A DNA stretch of 64,000 nucleotides from Daphnia pulex. Lineage: Eukaryota > Arthropoda > Branchiopoda > Diplostraca > Daphniidae. Below the pieces are notes generated by a model, which saw only the letters and a list, made by a program, of their open reading frames with translations, did not search any database and was not told the DNA's origin. Shown here piece after piece: positions 1-64,000 of this stretch; the first letter of the stretch is position 1; each line of letters starts with the position of its first letter. Made by a program: the position numbers and the translations under genes. The stretch spans positions 12,887,001 through 12,951,000 of the forward strand of contig NC_060026.1 in the NCBI RefSeq assembly GCF_021134715.1. Reading direction: 5' to 3'.

Positions 1-2447
1 AGAAGGCCGGTTTTACCAGCGTTCGCCATCACCCTGTTGCTCGTGAACCAGTCGTCAGCAATCTGGAAAGATCGCGAAAGTTTGTGACGGGCGGACTCCT
101 GCTCAGCTGTACCAAGGAGAAGGCGGAGGGTGATGTGGCATCGAGTGTCATCAGAAAATTGACCGACATTAATGTCTCTACAAAGGTGGTCACATCCAAT
201 AACTGAAGGTAGTGGGTTGGCGTAGATGAGGTAGGCAATAGGGCCCAAAACAGCTCCTTGGGGAACGCCCGTGCGGAGTGCTGAGCTCTCAGACAGTTCA
301 CCCTTGATGCTGACAACCTGAGTGCGACCGGTGAGGTAGGAGCGAAACCAATTGGCGGCGGTGTCAGTCACGCCGCAGTGATTAGAGAGTCGCTCAAGAA
401 AAATCTCATGATCGACCGTGTCGAACGCAGCACTAAGGTCAAGAAAAAGCAGAGAAGAACCATCACTAGTGTCAACGGTCATCAATAAATCGTTGAATAG
501 TGAAAGAAGTGCTGTTTCAGTGGAGTGGCGCGGACGATAAGCAGACTGACCTTCGTCGAGGATGTTGTAAGAGGACAGGTGATTAGAGAGTTGACGCGCG
601 ACGTGACGTTCCGTTAGTTTAGCAAGGAAAGCAGTGTTGGAAACAGGTCTGTAGTGACTGAAGAGCTTTGGGTCGAGACTAGGTTTTTTGAGAAGTGGTG
701 TTATAACTGCAGACTTAAGTTGACCTGGGAAAACTCCGGAAGATAACGACAGGTTGATAATTGAAGAAATTGGTTGAGCCATCACACTCGCGACCTTCCT
801 GAGTAGACGAGTCGGAATCGGATCCAGGAGGCACGATGAGCATGGAGACTGTCTGATGAGTGCCTTCACTTCATCCGGTGAAATTGGAGAGAAAGAAGCC
901 AAGCAGTTATCGACAGAACGGCTCTCAAGAAAAACAGGATCGCTGGAGGTTGCTGGAGGAAGATCCTTCCCGACACTATCAAGGGATGACCCAATGGTTG
1001 CCACCTTGTCCGAGAAAAACTTGAGAAAGTCGTTGGCCAGCTCACTCTTCGACGAATGATCAGGGAGGGGTGGATCCCCACTTTTACCCATGAGATTGTT
1101 GATCAAGCGAAACAGCTTTTTCTGGTCAGAGCCACACTCCACAATCAAAGCAGATAAATAATGCTTCTTCCCTACCTTGAGGGCGAAATAGTAGTCATCA
1201 ACACAACTGCAATACCACTCATATAGAACATCGACACCCGACCAATCACCTGAGGTAGACGCCCTCAGTTCCCGAGATCTCCAGGTCCTCTCAGCGTGAC
1301 GTGCTTCTCTGTGAAGTAGTCGGACCGACTCATCAAACCATGGAATGGCTAGACGAATAGGGAAAGACTTCGTGCGTACAGGTGCATGCTTGTCTAGGAC
1401 TGAGGCAAGACCGTCATTGTATTGAAGAAGAAGAGAATCCAATTCGTCAGCAGGAGACAGTACGAGAGGAAGAGAATCGAGATCCGCGACAAAGGCGTCC
1501 AAATCAATGGAATTGACGGCACGGAATGTGACTGATTTAAATGGTCTTGGTGGCGTGGTAATATTAAGCGAACATTGAACTGCGTGATGATCGGAGAATC
1601 GAGAAGTTACAGAGGCATCTAACACAAAGTTGCTGGATTCACGAGTCAAAATCAGGTCGAGAGTGTACCATTTCCCTGACTTTGCACACCTCGTCGGGGC
1701 CTTAACGAGCTGAGAGAAGCTAAAAGAAACTAACAGCTCCTCAAAGTCATCAGCATTTGTTTCACCAGACCCGACGTGAATGTTGAAGTCGCCAGTGATA
1801 ACAACGTCTCCGGAGGCTTGATTAAGGGCCTCTAATAGGCAGGTAAACTCAGAGAGAAAAACTGAAAACGGTGGAGTCTTTGATGAAGTTGGTGGACGAT
1901 AGAGAACGATGAGCCTGAATCTCTTGTGACGAATCCGGACAAAAAGATCGAGCCATTCGAAAGAAGTAGGGACAAACAACACTGGAACACTTTGGACAGC
2001 AACAGTGGACTTGAAAATAAGCGCAACTCCACCACCGACAGATCCACTGCGAGGAGTGTGAATGAAACTGTATCCATCTGGACAGGCGAGCTTCAACCCA
2101 GAGTCATCGTTTGAGGTTTGCCAGGTCTCAGTTATCGCCAACAAATCCAACTTGAAATTCAGAAGATGAGCACTCACAGCCTCGTGTCGCTTATTAACAG
2201 AACAAGCGTTAACCAGACCGAGTGACGTCAAAGGACGAGATTTACACCTTCTCTTTCCTCTCCTAGTTGGTTGACGTTTAAGGAGGTTGAGGGACCTGAG
2301 CCGTTGGTAAACAATGGGACAGAGCCTGGGGGGACGATTTGACACTTCACCACAAAAACAGAGGGGGGACACTACAGTACCTAAGTAATTGATTCCATCT
2401 TGATAAAAAAGACGTGGTATACACCCACAGATGCACAACACACTCAT
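1..2447 (-). CDS. LINE ORF: APE endonuclease plus reverse transcriptase (partial)
   Basis: The frame stays open from ATG at 2447 to the left edge, 815 codons with no stop or frameshift; an in-frame TAA lies upstream at 2493-2495, so 2447 is the first Met. In order: a basic N-terminal stretch; an apurinic-endonuclease domain with LLAITETW, ITGDFNIH and SDHHAV (about residues 95-290); a linker; and a reverse transcriptase with LDLSAAFDTVDH, GVPQGAVLGP and an FSDD box (about residues 470-815). FSDD replaces the usual F/YADD. The order EN then RT and the wording of the RT motifs are typical of CR1/L2/jockey-group LINEs. The protein would nick target DNA and prime cDNA synthesis at the nick. Clade is an inference. 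Confidence 0.9.
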   Translation of the reverse strand, partial: MSVLCICGCIPRLFYQDGINYLGTVVSPLCFCGEVSNRPPRLCPIVYQRLRSLNLLKRQPTRRGKRRCKSRPLTSLGLVNACSVNKRHEAVSAHLLNFKLDLLAITETWQTSNDDSGLKLACPDGYSFIHTPRSGSVGGGVALIFKSTVAVQSVPVLFVPTSFEWLDLFVRIRHKRFRLIVLYRPPTSSKTPPFSVFLSEFTCLLEALNQASGDVVITGDFNIHVGSGETNADDFEELLVSFSFSQLVKAPTRCAKSGKWYTLDLILTRESSNFVLDASVTSRFSDHHAVQCSLNITTPPRPFKSVTFRAVNSIDLDAFVADLDSLPLVLSPADELDSLLLQYNDGLASVLDKHAPVRTKSFPIRLAIPWFDESVRLLHREARHAERTWRSRELRASTSGDWSGVDVLYEWYCSCVDDYYFALKVGKKHYLSALIVECGSDQKKLFRLINNLMGKSGDPPLPDHSSKSELANDFLKFFSDKVATIGSSLDSVGKDLPPATSSDPVFLESRSVDNCLASFSPISPDEVKALIRQSPCSSCLLDPIPTRLLRKVASVMAQPISSIINLSLSSGVFPGQLKSAVITPLLKKPSLDPKLFSHYRPVSNTAFLAKLTERHVARQLSNHLSSYNILDEGQSAYRPRHSTETALLSLFNDLLMTVDTSDGSSLLFLDLSAAFDTVDHEIFLERLSNHCGVTDTAANWFRSYLTGRTQVVSIKGELSESSALRTGVPQGAVLGPIAYLIYANPLPSVIGCDHLCRDINVGQFSDDTRCHITLRLLLGTAEQESARHKLSRSFQIADDWFTSNRVMANAGKTGL

Positions 2448-2550
2448 AGAACTGAAGAACACAAAATTTAATGACAAAAGCTTAATCTCGAATTAAAAAA
2501 CTAGAACGATGTGGAGCGAAAATTTGGTGCAACCCGCTAGGGCGCGACTC
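1..2550 (-). mobile_element. CR1/L2-like non-LTR retrotransposon, 5' part, cut by the window edge
   Basis: The minus strand carries the 5' half of a LINE: a short leader, then one long ORF with endonuclease and reverse transcriptase. The 3' part (thumb, 3' UTR, tail) lies beyond position 1. The 5' boundary is not defined; about 2500-2550 is a guess based on where the sequence turns AT-rich. No upstream gag-like ORF is visible. Confidence 0.85.
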
Positions 2551-4213
2551 AGACGACGAACTACTATACATTACATTAAATTATTTAAATCAACTAGTAG
2601 GCTACGTGCACAAAGAAAAATCGGCCATCACGACAAAAATCGGCCATGAGTGTCTTAAATCAAGCTAAAAATCAAAGCTCCCATGTTCCAAATCAAGCTA
2701 AAATTTAATCGGCTAAAACTTTCCTTAAAATTAAGAATGTTAATGACTGATACATGAATTTAATTTCCCATTAATTTTTTTATACCAATCTTTTAATTAA
2801 AAACACCTATTGCATTCAAGGTATTCCGTATTCATGGTCAACACACAAATAGACCGGCCATATAAGGTGCACGACTGCACGAAACTCGAAGTCTCGAAAC
2901 ATTTAAACTCTAACAATTTGTTTGTTGAGTCCATTGTCGTCTGCTACCAAGACGTTTACACTGCGACGTTTGTCACGTTTCGCACACACCGATTTCGCAG
3001 TTTAGTACGGACCAAAGACTAAAATGCGAAACAGGGTCCCAACTTTTGGGTCCGTTTCGCACAGCTGTTTCGCATTTTAGGCGTTTCGCGTTTCGCGTTT
3101 CGCTTTCGCAGTTTAGGGACGCCCAGTTTCAGTTACTTTGCAAATCTCTTTAAACATTTATTGGTAATTATTATGTGGAAGATTAATAGTGAAAACTGAC
3201 GATTACTATTCCACCAACAAAGCTCACTTGTTAAATTTTCGATATTTGCTTTTTTCTATTTCCTGTTTTCTCAGTCAGTAGTTAAGTAAATATTCATTCG
3301 ACGCACAAAGGAACCACATATTCGTGATCCTCGTAGTATTTGGAGTAAAGTTCATTTTTTTATTTGTACGTACGCGTACTTCCGGTTTCGAGAATTATCC
3401 TGAAGTTCAGGAAAATTCTCGATTTTGGTCAAATTTTGGATTTCGTTTGATTCACACTAATCGACCCCGAATTTCATGGAGATTACGAATATTTGGTTTA
3501 AATTGACGACAGCTCAATGATTAATGCGCTAGCGCTTACTTTCGGTTTATTTCCGGATTTTTAAAAAATAAAACTAACAAGTAAACCTTATTGTTCTCTT
3601 TTCAGATCCGAGAGTTTCTGTCTACATTTATGAGAAGTTTCTGGATGTCCTTTCAAGAAAAAGGACGAGGACTATACGGTCAACAAGATCCCTGTTTACT
3701 AAAACCCGTAGGCTGCTACCCTTTGATTTCCATTTTTACTTACTTACAACTTACTTCTTGATTTGAGGTATTGCTTTTTGTCGCTACAATCTTGTTTGAA
3801 AATTATTGTCATCAAAATAAATGTTCATTCTGTTTACAGGGTAATCCTTCGCTACTGATCATGGACTCCATTTGTGAAACTGAAAACTGATGAGAGAATG
3901 CCGTAATCCAAGACTGATAAATTGTGTAGTTAGATTAAATGACAAGTGCATTTCTGGGCTCCCTTCTTTTCAGTGGCCCCGTTTCCCTAACTAACCACTA
4001 ACCAACGCCCGCCGGTGGTCACTCACCCGCTGTGAAACCAGGAGGAGGGGAGGGCTCTGGTCGAACGGGGACTTGGAAGGCGCATGATCTTAGGGTCATG
4101 AGTCTAACCCGGAAGCCTAGTATGACTAATCGCTCCCCAGTAAAACTTGCCTCGCACTCTTCTCTCCTCTTCCATTTCCAGGTAATCTCCCTGGATCTAC
4201 GCCGACACTGCAT
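2551..4213. other. AT-rich intergenic stretch with a small hairpin
   Basis: I see no gene. Around 3017-3081 is a hairpin (actaaaatgcgaaac pairing with gtttcgcattttag) followed by short gtttcgc repeats to about 3110. Short ORFs at 2810-3022, 3324-3506 and 4019-4226 show no family resemblance or splice pattern. Confidence 0.5.
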
Positions 4214-4733
4214 GTGCGAGTTTTAGCAAGCAATCCGCCACCCAATTTGACAAAAAGTGATAGTTTGTTTTCACGGAAATTGCTTCAGACGGTTGAAAAA
4301 TTTCTAGTTCAACAATCTCATGTAGAAATTAGCATCTAGTCCACTGGTGCAAATTGCGATTCTTTAAGCTTGATTAATTTAGGTGATGTGTTAAAAGCTG
4401 TTGTGGGTAGCTACAAAATTGAACTATTCGCTTTTTCAAAATATTTTGAAGAGAGATCACAAGAAAATCTAAAAACAACAAAGTGATCTAAAACCAAAAT
4501 ATTCAGAAAAAGTGGATTAGTTCAATTTCTTAGCTACCCACAATAGCTTTTAGCACATCACCTAAATTAATCAAGCTTAAAGAATCGGAATTTGCACCAG
4601 TAGACTAGATGCTAATTTCTACATGAGATTTTTGAACTAGAAATTTTTCAACCGTCTGACGCAATTTCCGTGAAAACAAACTATCACTTTTTGTCAAATT
4701 GGGTGGCGGATTGCTTTCTAAAAAGCCTCGCAC
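4214..4733. repeat. 520-bp foldback element with about 245-bp imperfect inverted arms
   Basis: The left arm (4214 to about 4460) and right arm (about 4490-4733) are reverse complements over nearly their full length with scattered mismatches, roughly 93% by eye. The outer ends read gtgcgag and ctcgcac, and the centre closes on agatcac/gtgatct. It is non-coding. It could be a foldback or MITE-like element or a locally inverted duplication; I could not define a target-site duplication. Confidence 0.85.
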
Positions 4734-6505
4734 AAAAAAAATTGTTTTGAACCGGACACTCTGTTTAATGAATTGTTTATTTTGCATGTGTTCCAGAATA
4801 AATATAGGTTATACAATTTATGTCCATTGACAGTTTATTTATTTAAATATAAATGATTTATATCACAATTGTGTAAGTTTAATGTTAGAGATTGTGGGGT
4901 TTTAGGAATGGAAGTGGGATTTGATGTTGGTGCTTATTGGGTTTGAGGAATGGATATGTAAGTGGGAGGTATAGGTTGACAGGAAGGGATAGGTTAACAA
5001 CAGATTTATCACCAAGTACTGCATATTCATTAAAAATATACCTCACTTCTTTTAGTAAATCATAACCAAATACCCCACCCCAACTTCCTCCTCATTCCCC
5101 CATCCTGGACATGTTTATTATTTGTTTGACATAGACCTCCCCGTATTACTATTTTTTTTGTTCCTTCTCAATATATAAAGGTAAACTGCGAAGACACAAA
5201 TAGCAATTAAACACAATATTGGATGTCACTTCTGTAGCACAAAAGCAGCACCTTGGATGCACAGGGAACAGCAACTTGATGCAGATATCTTTCACCACCA
5301 TAGGCTGCAACAACACGCCACATTGGACAGCAACACCACTGCTACGTAAACATGAACCTATAACCACAGTAAAATTAATCTTCAGCATCATTGGAAATGC
5401 TATATGAAATTTAAAAAAATATGCTACATATCACTTCAAATATTCAACCCACATATTATATGGCAACATTATCTTAAACCTATCGTGGAAACTTAAATTA
5501 ATAAATTTACATGAGACTAGATGACTCATTTAAGATTTAAATACAAATTCATTTAATCTTTAAAGGATACGCTATAGTGGAACAAATAAACAAAACTTCT
5601 TTCAGAATCTGCCTTTCTTGCGTACAACAAACTCCCACTTTAAATAATCCATAACAGAACACATCCCTGAAGGAAATTTGACTTGACGAAATCTCAAAAT
5701 GTTAAAGCTAACCAATGAATGCAAAGCTTAATCACATTTTAAATGTAAAATCTATAACTGGATAAGATTGTCACCTTCAAATAGTGTATGTGTTCATGAT
5801 GTTCACAACAAAGGTAAATGCAACTTCCATGCAGCCTGCACGATTTGATGGAAGCCCTAGATTGGATGGCTCAAGTTCCTTTTATTAAGAGGTGCCTGCA
5901 ATCAAACATTACAAATGCTATGATCCACATGTATTTCAATCAGTTTAATTGTTAATTTTACCATTGCAAAAGCAGAATGTTACTCAGCTTCTCAACGTGG
6001 TCGACAGCATGGTTTCCAAGTCTTTCAGCATCAAAATTCGTCTACAATTAAAAAATGAAATTTAAACACTTTCAGGCGACTTTCACTGCACATGCAATGG
6101 AATTTAATCGAATCAATTATACCAAGAATAATAGCAAGCTCACGAACCGCCAACCCGAACCAACTAAAACCCACCACATTTCCACATTCTAAGAAATGCC
6201 TCACAAGTGGCAATCCAGCTAATTAAGCCAAAATCAGAATTCAAAACCTCAAAAAAATAAAAAGGTCTAAAAATGGCGACTCTTTCTCTCAGAACCTCAT
6301 GTGCTCATGATTCAACTGACAATGAACCAAGAAGCAAGAAGCCAAGAAGGTAGGGTCTCAGTGTCTCACTCGCCGCCTCTCGGAAACAACTGCAGAAATT
6401 TCGGCACTCACGATTCGCCACCTGGCGGACATATCTTAGCCACCTAGTGACAGCCAACAGATTTCTTGGTTAAATAAAAAAGCCAAATGCATTTTGAGGT
6501 CTCTA
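4734..6505. other. Intergenic stretch, possible transcribed sequence on minus strand
   Basis: No recognisable gene. On the minus strand a splice-like exon near 6052-5963 followed by another near 5895 gives a short open frame ending soon after, but it matches nothing I know. The 80-codon minus ORF at 5149-5391 is also unrecognised. It may be a non-coding transcript or a 3' UTR. Confidence 0.3.
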
Positions 6506-7312
6506 ACTGTAGGCAGCGTACGTACGCCGCAAGGTACCCGAAGGGAATGTTAAGGGTATTCTAGTTGGTATAGTAGTATTGGTATAGTTTTACAAAGACA
6601 GAGCTATAGAATAGTTATAGAATAATAAAAATATTCTGTTATAAAGGTAGGCCTATTATTAAGATGGATTAATAACATTTTAAAAAAATGTATGCCCTTA
6701 GTTTCCGGAAGATTGTAATAAGCAAAAATCGAGAAAGGGATTAAAAGAATATTTCCGCATGTTTCTATCCAAACATTAAATAAAAATTAAATTCCAAAAA
6801 AACCTAATATGATATGGCGCGGCGTAAGGGTAAGGCGTGACTTTGGTGCGGCGGAGGCTTCGCCCCGCCACCCCACGTCACACCGGATCTTGTTAAAATT
6901 AAATTTAAGTAACTACCTATCAGCACTTCTGTTACTGGAGATTGATAGCTTTCGGTGATAACATACAGTGACTTCTATTCTATCATACAATAGTAGTCGA
7001 TTGTCACGTTACGTTTATATCCCTGTCACATGTCTCTGTATTATCGTCTGCTGTCACAGCTATTGAAATTCTGTCAAAAAGTAACCAGAACTCCGTTTTA
7101 TCAAATGCCTGAATCGATTGCAGCTAAATTTTCAGAATAGATGTAAAAAATTGTAAGCTACCGATTACTGCCATTGAAATGCAATAAAATTGTTGATTAC
7201 AATCAATAATTGCCAAAAACTAGTGGATCCATCTATGTAGTGTTACGAGAACTGAGGGTGCCCATGTAAACCATACTGCCAACGAAACTTTGACCAGTAA
7301 CCCTTCGGGTAA
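6506..7312. repeat. 807-bp dispersed repeat, copy A
   Basis: Nearly identical to 61311-62116, differing by scattered substitutions and one-base indels. The shared block begins actgtaggca and ends cttcgggtaa. It has no long ORF. Features: a palindrome gcgtacgtacgc near the left end, a GC-rich hairpin about 6848-6875, and an 11-bp motif tacccgaaggg near the left end that recurs inverted (cccttcgggta) at the right end. It looks like a non-autonomous mobile element; the class is unresolved because I see no clean terminal repeat or target duplication. Confidence 0.85.
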
Positions 7313-7999
7313 CTTGCTGGTAAAGACTAAAGATGAGTGCGCGTTTTCTAAACTCTGTAAAATCAATAGCCGGACGTGACGATCTTCATAAAATTGAGAG
7401 CTAATAATCACACGCCAAAAAACACACCCTCATATTCCTTTTGCACTTGTATATTGATTGCTTCTTCACAACGGCGGACAAGATAATATTACTAAGCAGT
7501 AAACGTGATTACATTAAAAGGAGTCGGATTTGAAATGTTGGTTATACAACGTAAAGAGCTGAGACATTCAGATCATATTAAAAGGAAACGAATAACAGGC
7601 CAGGTCTTCAACGTTACCATATAGAGAATAAATATTACCGCTTGCGCAATAACTTAAAAAATGGAAATCAGTAGTTGTTTCCAATCTTCTTAGTAATGCG
7701 AGTGGTATTCTTTTTTTTTCTATAATTGCCTATTCAACACGTTGCACGATTATTATGTAGGGGGGGGGGGGACTGCTACATCAAGTAAACTACTGGAACA
7801 TATGATGAAGCTACGACTGTAAATTTTTGAAAAGTTTCTGGGTGCTACTGGATAAAACATGGCGGATCTGTTCTTATCAATCTGATTCAAAATAAGGATG
7901 CGTCGGCTTAATTGTAAAACAATTCACTAGATCGCTTTGCGCTCTTTGAATTTCTATGCGAATAATTGAATCGAATAGTAGCCGAAGGTGAAGAAGACT
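7313..7999. other. Spacer downstream of histidine decarboxylase
   Basis: No gene seen. It contains a run of ten or more G near 7761 and probably the 3' UTR of the minus-strand gene that ends at 8000. Confidence 0.5.
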
Positions 8000-10900
8000 T
8001 TAGATTTTTGTTTGACTGACTTCGCGCTCAGGATTGTTGACTACATTTTCGCCATCTTCCGGAATAGAACCGGCTCTTTCGGAGAAAGCTACGTTTTTCT
8101 TCTTAAGACATCCGCCGCCTCCGGATCCGGTACAGCTGTTCGATAATGACAATTGACGTGAACTGTCCACCGAATGCGAACGATCCCGTTGACGTTCGTC
8201 TTCCTCGCAGGGGCTTCCCTCTACATTTGCGATTAGTAAAACGATTGTAAAAAGAGAAAGTTAATAATTTACGCAATTTTTTAACCTTCCGGCACTTCTT
8301 CAATATCCGACGGAGTGGCTAAACATTCAGAACTCTCATCGATTTGCGGATTGGAACCGTCTTTGTCAGTGACCAAACGCTGGACCAGATCGATCCTAGA
8401 GTCTAGAGACAATTGTTTGCCGCTCATCAACATCCCACGGATGCGGCGTTGGGTCGCTATAAAACGACAAATTATTTTTTTAAAAATATCAAAACGAAGA
8501 TATCAAAAGATTAACAATTATGCTCACCTGGACAGTCATCGTCTCCGTAGCGGAACTGCGATATTTTCCTGGCCAGGTCGAAGAGAACATCGTCGTTGTC
8601 GAAGATGGCCGCGAAGCTTCCGTTGATAATCTTGGGCGACATGGGACGATTGGCCAGCAACAGACTCGTTCCGAAATTCTTGTTCTTGCGAGTTTCTGTT
8701 GGAATGGAGGAAAGGTGAATGAGCAGAAGTAATTAAACAAGATTTAAAGAATTATGAACAGACATGCGGGCGTGGAAGGTCCGTGTACCCAAATCCTACA
8801 TTGAAATGAAACTAAAATTCAACTTACACAATCAACACATAGACATGCTGTCATCGACTTGTTTTGTGTATTGTTGTACCTAATAGATTTCTTTCATTGT
8901 ATAATATGTCATGCAATAGATATAGACCGTTTTTTAAAAATACAACAACAAACTAAACTAGGATAATAGAGTGCTATGTTTATCGGAGTTGGAAGGACGA
9001 GACACTGTTGTTCACAAAAAGGACTTGATCGTTTGCATGCTGCGAGTGTAACGTGACATGATCACTCTCAAACGACGACCACTTCTAAAGGCCATATTTT
9101 ACCGGCCAGTGGCATTTTGTTGGTTTTGGAACGAGGGACGCCGGCCACTGCCTCGTCGTCACCCGTCTCTTGTCCAGACGAATGCCCGTTTTCTTCCAGT
9201 TGATCGTCTCCGGCCATGTTGGTGGCGTGATGCGAGTGGCACGCGTCAATCACGATGGCTGCAATCGACTTGATGATTTCCCAGTCACGTTCAATGTCCG
9301 TCAATTTCGTGTGCGACGAAGTGACAGTAAAACGGATGACGTAATTTCCCTTTTTATTTTGAAATGGAATAGCAGAAAATTTGTAATCGAATTGAAAACA
9401 AAAAAAAAGAGAAATTGGTGTTTAGATCTCACCTTCAATGCTGCCGGAACGCAGTGGAGTTTGCCAGAAGTGTTGATCTTTTTCAGAAGGGCTTCTGTGA
9501 GGTCGTTGGGGCCTTTGAGACGAAATACGACCATGCCCAAATGGCGGGCGGCGGGAATTTCGAAACGACCGTCCGATTTGACCATATTTTCAAATTCTTT
9601 GGCCAGACGAACGCCCTTTTAAATGCAAAACGAGAAATCAATTTGACTTATTCGAGTGAGTCACGGTTAAAGTTTTCTTACGTGGCGGACGTGCTTCTGA
9701 AGGCCGTTTAGACCGTAACTGCGGATGACGAACCAAAGTTTCAAAGCGCGGAACCTCTTGCTCAAAGGAATTTGCCAATGCTGTAATAAAATCACGAAAA
9801 TGTTATCGCTGAATGAAAGCTGGAAATTATTTTATAATTTGTGGACTCACCATATAATCAATGGCCATTCCTGAAAAGTTAACACCAGCAAATTTTACGA
9901 ATTTATTTGATTGTTATTTTAACGGAATTTGGATAAAACATTCTAACCTGAATTCTCGTGTTTGAGGTAGAGCGGTTCCACGTTGAAGGTGCGGTGAAGA
10001 GCGCCGGCATTCTTCACCCTGTGATAAAACAATCCAAGATTATTCACATTGAATGAAACAGGTAAAATTGATTATTACTTACCACATGGCGGTGCAGTCG
10101 AAATGGACCATCATCCATTTGGACGGGTTGAAAGCAATCGAGTCGGCAAATTCAATACCGTCAAGCCAGTGGCGAAATTCCGGGCAGAGGAAAGCCGTTC
10201 CGGCGTAAGCGGCATCAACGTGCAGCCAAATATCCTCAGAGCGACCTAACCAAACAAAATCATTCATTATTATTATCTAATAATTTTAAAAAATAACAAT
10301 TCAATGGAAATGCCCGACTTACAGACGATGCCAATCTCTCGCAGGTGATCAAAAGCGCAGGCTCCAGTCGTGCCCAGTGTAGCGCAAACCTAAAGAATTC
10401 CACAAAAAAGGAAATAGATGAAGACCGTACCAGCTGTTACGTCATTCTTTTCTTATCGACAACTTACGAAGAATGGAATCAGTCCCTTCTCGCGATCTTG
10501 GGCGATGGCCGTGGCCAATGTATCGCCTCGCATACTGAGCTCGTCGTCGCTCTCGATGTAGCGCAATTTGACCAGCCCGATCAATCCGGCTTTCTCCACT
10601 GAGCTGTGGGCCTGTGAACAACGTCACCGACCAAACACCATGTAGTTTGATCTAAAGACGGGTCATCCCGCTTCTGTCTCAATTGATTATTAAATTACCT
10701 GGTCGGAGCAATAACCCACCAGACGGCTGTTGATTTCAGCATCTTCCAGATCTGGATATTGGATTTTGTAGCGTCTTATGGCTTCCGTCCGTCCGGCCAA
10801 TAAAGCCACGAATGTCGATTCGCTGGCTGTCGTCTGCGTAATACCCAAAACAAAATGGAACGATTTACACACTGGGAAAAAAAAAAACGAATCAAGACAA

Positions 10901-13177
10901 TCGATTTGTCGTCCATCTGCGGACAAGTGTAGGCCTATTACACTGGTATGGAACACATGGACCCAAGTACACAAGTGTCGAAGGGGGGAGAAGCAAACAC
11001 AAAATCAAACCCATACTTGGATGACTCCTCCACCCAAGCTGTCGCTGCGAGCGTGCAAGAACTCGGAGGGTAAACCGATCATCTTGCCCAGCCAATCCAT
11101 CACCAACGATTCCAATTCGGTGCAAGCTGGACTCGAAGCCTGCGATGGGCCGGCGATCGGGGCACCCAATGATAAATGGAAAACACACAAAAAAACGGCT
11201 CATTATTATAAGAGTCGCAACTGTTTGATAATATCAGTCACTGGGAAATGACGTTTATACCCAAGTGAAGCCCAAACAACCGATGGCGTCGGCTAGCATG
11301 TCGCCCAACAGCGAGGGAAAAGAATTCAGAGCCGGGAAATAAGCGTGCATGTAGGGGCTCTGCCAGTGAGTCACCTGCGTGAAAATAAAATAAAAACACA
11401 CATGAATTAAGCGCACTATTAATTAATTGCCATTGCTCCTATACAAGTATTCGTACAAATAGAGGCTGTCTGATTAAGTGTCAATCAGAAAAAAAGCCAC
11501 CTACAGTTCACTACTACAGTAAAGCCGCTTATTTTCATTGTGATGAGACTTTATGTCATCGCATCATGACGTAATTCAAAAAATAAAAAGGAAAGAATAA
11601 CATGTGTAAAATGTGTCTGCCGTATGGAAGGGTGGAAGCTCGGTGATAGGGCGATACAAATGACCTTTCATCCGATCCTTTCCATTTCTTATGACGGGCG
11701 TCTAAATAATAACAAAAAAGGGGTGGGCGATGCAGGCGCACATATGGAAGAAAAAATATAAAAAAGGAGAAACAGAAGTAGCGCTTTTTTATCGGCGTCA
11801 CGACACTCGCCAGGCTTGAAAAGATCAGTCTTCGTCAACATCCTAAATCCCTACCCAAACAAATCGTAGTCGTTGACATGGCAGACACACACACACACAT
11901 GAGAAGTAGCTTATCATTACTACAGAGGAGTTGCGACAAGAATTGAATCCTTACATTATTATTATTATTACTACTAGTACTACTATAACTGGATTACTAG
12001 ATGGGCGATATGGTTGGTATAGGGCACCGGCACCGTCGTCGTCGGATTTACCCATATATTATTACCGGATTTTTTTTCAGCCGCCGGATCAGCAGCTGGG
12101 GCGCTGTATAACATTGTCATAAATATGGGAACATATAAAAGAAAAACGACTTACTCCAGGCATGACGACACGTTCAACGTCAGCGAAGATGGTGTCCCAA
12201 TCTTCGCCCAGCTCGGGCGCCTGCTCCGGCAGCAGGTGTCGAATGTAGCCTGGCTTAACGTCGGGGAAAACGCGTCGCTGGCGGATGTTTTGCAGGTAGT
12301 CGGCGATATAATCCACCATCTCCTTGCCTATTATTCATCAAAAATAAGGGAAGAAAGGACAATATTGAATAGATAAAAACGTCTGAAAAGAAAGAGATCA
12401 ATGATGGCACAAGTGCATATTGTCATAAATATCCGAAAGGAAAATGATTAACAGATGAATAAATATCAATAAAATACGGCTGTTACACTTATTCCAGCCC
12501 CCACCACCCCTCTGCTGACAATAATTCTTCGCCTAAATTCTCCCATTTCGAAAAAATGGTCTGGCGCTGTTGTCAATGCAACTGGAATATATGAGATGGA
12601 TATAAAATTCCCAGGCTAAACGGGAAAAATAGAAAAAGAAAAGAAAACTTCCGGAAGAATTCCCCAAACGACACTGGGGATCTAATAGGAAAAATGGTCG
12701 GAAACAAAAGAGCACTTGATCTCGCCTGATCTGCTGCTGAACGTCTCGTTTTTCATATTGGATCCCGTCGGCTGATTTGTGACGGTGACGGCCATCGGCC
12801 GTCACAATATATTTAGTCTATACGCCACGAGATATGAAAAGCCATCGATTGTGCCAGACTCTCTCTCTCTCACCCGCCCGCACCCGCTTCCTTGGTCCAG
12901 GTTTGGCCGGAACGAATCCAGCGCGAGAGGCTCTCACTCATCGGGGTGGTGGCCGGGAGTGTAATAGATTGAACCCCCCATTTCCACCTTATATAATACA
13001 CACAATATGCCCCTTTTTTTTTCCCTAAATGTCGCCGGGCACGTCTGAGCATCAGCGTCACCTCGGACCCAGACTCGCCGCTCCTGGACGGATGTAAATC
13101 GCACCCGCCGACGTTGGTTGAAAAATCAATTACAATACGCCGTACGTACCTCTTTGGCGATACTCGTCGAAATCCAT
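8000..13177 (-). CDS. Hdc: Histidine decarboxylase (PLP-dependent)
   Basis: Converts histidine to histamine, the photoreceptor transmitter of arthropods. Sixteen coding exons (high to low): 13177-13150, 12327-12155, 11374-11261, 11139-11017, 10833-10699, 10611-10468, 10389-10323, 10245-10083, 10018-9948, 9870-9851, 9780-9682, 9615-9433, 9349-9103, 8695-8528, 8456-8286, 8220-8000. All phases join to give 708 residues. Group II decarboxylase motifs: [25 protein letters not shown] (His193), HVDAAYAG, and [12 protein letters not shown] with PLP Lys at about 304. NPSKW and the HFDCTAMW context, plus a C-terminal extension with KNFGTSLLL and a Lys/Ser-rich tail, favour HDC over DOPA decarboxylase, which is about 480 residues. 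Exon 10 is only 20 nt. A splice acceptor just upstream of the ATG (exon from 13207) implies a 5' UTR intron. Confidence 0.93.
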
Positions 13178-16100
13178 GTTGGCGTCGTTAGTTTAGTTAA
13201 AAACAATCTGAAAAATAAAAGATAACGAGAAATGAAACGGACGTTTTTTAAAAATTGGTTGGCGGGATCTTTTTTTTAAATCAGTTTGAAATGGCGGGGG
13301 AGGGAAATTTGAAAAGAATTTCTTAAGGATTTCAGTTTTTGACGTCTAGCAGACAAGCAGACATATACATGCACGTTACTGAGAAAGAGGAGAGAGAGAA
13401 GGGGGGGGGGAGAAAGTTTGTATGCCCGTCCGTAAACTTATTCCCCTGCTAAAACCCCCAAGAGAGAAAAGAGCGTTTGCACAAGGATAGATAATAATAG
13501 TGACATCGTTTGTCAAGCTAGACGCGCTCTAGACAACGTCCAAACTGGACTGGACAAAAAATGACTGATGATAAGAAAAATGTCATGAATAAAATCAGCT
13601 AATAAAATAGTTGACTTTTGCAACCGGTTATTCATTAACCGTAAATTCAGCGCTATCGGTTTAAACTAGTCAATTGAAAACACGCAACCACAAGAAACAA
13701 TTTAACAAAAACAACCGGTAGGAGCAAATGGTTTTACGATACCTTAATTTGAAAATAAATTCGGAATCTAAAATTTCTTTTTCTCGTTCGATGAATTAAG
13801 ATCGGCCAATATAAAACTGGATTGGATTTGGACGAATGTGTGTGTGCGGTTCTCACTGACTTGACGGAGCGTTTTTTTATTGCTACAAACCAAGTCCCCG
13901 GCTGGTGCTCGACTGACTCTGAGCAATCGGAGGGATTCGGTCATGTCCTTTTCATAGTCTTTTTCTCTTTTTTCTTTCCATTTTCCCTCCTATTTTTTTC
14001 TTCTTTTTATTTCTTATTTTTTGTCACATGGAATAGAGCGGGAGCGACCCTCCCACTCCGTCTATCCCTCCTCCAACCAACCGCCACCTAAACGCACAGC
14101 AGCAGTGCGGCCTCCAGTACGTAACCCACTCCCGCCCACTCACGCTAATATACGACCGTGCTGTTCAAGATTCATGTGAAAACTCTTTCTATTTTTCAAA
14201 GTTGAATTCTTAACTTTCAATATGGCTGAATAACAGACCAATGAATTACTCCCATATAGTCCTAATACAGACCCGTACGCAAAACACTCACAAGCTCACA
14301 AATCACAATAGCAAAAGTTCCGCGTCATTGGTTTGCTACACCCAATAGTATAAATCGCATAGGAACAATTCATTCTTTAAAAAAGCTTTACGTAAGCACA
14401 AGTTTAATTTAGTCAAATGTGGGCCGGGGGCAATGAATAAGCCTGTTTATCCGTTGAAATTGTTCCGCCATTTTTTTCGTCCCGACTGAAAATGTCCGGG
14501 AACGGAAGAAAGGGTTTGGCAATAAAATAACGACCCCTCCTAATTCATGTTCTCCTTCGATAGACGTCAAACGCGAGAGCGTCACTGTGCATTTGTATTG
14601 CACGTGAATATTGCTCCTCCCACCTACCCCCTTAGATATGATACGCAAATCAACTGCACATGACCAATTGGTCTCCAGTCATCCGCACACTGGCACTCTC
14701 TCCCCCCCCAAAAAAAAAACCTTATATCATAACTACAAGCTGTTACTAGTACACTGCAACTAGGGGGGGGGGGATTATATTGTACGTTTGATATTATACC
14801 GGGCTAGTATTAGATATATAGTGTCTACCTTATCAATTCCGGAGCGTCAGCGTGGAGGAGGAAAAAGAAGGTCATTCATTTTGGTCGGACATGGCTGTTG
14901 CAGGCCGATATCCACAGGCGGACAAATGACGAGAGAGGAGCTCTCTGGTCACTTACACAAAAGATTCAGGAACAATTCCTAGAAAGAAAAGAAAAGAGAA
15001 TTGAAAAATAATTTCACGGATCACTTGGCTTCCACCATTTACAAGAGTTTCTACCAACACAAACATCAAATAATCCGAATGGGTTTTTATTTTTGGGCTT
15101 ACAGAATTTGGAAACCACTCCGCAGCTGCCGGCCGACTGATTACGTTCGATAGTTGGGGGGTGGTGTTTGATTCTCAACTGTCCGTTGCTCCTGTTGTTC
15201 CTGTCCGGCACCGCCGGGGTGTAATAATACTCTTATGCCGTTTTACAGATATCTTTATGTGTGGTAAGACGTGGTCACAGAGGAACTGTATACACAGCGT
15301 CAATATTCGTACTGTGGTTGTTGTGTCGGCGATGATGATATCTTGAACGTGATTCATTCCGGCTGTCTTGTCGTTCCGCACGGACGACTCGGCTGTTGCG
15401 GAAGGCCTCCATCTCGTCGAGTCTGCGATACTCAACACTCTTTTTTCTTCTACTCCGGGGGTGGTGTATAGCGGTGGTCGGAAGCTGACGACGAGTGGAT
15501 TAGTGCTGATAAGTGGATTTATCGTCTACTTTTCTCTTCCGCACATTCTGGTTGTTTTCTTGTTGACTTATTTACTCAACTCCGGCGCGACATTTGTTGC
15601 CGAGACACTAAACTCTGATGTTCTTCACATGCGTCATGCATACACACACACATACACTATTCCTTGGCTACTATCAACCAGTAAGCCGCGTCGTTTCTTG
15701 GTTTTTGATCCATCGGAAAGTTAAAAGACCTTCAGATCAATCATCAAACTTGGCATCAATCAGTTGCGTTGAAGACATTTCTATTTAATCTTCATCGACG
15801 GATACGGATCAAAATGTTAAATTCTACCACGACATTGTAGAAAGAGTAATCGCCATTGTTAGAAAGCAAAATTGAAGCGCATAATAATAATAATAATAAC
15901 TCGCAGTATGTTAGGAAAATCAAGACTCTTTCTGCAGAGGATCGAAAATAAGACGACAGGAACCAGAAATGGCCAATTAGCCGCCCCTCCGATCTGTGGC
16001 AATTGCGCAAGTTCAATCTCCCAAGTATAGAGAAACAAAAAGCTTCAACATGCAGTTTAATCCCGAGCCAGCACGCGGCTCATTAGAAATTCTCCCCCCA

Positions 16101-17013
16101 ACTAAATGCTCAAAGTTTTGCTTTTCTATTTGTCATGTTTGCCATCGACTGTCACTGCTCTCATCAAAAACAGCGGGCGAAATATAAGCTTTTTCGTCAA
16201 AAGTCAAATCCCCCAGATTTCTGTTTTTTCCAAAATTAATGAATGAGAAATGTCTTTTGATTTGACCTTTAACACAACGACAATGTCAACCCCAAAATCA
16301 GAGAAGTTTTGACGTACGGGAGAGAAGGGAAAAAAAAGCGCACGCACACACTCAACACGAACTGAAAGGTTTCGTAATTTTTTCCCTTGTAAGTGGAGGA
16401 CAGTTTTTCGGAGTCCCTCTATGGCTTGGGTGGTCTACGACCGGCGTCTACCGGAGCAGACGCTCCGCTGAAGAAACCCTAGAGCGGAAAGAGGCGATTA
16501 CGCAAAACCGGACACCCGAAAAAAGGACAAAGAAGAAAAAAGTAGTGAAGGACATCCACATTTCACCTGCTGACCGTATCAAAAGGGCTGGGCAGTTTCG
16601 CTCTGTCTCCAACCGTTTCAATAAAGAGCTAACGATTCCGTTCGATAATTTTCAATCTACTATTTTAAAGAGAGCGCGGTGCTACATAATCCCATTAGTG
16701 ACTTAAAAGTTTCGCCTTGGCTGAAAAAAAGAAGAAGAAAATTTTATTTAAAAACAAAAAAAGTGGAATCCTGTTACTAGCCGTTTGCGTTATCAACACG
16801 ATCTATACCAGATTTACAAACTTAAAGAAGCCCCCCAAATTAATAAAGGAAAGGACATTTAAACGAGGTCAAAAGCTCAAGGAAAGTGATGCGAAAATCA
16901 CGACTACATCAACGTTTTTAGTATTAAAATTTATTCGCCATTCTATTTCAGACTGAATGACGCAATCAAATGTCACTGAACATATTCACCTGCTAACAGC
17001 GAAGGTTAAATTT
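13178..17013. other. 3.8-kb intergenic stretch upstream of Hdc
   Basis: It probably holds Hdc 5' UTR exons and regulatory DNA, and the 3' UTR of the Met-tRNA synthetase gene. No gene is supported. It has poly-G runs near 13406 and 14763 and an (ata)n-like run near 15880. A minus-strand 65-codon ORF at 15014-15211 has an acceptor-like site (ggcag) before a Cys-patterned tail; see findings. Confidence 0.4.
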
Positions 17014-19156
17014 TTAGTCAGATTTGATTTTGGGGAAGAGGACAGTCCCTTGAGCGCCGAGAGAAGTATCGGTGGTACTCGATCGTAGTCGAGCGAAATT
17101 CCAGTCGCGATTTTCCCGTGGCACACCCAATTTGTCTTAATGGAAATATTTCATCCTTTTAAAATCATGATCCCGGAAATAGCTTTCGTCATTCGAAAGG
17201 AATCAACTTACCGAGTAAACGTTCACTGTAAGAAGGCACGATCGGTTGAAGAAGCGTTCCCACTACCCTTGCAGTTTCCATGGTGACGGCCAATGTGGCA
17301 TTCAGTTTGTCAATCTCGCCTTCTTTTTTCAACTTCCAGGGTTCCATAGTCTGGAAAAAACCATTGGCACATCGAACTAGAGCCATGATTTGTTCAATTC
17401 CTCTGTAAATTAAACAATTAGTGATTAGGTTTGATTTTTATAACCAGGCAAAACACACGAATTTACTTGTAAAAGTTCCACTGTAGATATTCTTCGTGAA
17501 CAATGTCAGGGGTGCGTTGTAAAAGATCAAGCAACTCTAATCCTGGAGAACCACAGGCTTCAAAATCTGACGGACTGACTGCAAGTCTTATCTGCAAAGG
17601 ATTCAAATTCTTGCCACAGCAGCGGTTGACTAGATTGCCGATGCCGTCGGCCAAATTAGAGTTGGCGATTCGCACCAGCTTCGTCATACTAAAATCTTTG
17701 TCATTTTCAAAACTATTAATAAGATTGATAAACAAATCACTTGAGAACAATGTATGACTCACTTCCATCGCTGGCTGGAACTCCTTCGTGCAACAGAAAA
17801 TAACGGAGTCCAGTTGCTGTTGCGATATCGATGCAAGACTGAGGGCTGACGACGTTACCCGTAGTTTTAGACATTTTTTGATCGTCGGCCAGCCAATGGC
17901 CGTGTACTAGTAAACATTTCGGGGGATCAAAACCAGCAGCCAAAAGGAAGGCTGGCCAGTAAATACTATGGAATTTTAAGATATCTTTTCCAATCACATG
18001 AACACTCGGCGGCCAGATATTCTGTGGAATCAAAGGTTCGGATACGTTTTAATGTGTTGAAAAATATAAATTTTTTAAAATATTACCTTGTCAGAATGTG
18101 AGTGTTTGGCGACAGTCATGTAATTTAGCAATGCATCGAGCCACACGTAAATTGTTTGAGAAGGATCTTCTGGAACTGGAATACCCCAAGACAATCTTGC
18201 ACGAGGCCTAGATACTGACAAGTCTACAAGATCTTGTTCAAGCCATGATTTTACAAGATTATAATGCCGCACAGGTCGAACAACGGGACCTGTAAAAAAT
18301 TGTTTGGTTTGTGATTTTGTTGTACACTACTGAAAAAAAGGAAACTTACCACTGATCAACCATTTTAAAATTTCTCCTCTTAGCTTTGATAACTTGAACA
18401 AATAGTTTTCTTCACTGAACCATTCAACGGGACGATTAGATTCTGTTGAGACTCGTTGCTCACGACCATCAGGCAATTTCACTAGTGTGGTTTGATCTTC
18501 TGTAACAAATGTTTCATCGGCTGTGCAATACCAACCTTCATATTTTCCTTTATAGATGTACCCTTTATCTGAAAGAATATTCTAAAAAAATGGCTCATTA
18601 ATATGTGAAACATATTCACATTGCACTGACATTTACCCAAAATGAGTGAACGTTTTCTTTGTGTCGATTTTCAGTAGTCCTGATGTAATCGGTATAACCA
18701 ATTTCACATTTGTCCAAAGCATTTTTAAATAGAACAGAAACCTGATCACAGAATTGGCTGGGATCTTTATTGGCCTGTAATGATGCTTGTTGGATTTTTA
18801 GGCCATGCTCATCAGTCCCAGTAGAAAATACAACAGGGCTGCAACCAATTAAACGATGAAATCTGGCTGAGGAATCAGCAAGGACTGCTGTGTAGACATG
18901 CCCAATATGAGGCTCTAAATTAAAAGAAAACAAATATTGTAGTACTATTTGAAATGCTTAAATATGAAAATAAAATTCAAGAAAACACCAAACCTGCATT
19001 GACATAAAATATAGGTGTTGTGATGAAATATGGCTCATTTTTTGTGGTAGAAAATTGCCTTAAGCTTCCATCATAAACTTTAGTTCTTTTTTCGTTAAAT
19101 TTTGAATGAATAAACAAATTATAAGAAAATGAAAAACGTGTTCGAAGAAATCTCAT
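17014..19156 (-). CDS. MARS2: Methionyl-tRNA synthetase, mitochondrial
   Basis: Charges mitochondrial tRNA-Met. Eight exons: 19156-18994, 18914-18637, 18581-18350, 18289-18087, 18021-17763, 17695-17467, 17402-17212, 17135-17014; phases join to 558 residues, close to animal MARS2. The class I signature reads PHIGH (HIGH at about 57-60) after [12 protein letters not shown], and KMSKT stands for KMSKS at about 341-345. The TGTDEHG, WYC and [10 protein letters not shown] blocks of MetRS are present. The N terminus ([13 protein letters not shown]) is basic and hydroxylated, suiting a mitochondrial presequence. An in-frame upstream ATG at 19192 would add 12 residues; I chose 19156 for its CAAAATG context and presequence. 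No C-terminal tRNA-binding extension, as expected for the organellar form. Confidence 0.93.
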
Positions 19157-19370
19157 TTTGCCGCTGTCTAAGCAGACGACTGAAGTCACCATAATAGTTA
19201 TTTAGTTAATCAGAGCCATCTACTGATTGGAATAATAACATAACGCGGAAAATTTGATAAAACATGTTAAAATAATAAATAATCATTTGAAACACACATT
19301 TATTAATTGTCGATTGATTTTCTAAATAATTAAAAAACATTTCATCAGCAAAAAGGGACGAAAAAGCGGT

Positions 19371-19442
19371 TTCCCATACCGGGAATCGAACCCGAGCCTC
19401 TTGGGTGAAAGCCAAGTATCCTAGCCACTAGACCATATGGGA
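19371..19442 (-). tRNA. tRNA-Glu (anticodon UUC)
   Basis: 72-nt cloverleaf on the minus strand: acceptor TCCCATA/TATGGGA, anticodon arm CTTGG-CTTTCAC-CCAAG with TTC, T arm TCGGG-TTCGATT-CCCGG, discriminator A. It has one U-G pair in the T stem and otherwise paired stems. Confidence 0.92.
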
Positions 19443-19642
19443 TATATACAATTGTCAAAATAATGTTATATAATGTACAAGTGAGAAAAAATTTATTTTG
19501 TGCACATTTCGACATGCTAATAACGTTAAAATAGCCAAATATGAATGAAATAACATAATTAGGCAATGAACGCATTTAATACATCTTGTTCTTAAATTCA
19601 CAAAGAAAATTATCAACTTATTGTGCTGGAAATAAAAAAGGT

Positions 19643-19714
19643 TTCCCATACCGGGAATTGAACCCGGGCCTCCCGGGTGAGAGCCGGGTATCCTAACCAC
19701 TAGACAATATGGGA
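19643..19714 (-). tRNA. tRNA-Glu (anticodon CUC)
   Basis: 72-nt cloverleaf on the minus strand, same acceptor as its neighbour 200 bp away: acceptor TCCCATA/TATGGGA, anticodon arm CCCGG-CTCTCAC-CCGGG with CTC, T arm CCGGG-TTCAATT-CCCGG. The anticodon stem has compensating changes relative to the UUC gene. Confidence 0.92.
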
Positions 19715-20160
19715 TGTGAATAAACACGCTAGTTCTTAAATCCAGTGGCTAGAAATTTGTCTAAACTAATCAACAAAAGGCTAAAAATCTATCAGCGTCA
19801 AAACATTAACTAATCTTTTCCATTTTTTTATTTTCAAAATCTTATTGGACAAAGAAGGAGGAAAGCAAAAAAAAAAAAATTGTGCGTCTGTTTTTTTATT
19901 GCCCAATAAAATCAATGGGGTTGTAATTTAATTTGTCTGATTGAATTATTGAAAGTAGGCGAGTTCGTCAATTTAATTTGGATATACAGCGTAAACACTG
20001 ATTGAAGGATTGAATTGATTTTCATCGTCTCTTTTTTTTTAGTATGAATTATTATTTCAAGGCACTCGCCCAAGTGTCCCTTCGCTTCTAGATATTTTCA
20101 TTCTCTATTCTATCACGTATCACACAATTAACCACATCCAAGTTTCTGTTACAGTGCAAA
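19715..20160. other. Spacer and likely GLG1 3' UTR
   Basis: AT-rich, no ORF of note. It lies just after the stop of the minus-strand GLG1 gene and probably contains its 3' UTR. Confidence 0.5.
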
Positions 20161-23100
20161 CTATCTGTTCTTCATAACTTGATGTCTCTTTGAAATACGA
20201 CCGCAAAAGACCCCCAGCAAAAGAATTAATCCAACAAATGAGAGCCCCACCGCTAGGAAAACGTGTTTGGCGGGCGAATTACTCAGTTGTTCGACTAAAT
20301 CGTTGACTGACTCCAGATGCATGACCTGTGAAATGTATAAATGTGTGTCAATTGATTTATGTCACGGATTAATTACTCGGTATGGTATAAGGCATACTTG
20401 TGAAGCCTTGGCGAATAATTGCGTCCTCGTAGTAAGCATATCAAAACATTTCGGATCAAATTTCGCTTGCCCTTGCTCTTTAAACCGCAAGAGACATTTC
20501 AATCCTATTTACAAGTCACATAATTTAACAACTTTTGCACTACAGATTTACAAAATTGGACATACTTCGACCCTCTCCAGGTGGAACATCTTTGCAAAAT
20601 GTGACTAAATCGATAGCACAAGCTCGGTGTAGCAACGGATCGGCTTGAATGTCAATCTGGACAGCCGTTATAAGCAGAGCGATGTGGCGTCGACATTCGA
20701 CATTAGTCAACGTGTCAAATTTTCTTTTCAAGCATTCTTCCACTTGACCTTGTCGGTTGTTTTCAAGCTCTTCAGGTCCACAGTGCACTTCAATCTTATT
20801 ACAGCAGAAGCAAGTGTTGATGAAGATGATTTTCCCTTAACATGGTAGATGGACACAACATACCTCTTTATCGCAGACACTCACAAGAACAGGATCAAGC
20901 TGATAATGTAGAGCTTGTTGTTCCATTATGACCGTTAAATGGTCGGCACAGGACTGGGTCAGCGGCTTTTTAGAAACGAAGTTCTGTTTCAGGCAATCGA
21001 CAACTTTCCCTTCAAGTTCGCGATCCTTAGGTGCACTCTGCCAAACCTATTCAAATTAACAGTATTATAGAAACAGGATCGATAGTATTACACACAAGAG
21101 TAATAAAATACCGCAAGACAAAATTTCGGTATGTCCATGGTGCATGCTTTCTTCAGAGCAGGATTGAAACGAATATCAAGATTCTGTTCAGCCATCCGTT
21201 CCAAAATCAATTCTTTGCAATGAAGTTCTAGAGTGGTGTCGTCCAGATGGCTCTAAGAAAGCAAATTAAAATGGTAGATACCCTTTAAAAAAATGTGAGG
21301 GAAAGGTCAAAACTACTTTTAAACATTCCAGAGCGCTGCTAGCATCGTTCTGGCATAATCGACGAATTGGTTCTTTGCATTGTTGAATGAGTTGGAAATC
21401 AACACCGCTGTCATCCATTTCTTCTTTTTCGACCTGGAAGATGGCTGCATGGCAAATATCATCCAGTTGTTTACGGTGGGTTTTGAGGCATTCCAAAATT
21501 CGGCCTTGTCCTGGTTTGATTTGGGCACAAAATCGCTTTTCATCGGATGCGCAAGGCTTGCGGACGTTAGGATTGAACTGGACATCTTCATGCTGTTGGA
21601 GCAGCTGGTTCCTAAGCTGTTGGCGGCAAGGTTGAGACACACGATGCTGGGATCCGACATGGTTTCCCAAGCGTGAAACTAAGCTCTGTGCCACCGAGTC
21701 GTTTCGAACCATCTCGCTCAGACAAGCTACTACCTTTGGTCTAGATAATTAGAAATGAATGAACACATGAAATAATTGGCAACAAAATCTTAAAATTGGT
21801 AATGACTTACTTTTCTTTAATGTTGGGACACAGACGAGAAATATCTTGTTTGCAAGCTCGTTTAAATGGGGCGCTGAAACGGAAGTCCTGTAATGCAATC
21901 AATTGGAAATGCTCGACAGCAGCTCGGCATTTGGAGTTCATGGTTGTTTCAGTGTTCATTTTATATTCAACAAGACATTCCATCACTTGACCTTCATCGC
22001 CATCATCCATTTCTTCCTAAAAATAATAATAAGAAAGCAAAATAATAATAACGAAACTTTTTTCACGAAATCAAAAATTCAACGCGGAAATTTACTTGGC
22101 AATGTGTTTCAAGGAAACGGCTGCAGTAAGCCGTGATAAACGGATTAAGCTCCAAGTGTTCAGCCTCTTCTTCTGTGTAGTTGCTCACTTGCTGCTTGCA
22201 TGCCGGGCCAAGTCTTTCCAAGTTATCCTGCAAACATTGCATTTCTTCGCCTCTTCCTGTTTTCTCAAAACAAAGCGATGCTAAATCTTCGATGCAAGGC
22301 TCTTCAACCTAGCAATTTTAATAAATCGATCCTTTTTTAAGTCTATCTTAAAAACGGTGAAATCAAGCTTGATGACGATTTTACCTCTGGAATGAGATCA
22401 ACGCTGCTGGCCCTCTGTCGCATAACGCGTCGAACTTCGTCGGCACATTCGGGCTTCAGCTGAACATAAATTGGTGTCATGTTTACACAAATTATTTGAA
22501 GGAGATAAAATGTCTTACAGATGAATCAGTAGGGGGATGATAAGCATATCTGTAGAGGCAAGGTAATACGAGAGGATTACGCTGAGGTCCTATTGCATTA
22601 GCCTCTTCCGTCCAATTAGGAGCCGCATTGCAATATTGCGCAGCGTCTGATTTACACTGGGCGTAAAGCTGAGAATCCAAACGGAAATCACGAGCAACAA
22701 AATATTGAATTTCGAGCAAAGCAGTACGGCAGCTCGTTGTCATAACGTCCGAAAAAACTCTGCAACGGCAAGAATAAAAGAACTTGAGCTGTGCAAATAA
22801 TTTGATTACAAGGAATGAAAGAAAAATAACCCACTTATCCATAAGACAAGAAATAACGCTGGCCGGCTGGCTATCGACGGGATTTTTACAAGCAGTCTCG
22901 ACAACACTAGAGCAGGATGTTTTGAGCAAAGAATCCACCTGCCAGTCTGATCCGGCGTCAGTGACACGTATCAAATCTTCCAACTGTGACATTTTATCGA
23001 AAACAACATTATAAGAAAAAATTCAATAACCAGTGTGAATAAATGAAGAAATTACCGCACGGAGACACGTATCAGAAATGCCGTTTTGCCTCCTGGCATG

Positions 23101-24682
23101 CTTCATTAAACAGTGGAGAGTTTTTCCGCCGATTTCCCTAAACCCAGAATAACCACTTGTTAATTCCGCCATAAAAATAAAATAGTAAAAAGAAACAATT
23201 TTTAATTACTTTGTACGGCAGTTGGTTTTAATGTCTTCCTGGCAAGAGTAAACCACTTCAGGGGATAAGCGATAATCTTCCAATAGCTGTCGGCGATGAT
23301 CCAGCATCTCTGCTTGGCACTCGCCTCCAATGCCATTGCCTGCGACCAAATTCAGAGTCGTTAACCTTAACGAGGAAAATTGTTGTCACGATTATTTTAG
23401 CACACCTGCATGCAATGCGCTCTCCAAGCAAAGAAGAACTTGTGCCAGTTTAACTTTGCGGTCTTTGACAGGTGAATTCGTCTCTTTGAAGCATTTATGC
23501 TCGATGATTTCTTGTTTGCAAGCTCTGACTAGACCTTTGCTGACTTTGTAATCTTCAGAAACTAGTTGCTGACGACGAACCAATTTCTCTCGACACTTTA
23601 CATAAATAAATTTGGGTTAATCGTTTGAATGTTCTAAAGACTTTAAATGGAGTTATACTTTAGTGCTCATATCGTTCTGCATTTTGTTTTTGATGAGACA
23701 TTTGTAAACACGTCCCCCACCAGCTTGAGTGTTGCGACAAAATCTTTCACGATCATCTCGACAAGCGAGAAAAAGTGGTCGATCCAAATGATAATCATCC
23801 GCCTATTAATTTGTAAAAATAACGTAAACTGGCTAATAATATAATGGAAATAAAAATTATTTGCCTGGAGTTCAGCAACCCGCAACGTTTGTAAATGGCA
23901 TTCTTTAGTCAAATTTCGTACATGCTCCGACAAACATTCAATCGTAGATCCTTGTTTGTGGTCTCTCTATCAATTTGAAAATGACATAAAGAAATGAATT
24001 TTAAATTATTGACAAATAGAAATACTTCTTCTTCAGAATCTAGCCGGCCACAGTTGAATTTGGAAATATCATCCTGGCAGGCAGTGGTGAATTTTTCAAC
24101 CAAGCGAAAATCGCTAAATATGATTGAACCAATTTTCACAAGAAATGATTTGCATTGCCCTGAGTTTAAGGAGATACATTTAAACCATAGTTCTGTCATT
24201 TTGCCATCATTTATTACCTTGGGCAACAGAGTCAGAGTTTTCAAGAAGGCAAGAAAGTTTATGGCCTTCAAGCGATTGGTCTTTGCATTCTTCCAAATTT
24301 TTCAGCTCTTCAGAGCACATTTTTTCAGCAGCTTCCAAAAATTGGTCACCTTTAGTTAGATTTAGTTTGAACTGCCAAAGGAACTATAAAAAGAAAAAAA
24401 TTAAAAATGTAACCTTTAATTCTGAAATGAGTACTTTAATAAAATAAAAAAGAAACATACAGAATGACATTCTATTTTGATATCAGAATCACTATCACTT
24501 CTCCTGTTTTGAAGGCAGTCAAGAACAGCCAAATCATTTGGAAGAATTTGAGAGCTGCAAAGACGTGTCACGTCGTCTTTACAAACCGGGTTCGTAGCAA
24601 TTTTTCCGGTGACATCCAAAGCTCCAACCGAAATAAAAGTTGTTAAGGTCACTAATAGAAAACTAACACCTTGGAATAACAT
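20161..24682 (-). CDS. GLG1: Golgi apparatus protein 1 (cysteine-rich repeat sialoglycoprotein)
   Basis: Type I Golgi membrane protein (MG-160/ESL-1 family), linked in vertebrates to FGF and TGF-beta handling and secretion. Nineteen exons: 24682-24461, 24383-24218, 24159-24026, 23966-23865, 23802-23659, 23595-23406, 23339-23210, 23137-23056, 22983-22835, 22759-22519, 22459-22385, 22308-22096, 22016-21811, 21740-21317, 21252-21112, 21046-20864, 20794-20566, 20504-20398, 20325-20161, giving 1100 residues (vertebrate about 1180). It has an N-terminal signal peptide, about 16 Cys-rich GLG1 repeats with the spaced C...C pattern (for example LACRDDRERFC, ACKQDISRLCPNIK, ACAIDLVTFC), one transmembrane helix near the end and a short basic tail, CGRISKRHQ. 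The intron after 23865 uses a GC donor. Confidence 0.94.
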
Positions 24683-25358
24683 CTTCTATTCCAGTCACTA
24701 CTTATCAGTTGATTTGAAATTTATTTTTAAGATTGAATTAGAGAACAGTCACATCCCACACTTGGTCAGAATGAACATATTCAGGGACCACAGCAGACGT
24801 CAGCCGCGTCACACAGTCTACTGTTTGTTCCGCTTTCGCTATCATCTCTCATCTGTTGCCCAAGAACCTTATAGGTTTCTGCAACCACCTTGTTCAAGTA
24901 CCGCTTAAAAAAAATCTTCTCAGCGGTTTACGTTTGAATCGGTTTGAGCAACAAAACTATATAAACCACGAACGCGACAAATTGATAAATTGATTAAGAA
25001 GAATTTATTTCTTTTACATCGATGGACCTGCGGCACAGATGTAAGCTGTGAAATGAAATCATAGAGACGACAATCCATGCAACGTCAGCGAAATACCTAA
25101 CATTAGCGTCACAATCATTTACGATATGATACATTTATGAGAAACAGAAAATGAGTGCTGTCGCATAACGGGAACAGAGTGGGACAGAAAAGTTCACAGC
25201 AATTATTGGGCACCCTTCAAAAATTAAAAATGAATTTATAACTGTACCATATGTCTTTCAATTTCAACTCATTCAGGAATGTGAATTATGACCATCTTCA
25301 AAAAATAAAGTAATAGTACCATTCCAAGAATGTGATCAAATAAACATTTCTTGAGAAC
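24683..25358. other. Spacer: GLG1 promoter side and YKT6 3' UTR
   Basis: No gene seen. GLG1 starts at 24682 and YKT6 stops at 25359, both on the minus strand, so the stretch must hold the GLG1 promoter and 5' UTR and the YKT6 3' UTR. Confidence 0.5.
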
Positions 25359-26157
25359 TTATCCAAAATTGCAACATGAATTTGTTTTTCTAGCTGTTTT
25401 ATAGAACATTTTTGATGCATCACTCAGTCCTTGAGATTTTGATACAAGGTCATCCAGTTTTTCACCCCTTTGCAATACAGCTTCAATTGTGTTATGCTAT
25501 GACAATCAAACATGACTGGTTAAAAAAAAATTAAAACAGATTGAAACTTTAAGACTTAAATTACCAAAATAATCTTAGTCTCATCTAGTTCATCTTGAAC
25601 TTTAGTTAGAGCATCTGCTTCTCTGGGATTTTGATATTTTGCCAAAGATGCTTCTAATCCAGAATAAGCTGCACAGGCAGCATTTGCTTCTATCCAAAGA
25701 GATGATTCCACCCGAGCAGCAAAATCATCAAGCACCTTTTGTAATTAAGAATATCTCATCATTTCAATTCAACCAACATACAAGTAGCACTCACTTTGGT
25801 TAACAAGGTATGAGCAACCCTCTGTGGGTATTCATGATCTGCCGTCAAAACACAGCAGAGTCCATCTGCTCTCACATAAATGTGACACATATACTCTGCA
25901 ATAAAGAAATAACATTTAATTTATAATGTACATTGAGTTTTATGATGACTCTTTGCATACATACCTCCTTGTTTCACCGATTGTCTGGACGCAGCACTTG
26001 TCCTTTCAGTCAAGATCTTGGCAGTGAAAGCCATAAATTCTTGAACGCTGCTTCGTTGAAAAAATCCAAAACTTGAGAGGTCGTAAGCCGCTCTAAGTAG
26101 CTGTGGTGACCCTTGCTCGCTGCGATGTAAAATCGCTAAAGAATACAGCTTCACCAT
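25359..26157 (-). CDS. YKT6: v-SNARE YKT6 (longin/synaptobrevin)
   Basis: R-SNARE working in ER-Golgi, endosomal and autophagosome fusion. Four exons: 26157-25965, 25895-25795, 25735-25565, 25496-25359; 200 residues, the normal length. The longin domain starts [10 protein letters not shown] and contains [15 protein letters not shown] and [10 protein letters not shown]. The SNARE motif follows the hallmark [14 protein letters not shown], with the zero-layer Arg in [12 protein letters not shown]. No transmembrane helix, as in all YKT6. The tail keeps tandem Cys (NSCC) but ends CNFG, where the family normally ends in an aliphatic CaaX such as CxIM. The 5' end faces UBXN1 across a 551-bp divergent promoter. 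Confidence 0.95.
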
Positions 26158-26708
26158 TTTTCTAGATTTGACTAGTAAATATAAGATCCTCCAACAATCG
26201 TCTTACTGATAAGTGGAGAGGCCTTTGTTAATTAGTACTAAAGGTTCAAGTGGACGGCTTGAGTTTTTCCTCAGAAGCGGTTAAATCCGATCCGATAGAA
26301 GTCTGCAAAAAGTGACAACCAACAAGAGAAAAAGTTCAATAAAACAACGGGAATGGCCGAAGAACCCATTTGTTGCATCGGAATACACCGCCTCTAGCGG
26401 ATAAACGTAAAATAAGCTGTTTCCCCGCGCTAATTTGGCGCTAATCAGATTGCTAAATTGAATTATAGTTAATTGCAAGAAAGTAAACACTTTTTTAGTA
26501 GAATTAATAATAATTTGAGAAATAAAACATTTGGTTTCAATGTAAATTTCAATACAAAAAACACAAAATTTTACAAAAATCTTTGGGGCAAAATCACACC
26601 AACAGAAGAGGCTTCATCGTCACTTTTTTAATAACATACTGACATTGCTAGCGCTAGTCGGACGACATACCTCTGTTCTGTTGTTTTTCGAAGAACGAAA
26701 TACCGAAA
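26158..26708. promoter_or_regulatory. Divergent promoter between YKT6 and UBXN1
   Basis: 551 bp separate two head-to-head start codons. I see no clear TATA box. The assignment rests on the head-to-head layout only; both are broadly expressed genes in other animals. Confidence 0.5.
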
Positions 26709-27889
26709 ATGTCATCAAATCTTCAACTGTTACTAGAAATGGGATTTTCTGAACAGTTAGCGTAAGTTTTAATTCCAAATAATTCATACCTTTTATATTT
26801 TTTAAATGGCAACTTAATATTTTGTTATATTTCTTTGAAATTTGAAAAGTGAAAAGGCTATTAAAGAAACTGGAGACCAAAATATTGAAGCTGCAATGGA
26901 TTGGTTGATTGTGAACAGTGAGAAATTCAATCAACAAACTGACAACAATCAAGAAATGAAAGAGGAAGAACCAAATGCTGCTGCTCAACCTGAAGCATCA
27001 AATGCTGAAATGGCTGCTGTTACTGCCAAATCTATTAAATGTGATGAGTAAGTATGGAACTCAAGTCAACCATTGAATTTCTTACATATGTTTTTTAAAA
27101 TTTCCTCTAGATGTAATAGACTATTTCGCACAAATGAAGAGGTAGAATTTCATGCTGCGAAAACCGGTCACAGCCAGTTTTCAGAATCTACTGATGAAAA
27201 GAAGCCTCTCACTGAAGAAGAAAAGAAGGAACAACTGAGGAAAGTGGAGGAGTTGATGAAGTTGAAGCGCAAAGAACGTGAAGAGAAAGAAAAGGCCGAA
27301 CAACTGGAGCAAGAAAAAAGAAGAATACAGTCAGGCAAGGAGCTTCTCAATATAAAAAAGAAATTCGAAGAGGATGAAATAAGAAAGATTGCCGAAGAAC
27401 GGAGGCGCGAAAAAGAAGAAGAGAAAAAAGCCAGACAGCGAGTGAAAGAACAAATTGAACAAGATAAATTGGCACGAAAACAGAAAGCCGGTGACGCAAC
27501 CAATACGCCATATGTAGCTCCTCCAGTTCAGGCTCCGGCTCCGGCACCGACAACACCCAATCAGCCCAAGGACTATAAGGAGACGAAAATCCAAATAAGG
27601 TTATAAATCATTCTGGATGACGCAAGTCCCTCTTCCATAACTCTTTATTATTTCTTCCAGACTTCCAAATGGATCGACAATGACGCAAACATTTGGTGCT
27701 AAGGAGCAGCTAGCTTCAGTTCGTCTCTTCATTCAAATGAATAGGACCGATGTAAATGCCGGAGTGCCGGAACCATTTCGGATTCAAACAAATTTTCCTA
27801 GAAAAGTATTTACCGAAGAAGAGTTCGAGAAGCCACTCGATGTGCTAGGATTAGTTCCAAGTGCTGTTTTGATGGTATCAAAAGCATGA
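26709..27889 (+). CDS. UBXN1: UBX domain protein 1 (SAKS1-type p97 adaptor)
   Basis: Ubiquitin-binding cofactor of the p97/VCP segregase. Exons 26709-26761, 26850-27047, 27111-27599, 27661-27889; 322 residues. It has an N-terminal UBA domain (LLEMGFSEQLAEKAI, then AAMDWLI), an acidic linker, a C2H2-like finger (CDECNRLF...HAAKTGH) at about 80-103, a long charged coiled coil (about 105-210), a Pro/Ala stretch, and a C-terminal UBX domain beginning IQIRLPNGSTMTQTF and ending DVLGLVPSAVLMVSKA. The finger is absent from the human protein as I recall it but I believe usual in invertebrates. All splice phases agree. Confidence 0.94.
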
Positions 27890-28803
27890 GAATTATAAAA
27901 GACTGAAAAACGAATTTTTTTATCTCATCTTGAGATTTAATTTGTATTTGTATCTGATAACAAAGTCGAGCGAGTGAAAGAGTGTGTTGGGGGAGAAAGA
28001 GGCGGGTTTCAGAAATAATTACACATAAGATTGTAAGAGTCACGAAGTTACTTAATTTTTTTTCTCATCTTTTGAAATTTGATGTTTGCACGATTTGATA
28101 GATACCTACACCTGTTTCTCATCACCTTCGAATGATTGTTTTATTATTCCTACTAACAAATCGCGTATCACCCGCCGTTCCATTAAGGTTATAGCGGTTT
28201 TTGTTATACCTGTCTAGGGCTCGTTATTACAACATAATGCTAAGTCAAAACAGTCCAAGGCACTTTGACAGGTTTCGTCTGACAAAATGTCTCACTTTCT
28301 CTCCCCCTCTTTGCCTTCTTTAAAACCAAAAAAAGCAAGCCGTGGGAAGAGAAAAGAAAAGAAATCGGAAGTGTCGACACAAAATCCACACCACGTGACT
28401 AAACCAGGTCTACTTCCTTTTGTTTCCTACAGTAATTTTTAGTTAACCTCTTTTGTTTTGTTTTGTTTTTGCTTTTTTCCCTCTGTACATTGGAAGAAAT
28501 CGTCAGGACGTAAACCTCCTCCTTCCTCCTCCCGCTCACGGCAGCATGATTAGCCTGAGCAGCGCACAACCACTTTTTCCTTCCGGGTGAATCTAGACTC
28601 AATTGTAACAAGTCCAGATCAATATGGGGATAGGGAAGAGGGAAAAAGGTGAAGAAATAAAAATCTCTACTACTTTAATGATGAATTTGTAAAGAGGGGA
28701 AAAATGAGGAGAGGGGGGGGGGGGAGTTTGGGATTGGAGGGGGGTTTGGTATAGATGTGTCAAGTTTTAAGTCGAGGGTGCGCATGTTCACATCAATGGT
28801 CAC
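27890..28803. other. Convergent spacer: UBXN1 and Nova 3' UTRs
   Basis: Two genes end here tail to tail. No coding signal. A run of about ten G sits near 28713 next to purine-rich sequence. Both 3' UTRs are expected in this stretch. Confidence 0.5.
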
Positions 28804-31081
28804 CTATATAGGCATGGCCGAATGGAGGGCGCTCGGTGGAGGGATGATTGGAACGATGGATTGAACGGCGGCGGTGGTTGTGGAGCTATTGGATGATGAC
28901 GGATTTAGAATTGGCGCCGTGCTACTGTGGTGGCGAGCCCGCTTGGCCTCTTCTTCGCTGATCCGCTGCTCGATGAGGTATTGTGCGGTGCTGATGGCAT
29001 TTGGGGTTCCGCTGATGGTCACCCATCGGTTGCGCGTCCCCGGCGCATAAATCCCTTTTTTGGAGATTTGAATATTGGCCCCACTGAAATGCTGGATTTC
29101 CAGCAACGACTTGCCGCCCGGACCTAAAATGGCACCCACTATGTGCTCACCCACTTGCAACTCGGCCCTTTCAAATTTAAAAAACATCCCCTGGATTTAA
29201 AATGGAAATTTGTCAATGATCCTTCAAAGTAGACGTTTATACCTGGAGTTTTCAGAGCCTCTTGGTGACGTATTGATAGAGTCGCTGGTGCGATCTTGAG
29301 CAACCGGCGAATGGGGCGAGCCCAATCCAAACGAGTTATTATTCAAAGGCAGGGGAGTTTGGTAGCTGCCACGTCCTCGGAAAGGGTCGAAAGACGATTC
29401 GTTGTAGCGATGAGGTGACGAGCCGATCGGTCCAAATGGACCGGGTGAACTCGATGGAACACCGTGGCCACCGTCAGATGCCGACACGTTGTGATTAATC
29501 CAGCTGCCGGCAACGTTGGCCACGCTATCCACAGCCGAATTGCCATGAGTACTAAAGTTCATGCCAATCATGCCATAACTTGCCAAGGTGTTAATGGCTT
29601 GGCCAACCTCTGATAGGCTCTGTTCCGGGTATCCAGCATTTCTTAGGGATGAACGAAGGTGATCCATGAGCTGGCTGAGCATGGCGGGGTTGGGTTGTGA
29701 AAGACCCACACCGATGTTGAGGTTGACGCTCATGTTGTTTAAGTAAGGTGAGGCTCCGTTGTTGCCGTTGTGGACAGGAGAGTATCCGCCTGAATTGCCG
29801 TTACCTCCGACACCCCCATTGCCTCCAACTCCGCCACCGCCATTATGAGCGTAAGGCGATCCGGTGGGGTTGAAGTTGGCTACAGGTCCCGTCACTTCCG
29901 CATAGCTGACGTTGAGGCAGGAACCGCTTTGAGGATCTTCGGCAATTTTCGAGAGAATCATGCAGCATGCCTTCCTATTGCAGTCTGAATCACCAATCAC
30001 AGTGATGCACCTCTCTTGTAAAGCCTGGTCTTTGGCTTTTTGGGAAATTTGTATATAGGCTCCACTCTCTTCCTTAATTTGCTTGATGAAACTGCCTCCT
30101 TTACCGATGATCATTCCTGTCACACAGAGAAAAATCAAAGCTCAAACTTGCAAACTGTCCTCAATATTATAATGAAAGTGTCAAGGTGATCAGACCTGCT
30201 GTACTGTTGGGTACAAGAATCTTGACCTGTTTGTCTCTCTCAGCTGGAGTCTTGCTGTCAAAGTCCATGGCTGGCTTGGCATTGGGATCTGGCTTGTCTC
30301 TTATTTTCTCACAGATGAATGTTAGCATGGACATAACACTCTCTGTAGTCCCTTTAATTAAACAGACTCTCTCTGTTGTACCTGTAGGTAAAAGTATAAA
30401 TTAAGACATGAAATTTACAACTTTAATATTAAAATATTTGGTATGCTACCTGGATAGAAGTCATTCGCTTTTGACATTTTTATTCTGGCATTGACTTCCT
30501 TTTGGACTTGAGCAATAGTCTCACCACCTTTGCCAATTATTGCTCCAGCTGCCACACTTGGTACTAAGACTTTCAGATAAATGCTCCCATCTGAAATGAG
30601 ATAACCAGCATGAAGTACAAATGAATCAACAGCCATGGTATTAGACTCCAAATAATCAGGATATAAGTCAGAGGGCGCAGGAATTTCACTGTTATATCAC
30701 ACTAAGAAAAGTACAGCTGATCAATCAGTCACTTATTGATGAACCTCAATAAATGACCTTGAGTCCAATGAACTCGTGTGCTTTCACTATTATATCAGCA
30801 TGCAGGTGACAAAAGTGACTGTATCAGGCGACGACACTCGAACCAAATAACAAAAGCAGGAAAGATGATGAGGAAGACGAACGGCGACGTCAATAAATAA
30901 TAAGGAAAAAGCTCGGCAATTCACCTCCGGTAAAATGAGATTTTTTCCTATCACTGAGATCCGAGTCTCCATCGAGGGGCCTTTTCCTCTCCGAGTGCTC
31001 GGGCGAATCATCATCGTCGAATTTGGGGCTTCGAATCGAATCCTCTCGCGATGTCCGCGTGTCTGATTCGGTCGAGGCCAT
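28804..31081 (-). CDS. ps: KH-domain splicing regulator, Nova/pasilla family
   Basis: Neuronal-type RNA-binding splicing regulator that binds YCAY clusters in known family members. Exons 31081-30925, 30590-30450, 30381-30196, 30116-29243, 29167-28804; 573 residues. After an acidic, Ser-rich N terminus come KH1 (about 54-125, [11 protein letters not shown]), KH2 (about 152-225, [20 protein letters not shown]), a low-complexity Gly/Asn/Ser/Pro linker (about 235-450), and KH3 (about 455-525, [20 protein letters not shown]). All three GxxG loops are intact. KH1-KH2 near the N terminus and KH3 near the C terminus is the Nova layout. The exon 5 acceptor was chosen to keep KH3 in frame; an upstream AG would frameshift. 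The start at 31081 has a good context, AAAAATATGGCC. Confidence 0.94.
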
Positions 31082-31528
31082 ATTTTTAAGAACTATTAAC
31101 ACCCGGCAACATACGAAGAGAAATAACTCAACACAGCTCCCATCACGAATCGGCTGATCAGCTGGAAGAATTTTTTTTCCACTTCTCTCACGGGGACGGA
31201 AACTTCAACGCTGTGTTTGCACAGTATTTTTTTCGAAATGTTCTTTAATCAATACGATAGTTGATTAAAATTTTATTTTTAAATATTTTTATCGAAGAAA
31301 TTTATTTACATTTTGTATAGTTTAAAATTTTTGATGATCAAATTCGAAAAAGATCGTTTCACCTCGGAACTACAGTCAGCTGTTTTCAGCAACAAACACT
31401 ACGCGGAACGCGGGTAATTAAAAGCGTCGGTCATTTGGTATGTCAAACTTGCCTTTTGATTTAGGATAAGTTATATCATTAAATTTGTAATTATATTTAG
31501 TTATTTGCTCTGGCTTCCACCTGACACC
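31082..31528. promoter_or_regulatory. Divergent promoter between Nova/pasilla and DPY30
   Basis: 447 bp separate two head-to-head ATGs. No TATA box is obvious. The role is inferred from gene orientation. Confidence 0.5.
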
Positions 31529-31964
31529 ATGCCGACTTCCGATAAAGACAACGGAGAAGCGGGCCAATCGAAGAAAGCACGAGTAGATCATCAAACTATG
31601 CCAACTAGACAGGTATAGTTATTTGTAAACAACAGCTGTCAAATTTTGTTTTTTAATAGAAATCTTCTTGTATGCAGTATTTGGATCAAGCCGTAGTTCC
31701 CGTTGTCTTACAAGCAATGTCTGCTGTGGCTAAAGAAAGGTGAGATTAAGTTTTTACAACAAGAGCAGGAACTTACGATGTTGTCAGAATACCTACACAT
31801 GTGATGTAAAGATGAATTATCTGTGTATTGAATTTTTTTTTTATTATTTTAGACCAGCAGACCCCCTAGAATTTATTGCAAATTATTTATTGAAGGAAGC
31901 AAAGAATCGATCAACCCAGACTTCTGAAACAGCCGCTCAGGCCATACCCTCAGCAAGCGCTTGA
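31529..31964 (+). CDS. dpy30: DPY30 homologue, COMPASS/MLL complex subunit
   Basis: Small core subunit of Set1/MLL H3K4 methyltransferase complexes, also found in dynein and sperm radial-spoke assemblies. Exons 31529-31612, 31678-31739, 31853-31964; 85 residues, slightly shorter than vertebrate DPY30 (99). The Dpy-30 motif spans about residues 29-68: QYLDQAVVPVVLQAMSAVAK then RPADPLEFIANYLLKEAK, the helix pair that forms the dimer and docks ASH2L. The N terminus is disordered with a short basic KKARVDHQ element. Confidence 0.95.
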
Positions 31965-32192
31965 ACATTGTGACAATCTCATTTCCATTTAAAAAAAACT
32001 ATTAATCTATGTAACTGCATTTTTATTTCAGCTGTTGACAGGAAAAATCTCAGTGTGCATTGGTATGTTTCATTTTTTTTAGGTGAATACAATTAAATCT
32101 TTACTAACTTAATGATCTCGATCAGTCTACAGCTTCATTACTCCTTTCTTAAGGCTTTTTAGTCTTTACCATTTCCAAACTAGAAGAATTAA

Positions 32193-32450
32193 ATGTTTGC
32201 AATACCAAAAGACAAGGGTTTAGGTAAACAAACAGGTCAGACTTGGGAAGAATTGGGTCAGGTTTTAACTTCTTTAGATGTGCTTGAAGCTCGATTACCT
32301 CGACCTGAAAGAAGTGGACGATTCGACTCGATTCATTCATCATGGGTAATTTACTTTCTTATGATTTTCCGAAAGCATGCAGCGAATAATTCATAATTTT
32401 TTTAGGCAAATTTTGGCAGGCGCAAATTACTGCCAATTAAAGCGGCGTGA
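32193..32450 (+). CDS. Candidate small spliced gene, unknown
   Basis: An ATG at 32193 opens a 51-codon exon ending in TGG followed by a gtaatt donor at 32346. An acceptor (tttttttag) at 32405 leads in phase 0 to 14 more codons and TGA at 32448-32450, a 65-residue protein. Composition is ordinary and charged (KDKGLGKQTGQTWEELGQ near the start), with no signal peptide or known domain. I do not recognise it. It could instead be a 3' UTR exon or a non-coding transcript downstream of DPY30. Confidence 0.3.
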
Positions 32451-33171
32451 AGATGAGTTATCACAAGACATCTACTGATTGGGGAAACGACAGTCTGCTA
32501 GCCAATGGAAACACGAGAAGATAGCGTGAGTTTTGAAAATGCAAATGCAAACTTCTGGCATAGGGAATAACGATCCAACTTCCGACATCTGACAATTGAA
32601 TTACATATTCAACCAACAGTTTGTGTGTGAAATCTCGGGCGTCGATGTGAAAGTGTGGTGGTGTGTACAAGGAATGGTTAAATCCGCCTTTCGTCAAGTG
32701 GAAAAATCGCAATGGAGCATCTCAGTTAATTCCTTAAATTGGTATCGTTATTAGGCTGGTTGTAGAGACAGCAGTTCCTTTCCGAGTTAAATTGCCGGTG
32801 GTTGCTATTGTGTCAAATTAAATCTGAACAATTTTAGCGAGCGAAAATTACTTCGACTATGCGAAAACTCATTTAAAGTGAATCGGTTTAACGGCAACAC
32901 TGTACTAAGCTAAAAACAAATTTAAAATAGCAAATATGACATTTCCTAGGGTGCGTTTTCAAGGGCATTTTCAAAAGTTGTGCTAAGGGCGGAGTTTCTT
33001 TTCTCACAGATGTGCTTCCATTGGCTAGCGCCTTGAACAGTTTCATTTAACTCCCAACGTTCATGTCGTGTGATCAAGGGTTCCTAACCACGTATCCCAG
33101 CATTGTGGTTCAGAACAGCAGCACACATCAACACTTTCATCCATAAACCTCAGTTACATGGAATCTTCATC
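32451..33171. other. Spacer upstream of the glycosyltransferase group
   Basis: No gene seen. The 3' end must contain the 5' UTR of the A4GALT-like gene, whose first coding exon is a bare ATG. Confidence 0.5.
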
Positions 33172-34414
33172 ATGGTACGTCCTTCATTAGCGAATCTTCC
33201 CTAAATAAAACATTGGGAACTAATTCTTTTATATTTTCCAGAGACTCTACAATTTCCTCGTCTTCTTCACCGCTGCCTTATTGGCCATCATTTGCGCCTG
33301 TCACCTTTGGCTCGTCGTTCAAGATCGTCTCCATGGACATCAATTAATTTTTGATCATCGCAGCGACGCAACTATACAAGGGATAACCAAACACGCAGCT
33401 CGTGTTTCTCAATGGAAAATAACTGAGCTAAGAGCGATCGACAGTCAGCGAATTTACATGCACGATACGACCGGATACGGCGACTTGAACGCTCGCCAGT
33501 GCTGCTCTGTCGAATCGGCTGCCAAAAACAATCCCCACCGTGAAATTCAACTGTTCGTGTCCCGCAGAGAATTGAACGATGACCAACAACAGAAATTACT
33601 GGACACCAACAGCAGTTTAACCCCTTGGCAGACTGTCTTGCAACATTACCCCAATGTCGAAGTGATTTCTTATGACGAGGCCGAATATTTCAACGACACG
33701 ACACTGGAGCCTTGGTACACGGAAGGCCAATGGCAGCAAAGTCGCCAGCCGGAGTTTTACCTCTCCGAATATGTGCGAGCCATGTCACTTTTCAGAGGCG
33801 GAGGACTCTATCTCGATCTGGACTCTGTTCTCTCGTTAAAACCTTTGACTGGATCCAAGTGGCAAAATTTTTTCGTCGTCAGACGTAACGATCGAGTCGA
33901 GTACGAAACCAGCACGTCCAACAAGGTCTTCCATTTGCTCCACGGCCATCATTTGATCGACATGTTGATCCTGAAACTCGTTGAAGCCGGCGACGAGCTA
34001 CAAGCGGAACCGTTCGCCACGGCCCTCGACGCCAGTCTCGAACGCATTTGTAATTTCAAAGATAACGGGCTGCTAGATCCTGGGAATAATCAGTGCGTCG
34101 ACGTCCGATTGAGCGAAGAGCGGGACGTTTTCCTCCAGCCACTGGACACGTTGTTTTCTAAGCGATCGTTTTCTCGGTTGAAAGAAAATGGCGGCGGAGT
34201 GAACGAGCAGTCTGTGAAGCAGTTAATCAAAACAGTGGTCGATGCTCAAGAAGCCGTTTTGATGACGTGGGACTCGATAGCCACCATCCTCCATCGAAAC
34301 AAAACCTTTTTCGAATCTCCCGGTTATACAAGCGTCACTGGGAAAACTTTGCTTTCAACGTTGATCGCTGAAAACTGTCCATTAACGGCAGCTCGCGAAA
34401 CAAATTTTATTTAA
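33172..34414 (+). CDS. A4GALT-like alpha-1,4-glycosyltransferase (type II Golgi protein)
   Basis: Member of the family of lactosylceramide 4-alpha-galactosyltransferase and alpha-1,4-GlcNAc transferase (gb3 synthase type). Exon 1 contributes only the ATG (33172-33174) before a gtacgt donor; exon 2 is 33242-34414; 391 residues. A short cytosolic RLYNF segment is followed by a signal-anchor helix (about 5-25), a stem, and the catalytic domain. The DxD metal/nucleotide-sugar motif is in LYLDLDSV (Asp193 and Asp195), preceded by SRQPEFYLSEYVRAMSLFRG, the family's most conserved block. The C-terminal alpha4 GT domain keeps VLMTWDS and Cys residues. Acceptor specificity cannot be read from sequence. 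In arthropods A4GALT-like genes are usually multicopy; here only one is visible. Confidence 0.88.
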
Positions 34415-34500
34415 ATCCTTTTATTTTTTATCGAGAACCTATATGTATTGATTTAAGTGATTTGTAAATTTGTTTTCATCGATTTCAATTTAGTTTGTAA

Positions 34501-35073
34501 TAGACAAGTTCGGGATGCTGAGTTGCACAACCGCAAAATTAGGATCGTGCGCCAACGAGTTTTTGTAACGTTGTGGGGATAGTAGAAAGCGGGTTTTTTA
34601 TTATTTAAGCATAGAATTACTTATCTAATCTTAGAAATGTTCAGGATTATCGTTGTTTAGAACATTCTGCTTTTTATAGAGTAATTTGAAATGTATAATT
34701 CAGCTTAGTTTACCCATTAAAATTAAAGAAAGTCCAAGCCTGGGATGCTGTTTAGTCTTTTCTTGTGTTTTTTGACAGATCTGCTGACAAGTGACAAGCT
34801 CAAACACACAAGAAAAGACTAAACAGCATCCCAGGCTTGGACTTTCTTTAATTTTAATGGGTAAACTAAGCTGAATTATACATTTCAAATTACTCTATAA
34901 AAAGCAGAATGTTCTAAACAACGATAATCCTGAACATTTCTAAGATTAGATAAGTAATTCTATGCTTAAATAATAAAAAACCCGCTTTCTACTATCCCCA
35001 CAACGTTACAAAAACTCGTTGGCGCACGATCCTAATTTTGCGGTTGTGCAACTCAGCATCCCGAACTTGTCTA
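34501..35073. repeat. Perfect 268-bp inverted repeat with a 37-nt spacer
   Basis: Bases 34501-34768 are the exact reverse complement of 34806-35073; I checked every block and saw no mismatch. The spacer is 34769-34805. The left arm follows the A4GALT-like stop by 86 bp, so it is probably that gene's 3' UTR copied in inverted orientation. If transcribed through, the RNA would form a long perfect hairpin. An assembly fold-back is a real alternative. Confidence 0.95.
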
Positions 35074-35425
35074 TAGCTATTTAAATTTTAAGGAGTAAAA
35101 TTGATTAATTTGTAAAAAAAAATCGCGTCAATTTGTTTATTACGTATTGGAGTGTAATGTTCTACAGCCATAGGTTCAAGAATAGGCTAGAGGGCAACAA
35201 TTTTTCTAAAAATGTAACTTGAACCAAGTATATCCGGGAGGCAATAGAACACACGATCGTCTTCATCACCTCCAATAAACAACCGGTGCATAAATCTGAT
35301 GCCCGTAAGGCTGTAGAACTAAGTTACTTTCTTTACAATCTTAAAAAACGACAGTGTCTAGTGAGTTGAAGTAGTGTACAGTTTTATTTCCTAGCGGGAG
35401 ACCGTTTGTCAATATTCATTTCGAT

Positions 35426-37024
35426 ATGCGGTTACACGTCAATAAATTATTCAACAGCGCTCGTCTAGTGGCTCAATGGCGACTATTCAAGATCGCTCTA
35501 GTCTTGGTGGTGATTGGCGGCGTTTTCTACACAACGCAATCGGCTCTTACAAGAAACAGTGTCGAGAGTTCAGTTTCTTCTTTAATTCCAGCATCAGCAG
35601 TCATAGATATCTTCTTTAATAACCAAGTAAGTCAACTTAAACCTTCGATTTTACGTGTTTGTTATTTTGTTGAAGTCTATACAGTCAGTGTGTGCATATT
35701 ATACTTGTCCGGCTGTATTTTTGAAGGTCGTTTTTGGGTTGTAGCTCGAGGAAATTTAAGCCACTGAATCCCAACTATATAATTAACGAAATAAACTACT
35801 CTGTCTAAAAATGAATCTCGGGGTTGCATGCTGGACCTGTCATATCAGAGAATAGAAGCCCTCAGGATATTTAAGACGGTGGAGAAATGATTTTCTAAAC
35901 TATTAATTTGAATGCAGGATACCCCAGTGGAAGAAGAAATTGAAGAAGAAGAATTCCAAGAGGATGCCAATCGTTTGAAAATCATTTTGTACTGGAACGA
36001 ATGGGATTCCGTCATGGGAAATCAGCCGCTAATCGACGGATTATGTCCAGTCACTTCCTGCATCTTCACGCCGGATCGATCGCTATTAAATCACAGCCAC
36101 GTCGTTCTATTTTTCGCCAATAATGAAACGAAACTTAACGACGCCTTGCCCGAATATCGACAGCCTCACCAGCGGTTCGTCTTTGTGGCCCGCCACGCCA
36201 GCATCGAATTGGATAGTTTAATATCCGCACTAACCGAAGACGATCGCATCCGGTACAACTTCTTCAACTGGACCATGACGTACCGTCGTGACTCGGATAT
36301 TGTCTTCCGTGAATCCTTTGGAGCCATCAAAAATGCGCCGGAATTGATGGGTCGAGGGAGGAAAACTAAGAAAATGTTTTCACCGCTCCAGCTGATGAAG
36401 AGACCATCCGTCAGAGCTCGGGCCGTGTCCCGGATCGGTTCCAAAAAGAAACTGGTAGCTTGGTTCCCGAAACAATGCCACACTTCCGTCCGTCGGGAGG
36501 AATACGCCCGCCAATTGGGCCAGCACGTTCCGGTTGACGTTTACGGCCAGTGCGGCAATTTGTCGTGCGATTTCGAGTGTTACCAAAACAGTTTCAACAC
36601 GATCCGGGCCGACTACAAATTTTATTTGGCGTTCGAGGAGTTTTGGTGCGCCGATTACGTCACGCCCGAGTTTTACAAAGTGCTGGATTACGACACCGTG
36701 CCGATAGTTTTGGGCGGAGCCGATTACGAGGCTCTGGCGCCACCAAATTCCTTCATCAACGCGCTGGATTTCCCGTCGGCCGGAGCTTTGGGCCAGTACC
36801 TTTTGTTCCTGGACCGGAATCCGGAATTCTATTCGAAATATTTCGAATGGAAGAAAGACTACCAAGCGGTTCTCTCTCCCAAAAGTGGCTGGTGTGACTT
36901 GTGTCGAATGGCTCACGACGTCAGTTACAAGCCGAAAGTTTACAAAGACATCAAAAACTGGTGGATTGACGAAGTGAAATGTCAGAACGATTCGACGGGA
37001 ATTTTACCGCTCGTGAAAATGTGA
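35426..37024 (+). CDS. Alpha-1,3-fucosyltransferase A (GT10)
   Basis: Transfers fucose from GDP-fucose to N-glycan core or antenna GlcNAc in the Golgi. Exons 35426-35626 and 35918-37024; 435 residues. Cytosolic basic N terminus, signal-anchor helix (about 23-42), acidic stem rich in Glu, then the GT10 fold. Diagnostic blocks: NFFNWTMTYRRDSD in the donor-binding region, then YKFYLAFEEFWCADYVTPEF and VPIVLGGADYEALAPPNSFI near the C terminus. The basic insert KKMFSPLQLMKR between the two blocks is not in the neighbour. It is followed 1.1 kb later by a paralogue with the same exon 1/2 boundary. Confidence 0.93.
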
Positions 37025-38114
37025 ACATAAATACATTATTCTATTCATTGTCTTATTTAAAATTGTATTTTCTTTAATTCAGTCGTTTTAAATCTCAAAA
37101 AAGGAAAACTTTGTTGGTCCATTTTCGTTTAGGCCGTTTTGAAAAATGAAACTTAAAATTTGCCTAGGGGTTCAAGTTTCCCAATATTTAGGGGAAATGA
37201 TTGACAGTCTTATTAAAGAAACACGAGATATTTTTTTAATGAGATTCACTCCCATTGACAGACTATTAAATACCGACAGAAGTGCATTAAATGAAATGTC
37301 GGATAACCTTGGGATGACGTGGAAAAGGATATTTACGGAAAATACTGGCACGGGGTTATTATGAAAACGAATTAACCTTTACTCTATTTTACCTGTCCCA
37401 ACCTCCATTGAACGCCCATTGTGATGAACTGATTCGGTTGTTTCTTACCTAAGAAAAAATCAAATAGACTCTAGTGCCTGTCCGGCTTTGTGCGGAGATC
37501 GTTTGAAGCCTATCCTGTTCTAATTCGTTTAAGTTTATTGCATTTCCATTGCAGGATCGACAACAGAAAAGTTATTTTTTTTTCGTGTAGTTTATTTTTA
37601 CGTAATGATTTAGTTCTCTTTGTCCCAAGTGTAGAAAAATGGCGTTGTTACAGTCTTCCCCATTCAAAAAGCTTTTCTTTCAAACACAATTTTTGAGTGC
37701 AAAAATGGTTTTTAAACAGCGAAATTGTAGCTGATAGATCGACAAAGAAGGTAAAGCCATCCTTTTGGACTTGTAATGGTTTGCGGTAAACTTTAAAATC
37801 TTATTAGACAACGTAACATCCAATTTCTAGGTAGATTTTTAAAAGACACTTTTAGTGTGGTTCGCTTTCTTGCTTCCGTGGCACTTTCCATCTTGTCTCA
37901 AAGTACTTTTTCGTTAGTGCCGCATTAGCGTGGCAGTTAACGTTCCGCTAGAAGACTGACGTAAGGAAATTTTGAAGTAGTCCATTCAAATTGTATCCTT
38001 TTCCATCAGCTTTTCTCTAACTTTTCTAAGTAATCGCAGTTAAAAGTCGTATTTAGTATTAGCTCATAGTTTTTCATCGTTGTGTGATCGAAGAGCTTTA
38101 TTATTTGTGCCAGG
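37025..38114. other. Spacer between the two fucosyltransferase genes
   Basis: No gene supported. Short ORFs at 37146-37364 and 37490-37696 lack family resemblance. It must hold gene A's 3' UTR and gene B's promoter. Confidence 0.5.
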
Positions 38115-39456
38115 ATGGGCTCTAGAAGCATCCTGGAACGTGGCACAATGAGGAAAAATGCGTTGATCAAACTTAACTTTGCTACTTTTGTCATCTTTGT
38201 AACCGCGTGCCTCCTCTTGTTGATTTATCATCAAAATGTCGACAAGAAATCAAATGTTTTTACTTATCCCAGTCGTGTGTTTCACACCGACGAATCTCAG
38301 GTTTGCTCTTTAATTCAAATAAAATTATTGGCTGATTATTGAAATCATCTGAATTTTTGCTGCAGGATTTAAAAGAGGATCGCTACGATTACAATGATCT
38401 AACACCAGTTGTAAATTCATCAGACAAACCACCACTGAAAATCATTTTACTGTGGAACGCAATGACTCCGGAGCTCTCCAACAATCCGTTCATCACATTC
38501 AACTGTCCCGTCACTTCCTGCCTATTCACGGCCGACATGTCGCTCCTCCGGCAAAGTGAAGTCGTCCTCCTCCGCATCGACACGTTGGAAGACATGCCGT
38601 TGAACCGCCAACCGCATCAGCGTTTCGTTTTCCTTCACATCGAATCGCCAATCAGCACCAAATTTTCCATCATGGACAACCCCCGTTTTCGCTACAATTA
38701 CTTCAACTGGACGATGACCTACAGGCGTGACTCGGACGTCTTTCTCCGGGATTATTACGGCTCTGTCGTTAACAAGTATACTCACTATTTCACTATCATT
38801 TTTGTTTCTCTTTTAAATTTGATCATCAATATTATATCAATAGGACGAAATTGGCGAACGATCCGGACGGGGATGCGGAACTGGCCGCAATTATCCGAGG
38901 GAAAAGCAAGTTGGTTACTTGGTTCGTGAGCCACTGTTCCACACAAATCCGGAGAGAAGAGTACGCCCGCCAGCTGGGCCAGTATGTCCCCGTCGACATA
39001 TTTGGCAACTGCTCGAGTGAATGCCCGTACGATTGCTATGCCATGTTGCGCGCCGAATACAAGTTCTACCTGGCGTTCGAAAATTCTTGGTGTCCCGATT
39101 ACGTCACGGAGAAATTCACCAGGCCCTTGTTTCACGACGCCGTCCCGATCGTCCTCGGCGGCGCCGATTACAGTCATTTCGGGCCGCCTCATTCTTACAT
39201 CAACGCCAGAGATTTCGCTTCTCCCAAAGCCCTGGCGGATTATCTAATCTTGTTGAACAATTCCGACACGCTGTACGCCAGTTATTTTGACTGGAAAAAA
39301 GATTTCAGAGTCGTCAAGACTGACATGTCGGGTTGGTGTGACTTGTGCCAATTGGCTCACAACGAGAGTCTACCGTCCAAAGTTTATCCGGATATTAAAC
39401 GGTGGTGGATGTTGGACGAATCGGAATGCGAGTATAATTCAACCAAATATTTTTAA
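38115..39456 (+). CDS. Alpha-1,3-fucosyltransferase B (GT10), tandem paralogue
   Basis: Same role as gene A. Exons 38115-38300, 38366-38775, 38844-39456; 402 residues. Signal-anchor helix at about 20-38, short stem, then NYFNWTMTYRRDSD, EYKFYLAFENSWCPDYVTEK and VPIVLGGADYSHFGPPHSYI. YVTEK is the classical GT10 form, whereas gene A has YVTPE. Gene B has an extra intron inside the catalytic domain that gene A lacks, and a shorter stem. The shared first intron position and blocks show a tandem duplication, followed by intron gain or loss. Acceptor preference may differ. Confidence 0.93.
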
Positions 39457-39751
39457 AGAATTTGTTGTTGATATTTGTAAAGGGAGCGTGCTGGAAACTT
39501 TTTTGTAATCAGTAATAAATACATTTCGTTTCAGAAAAATTGCGAAGAGAGATTAATAACCTCTCCAGTGAAATAAATTAAATATTAAAATATGATATAC
39601 TGTAGCCTATGTTTAAATTCATTCAAATTAAATAATTCTACTCACATAAGTTGTTGGGTAAAACCACGATGTATTTTTTTCTAATTTTAAACAAGGACTT
39701 TTCTTTGACAAGGACTTAGAATAAAAACAAAATCAGAAGATTTTTAAGGGT

Positions 39752-40130
39752 TACAGTGGGGTCCAATCGTCGCCCAAGCCAAAGCTGGTTCGACTCTTGC
39801 ATGGACCCAGGTTGGCATATATCGTCAGAGGTCAGAGATCCAGCTTCGGAGAAGGTAATAAGCTACGAACGGCTATCAATGTTTGATTACTTACATTTTT
39901 TGTTTAAGTCCGCTCTAATGTGCAACGGCCACGTCGTGCAAAAATATTGATTACTTAAACGCGTAAATTTAATTTCTCTTAGAAGAAACAAAAATATATA
40001 AATAACTTTGTTTAGAATCATAATCATTTACTATATGAACAAGGCTGTGCCGATCCAAATTTCGCTGGCGATTACGAGACGACTTGTGGCATTTTTCAGG
40101 AAATGGATTAATATACCTACATGACTAGCT
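39752..40130 (+). pseudogene. Relic of a trypsin-family gene tail (last two exons)
   Basis: 39752-39853 resembles the Ser195 exon of the protease at 63461-63545 (reading cagtgg-gtccaatcgtcgcccaa, with a base lost in the GG run, then TAWTQVGI and SSFGEG), with a gtaata donor kept. 40044-40128 resembles the final exon (GCADPNFAGD, then VAFFRKWIN and a terminal TYM), with a small deletion and substitutions. Its orientation is opposite to the intact gene, as expected from the inverted duplication. Frameshifted, so not functional. Confidence 0.85.
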
Positions 40131-40352
40131 AGCTAGCTAGCTCTATTCAGACGGAGCAACAAGTTTCGAAAGATTGCTTTTATTGGTCAATATTATAGAT
40201 GAGCATTGTATTTGTAATGGAAACAGGTATTCAATGTGCAATTCCATAGGCTATATGCGATTTCTTATTGGTGCTCAATATTAAATGAAAATGATGGCGA
40301 AAAAAAAAACAAAATAAATATTCGGTTGATTGTTTAAAAACAAGATGATGAG
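40131..40352. other. 3' flank of the small peptide gene, duplicated
   Basis: Reverse complement matches 62947 to about 63180 with many small differences (agcaccaataagaa, gcatattgaatacct). Part of the inverted segmental duplication. Includes a short (gcta)n run near 40130. Confidence 0.7.
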
Positions 40353-40661
40353 TCAACCAAAAAGCCAACGGGAGAATCTGGAACTCATCCTGCCAGCAGG
40401 CTCAGCAGCACGACTCAATCGAACTAGACGGTAGTTAACGACGATGCTGGGCAGAGTTTCCGCGTAGTCCCAAATCTCGTGCTCATCGTTCTGGGCTTCG
40501 GTCAACAAAAATACGCCAGCGACAACCAACACGACAAGTACAAGAATTCCCTGTTGAATCAGAACATTTACAATTTAATAAAACTCTGCTGCTCTTTACT
40601 CTTTTAAAAGTAGTGATAATTATTTTGCATGGCTAAGCAAAAATATTACCTTATTGCTCAT
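40353..40661 (-). CDS. Small secreted peptide ending FSRWLFG, copy 1
   Basis: Two exons, 40661-40650 (MSNK) and 40550-40353, giving 69 residues. A signal peptide of about 23 residues (hydrophobic ILVLVVLVVAGVFLL) is followed by a mature part of about 45 residues with conserved blocks IWDY, IVVNYRLVRLSRAAEPA and SRFSRWLFG at the very end. No Cys. A TATA box lies 110 bp upstream. The paralogue at 62667-62946 shares exon structure and most mature residues. I recognise no known family. A C-terminal Gly after Phe would allow amidation if a secretory amidating enzyme acts, which suggests a peptide hormone or effector, but this is inference. Confidence 0.75.
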
Positions 40662-40770
40662 GATGAATCAAATCTTTTTTTGTCTTTTCTCTTATCTTCA
40701 GTTGCTGGCCTACTTATTTGCTCTTTGACAGTCGGATGGTGTTTGATGCCAAATAGCTTATCGAGCTTCG

Positions 40771-40778
40771 TATTTATA
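40771..40778 (-). promoter_or_regulatory. TATA box of small peptide gene copy 1
   Basis: Minus-strand TATAAATA, 110 bp upstream of the ATG. The same box with the same following bases (cgaagctc) precedes the paralogue at 62564. Confidence 0.7.
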
Positions 40779-42108
40779 CTATCTACCCGTTCGTACTGTA
40801 TACCATCTAGAAGCACCCGATGCGTAATTCGACCCACAACTCCGGAATTTTCTAGCTCTGGCTAAAGGACGACGCTTGGGTTTTCCCATAGCCACAAATA
40901 GCTAGCAAAGTAGTATAGTAGCATACATGAATGAAACTCCGTACCAGAGGTAAACCATTTTATGCGTATCATGGTGGTCAGGCGGTGCATACTGCTTTTC
41001 GCTAGCTGCTGGAGGGTGTGGTGCTTTCGTTCTTCACGACTCGAAACTCGCCAGCTGAATCTGGTTCATGTTTGGCTTTGATAAAACCTGTTTATTTTAT
41101 TTTTTATCAGGCAATGATTCACGTGTTTTATATTCTCACTCAATTTCCTGTTGTCTGTACTTCATACGTATCTATCTACTCTTCCTTCAGTCATGGATTT
41201 TCCCGAAAAATACCTTTGAGATAACTTGGGTGTAGGCTGCAAACTGCAAGCTATAAGCAACGAGTTTGATCCGCACATCACTGTTTTATTGAAATGGTAA
41301 CTCAACAACAGGCGCCAATTCAAAGGCCCGGGAAAGCTGAAGGAAGTAGGATTTTTTCAAAGCAATTTCATCAACATTTTTTTCTATGTCCTTGAAGCGT
41401 CTCTAAATTATGCCATTCGTCGAGGTAAGGGGTCGTTAATTTTCCGACGGGATACAAAAAAAGGGGGGGTGTCAAATGTGACGTAACAGAGGTTTGGGTC
41501 AAAACTTTTCTTATTTTGTTTTTAACACTTAAAAAAAATATGTTGCTTTTGTGATGTCATTTTCCTGGAACGCGTTTTGCCTTTGTGATAAAATATGACG
41601 GGGGGGGGGGACACAATTGCCCAATTCAGTCAAACTTCACTAGAGAAAGTGTCGTCAACGTGAAAAGATGTGCAAAGTTGGGAAGTTGTTCATTTAACCG
41701 ATACGGCTGTTAGTTAATTTATCATTTACAAACTATGATGTTTCTAATAAAATGTCCGTCTGTCGTAGACCAACAGTGAAGTTATCCATAGTCACTTCGT
41801 TAATGTGAAATCTCAAATGCCAACCGTTTCGAGTAAAAATCGCATGGGCAGCCATTGTGGATGGACACGGATCACAGATAACACGACAAGCCTTCAAATA
41901 CATCCGTAAGAATTATCCCATTAAAAGTGAAAAAAAAAAATGCTACGAGTTAGCCTATTTTGATTGTTTTATCGAAACCACTTTGTTGTCAGTGTATTTT
42001 GCTTGGGAAAATTTTACGGGATGTCGTGTTATTTTCACTAAGATTATTGCTGCTTGTAATTTTATATTGTCACATTTGGTTCAGTCACTTGACTAGAAAT
42101 AGGTCGGC
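40779..42108. other. Flank of peptide gene copy 1, duplicated intergenic DNA
   Basis: Reverse complement of this stretch aligns piecemeal with 60430-62560, except that the 807-bp repeat (61311-62116) is absent here. Contains a G-run near 41600. No further gene seen. Confidence 0.6.
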
Positions 42109-42340
42109 ACCATTTTGATGTCATTCGATCCAATCCATTGCTGGAAATCTATCGAAATTTGAACGTAATAAATGGTGTACCCTTTTCTTTGGCATGGAAG
42201 TTGCAGTAAACGGTTTCCACCGATGTGTTTCCCATCACAGAAAATAGCCCGTTTGTTTTGTATCCGATTTGTTGCAGATCAGAACAGGATGTAGGAATTT
42301 TACCAATGTCCACTATTTCGCTCGTTCTAGCTGTTAGTAA
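42109..42340 (-). pseudogene. Truncated copy of the C1q gene tail lacking the C1q domain
   Basis: The minus strand repeats the penultimate exon of the C1q gene at 58123-60426 (SCSDLQQIGYKTNGLFSVMG, then TVYCNFHAKEK; exon about 42329-42180). It then has the first codons of the C1q exon (QQWIGSNDIK...PTYF), where the sequence jumps to 3' UTR sequence. About 430 bp, essentially the whole C1q domain, are missing, and TAG follows PTYF. The acceptor before the exon is kept. Part of the inverted duplication. Confidence 0.85.
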
Positions 42341-45280
42341 AAAAAAGGGGGTAGGGCCTAATACATTTTCATACATCCTCCCATGTTTTGTTTAAATGCC
42401 TTTCAAGTCCGTCCTGTATTTTCTCTTATTTGATTAAAGTAGTAAAGTTACATAGCCAAAAAAGCCTTTTTAATGCGCTTTTGAACTTTGGTTTCAAGGT
42501 GACTTTTCCCAACATCCTGTGGTGCTGAAAATGATCGGCATTTTGGTTTGCTACTTTGCTTCTTTATTTTCCTATATACTCCATTCCCCCGTTTTGACTG
42601 GAACAAAAAGAGGCGGAATCCCCGCATAAAGATGAAAAGGCCCGACTCCCGTATTTCTAGTATAGTGTTGTCTTTCTTTTCTGCCGTTCATATCTTCTCC
42701 TCTTTTCCAATCAGCAGCCGCATTTATCGAAGCAAAAATTCTATCCTCATGGAAGGTTTGTCCATTTATTTTCGAATTGAAATTTGTTTGTATCAAATGG
42801 TTTGTTTGTCATTCAAAACGTCAAGGTTAAGGGTAAATGTCTCCCCTTCATCGCTCATAATTAAATGTGAAATCCAACAGCAATTGTATAAGATTCATGA
42901 TAAACCGATGCGATTCCGAAATCTTGACCGTTGGCATCAGATAAGCTTGATGGAAACGTAACATGCCAATATTGAACGCAACGACGATGATTGTTTAAAC
43001 TTTCTTGCCATTGACTTAATATTCCAGGTGGGTATACAGGAAGCCCCCAGAATAAGTATATAAGGTCTGACTACTCATTTCTCCGACGAGAATCTCTATA
43101 TCGCATAGACCAGTTGCGTGAATATACGTAAAAGATCAGCATACCATTTATAGGTCGAAAAATTGTATGATTCATAATGTTTGCATCACAATTACTTTAG
43201 ATATACAGTGCCAAGCTTTGTTAGCAACCATTGCCTTTAAATCCTAATCCAGCCAATGTTTGAATGCTGCTCCTGTACGCAGCCTGGCATAGTATAAACA
43301 TGCATGGTATAGAGATGTAGTGGGAATTAACTGTGTATCTCTTCTACGGGGGGTATAGTCTTGAACTTTTTGAAAAACTGAGTGGTATGGTGACTGAGTG
43401 GCTTGATGATGGCCAGTCATAAAACACTCTGGGCCCAGGTGAATTAGATTCCTATGGAACACTTCCGTAATTGCATTTTCATTACCTGCAGATTTATCCC
43501 CTGCTCCTTGCTTTTCTTGTAAACATATTCCTTTTTTTAGGAAACTAAAAATTTTCGTTTGTCCACAATCCGTCACAATCTCTCGTGCCGGTCATTTACA
43601 GCGGTAGCACTCGAGTAAAACGGTCAAACAAGTCAGTCCCACGTCTTACAGTAATAATCGATCTGGCTTATTGTTTACCTTGAACTGATGTTTATCTCAA
43701 GTTGTTTTCTGTTAAATGCTGCAGTGTAGATGTGTGAGTAAGAGTTAGACATGCATAGTTAACTGGTTATATTATATCGAAAGGTTACCGGTAGCAGGAA
43801 TCGAAATCGGGACCTTTCTTGTCATCACAAGATTCCATAACCATTTTAGCATGATCATACCATCCCATAATTGCACATCCGGTTTGAACTATATCCGGAA
43901 ACTTTAGGGAATTTTTACCCTGTTCTAATCTTACCTATTTGGCATGGTTCTACTAATTGGTATAACTTCTGCTGTCACGCTGGAGTCTCGTGTTTCAATT
44001 CAGTTTTGGACGTAAGAATAAAATTTTTCAGAGAGTAGAAATGTGTCATGCATTGCAGTTATACGTAATATCTTAGCAACCTATTGTCCTGGTATTGTGA
44101 ATGGTCTCATGTTAACGTATTGTTGCATTTTTCCAAGTGGCAAAATATAGCTGTAGTCACGGTTGAATAACTTATTCAACATGAAAGGATCCTCCGCTAA
44201 CGCACATTTCGTTACTATTCATCATATGGTGAGCGATGCTGATTCGGGTAACGACTTCTGCTCAGAAAAAATTAATTAATTCAATTCTGTTCATTTCATA
44301 CTGATGCGGAAGGCGATCGAATCGTTGAATGGAGAAAGCGGCAATCGACAAAGGATTTCCTGTCATGGTAATTTCTAATTTGCCTGTTTTTTTTTTCTTC
44401 TCGATTATAGGGACTTTTAGATTTTAGACGGCAATGCACGAATCAAATTATTAACAGATTATTGCTTGACCAGGAAACTTGATTATGGGAGTATCTTGAA
44501 AATTATAGTGTGGAAGTGGATAGGATAAAGTCATCAAGAAAATGAATTAACGGAAATTTAGTTTCAAGAGAAGGACGACATCCGGAAGAATCCTCAATCC
44601 AACTTGTATTGTTATTGGCTGCAGTTGAGGCACTGTTGCTATGAGGTACGTGCGTCACTCTGGCTTCTGTGCAACATATGTGTTCGATAAGATCATCAAC
44701 AGTTTTTTTTTAATTTCGATTCAGTTTATCTAGCTTCTTCCAAAAAACACAAAGCGCCTATGCGTGCTCATACAGTAAACTGTGCGTGCGATACAGATCT
44801 CCGATGGTATCTACATCAAATTGCGTGTTGAAAACACCTGCTTGTTATTGAAGGGGAGCATACAAAGTTCCGTTTCCCATCGTTTTCTGTTTCCAACCGG
44901 ATCTTTTGTTGCATAACAAACTGGGTTACAGAGTATCTGTATTTCGTTTAGTCCCCAAGTTATTTTTTTAAATGTTGTTGTTGTTGCATCATAGCAAGTG
45001 TTCATAAAAGCTGCTCAGCGTCATTGCTGGTTAGTCCCAATGTCCCAATGCACCCTTCTGTTTTTGAAACGAACGTTTCCTATCGCAGCAATCTTCATCG
45101 CATGTTTACAGAGAAGTTGCGCCATATCCCTGTCACAATTTATAAAGAAACGGTTCAATAATCCCAAAACGAAACGACATGTGCATTGTTGACAACGGGT
45201 GACAATATTTAAAAAAAATAAATAAATAAAATGGTTAGGATACCTAACCATATCATCAGAACAACTGTGAGAAAATTTCG
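42341..45280. other. 2.9-kb intergenic stretch
   Basis: No gene supported. A 110-codon minus ORF at 43244-43576 has no recognisable domain. About 43793-43868 looks like a decayed tRNA or tRNA-derived repeat on the minus strand (T-arm-like GATTTCGATTCC). Confidence 0.4.
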
Positions 45281-45288
45281 TATAAAAA
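45281..45288 (+). promoter_or_regulatory. TATA box of trypsin-like gene 1
   Basis: TATAAAAA, 93 bp upstream of the ATG at 45374, followed about 30 bp later by an initiator-like atcatcagt. Confidence 0.65.
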
Positions 45289-45373
45289 AGCTCATTTTAT
45301 TAACGTGATCATCAGTTGAGAGCCATCGCTATTACTTGACACTCGTCCCGCTCAGCAATATACGTCGTCCACG

Positions 45374-47129
45374 ATGCGCTTCACTTTATCGGTAATAGAA
45401 ATTTAAATATTTGTTTGTTTTGTCTTTGTGAGTACATTGTAGAACATAAGATATGCCGTACAAACAATCGTTGTATTTTTGTTTAAATTTTATAGGCCCT
45501 CAGCTTTTTTGTTCTCGTTGGGTTCGTGCATTCCAATTCACTTCCGAACCTATTTCAACGTAACAGTGGTAAGACTTATACATATTAGTATATTACATGC
45601 TAAGTTTTGTGTAAAGAGCCAAGGGTCTTTTCAATTTTTATGTCGAGTAATTAAAAATGCGCTATGATAAAATGTTGATTTGATTTCGAGAAGCTGATCA
45701 GCCGACCATTTCAATCGTCGGTTGAGTCCCGGCGGCCGCTGGTGAATTTCCTTATTTGGTAACTCAATTTAATTTTAATCTTTTTTAATAGTTTAAACTT
45801 TAATGAATCTCTTTTAGTTTACGACTCGGTTCTTCACATTCAAATTGTTTGTTTGTTTGTTTTTTGTTTTCAGACTGTTTTGAGCTTGGGCCAATACCTT
45901 TGTGGTGGATCCCTGATTGGACAGTCCCACATCCTGACTGCGGCTCATTGCGTTGAAAGGTAAAATCTAGCAACTTAGGCAAGGCTCATTTTAATAAGTA
46001 CTTAACTTTTAATTTTACAATTATTTTTGTGTGACCAGTTTTACTGCCGCTGACGTGAGCACATTCTTTGCGGACATCAACACGTTGTCAATCAACGGCG
46101 GCGGAACTGGCTCTGTCTTTAGGGGAGTGAAGAAATTCATCATTCATCCCTCATACAATGCCAACACACAAGTAAGGAGCCCTATTAGCGGCTACCATTT
46201 GCAATGCTTTTAGAAGTGCACTTATCAGTTGACATAAACTAAACTCCTTTCTACTCATCCTGCGTAATATATAACAAACCTATGCGAATAAATTATTACA
46301 GGATAACGATGTCGCTATGCTGATATTGAATTCGCCAGTTACAACTGTCAAGTTTGTTGCTCTACCATCTGATAACGCAACAACTCTTGCTCCAACCACT
46401 TTAAAAACAACAACAACGTTGAAGTCTAACGCAACAACTGCCAAACTCACTACTACAACTCCTAAACCCACAACAACGACTCCTAAGCCAACCACAGCCA
46501 AAACTGTGACGACGGTCAAAGCAACGGTATCCACCACCAAAATGCCTTGCTCGTGTACGTGTGCACCAACTACCAAACCTGTGGTCGTCAACGGAAAAAC
46601 CACCAAAAAACCTGCACTTCTAAGAGCTTTCAGTACTTATTCGAATCAGTTGGCCACCGTTGCCGGATGGGGAACAACATCTTCAGGTAAATATTGTTTA
46701 GGTTATTGAAATATGTTTGACGTGTCTGATCGTGATTACGTTGGAATCAAAAGGAGGAAGCCTTTCGAGCGTACTGCTGAAAGCAAACGTCACTATTCAA
46801 GACAATACAGTTTGCGCTTCGCAATACGGAAATTTCGTTGGCGCTGACATGTTGTGCGCCTCTGCTCCTGGTAAAGATACCTGCCAGGTAAATAATCAAT
46901 TTTTCCAAGAAAATTTACGTTTTCCCTCCTTTGTTTTATAAGTAAATTATTTCCATTCTGAATGATTATCCTGAAGGGTGACAGTGGTGGCCCGATCCTT
47001 GTTAACGGAGTCCAAGTTGGCATCACCTCCTTCGGCAATGGATGTGCTGATCCTAAATATGCCGGTGTCTACACCAGAGTCTCGACTTACCTTGGCTGGA
47101 TTCAGACCACCATGGCCAATAATCCATAA
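45374..47129 (+). CDS. Trypsin-like serine protease 1 with Thr-rich insert and in-frame TGA
   Basis: S1 family protease. Exons 45374-45391, 45496-45568, 45691-45758, 45874-45959, 46039-46171, 46302-46686, 46754-46887, 46977-47129; 349 codons plus stop. Signal peptide [13 protein letters not shown]. Catalytic residues are present: His78 in LTAAHC, Asp129 in DNDVAML, Ser302 in GDSGGP, and Asp at S1 position 189 (KDTCQ), predicting Arg/Lys cleavage. Two oddities. Codon 42, the second Gly of the activation site IVGG, is TGA (45723-45725) where GGA would be expected. Exon 6 carries an insert of about 85 residues (roughly 150-235), Thr/Lys/Pro-rich with CSCTC, between the two beta barrels. All splice sites are intact, so it is either a very young pseudogene, a sequencing error, or uses an alternative acceptor at 45726. 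Confidence 0.8.
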
Positions 47130-48504
47130 AAATAATTGGCTATAGACACTGTCATTATGTTCGTTTTAGACAACTGAACGGTTCAACTATCGGTCCATCG
47201 GTTGCCAAAATGTTTATGGATTTCATATGTTACGGGATTTTTTATTACTGCCTGGGAATAAAATAAAGCATAATACATTTTATTGGTCGAATAATAACGT
47301 TTCGTTTTAAAAATGTATTTCTTTATCTTAGCTCCGTCCTTCCTTTATTGTGTTGCCATTCTATCCTTTTTAAAAGTGTTGTGATTGAACAGCTTTTTTA
47401 TGCATTTTCTAAAAAAGCAACAAACAGACTATCTTCGTCCGAGCGCATACGAATTGAAGTATCTATCCCGACGTCACGACTAAGCACACGTTCAAGGTTC
47501 CATTGCATTCTCAAGAGTGACTTGACGGCTTAGATATTCCTATTAGCTAGACCTTATTGTAAGAATGTCTCGTTTTTCTATCGTTCTCCAATAGTTGAGC
47601 GCGTTCGCTGTGCAAGTTCGGTGTGATGGGTGTGATCGTCATCATAGATTTTGTCTAAAAAATAGAGTAGTTTATATGTCATTCGCTAGATGGCGTTAAA
47701 AACGTTTTATGATGTTTTCATCATTTTCTGGTTTTTCTGTGTTAGTTTCTCTCCAAAGTTTATGTTTAATTAAATTAATTAAATGGTAAAAAACAAAGTG
47801 AATGTCACTGACATATAAATGAATTTGTTTTGCCTTTTAATACTACTAATTTACATGTATTTTTTTTTAATTAGACTTCCAAGTGCACACAGAAAGCTTT
47901 GTGCATTCCATTTCCATGCATCATGTAAGAAATGAAACATCATGGAATTCACCTTCATTACATCATTACATTATATAAATCTTCTGCTGTAAATTTCCTG
48001 CACGAAGGTACAACATTTCCCAAAGTCACATTACTAAAATTTCTATTCAACACTGTTTCCACCGATTTGACAGGTGTATCACTATTCCTATGGAATGGAA
48101 TAACATCTAAACCAAAAAAAAAATCTCCAAATCTGCCTACTACATACGTTAATAAGAATTCACACAATATTTCTGTGAGTACAGAATAAGCAAAGATTTA
48201 AATATTTGTCATACCCCATATATGGCCTCAGCTCTAAACTATACATTGTCTTTGGAATATCTGTAGGTCAAGAAAGGAAATTTAAAGTTGTGATAATGTG
48301 TCACCCAGTGTCACCAACTTCAGCAAGTAGGCTATTCCTATTCTTATGTGAAGCCAGTTCTTACAGTGTGAGTTTCTTTTGTCTAATTTGATTGTGATTC
48401 CTTAATGCATTATGTTTAATCTGTCGTTTTGTTTTCCAGTATAATCGTCCTGGGTTTCGTTAGCATTGCGCCTTTCTTTATCGGAAATTTTTTCCCGTTG
48501 TCAA
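47130..48504. other. Intergenic stretch
   Basis: No gene supported. An 85-codon plus ORF at 47932-48189 is unrecognised and may be a transposon relic. Confidence 0.35.
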
Positions 48505-48893
48505 CGTTACTCAATGGTGTACATGTGAGTTATTGTTAATTTAAAAGTTTCTTTTATTCAGTTGAGGATGTGTGTGTATGTTTCAATCCTCTCCTAGTCT
48601 CATTTATAGTTCACCAACATATGACTTCAAGTCTTCGACAAGGAGATGTAAACTTGTGTGGCGATGGCAAACGAAATTTAATCGACGACTCATTCAAACA
48701 ACGTACAACGTGGAACATCGCTCAGTAAATGTGAGTTTATTCATTTACAAGTTTCTTATACTGAGTTCAAGAAAGTTTATTGTATTTTAATCCTTTCCCT
48801 TTTTTTCAATCTTATTATTTATAGTGCACCAACAGATTACTTTGACAAGGAGACGCAAAACGAAAATCGACGACTCATATCACCGTGGAACAT
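48505..48893. repeat. Diverged two-unit tandem duplication
   Basis: About 48525-48727 and 48728-48893 share ordered blocks: gtgagtt, agtttctt, atttatagt-caccaac, gacaaggaga, cgacgactcat and gtggaacatc. The second unit is shorter. Each block starts with a donor-like gtgagt and contains an acceptor-like tatag, as if an exon plus intron had been duplicated; the putative exons carry stops in all frames. Confidence 0.6.
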
Positions 48894-48916
48894 CTTTGGT
48901 ATTATTGTTTTGTTAG

Positions 48917-49254
48917 TTAACCCGTTGGCTGCCACGCCTTTGTTCTCCCCTTGTAGCTCCTTAGCACGGGCCGCGCTGTTCGGTCTCGTGGTTTACATGC
49001 CGCGGGATCGGAGAGTCGCACCAGCCCAAGATTCGCCGCAAGGCGCCTGTTAGGCAGTGCACCATAGGGACTTCCCCCTTGTCGATACGGTGATGGATTC
49101 TAGAGGCGTGCATTCCATCTTCTCCTGTCACCGTGTCAGCCCGGACTTGTCAGCAATGGCAAGTCCCACCTTGGTCATGGATCCTTCAGACATGGCGCGT
49201 AGAGTAGTAGAAGAACAACCTACGGGTTGTATGGCGTGGCAGCCAACGGGTTAA
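48917..49254. mobile_element. piggyBac-type MITE (non-autonomous)
   Basis: A body of 330 bp (48921-49250) is bounded by perfect 18-bp inverted repeats, cccgttggctgccacgcc and its complement, flanked on both sides by TTAA (48917-48920 and 49251-49254). TTAA target duplication with termini starting CCC is the piggyBac signature. It is GC-richer than its surroundings. No transposase ORF. A PIF/Harbinger reading (TTA duplication, termini starting GTTAACCC) is possible but fits less well. Confidence 0.85.
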
Positions 49255-49260
49255 CTTAAG

Positions 49261-49292
49261 TGTATTTATGTATGTATGTATTTATGTATGTA
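49261..49292. repeat. GTAT microsatellite
   Basis: Imperfect (gtat)n/(ttat) tract of about 32 bp immediately after the MITE. Confidence 0.85.
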
Positions 49293-49699
49293 TGATTTGT
49301 GTGATTGTAAAATGTGGCGGAATTGTGGGTGGAGGTGGGCAACAAAATACAATTCCATTTTAATCTGTTTTTTTATGTGTATTTATCGTTTACTATTTCT
49401 ACCAATGATAATTAACTATTAATAACAAAATGCATCAACATTCTCTTTAGGAGCAGAATGAATCAAAAGGTAAGTAAATATTTTTTCTTACGCAAACAAC
49501 GGAACCAGACCCCAATTTTATAACAAAATTCTTAAGACCATAATTAAGAAACCAATTACACGCCAACTTTTTGACAAAAAAGTAATAAGAATCAATTTTG
49601 TGTTGGTCTTAATGTGGGTTTCGGAATGATCGTAATCTATATCTGTGTCGCCTGGGCTTCGGAAAATTAGCTGGTAGCTGGCTGGTAGCAAACTGGCGC

Positions 49700-51675
49700 T
49701 TAGTTTTTCATGTAAGTGTTAATCCAATTCCTAAAAAAAGCCACATTGGCGTAAACAGCAGGAAATGACGGATCCGCACAGCCTGCATAGCAAATAGATA
49801 AATGTCGAAAACAAAATTTAATGAGAAATATTACTGAATACTAATGCAAACTAGGGCACATGTTACACCGCGTTTAAAAAAGGGAGAAAAAAATCACAAG
49901 AACATCTCATCTCACAGTAGATGATAGCCTACCGATTCCAAAGCTGACAATGCCGGCCTGTTTCCAAGATCCGTTTGGGTTTTGAACGACAATTGGCTCA
50001 CCACCATCTTTCTAAAAAAAAAAAAAATTTGGCTAATTAGTATATTGGTAAACATGAGTTTGGTAATTCGCGTGTGTGGAAAGTAACAAGTACATATATT
50101 TGTACATATTTTGTCAAGTTCAGGTTAAGTTGTAAAATGTCTTCTTACAGTGCAAGGGCCTTTTCCATCAGCTGCTGCACAGAAATGCTGGGGCCTGATA
50201 AAGTTTTCATATGGAATATTACAGGCAGCGTTGGAAATAATCTTGACAGTTGCTTGTTGCAGAGTATCGGATAAGGGTCCATCTAGAACAAAAATAAACA
50301 CCGTGAGGCGTGAACCGATAGAATTAATGCAATGTAGAAATGTGAATAATGCGACTAAGAATCTTTTTTCGAGTCGCGCTTCATTTTTTACTTTAAATAT
50401 CACTAAGGACACTACTTTTAAAATAATCAACTACGTCTTAATACCAGATGTTAAATATCCCCATCCCAGGACGGCACCATCTAGGCCGATGAATTGATCA
50501 ACGGCGTTATTAAATGGTGGCAAACAAACGGGTGAAATGGCAGCCGAGTAAACGATGTCTGGGGCTACTGTCAAGACGGCAATGTTATTGACCTGCAACA
50601 AACCAACGTAAAATCAATAGACAGATAGCGCAACAGATATACAGTTGCTTCAGTGTGTTCACGTCATTCAATTTAAATAAGGTAAAGTTAATTAAACAAT
50701 TATCTATATGAAGATCAAAACTGTCAAAACAGACTCGCAATACTCACTGCTGTATTTGTATTGAAAGCATTGTGGTAGACAACGCGAGTGACTCTCCTGG
50801 TCATCTGTGCGTCGTTGTTCGTGTCTGGGAGAATTCCCTGGACGTGCATGCCAAGGCTCACAGTCATTGTCGAAATGTCGTACGTCGATAGTCTGAAATG
50901 AAATCGGCAATTTATTAGAATCACCCAACCAATAGATTTAATCTTCCTTCAAATGAAATGTCTTACTCGTTCACGCAGTGAGCCGCTGTAAGGATTCTCG
51001 TCGGGGAAATTATTGTTCCTCCGCAAAACACACCGGTAAATCCTGCTTTCCTCAGACCCACCTGAAATATAAATTGAACAAAAAAAGCCAACAATCGTCG
51101 CTACGTTGTAAAATTTAAATGTTCAAAAACTTACGATAAACGGCCACGAATTAGGGGTGGCTTCCGATCCACCGACAACGCCGACTGTTGGGGTTTTACG
51201 TTTCGGTGGTGAAGCAGGTCCGACACCACAGGCAATTTTCTGCTGCTTAGAATCAGATGAAGTTGCTGTAACGTTTTCAACATCAGAGAAGCTGCTGGCC
51301 GGCTTGTAGAGCGGATAAGGCCATAACGGAAAGTTGGGGTATGGCTGGGAAGAGAGGCCAATGTACGGATTAACTGCATACGTCATCGGGACTGGTGCAA
51401 GATTTCCAAAGTTGCGACTTGCAAAATTGCTGGGTCCCACACCGTCAACTGCACATAATTTGCATAACAGGAACGTCACACAACAACTTACGATTTGAAA
51501 AAATTTAACGAAGAAATAATTGTATACGAATTTTAAATTAAATAGTCGAACCTTCAATGACGACGGCATCGTTCGTTTGATAAATGCGGCTGCTGGCCGG
51601 ACAGACGGAGAATAGAAGAAGATGAAGAGCAGCAAAGAAGAAACCTGCTAGATGTTGGAGTAATGACATTCTCAT
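49700..51675 (-). CDS. Serine protease homologue 2 (catalytically dead trypsin-like)
   Basis: Exons 51675-51552, 51448-51135, 51061-50967, 50892-50748, 50592-50445, 50282-50149, 50011-49933, 49782-49700; 373 residues. Signal peptide, then a prodomain of about 110 residues rich in Pro/Tyr/Ser ([17 protein letters not shown]), then the S1 fold from [14 protein letters not shown]. His57 is kept (LTAAHC). Asp102 is Asn (VNNIAVLTV), and the GDSGGP box reads KDGGEP, so Ser195 is Gly. The S1 Asp189 is also lost (GKGPCT). The usual Arg before IVGG is missing (TVGVVGG). It should not be a protease; such homologues act as binding or cofactor proteins in arthropod immunity. Start: the first of two in-frame ATGs (MRMSLL). 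Confidence 0.88.
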
Positions 51676-54648
51676 CACCTTAAAGTTTGAAGGCGTCTGA
51701 ATTTTTCTTCTCGAGTCTCGTTCCTTTTATTCCGGGATCGCAAATATTGAGAAAACGCCCTAAAATCTCCTCAGGGAATGGGCACTAACGTTGTTGAATT
51801 CTTTCTGATTTTGCCATATATTTCTTGTTTTAACGGTGACTAACGAAGAGTGAAATGGGAAGAGCGATAGGGAATTTCTCAAATGTTTCCTTTTTCTTGT
51901 CACATTTGAGTCCTTATTTCAAACTTCCGTTTTGATCTAACCGATAAAAAAAAGAAAATATTAATTTAAACATAAAAATGAAGATGTAGACGCGTAAATT
52001 TTAGTCGTGGTCTACATAACTAGTCCGACGTTCAAAACTTTTTTCATCCATCCCCTTCTGTTCAACGGTTGAAAAACATGAATGCTCCTCAAGACTCGAC
52101 ATTGATAAATGGTGCACACGCTTGCGGGCAAAGCACATTATTTTCATACATATGATCGAAGAAAATATCTGATTTAGCTTTTCCTTATTTGTGCTATGAA
52201 CTGCCAGGATCAACCTTGAAGGTCCCATATACAAACATCTGTAAATGACAGTCTTAACCGGTTCAAGTTGCGATGCTTATATTCACCACAGGATAAAAAC
52301 TGCAGAATTCAAACACAAAACGAAAGCAGATTCTTGATTAAATTTTAAAGGCGAAGCAAAGTTCAGAATAGCTTACGCAGAAAGTTTCCTCTCTAACTGT
52401 TGTCGATGTCGCCTCCGTCACATGCATTGACACTGTCGTAGTCTACGGATTCGGCCGGATAATGGTCTCTTTAGCCTCGGTTTTCGGCGTAGACGAAGCG
52501 GATGAAACTGGTGGCCTGGCCGGTGGAATGCTCCTATTGCGGACACTTTCCCGGATTATTTGTCTTCCTGCGTGAAAGGCTCTGGCTGATTAGTGATTCT
52601 CTAGTGAATTGCTCAAATGCTATACACATAAAAATAAATAAACATTCATTTGTTATTCGAACCCTTGACATATCATTGTGGATTAAGTTTACCTTCTTGA
52701 TTACAAGTATCTCAACGTAGATCTAGGACGAACGTTTTGGCATCTAGGCGCAAGAAAGTTGCCTATTACTAGTTAGGACGATCGATTGAGAAGAGACTAT
52801 TTCCGGTTGGCGTGGATTACCGGAATCTAGAGGCTATACTAATTGGACGGTAACATAGAATAAAAAAAGGTTTTCAATCCATTCAATTCAGTTCAAATTT
52901 CCGGAAAATGTTTTCCTTACCTGTAGCATAGGGCCAGGAAGGTCAACTGGACTATTAGACTTGATCTACTGGATGAGAGGTAATTCAGTTGGGATATTGA
53001 TCCCAGACATCTGCTCCAGATTATTGTGTGACAGCTTCACCTGGTAACAAGCTTTGCAGTTAATTAGATCCAACAAAACAAAAATTTTCAATAAATGGAA
53101 AAAATTAAAAAAATACACTCTAAAATATTTAAATTTAAAAAATAAACATTTTTAGGAAAGATGATCTAGGCATCTTAGATGCCATTGCCATTTAACTTAT
53201 ATTCTAGGTAACTAATATAAGTTAAAATAACCGCAGAGCTTTCATAGACTGCTGATGGACCATTAATTTGACACTCAGAGCAACTTTACTCAAATAATAC
53301 TGTTACTAATAAATGTTTACTATGAAGTTTTCAATAGTTCTCCAATAATAACTACAACTATTAAAATGTCATGTTCACAAAAAGTATGTGTAAAAATTCG
53401 CACTTGACGTTCAACTTACACCAGGGGTATGGAGAGGATCTCTCCATGCCCATGCTTACACCAACTACAACTAATTTAAGAGAACGTAGATGATCAACAG
53501 ATGAATCATAAAATGTGGCCACTTAAACATCTAAAGGTCACTTTTGTTACCCAGTCTGAATAATGAAAATAACAGAAAACGGACTAGACATCACACACCA
53601 AGATTCAAGAAGATTGAATCGTGAATGACAGCACTCAGCAGCCATCTTGATAGTACAGAGTTGCCAATTTATTTCATTAGACGCAATCGGCAAAGACCAA
53701 AGACCAAAGCACCAAAGCACCAAAGGTCAAAGCAGCAGTGCAGCACCAAAGCCTGAAAGCACTAAAGCAGGGGTATGGAGATTGGAGAGATATTGCGAAT
53801 TGGAATTTGGAGACGGAGACGGAGTTAAAGAAAGGATATAAAAAAAATGAAAATAAGAAGAGTATTTCCATAACTCTGTTCCGGACATCATTTATCGATT
53901 ACAAACCATAGGTAATAGACAGTTTCTATACCCCTGAATAATCGAGTTTCTCAATTCAAGAATCAAGAATTAGTCTATGCCGTATTTTGACTTAGCGATT
54001 CCTTAAATGATACACAACTACCTATTAAGCACAGTCCAATCCCCATTGTAACCAACTTCCAGGCACATAAATATGAAAATAATGCGCTTTACATGCGATG
54101 GATACAACTTCGTCATTTATTAATTACTTTCAAGTGAAAAATATACACCAGATCAGTGATCTTTCGAAGTCCGCTCTCCATCAATGGGCCTTAAACCTTA
54201 TTGTCCATTTTAAAATTCTAAAACAGTTCAACCCAATTTCTTTCATATGTATTTTTGTATGCTCGACTTATCCCATTCTATTCAAATCAGATATTTAAAC
54301 AAAAATATAATAAATGAATAACCAATATAGAAATGTTGGATTGTATGAGTTTATTTTTTTGAGGAAGAAATTGGAAGAAAAAACTTTTTTTAAAGTTTAT
54401 AAGTAAAAAGGACTAACGGAACAGCCATTGAATAACAAAATTATCAAGGTCATATAATTTATTTAAGAACACAAATTATCCGTCAACTTTCCGACACAAA
54501 AGTGATGAGAATCAATTTAGTCTTTTTAATCTGGGTTTCAACTTTCAAAATGATCATAGAATATAGATACCGCAGTACATATCCGTGTCGCCTGAGCTTC
54601 GGAAGTATTAGCTGGTATACCAAAGTCTCGACCAAAGTGCATGGCGTT
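51676..54648. other. 3-kb spacer between the two protease homologues
   Basis: The first 1 kb (to about 52720) is paralogous to 56598-57600, showing the duplication took in the upstream region. Farther on is a short imperfect repeat of accaaag units near 53690-53770 and a palindrome aacttatatt...aatataagtt near 53197-53225. No gene supported. Confidence 0.5.
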
Positions 54649-56597
54649 TTAGTTTTTCATGTAGGTGTTAATCCAGTTCCTGAAAAAAGCCACACTGGCG
54701 TAAACTCCAGGATATTTTGGATCTGCACAGCCTTCGTAGCGAATAGAAAATACGAATATTAATTTTTTTGAAAAACGATATCGACGCCAACTTATGTAAA
54801 CTAGAGCGCAAGGGGGAAAAACCGAAAAATCACGAGAACATTTTCACTGTTGATGTAATAAATAGCCTACCGAATCCAAAGCTGACAATGCCGGCCTGTT
54901 TCCAAGATCCGTTTGGGTTTCGAACGACAGCTGGCCCACCGCCGTCGTTCTAAAAAAAAATAACAGACACCATTTAGCTAATTAGAATATTGGGAAATGT
55001 GCTCCAGTTTTGCAATTTACGTGTGTGGTAAGTAACACGAACACAAATTACGTGTGCTTCTAATTTTTGTAAAGTTCAGATTAAGTTTTCAAATGTCTTC
55101 TTACTTTGCATGCGTCTTTTCCATCAGCTGCTGCACAGAAGTGTTGGGGACTGAGATTATTTTCATATGGAATATTACAGGCAGCGTTGGAAATAACTTT
55201 GACAGTTGCCTGTTGCAGAGTATTGGACGCTTCTCCACCTAGAACGAAAAAGAACGGATGTGAACCGATATTATTAATGCACCGTAGACATGTGAAAAAG
55301 TGACAAAAGAATGAAGATTTTTTTAGTCGCGCTTCACTAGGTAGTTTCAACATCAACTAATTAATACCCGATGCTAAAGTTCCCCATCCCATGATGGCCG
55401 CATCTTTACCGACGAATTGATTGGCGGCGTTATTAAATGGTGGCAAACAAACGGGCGAAATGGCAGCTGAGTAAATCAAGTCAGGGGTTACCGTCAAGAC
55501 GGCAATGTTATTGACCTGCAACAAACCAACGTAAAGTCAATAGACAGATAGCGCAACAAATATACAGTTATTTGAGGGTGTCTAATTCTAGTGATAAACA
55601 GTATATCTAAACAAGGGATATCGATATGAACGTTAAAAACAGACTCGCAATATACTCACCATTGTATTTGTATTGAAAGCATTGTGGTAGACAACGCGAC
55701 TAACTCTCCTCGTCATCTGTGCATCGGCGTACGTGTCTGGGAGAATTCCCTGGACGTGCATGCCAAGACTCACAGTCATTGTCGAAATGTCGAACGCCGA
55801 TAATCTAAAATAATTGCAATCAGCAATAATTGAGAATCACCCCAATAATAGATTTAATCTTTCCTCAAATGAAATGTCTTACTCGTTCACGCAATGAGCC
55901 GCTGTAAGGATTCTCGTCGGGGAAATGATTGATCCTCCGCAAAACACACCGGTAGATCCTGCTTTCCTCAGACCCACCTGGATTATGAGTCAACAACAAC
56001 AACAGTTCAACCATCGCATCATCATTCCGTTGCAATTGAAATGTTCAAAAACGTACGACAAACGGCCAAGAATTCGGGGTGGCTTCCGATCCACCGACAA
56101 TCCTGACATCTGGGAAGGAACGTTGCGGTGGTGAAGCAGGTCCGACACCACAGGCAATTTTCTGCTGCTTAGAATCAGATGAAGTTGCTGTAACGTTTTC
56201 AACATCAGAGAAGCTGCTGGCCGGCTTGTAGAGCGGATAAGGCCATAACGGAAAGTTGGGGTATGGCTGGGAAGAGAGGCCAATGTACGGATTAACTGCA
56301 TACGTCATCGGGACTGGTGCAAGATTTCCAAAGTTGCGACTTGCAAAATTGCTGGGTCCCACACCGTCAACTGCACATAATTGGCATAACAGGAACGTCA
56401 CACAACAACTTACGATTTGAAAAAATTTAACGAAGAAATAATTGTATGCGAATTTTTAATTAAATAGTCGAACCTTCAATGATGACGGCATCGTTCGTTT
56501 GATAAATGCGGCTGCTGGCCGGACAGACGGAGAATAGAAGAAGATGAAGAGCAGCAAAGAAGAAACCTGCTAGATGTTGGAGTAATGACATTCTCAT
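54649..56597 (-). CDS. Serine protease homologue 3, tandem paralogue of 2
   Basis: Exons 56597-56474, 56370-56057, 55977-55883, 55804-55660, 55515-55368, 55238-55105, 54949-54871, 54731-54649; 373 residues, exon for exon the same lengths as gene 2. The signal peptide and prodomain are nearly identical to gene 2. Differences: it keeps an Arg activation site ([18 protein letters not shown]), keeps Asp at S1 position 189 (GKDACK), and its catalytic box reads NDGGGP. Ser195 is again Gly and Asp102 again Asn (VNNIAVLTV), so it is also predicted inactive but still cleavable at the activation site. High identity of exon 2 against lower identity of introns suggests selection or gene conversion. Confidence 0.88.
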
Positions 56598-58122
56598 CAC
56601 CTTAAAGTTTGAAGGCGTCTGAAATTTTCTTTTCGAGTCTCGTTCCTTTTATTCCGGGATCGGAGAAAACGCCCTAAAATCTCCTCGGAGAATGAACACG
56701 ACTAACAGACTTACAGTGTTGAATTATTCGCCTATTTTGTTAACAAATTCTTGTTTCATAGGAAAAAAAAGACTAACGACTATGGTGAAATGGGAGGAGC
56801 TTTAGGGAATTCCCCAAACGTGTTTTTTTCTTGTCACATTTTATTCCTAATTTAAATCTTCTGTTTTGATCTGAACGTTAAAAAATATTAATTTAGACAT
56901 AAAAATTAAGATGTCGACGTGTAAATGTTATCATGGCCTACTTAACTCTCTTAGGCCGGTGTTCAAGACTTTTTCATCTTTCCCTGTTCAACAGTTAAAC
57001 AATGCGAATGCACCTCAAGACTCAAGACATTGTTAATGGTCGCAGAAACTAAAATCAAAAGCGTGGTATTTCATTTTTTCAATAATAATATTAGACCACA
57101 TTCCCAGACGGAAGAAAATATCTGATTGAACTTGTTCTTGTTTGTGCAATGAACTGCCAGGATCAACCTTGAAGGTCTTACATAATAAATGCATCTGCAA
57201 ATGAAAAAAAAAATGGGTAAACCAGTTTCGACTTTATACCTGACTGACGACTCAATACGTGTAGTGCATTAATTCCCCCCCCACCCCCAAAAAATTAAAA
57301 AATAAACAAAAAATCGACGATAATAATAAACCGGTTCACGTTGCGGTGCTTAAATTCACCAGGTTCAAAACATCAGCATAAGTCAAACCAAAAAATGGAA
57401 AGCAGATTCTCGATTAAATTTTACAGGCAAAGCCCACTTCGTCTGAATAGCTCAAAGTTTCCTCTGTTGTCGTCGGTGTCATTGTCCCTTCTGCGGATGA
57501 ACCGGCAGAGTCGAAGTGCTGGATGGAACCGGCGACTCGGCCGGTGGAATACTCATATTGCGGACTTACGGATTGTCTTTAGGAAGGCGTTGCAAAATAC
57601 AGCGGCGTAGAACAAAAAAAAAACGAAAAAATTATAATTAATAAAAGACAGTTACATATAAATAGTCTAAATACATATAAAATGCATAAGTAACATGTAA
57701 ATGATAAAAATACGCAAAGATATGAAATAACGCCTCTTTTTCCTTCCGCGTATAATCGCGTGGTGGACTTCGATTGACGAAACGCGTCCGGTTGCTGCAA
57801 CTCGCTGCAACTATCTTTAATCCCCGTTTGGCGATTCAGTATACATTCGCGTTCCTCGTAGTGCGAATGCGTGCGCACATTATTTTCAAGTTTCAAATCG
57901 ACCGATCTGTTCCATCATCAAGAGTTTTTTTTAGAACGTCCATCGCAGAACTTCTCCCATAAAAGTAAATCGAGTTAATTTTTATGAAATTATTTACTTA
58001 AATCATTGACATGTTTTTGGTGTTCCTTATTCTGTATCTTGTCGTTATTTTGTCCGGATTCTTTGATGAGTAAATCTTTATCAGATAAGTCAATTAAACA
58101 GGCAAATAAAGAAGCATCAACG
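56598..58122. other. Upstream region of protease homologue 3
   Basis: Paralogous to 51676-52720. The minus strand has an open exon-like frame about 57414-57575 (RVAGSIQHFDSAGS, then TPTTTEETLSY, ending CKI stop) whose counterpart upstream of gene 2 is broken by stops. Its host gene is unknown. C-run near 57278. Confidence 0.4.
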
Positions 58123-60426
58123 ATGCATCCAGTGACAATATCTATCACCTTCTTTGCTGTATTCACGACGCTGGCAACTACTACGTCTACGGCGTCTAAC
58201 GAACAGATTGATTTAGCCACTTTAAAATGTAAAAAAACTAATCATTCAAATTCTAGTGAAATTTAATTTGTGATGAATTTTTTTATATTTTGCAAACACA
58301 ATAGCCGCCGTTCAAAAATTGGAGAAGGAATCTAAATGTATTTTCTTTTTACTACTTGGCATCAAATTGACGAAATAAGTAAACCACTAAACTGACATAA
58401 GCATTTTTTCCCTTCCAGCTCTGCAAGATTTGGTAGGAAAAATGGATCTCAAAGAGATATCAGACGGTATATATCAATACAAAAAATATTTCGTATTTAA
58501 CTGTTAAACTAAACGTTTCATATTGTGCACTACAGGTCTATCAACAAATTCAGAGCGTTTAGAAGAAACGAAATTAGAAATCAAGAATTTGAAGAAGGAG
58601 TTAACAGGTGATTTGGATTGATTCAAAAAATATTTAGTGGGCTTAAAAACGATCTTTTGCTTCAGAAACAAAGAGTGTAGCTGAAAAGTTGAAGATGGAA
58701 TTGGCCGGTGATATTTTTTATTATAATAATTCAGAAATGATTTCGAACTAAACAATTCCTTACATTATTTTTAGACACAAAAAAGGAGTTACTCAAAATT
58801 TCACAGGATTTGACAATGTCGAAGAGTAGTCTTTTAAATCAGTTGAATGGTTTACAAAAAGGTTTGATTTTAATGAAAAAAATAATTAAGAAATTTAGGT
58901 GAAATGAAAAGTAAATTTAATTCTTAGATACTAATAAGGAACTGAACGTCGTCAACACGACAATGCGTAATTTGGCAAAGGAAATGAAAGGTACCATTCA
59001 GAGATAAATAATTTAAGGAATATTTACCGCACTTAACATACGTAATTTCTTTCGATTTCAGAAATTTCGGTCGGTTTTGAAAATAAGTATTCCGCATTAT
59101 CTTCCGAACTTCAGGTCACAGCTGCTAATTTAACACAAGATTTACACGGTAATTAGAGTAAACTGCTGTTCTAAAAATCTTTCCTTAAAACACTACGTAG
59201 TACGCCTGTGAAACGAGAAAATTTGGAAAGTTGTCGCTCTGAGACTCGGCAAAAAAAGTTAAAAGGAAAAAGAGTATTCGATTGGAATAGTCATTAGTCA
59301 GCTATCAACTTGTTATTTCTCTCTTTATTTGCTGGGTTAGAAACTGACCTGAAAATTGATATCACGACATCAGTAATGCTCAAACTTGAGGAATCTTCCC
59401 AACGATCAGCTGCCGAAGCTAACATCGCTTTAGAGAATTTAACGGAGGAATTACAAGGTAATTTTTTTCGAGATACATGGAAAGAAGTAGTATTCTATAA
59501 TTCATCAATCGGAGTTAACTGAAATGTCTTACTATTGCAATAGAGAAACTTGCAGCCAATAAGCAAGAGTTGGACGAGGTAAAGATCAAAGTTGGAAATT
59601 TGACAACGGACCTGAAAGGTAAATAACAAAACATGGAATGTATCCTGAAAAATTTATCCCCCCCCCCAAAAAAAAATAAATATATATTACCCCCACATTA
59701 TTACATCCACATTAACTTTTCAATTTTTTTTAACTATCAGCTAGAACGAGCGAAATAGTAGACATTGGTAAAATTCCTACATCCTGTTCTGATCTGCAAC
59801 AAATCGGATACAAAACAAACGGACTATTTTCTGTAATGGGAAACACATCGGTGGAAACCGTTTACTGCAACTTCCATGCCAAAGAAAAGGGTACACAATT
59901 AATTACATTCGAATTTTATGCCTTTAATTAAATTCTTTTGATATTAGATTTGCAGAAATGGATTGGATCGAACGACATCAAGTCGGTGCCGACCTATTTC
60001 TACGCCACGAGAATCACCCCATTTTCAACGTTAAAAACTCCAATTCCATTCGACCTGGCCAAAGTCAACATCGGAAACGCCATGGAACTGGCGTCGGGGA
60101 AATTCAGGGCACCGAGATCAGGGATTTACTTCTTTTCTTTCACGGGCCACGCCCTTTTCCCTCAATCTGTTTCCGAGGTAGAATTAGCGGTGAGTCTTTA
60201 CCTGAACGGCAATCGAGTCGGCTGGGCGGAGGTAGAAGAAACCAACACCTCCGATGGCCAATTTAGTCCGTTGACCCTCCAGTCGACCATCAACTTGAAG
60301 GCGGGCGATCAAATTTGGCTGCAGATCGTGTCCATTTCAGAAGGAACGGTCCTGTTCAACGCACGAAATCATTACACTCATTTCACAGGGTGGATGTTGG
60401 AGGAAGATATTGTTGCGTCACTGTGA
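58123..60426 (+). CDS. Secreted coiled-coil C1q-domain protein
   Basis: Twelve exons: 58123-58228, 58305-58337, 58419-58466, 58536-58607, 58666-58707, 58775-58861, 58928-58990, 59062-59148, 59341-59457, 59544-59618, 59741-59890, 59948-60426; 452 residues. Signal peptide (ISITFFAVFTTLATTTS), then about 205 residues of heptad-like coiled coil coded by small exons (LKNLKKEL-type ends), a Cys-containing module of 50 residues (SCSDLQQIGYKTNGLFSVMG...TVYCNF, about 244-293) and a C-terminal C1q jelly-roll (about 294-452) with SGIYFFSFTGHALF, LYLNGNRVGWAE and HFTGWMLEED. All 11 introns are phase 1. C1q-domain proteins are soluble recognition lectins or adhesive proteins in invertebrates; coiled coil plus C1q predicts trimers. 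An upstream in-frame start near 58006 is less likely. Confidence 0.88.
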
Positions 60427-61310
60427 ATAAATATGTACATCGTTAAGTGACTGAAGCAAATGTGGCAATATAAAATTACAAGCAGCAATAATCTTAGTAA
60501 AAATAACACGACACTGTACAATTCTCCGAAATAAGGAAATACAAGCTGATAAAATAGTAGTTGTTTCAATAAAACAATCAAAATAATTCGTAACATTTTT
60601 CACTTAAAGGGATAATTCTTACGAATGTATTCGAAGGCTTGTCGTGTTATATGACTGCGATCCGTGTCCTACCACAATGTCCACCCTTACAGTTTTTCCA
60701 CTGAACGATTCGCAATTGAGACGACAGACAAATTGATCAAGGATAACTATTAACTGCACTGCTGGTCTACGACAGACGGACATCTTACAAAATAGCACAG
60801 TTTGGAAATTACAAACTTAATAATTTAATATCCGACGTATCGGATAACCAACTTGACTGACATAGCACCTCTATTCACGTTAAAGACACTTTCTCAAATG
60901 AGGACGCCCATCAATTAAGTCAGACGAAATTTGGCAATTGTACCCCCCCCCCTTACATTTTATCACAAAGGAAAAAACCCCTTCAAAGAATTTCGTCATC
61001 ACAAAAGAAGAACCTCCCCCAGACGAAAAAGAACACAAATTTTAGAATAGTTTTGGACCAAACTTGTGACGTCACATTTGACCTCCACCCACATCCCGTC
61101 ATAAAATTTACGACCCCTCCCTCCTCGATGAATGATGTAATTTTATGGACCCTTCAAGGACTTATCCCGATGTCGACGACGAAATTGTTAGCCATTTCTC
61201 TCTAGCTTCGCCGCGGTTCCTTACGCTTTCACGGGCCTTTGAATTGCCACCTGTTGGGTTACCATTCAACCCTATTTGACCATAGCGTGTGCGGATTAAA
61301 CGCTATCCGT
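60427..61310. other. C1q gene 3' flank, duplicated
   Basis: The inverse of 41300-42108 in a diverged form; includes C-rich runs near 60945. No gene seen. Confidence 0.55.
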
Positions 61311-62116
61311 ACTGTAGGCAGCGTACGTACGCCGCAAGGTACCCGAAGGGAATGTTAAGGGTATTCTAGTTGGTATAGTAGTATTGGTATAGTTTTACAA
61401 AGACAGAGCTATAGAATAGTTATAGAATAATAAAAATATTCTGTTATAAAGGTAGGCCTATTATTAAGATGGATTAATAACATTAAAAAAAAATTTATGC
61501 CCTTAGTTTCCGGAAGATTGTAATAAGCAAAAATCGAGAAAGAGATTAAAAGAATATTTCCGCATGTTTCTATCCAAACATTAAATAAAAATTAAATTCC
61601 AAAAAACCTAATATGATATGGCGCGGCGTAAGGGTAAGGCGTGACTTTGGTGCGGCGGAGGCTTCGCCCCGCCACCCCACGTCACACCGGATCTTGTTAA
61701 AATTAAATTTAAGTAACTACCTATCAGCACTTCTGTTACTGGAGATTGATAGCGTTCGGTGATAACATACAGTGACTTCTATTCTATCATACAATAGTAG
61801 TCGATTGTCACGTTACGTTTATATCCCTGTCACATGTCTCTGTATTATCGTCTGCTATAACAGCTATTGAAATTCTGTCAAAAAGTAACCAGAACTCCGT
61901 TTGATCAAATGCCTGAATCGATTGCAGCCAAATTTTCAGAATAGATGTAAAAAATTGTAAGCCACCGATTACTGCCATTGAAATGCAATAAAATTGTTGA
62001 TTACAATCAATAATTGCCAAAAACTAGTGCATCCATCTATGTAGTGTTACGAGAACTGAGGGTGCCCATGTAAACCATACTGCAAACGAAACTTTGACCA
62101 GTAACCCTTCGGGTAA
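61311..62116. repeat. 806-bp dispersed repeat, copy B
   Basis: Nearly identical to 6506-7312, same orientation. It interrupts the inverted duplicate: flanks on both sides (cgggcctttgaattg to the left, gattcagctgg to the right) align with about 41070-41330, where the element is absent. This approximate empty site supports a mobile insertion. Confidence 0.9.
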
Positions 62117-62563
62117 TTAGTTTTTAGGACACAATACTGATGACGGAAGGAAGAGTAGACATAAAGTAAAAACACGGAAATTGAGTGAATAAACGCGTGA
62201 ATCATGCCTGATTTTAGTGATTTATTAAAAAAAAAAAAGAAAGGTTTGATCAAAGCCAAATAGAACCAGATTCAGCTGGTGAGTTGGGAGTGCTGTTGCT
62301 GAACGAAAACGAAACACCAGCGGCTAGTTGTTGTGGACTAAAGCTAGCGGAAAGCAGTATTCTCCGCCCGCGAGACCATGATATACGCATAAAATTGTAT
62401 ACACCTCTGGTGCCGGAGCTTCATTCATGCATTACTACTTTGTTAGCTATTTGTGGCTATATGGGAAAACCCTATAAGCGTCCTTCAGCTTTAGCTAGCT
62501 AGAAAATTCCGGAGCTGTGGGTCTACTTACGCATCGGATGTTTCTACATGCACCACTGGGTAG

Positions 62564-62571
62564 TATAAATA
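62564..62571 (+). promoter_or_regulatory. TATA box of small peptide gene copy 2
   Basis: TATAAATA, 103 bp upstream of the ATG at 62667; same box and downstream bases as copy 1. Confidence 0.7.
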
Positions 62572-62666
62572 CGAAGCTCCATCAACTATGAGCATCAAAC
62601 ACCATTCGACTGAAGAGCTAACAAGTAGAAGATCATAGAAACAGCCAAACAGACTTATAAATCATC

Positions 62667-62946
62667 ATGAATCCCAAGGTATTGTTTCTTCTGCTTAATA
62701 ATTGAAAAAAGACTGAAGAGTAATTTTATTCAATTGTTAATTCTTATTCAACAGGTCATTCTTATTCTTCTCGTGTTGGTTGTCGCTGACGTATTGACGG
62801 TCGCAGCCCAGAACGAAAACGATCAGATTTGGGACTACCCGGAAACTGAGCCCGGCATCGTCGTTAACTATCGTCTAGTTCGATTGAGTCGAGCTGCTGA
62901 GCCTGCCATGATCGGTTCCAGATTCTCCCGTTGGCTTTTCGGTTAA
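62667..62946 (+). CDS. Small secreted peptide ending FSRWLFG, copy 2
   Basis: Exons 62667-62678 (MNPK) and 62755-62946; 67 residues. Signal peptide VILILLVLVVADVLTVAA, then a mature region with IWDYPETEPGIVVNYRLVRL, SRAAEPA and C-terminal GSRFSRWLFG. Compared with copy 1 the mature blocks are almost unchanged while the signal peptide and introns differ, which suggests purifying selection on the mature part. No Cys, no dibasic site; single Arg residues (VRLSR, GSR) could be processing points. It lies between the C1q gene and a trypsin gene. Function unknown. Confidence 0.78.
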
Positions 62947-63287
62947 CTCGTCTCATTATTAAAACAATCAACCGAGTACTTATTGTTTTTCCCCATCACT
63001 TTCATGTGTTGTGTATTGAGCACCAATAAGAATTCGTATATAGCCACAACCATTATAGAGCATCGTGCAAGGACCGCCAAGGACCCAGCAAAAGACAAAG
63101 CATACACTATTGAATTGCATATTGAATACCTTATATAATATGGCGTACCTGTTTCCCACACAAATCTAATGCTATTCTTTAATATTGACCCATAAAATCA
63201 AGCGTTCGAAATGTTACTTTCCGATTTGAAACGCCGAAGCTGTGCCGTTTGAACCAATAGAGCTCCACAAAGATTACGGAGTCGTGT

Positions 63288-64000
63288 TTAGTTTTTCATG
63301 TAGGTATCAATCCAGTTCCTGAAAAATGCCACACTGGCGTAAACGCCAGCGAAATCTGGATTCGCACAGCCTTCGTACAAAATAAATGAAAAACACATGA
63401 TTAGATGAAGCTTATGGATTATGGAAAAATATAAAGAACAGTCCACCGTTAATTGCCTACCTCGTCCGAAGCTGGTGATGCCGACCTGGGTCCATGCAGT
63501 AGAACCATCTTCAGTTTGGGCGACGATTGGACCTCCACTGTCACCCTTAAAAGTCGAAAGAACAACATATTCAATGCAGCAGACAATTTTGTCGAGTTAT
63601 AATTGAACGTAAACGACTAAACGTGTAGGTTACGGTATGATGCTTATAATAAAAAGTGATTTTACTTGGCAGGTGTCTTTTCCTTCAGCACTTGCACAGA
63701 GTTGCTGCTTGAAGATGATACCACCTCCATATTGCGCGTTACAATCTGCGTTAGGAATGATTTGGACGGTAGCTTGCTGAAGTGCATTCGGTTGACCTCC
63801 CTCTATAGAATGGCAGAAATGAAGGTAAATCGATAAATGTGAGGTATATACGTTATCGCGCTTTTATTCGTTATGTTCTAAAATCAGCTGACTGTGTTTC
63901 TACCTGTTTCCAATCTTCCCCACCCCATGATGGCCGCATCTTTACCCACGAATTGATCAGCGGCGTTATTAAATGGCGGCAAGCAAACGGGAGAAATGGC
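63288..64000 (-). CDS. Trypsin-like serine protease 4 (partial, runs off the right edge)
   Basis: Visible exons: beyond 64000 to 63904, 63802-63666, 63545-63461, 63370-63288. The frame gives [41 protein letters not shown]-like Cys pattern (Gln-Leu-Cys-Ala-Ser, then GKDTCQ), GDSGGPIVAQ with catalytic Ser195, ITSFGRG, and the same final exon as genes 2 and 3 ([14 protein letters not shown]). S1 position 189 is Asp, so trypsin-like specificity is expected. The Asp102 and His57 exons lie outside the window. Its exon boundaries equal those of genes 2 and 3, making it a paralogue that kept activity, and it is the source type of the relic at 39752-40130. Confidence 0.88.

What the first reader, a model, noticed from the sequence alone, without database searches (positions are those of the whole stretch)
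62667..62946. Novel small secreted peptide family with conserved C-terminal FSRWLFG
Two intact paralogues (40353-40661 minus, 62667-62946 plus) have a signal peptide, no Cys and a strongly conserved mature part ending in Gly after Phe. Both have the same TATA promoter. Neighbouring duplicated genes decayed while both peptide ORFs stayed open, implying function. An amidated ...RWLF-amide would be a new-looking peptide.
Basis: partly seen in the sequence, partly recalled or inferred. Interest (0 to 1): 0.75.

Follow-up and report, generated by a model that had tools for sequence, protein, structure and literature searches.

The report
Amidated-looking secreted peptide family, Daphnia-like genome
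A water-flea-like genome carries a family of at least seven small secreted proteins that all end in the same short motif (RF..WLFG or RF..WLYG), which looks like a peptide signal cut off and capped at its end, but nothing here shows that it is made or what it does.

Summary
The window has two intact spliced genes (A: 62667-62678 + 62755-62946; B: 40661-40650 + 40550-40353, minus). The same genome has five more: C, 8 kb past the window; D on another contig; E and F 1.2 Mb away; and G, a chimera in which the last ten residues (RNRFPGWLYG) sit on a different secreted precursor. One probable remnant was also seen. All seven end in R-F-x-x-W-L-[F/Y]-G-stop. A to F share a tiny M..K first exon, a phase-0 intron, a TATA box, a hydrophobic start, a Gln at the predicted mature start and an R-x-x-R site. 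The final motif looks constrained (omega 0.19 for the last 9 codons, a stretch chosen after seeing the alignment; G against E: 7 differences, all synonymous). Pfam and PDB give no relative; the held open-access texts do not contain the motif. Most likely it is a lineage-specific precursor of a C-terminally amidated signalling peptide; a cationic antimicrobial peptide is the main rival. Expression, processing and amidation are untested.

The parts
62564..62570 (+). TATA box of gene A
   Evidence: Sequence; aligned at the same place in B and C; TATATAAAG upstream of D, E and F.
62667..62678 (+). Gene A exon 1 (MNPK)
   Evidence: each of A-F has a first exon of 3-5 codons ending in Lys.
62679..62754 (+). 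Gene A phase-0 intron, GT-AG, 76 nt
   Evidence: same position in B-F.
62755..62946 (+). Gene A exon 2: rest of the signal peptide, mature part and stop
62809..62811 (+). Gln 23, predicted first residue after signal cleavage; Gln in A to F (possible pyroglutamate)
   Evidence: Alignment; cleavage site inferred.
62872..62892 (+). RLVRLSR: overlapping R-x-x-R (furin-like) sites; at least one R-x-x-R in each of A to F
   Evidence: Alignments; cleavage inferred.
62917..62946 (+). SRFSRWLFG-stop: conserved C-terminal peptide with Gly as possible amidation donor
   Evidence: omega 0.19 for the last 9 codons over A-F.
40353..40550 (-). Gene B exon 2 (C-terminal SRFSRWLFG at 40356-40382)
40551..40649 (-). 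Gene B phase-0 intron, 99 nt
40650..40661 (-). Gene B exon 1 (MSNK)
40772..40778 (-). TATA box of gene B
   Evidence: Sequence; aligned to that of A.
59938..60426 (+). C1q-domain ORF upstream of A (neighbour in the duplicated block; core not found beside B and C)
   Evidence: Pfam C1q E = 6.6e-17; tblastn.
61311..62116 (.). Dispersed repeat between the C1q ORF and gene A; not part of the peptide gene
   Evidence: 98.4% identical to window 6506-7312; 65 matching pieces listed genome-wide.

Best explanation
A multigene family of short secreted precursors. Step 1 (inferred): the signal peptide is removed, in A-F before an N-terminal Gln. Step 2 (inferred): the acidic spacer is cut off at R-x-x-R, and in D, E, F and G a cut after the Arg before N-R-F frees an 8-residue peptide; in A, B and C the released piece is probably 16-17 residues (AAEPA...SRFSRWLF). 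Step 3 (inferred): the terminal Gly is turned into an amide, giving (N/S)RF(P/S)(G/R)WL(F/Y)-amide. Step 4 (inferred, weakest): the peptide acts outside the cell as a signal, most likely on a receptor that reads R-F-x-x-W-L-aromatic-amide. Shown: seven intact genes, the shared architecture of A-F, conservation of the C-terminal end, and its presence on a second, different secreted precursor (G).
For: Seven genes from protein and pattern searches. RFPGWL[FY]G occurs at 4 places in 133 Mb (reversed control 0), each followed by a stop. G is a paralogue of YGYP-rich secreted genes up to about YGVNA but ends in RNRFPGWLYG; its last 11 codons differ from E at 7 of 33 bases, all synonymous (2 of 200,000 random trials). 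Omega over A-F is 0.516 (vs 1: p = 0.003), last 9 codons 0.19 (p = 8e-5; stretch chosen after seeing the alignment). A-C mature part: 1 of 132 sites differs against 131 of 858 in flanks. The Gly before the stop is kept in 7 of 7 while the residue before it is F or Y. Copper-monooxygenase C-terminal domains, the family of the amidating enzymes, are in the genome (14 exon-level matches), not resolved to PHM.
Against: No expression, peptide or receptor data. A-B and B-C look near-neutral overall (0.81, 0.96) and so does the last-14-column stretch in A-B (0.80), D-E (1.05) and D-F (0.77); within-clade omega 0.695 is not distinguishable from 1 (p = 0.18). F has lost the last Arg of R-x-x-R-x-x-R. 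Only D has a dibasic site (KR); A, B and C have no basic residue at the cut position of D-G. Several paralogues, a fast-changing spacer and a basic second half also suit an antimicrobial peptide. The A-C likeness may partly be gene conversion (synonymous sites 2 of 31 against flank 131 of 858, p = 0.13).
Confidence: 0.5

Rival explanations
1. A lineage-specific antimicrobial peptide family: acidic propiece plus basic, tryptophan-containing, amidated C-terminal half that acts on microbial membranes.
For: Acidic part (-5 in A, B, C; -2 in D; -1 in E, F) followed by a basic part (+3 to +5) (the dividing point is mine); A, B, C lie next to C1q and trypsin genes or their remains; near-neutral within-clade rates. 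A survey of D. [quoted passage not shown]
Against: No C1q protein match in the 10-kb stretches around D and E/F. The exact C-terminal words are kept across deep divergence and on a second precursor, stronger word-for-word conservation than a membrane-active peptide usually needs (general knowledge, inference).
Confidence: 0.27
2. A small secreted protein used whole (for example in gut, cuticle or peritrophic matrix), with the WL[F/Y]G end as a binding motif rather than an amidation site.
For: The G precursor belongs to a YGYP-rich secreted family that looks structural (by eye); only D has a dibasic site; no Pfam domain.
Against: Gly as the very last residue in 7 of 7 genes, and R-x-x-R before it in A-F.
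Confidence: 0.15
3. Decaying duplicates with no present function; open frames in A and B are leftovers.
For: A-B dN/dS 0.81, Fisher p = 0.38; the frame survives substitutions alone in 10.6% of neutral simulations, and A-B amino-acid identity (48 of 67) is not significantly above neutral simulation (P = 0.08); a probable decayed member exists elsewhere.
Against: Coding indels among A, B and C are multiples of 3 while flanks carry many others; A-C omega 0.06 (p = 0.003); last 9 codons omega 0.19; mature part more alike than flanks in A-B (p = 0.04), B-C (0.022) and A-C (3.5e-8).
Confidence: 0.06

Closest known systems
Leucokinin / insect kinin (FX1X2WG-amide)
   Same: F-x-x-W spacing and, if amidated, an amide end (definition read in passages of PMC7913504).
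   Different: Here W is followed by L-F or L-Y before the amide, not G, S or A; the LK precursor is reported missing in Daphnia (same passages).
AKH/RPCH family
   Same: Amide end and a Trp near the C-terminus; P-G-W in D-G (the decapod form ending SPGW-amide is recalled).
   Different: AKH/RPCH is 8-10 residues with pGlu at 1, mostly Phe or Tyr at 4 and Trp at 8 (passages of PMC5537346); here the peptide ends its precursor, W is third from the end of the amide form and no pGlu starts it.
SIFamide
   Same: Phe-amide after an aliphatic residue (SIFamide sequence recalled; passages of PMC3462748, describe the family without the sequence).
   Different: In SIFamide the peptide follows the signal peptide directly (recalled); here it ends the precursor. 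No alignment was attempted.
Amidated cationic antimicrobial peptides of crustaceans (recalled)
   Same: Acidic propiece, basic end, small multigene family.
   Different: Very short conserved end, no Cys in the mature part, no Pfam family matched.

Membership tests
Neuropeptide / peptide-hormone precursor (general) | Signal peptide | tested here: inconclusive
   Strong hydrophobic N-terminus in 7 of 7, Kyte-Doolittle 12-mean 3.21-3.61; no trained predictor available.
Neuropeptide / peptide-hormone precursor (general) | C-terminal Gly available for amidation | tested here: met
   Gly just before the stop in 7 of 7; amidation itself not testable.
Neuropeptide / peptide-hormone precursor (general) | Convertase cleavage sites before the peptide | tested here: inconclusive
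   R-x-x-R in A-F; dibasic KR only in D; single Arg before NRF in E, F and G; none there in A, B, C.
Neuropeptide / peptide-hormone precursor (general) | Mature peptide more conserved than the rest | tested here: met
   Last 9 codons omega 0.19 against 0.52 (signal) and 0.62 (middle); G shares only the end. Against: last-14-column pairwise values of 0.77-1.05 in A-B, D-E, D-F.
Neuropeptide / peptide-hormone precursor (general) | Expression in neurons or endocrine cells, receptor | not testable with these tools
   No expression data.
Leucokinin | FX1X2W followed by G, S or A-amide | tested here: not met
   W is followed by L[F/Y]G-stop in 7 of 7.
AKH/RPCH | 8-10 residues, pGlu start, aromatic at 4, Trp 8 | tested here: not met
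   By eye, no Gln-started 8-10-mer with Trp 8 followed by the amide signal in A-F (sequences) or G.
Antimicrobial peptide | Acidic propiece and basic mature part | tested here: met
   Charges for A-F; G not computed.
Antimicrobial peptide | Microbicidal activity or induction on infection | not testable with these tools
   No activity or expression data.

The most novel reading that the evidence does not exclude
A peptide-hormone family that arose within this lineage rather than from any known arthropod precursor, and whose mature word (RNRFPGWLY-amide) came to lie on a second, different secreted precursor, so that two unrelated kinds of gene feed one receptor.
Probability: 0.28. Interest if true: 0.75.

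Novelty: new member of a known kind. Interest (0 to 1): 0.5.

Why it matters
Arthropod neuropeptide sets are described as nearly closed: a comparison of decapods and insects says that novel neuropeptide genes seem all to have come from existing ones by duplication, though the same paper names hyrg as a likely novel precursor (PMC4888303, passages). A family with no recognised parent, in what I take to be a Daphnia genome, where antimicrobial peptides were reported as not recovered (PMC2685406, abstract and passages), would be either a new hormone or a new defence peptide, and the C-terminal word gives an exact synthetic peptide to test.

Tried and rejected
Pfam gave no family for A, B, D and E at E up to 10 or for F and G at E up to 0.01; C was not scanned. 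A profile search of PDB gave only two weak hits, E 0.32 and 0.5. No relative was found in bacterial and archaeal genome contigs (query D) or viral contigs (query A), as expected of an animal gene. Motif text searches gave nothing (one search asked for the motif together with other terms). No other crustacean genome was available. The two D. pulex peptidome papers (Dircksen 2011; a 2011 Gen. Comp. Endocrinol. paper) were seen only in reference lists, so an earlier description there cannot be excluded.

The looser pattern F..WL[FY]G-TRR has 52 sites (reversed control 11): 7 are the family and 1 the probable remnant at C2:7925741. In one search I read 7 loci (the remnant, G and five others) and the five had no signal-peptide ORF of this kind; the other 39 were not read, but by eye all end in TGG, which is not a stop. 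The remnant (L021) rests on local similarity to F, D and E (scores 66.5, 42 and 35 against best-of-500 shuffles 33, 31.5 and 30); its exon 1 was not looked for. blastn of window 38001-64000 against the D and E/F stretches found nothing, but it missed the peptide genes too, so it says little about shared neighbours. No structure prediction was run: the pieces are short and only the two window proteins were clearly allowed.

Full report
Where it is. The window is G000:C10:12887001-12951000 of a 133.19-Mb, 13-contig assembly. From its size and genes I take it for Daphnia pulex; that name is my inference and comes from no call.

The observation. Gene A is 62667-62678 joined to 62755-62946 and gene B is 40661-40650 joined to 40550-40353 on the minus strand; both introns are GT-AG and phase 0. 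Read without splicing the A interval stops at codon 13. Products are 67 and 69 aa and end in SRFSRWLFG.

The family. Protein searches with A, B, D and E and three motif patterns give seven intact genes: A, B, C (exon 2 at C10:12958715-12958903, 7.7 kb past the window), D (C2:8394024-8394194), E (C10:11723131-11723301), F (C10:11719596-11719766) and G (C4:241618-241830). E and F have an exon 1 reading MNK, D one reading MIK, each with TATATAAAG upstream. Each of A-F has Gln at the predicted mature start, at least one R-x-x-R, and a C-terminus RF(S/P)(R/G)WL(F/Y)G. R-F-x-x-W-x-[FY]-G-TRR has 8 sites, 7 of them these genes (the eighth, on C9, was read and has no such ORF), against 2 in the reversed control. 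Searches by protein are stated by the tool to give lower bounds for large families, so more members may exist.

The chimera. By DNA, G is like four neighbouring or related YGYP-rich secreted genes of C4 (loci L049, L050, L051, L052) from the promoter into the start of exon 2, and by protein up to about YGVNA (exactly so in L049 and L050). Its own end is GGDINRNRFPGWLYG. blastn of the G locus against the E/F stretch gave nothing better than E = 0.027. The last 11 codons of G and E differ at 7 of 33 bases with no amino-acid change; random placement of 7 changes gave that in 2 of 200,000 trials. Whether the end was captured or converged, the amino acids are what is kept.

Selection. Pairwise dN/dS: A-B 0.81, A-C 0.06, B-C 0.96, D-E 0.59, D-F 0.53, E-F 0.40; between the two groups 0.17-0.37, with synonymous sites near saturation and A-D not computable. 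In the last 14 alignment columns taken pairwise, A-B is 0.80, D-E 1.05 and D-F 0.77, while A-C and E-F have no amino-acid change. The nine-codon stretch was chosen after seeing the alignment, and these values come from six short sequences and a home-made fit, so they are approximate. Against non-coding flanks the mature part (residue 24 on) differs at 16 of 132 (A-B), 1 of 132 (A-C) and 15 of 132 (B-C) sites, flanks at 133 of 710, 131 of 858 and 135 of 716. Synonymous against nonsynonymous change alone: A-C p = 0.003, A-B p = 0.38. Neutral simulation at the A-B flank rate does not reject neutrality for total amino-acid identity (P = 0.08), but leaves the last nine codons and stop unchanged in 0.9% of trials (again a stretch chosen after the fact). 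Nonsynonymous changes between A and B are clustered outside two long unchanged runs (281 of 20,000 shuffles as extreme). Part of the A-C likeness may be gene conversion.

Surroundings. A, B and C lie in copies of one block, B inverted. The C1q core is intact beside A, not found beside B and cut to 15 residues beside C. The trypsin gene downstream of A (Pfam) is left beside B as two short pieces whose reading is broken across frames. An 806-base dispersed repeat sits upstream of A. No C1q match lies in the 10-kb stretches around D and E/F, which suggests, but does not prove, that the peptide gene rather than the block is the lasting unit.

Mechanism. Shown: genes, architecture, conservation of the end. 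Inferred: signal cleavage, cutting at R-x-x-R and at the Arg before NRF, amidation, extracellular action. I favour a receptor-directed signal because the exact end, not just its charge, is kept and reused; an antimicrobial peptide remains a serious rival because of the acidic-then-basic layout, the paralogue number and the reported failure to recover known antimicrobial peptides in D. pulex.

Known families. The F-x-x-W spacing recalls leucokinins, whose precursor is reported missing in Daphnia, but the residues after W do not fit. AKH/RPCH does not fit by layout. No membership is claimed.

Noticed in passing
window 61311-62116 and 6506-7312: Dispersed repeat, 98.4% identical copies in the window, 65 matching pieces listed genome-wide, a lower bound; not classified.
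   Followed up: partly
window 49700-57200 and from 63280 past the window end: Array of related trypsin-like genes (Pfam Trypsin for pieces of the copy at 63.3-64.5 kb); the pieces at about 49.7-52.2 kb and 54.6-57.2 kb are 84-94% alike with a 4.9-kb step.
   Followed up: partly
G000:C4:241618-248810 and 345356: Cluster of YGYP-rich secreted proteins with no Pfam match (one such member tested), from which the chimera G derives.
   Followed up: partly
G000:C2:7925741 (L021): Probable decayed member of the peptide family with in-frame stops and similarity reaching into the 3' flank.
   Followed up: partly
window 35912-37024 and 38851-39456: Two fucosyltransferase (glycosyltransferase family 10) ORFs in tandem, E = 2.9e-56 and 1.8e-60.
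   Followed up: partly
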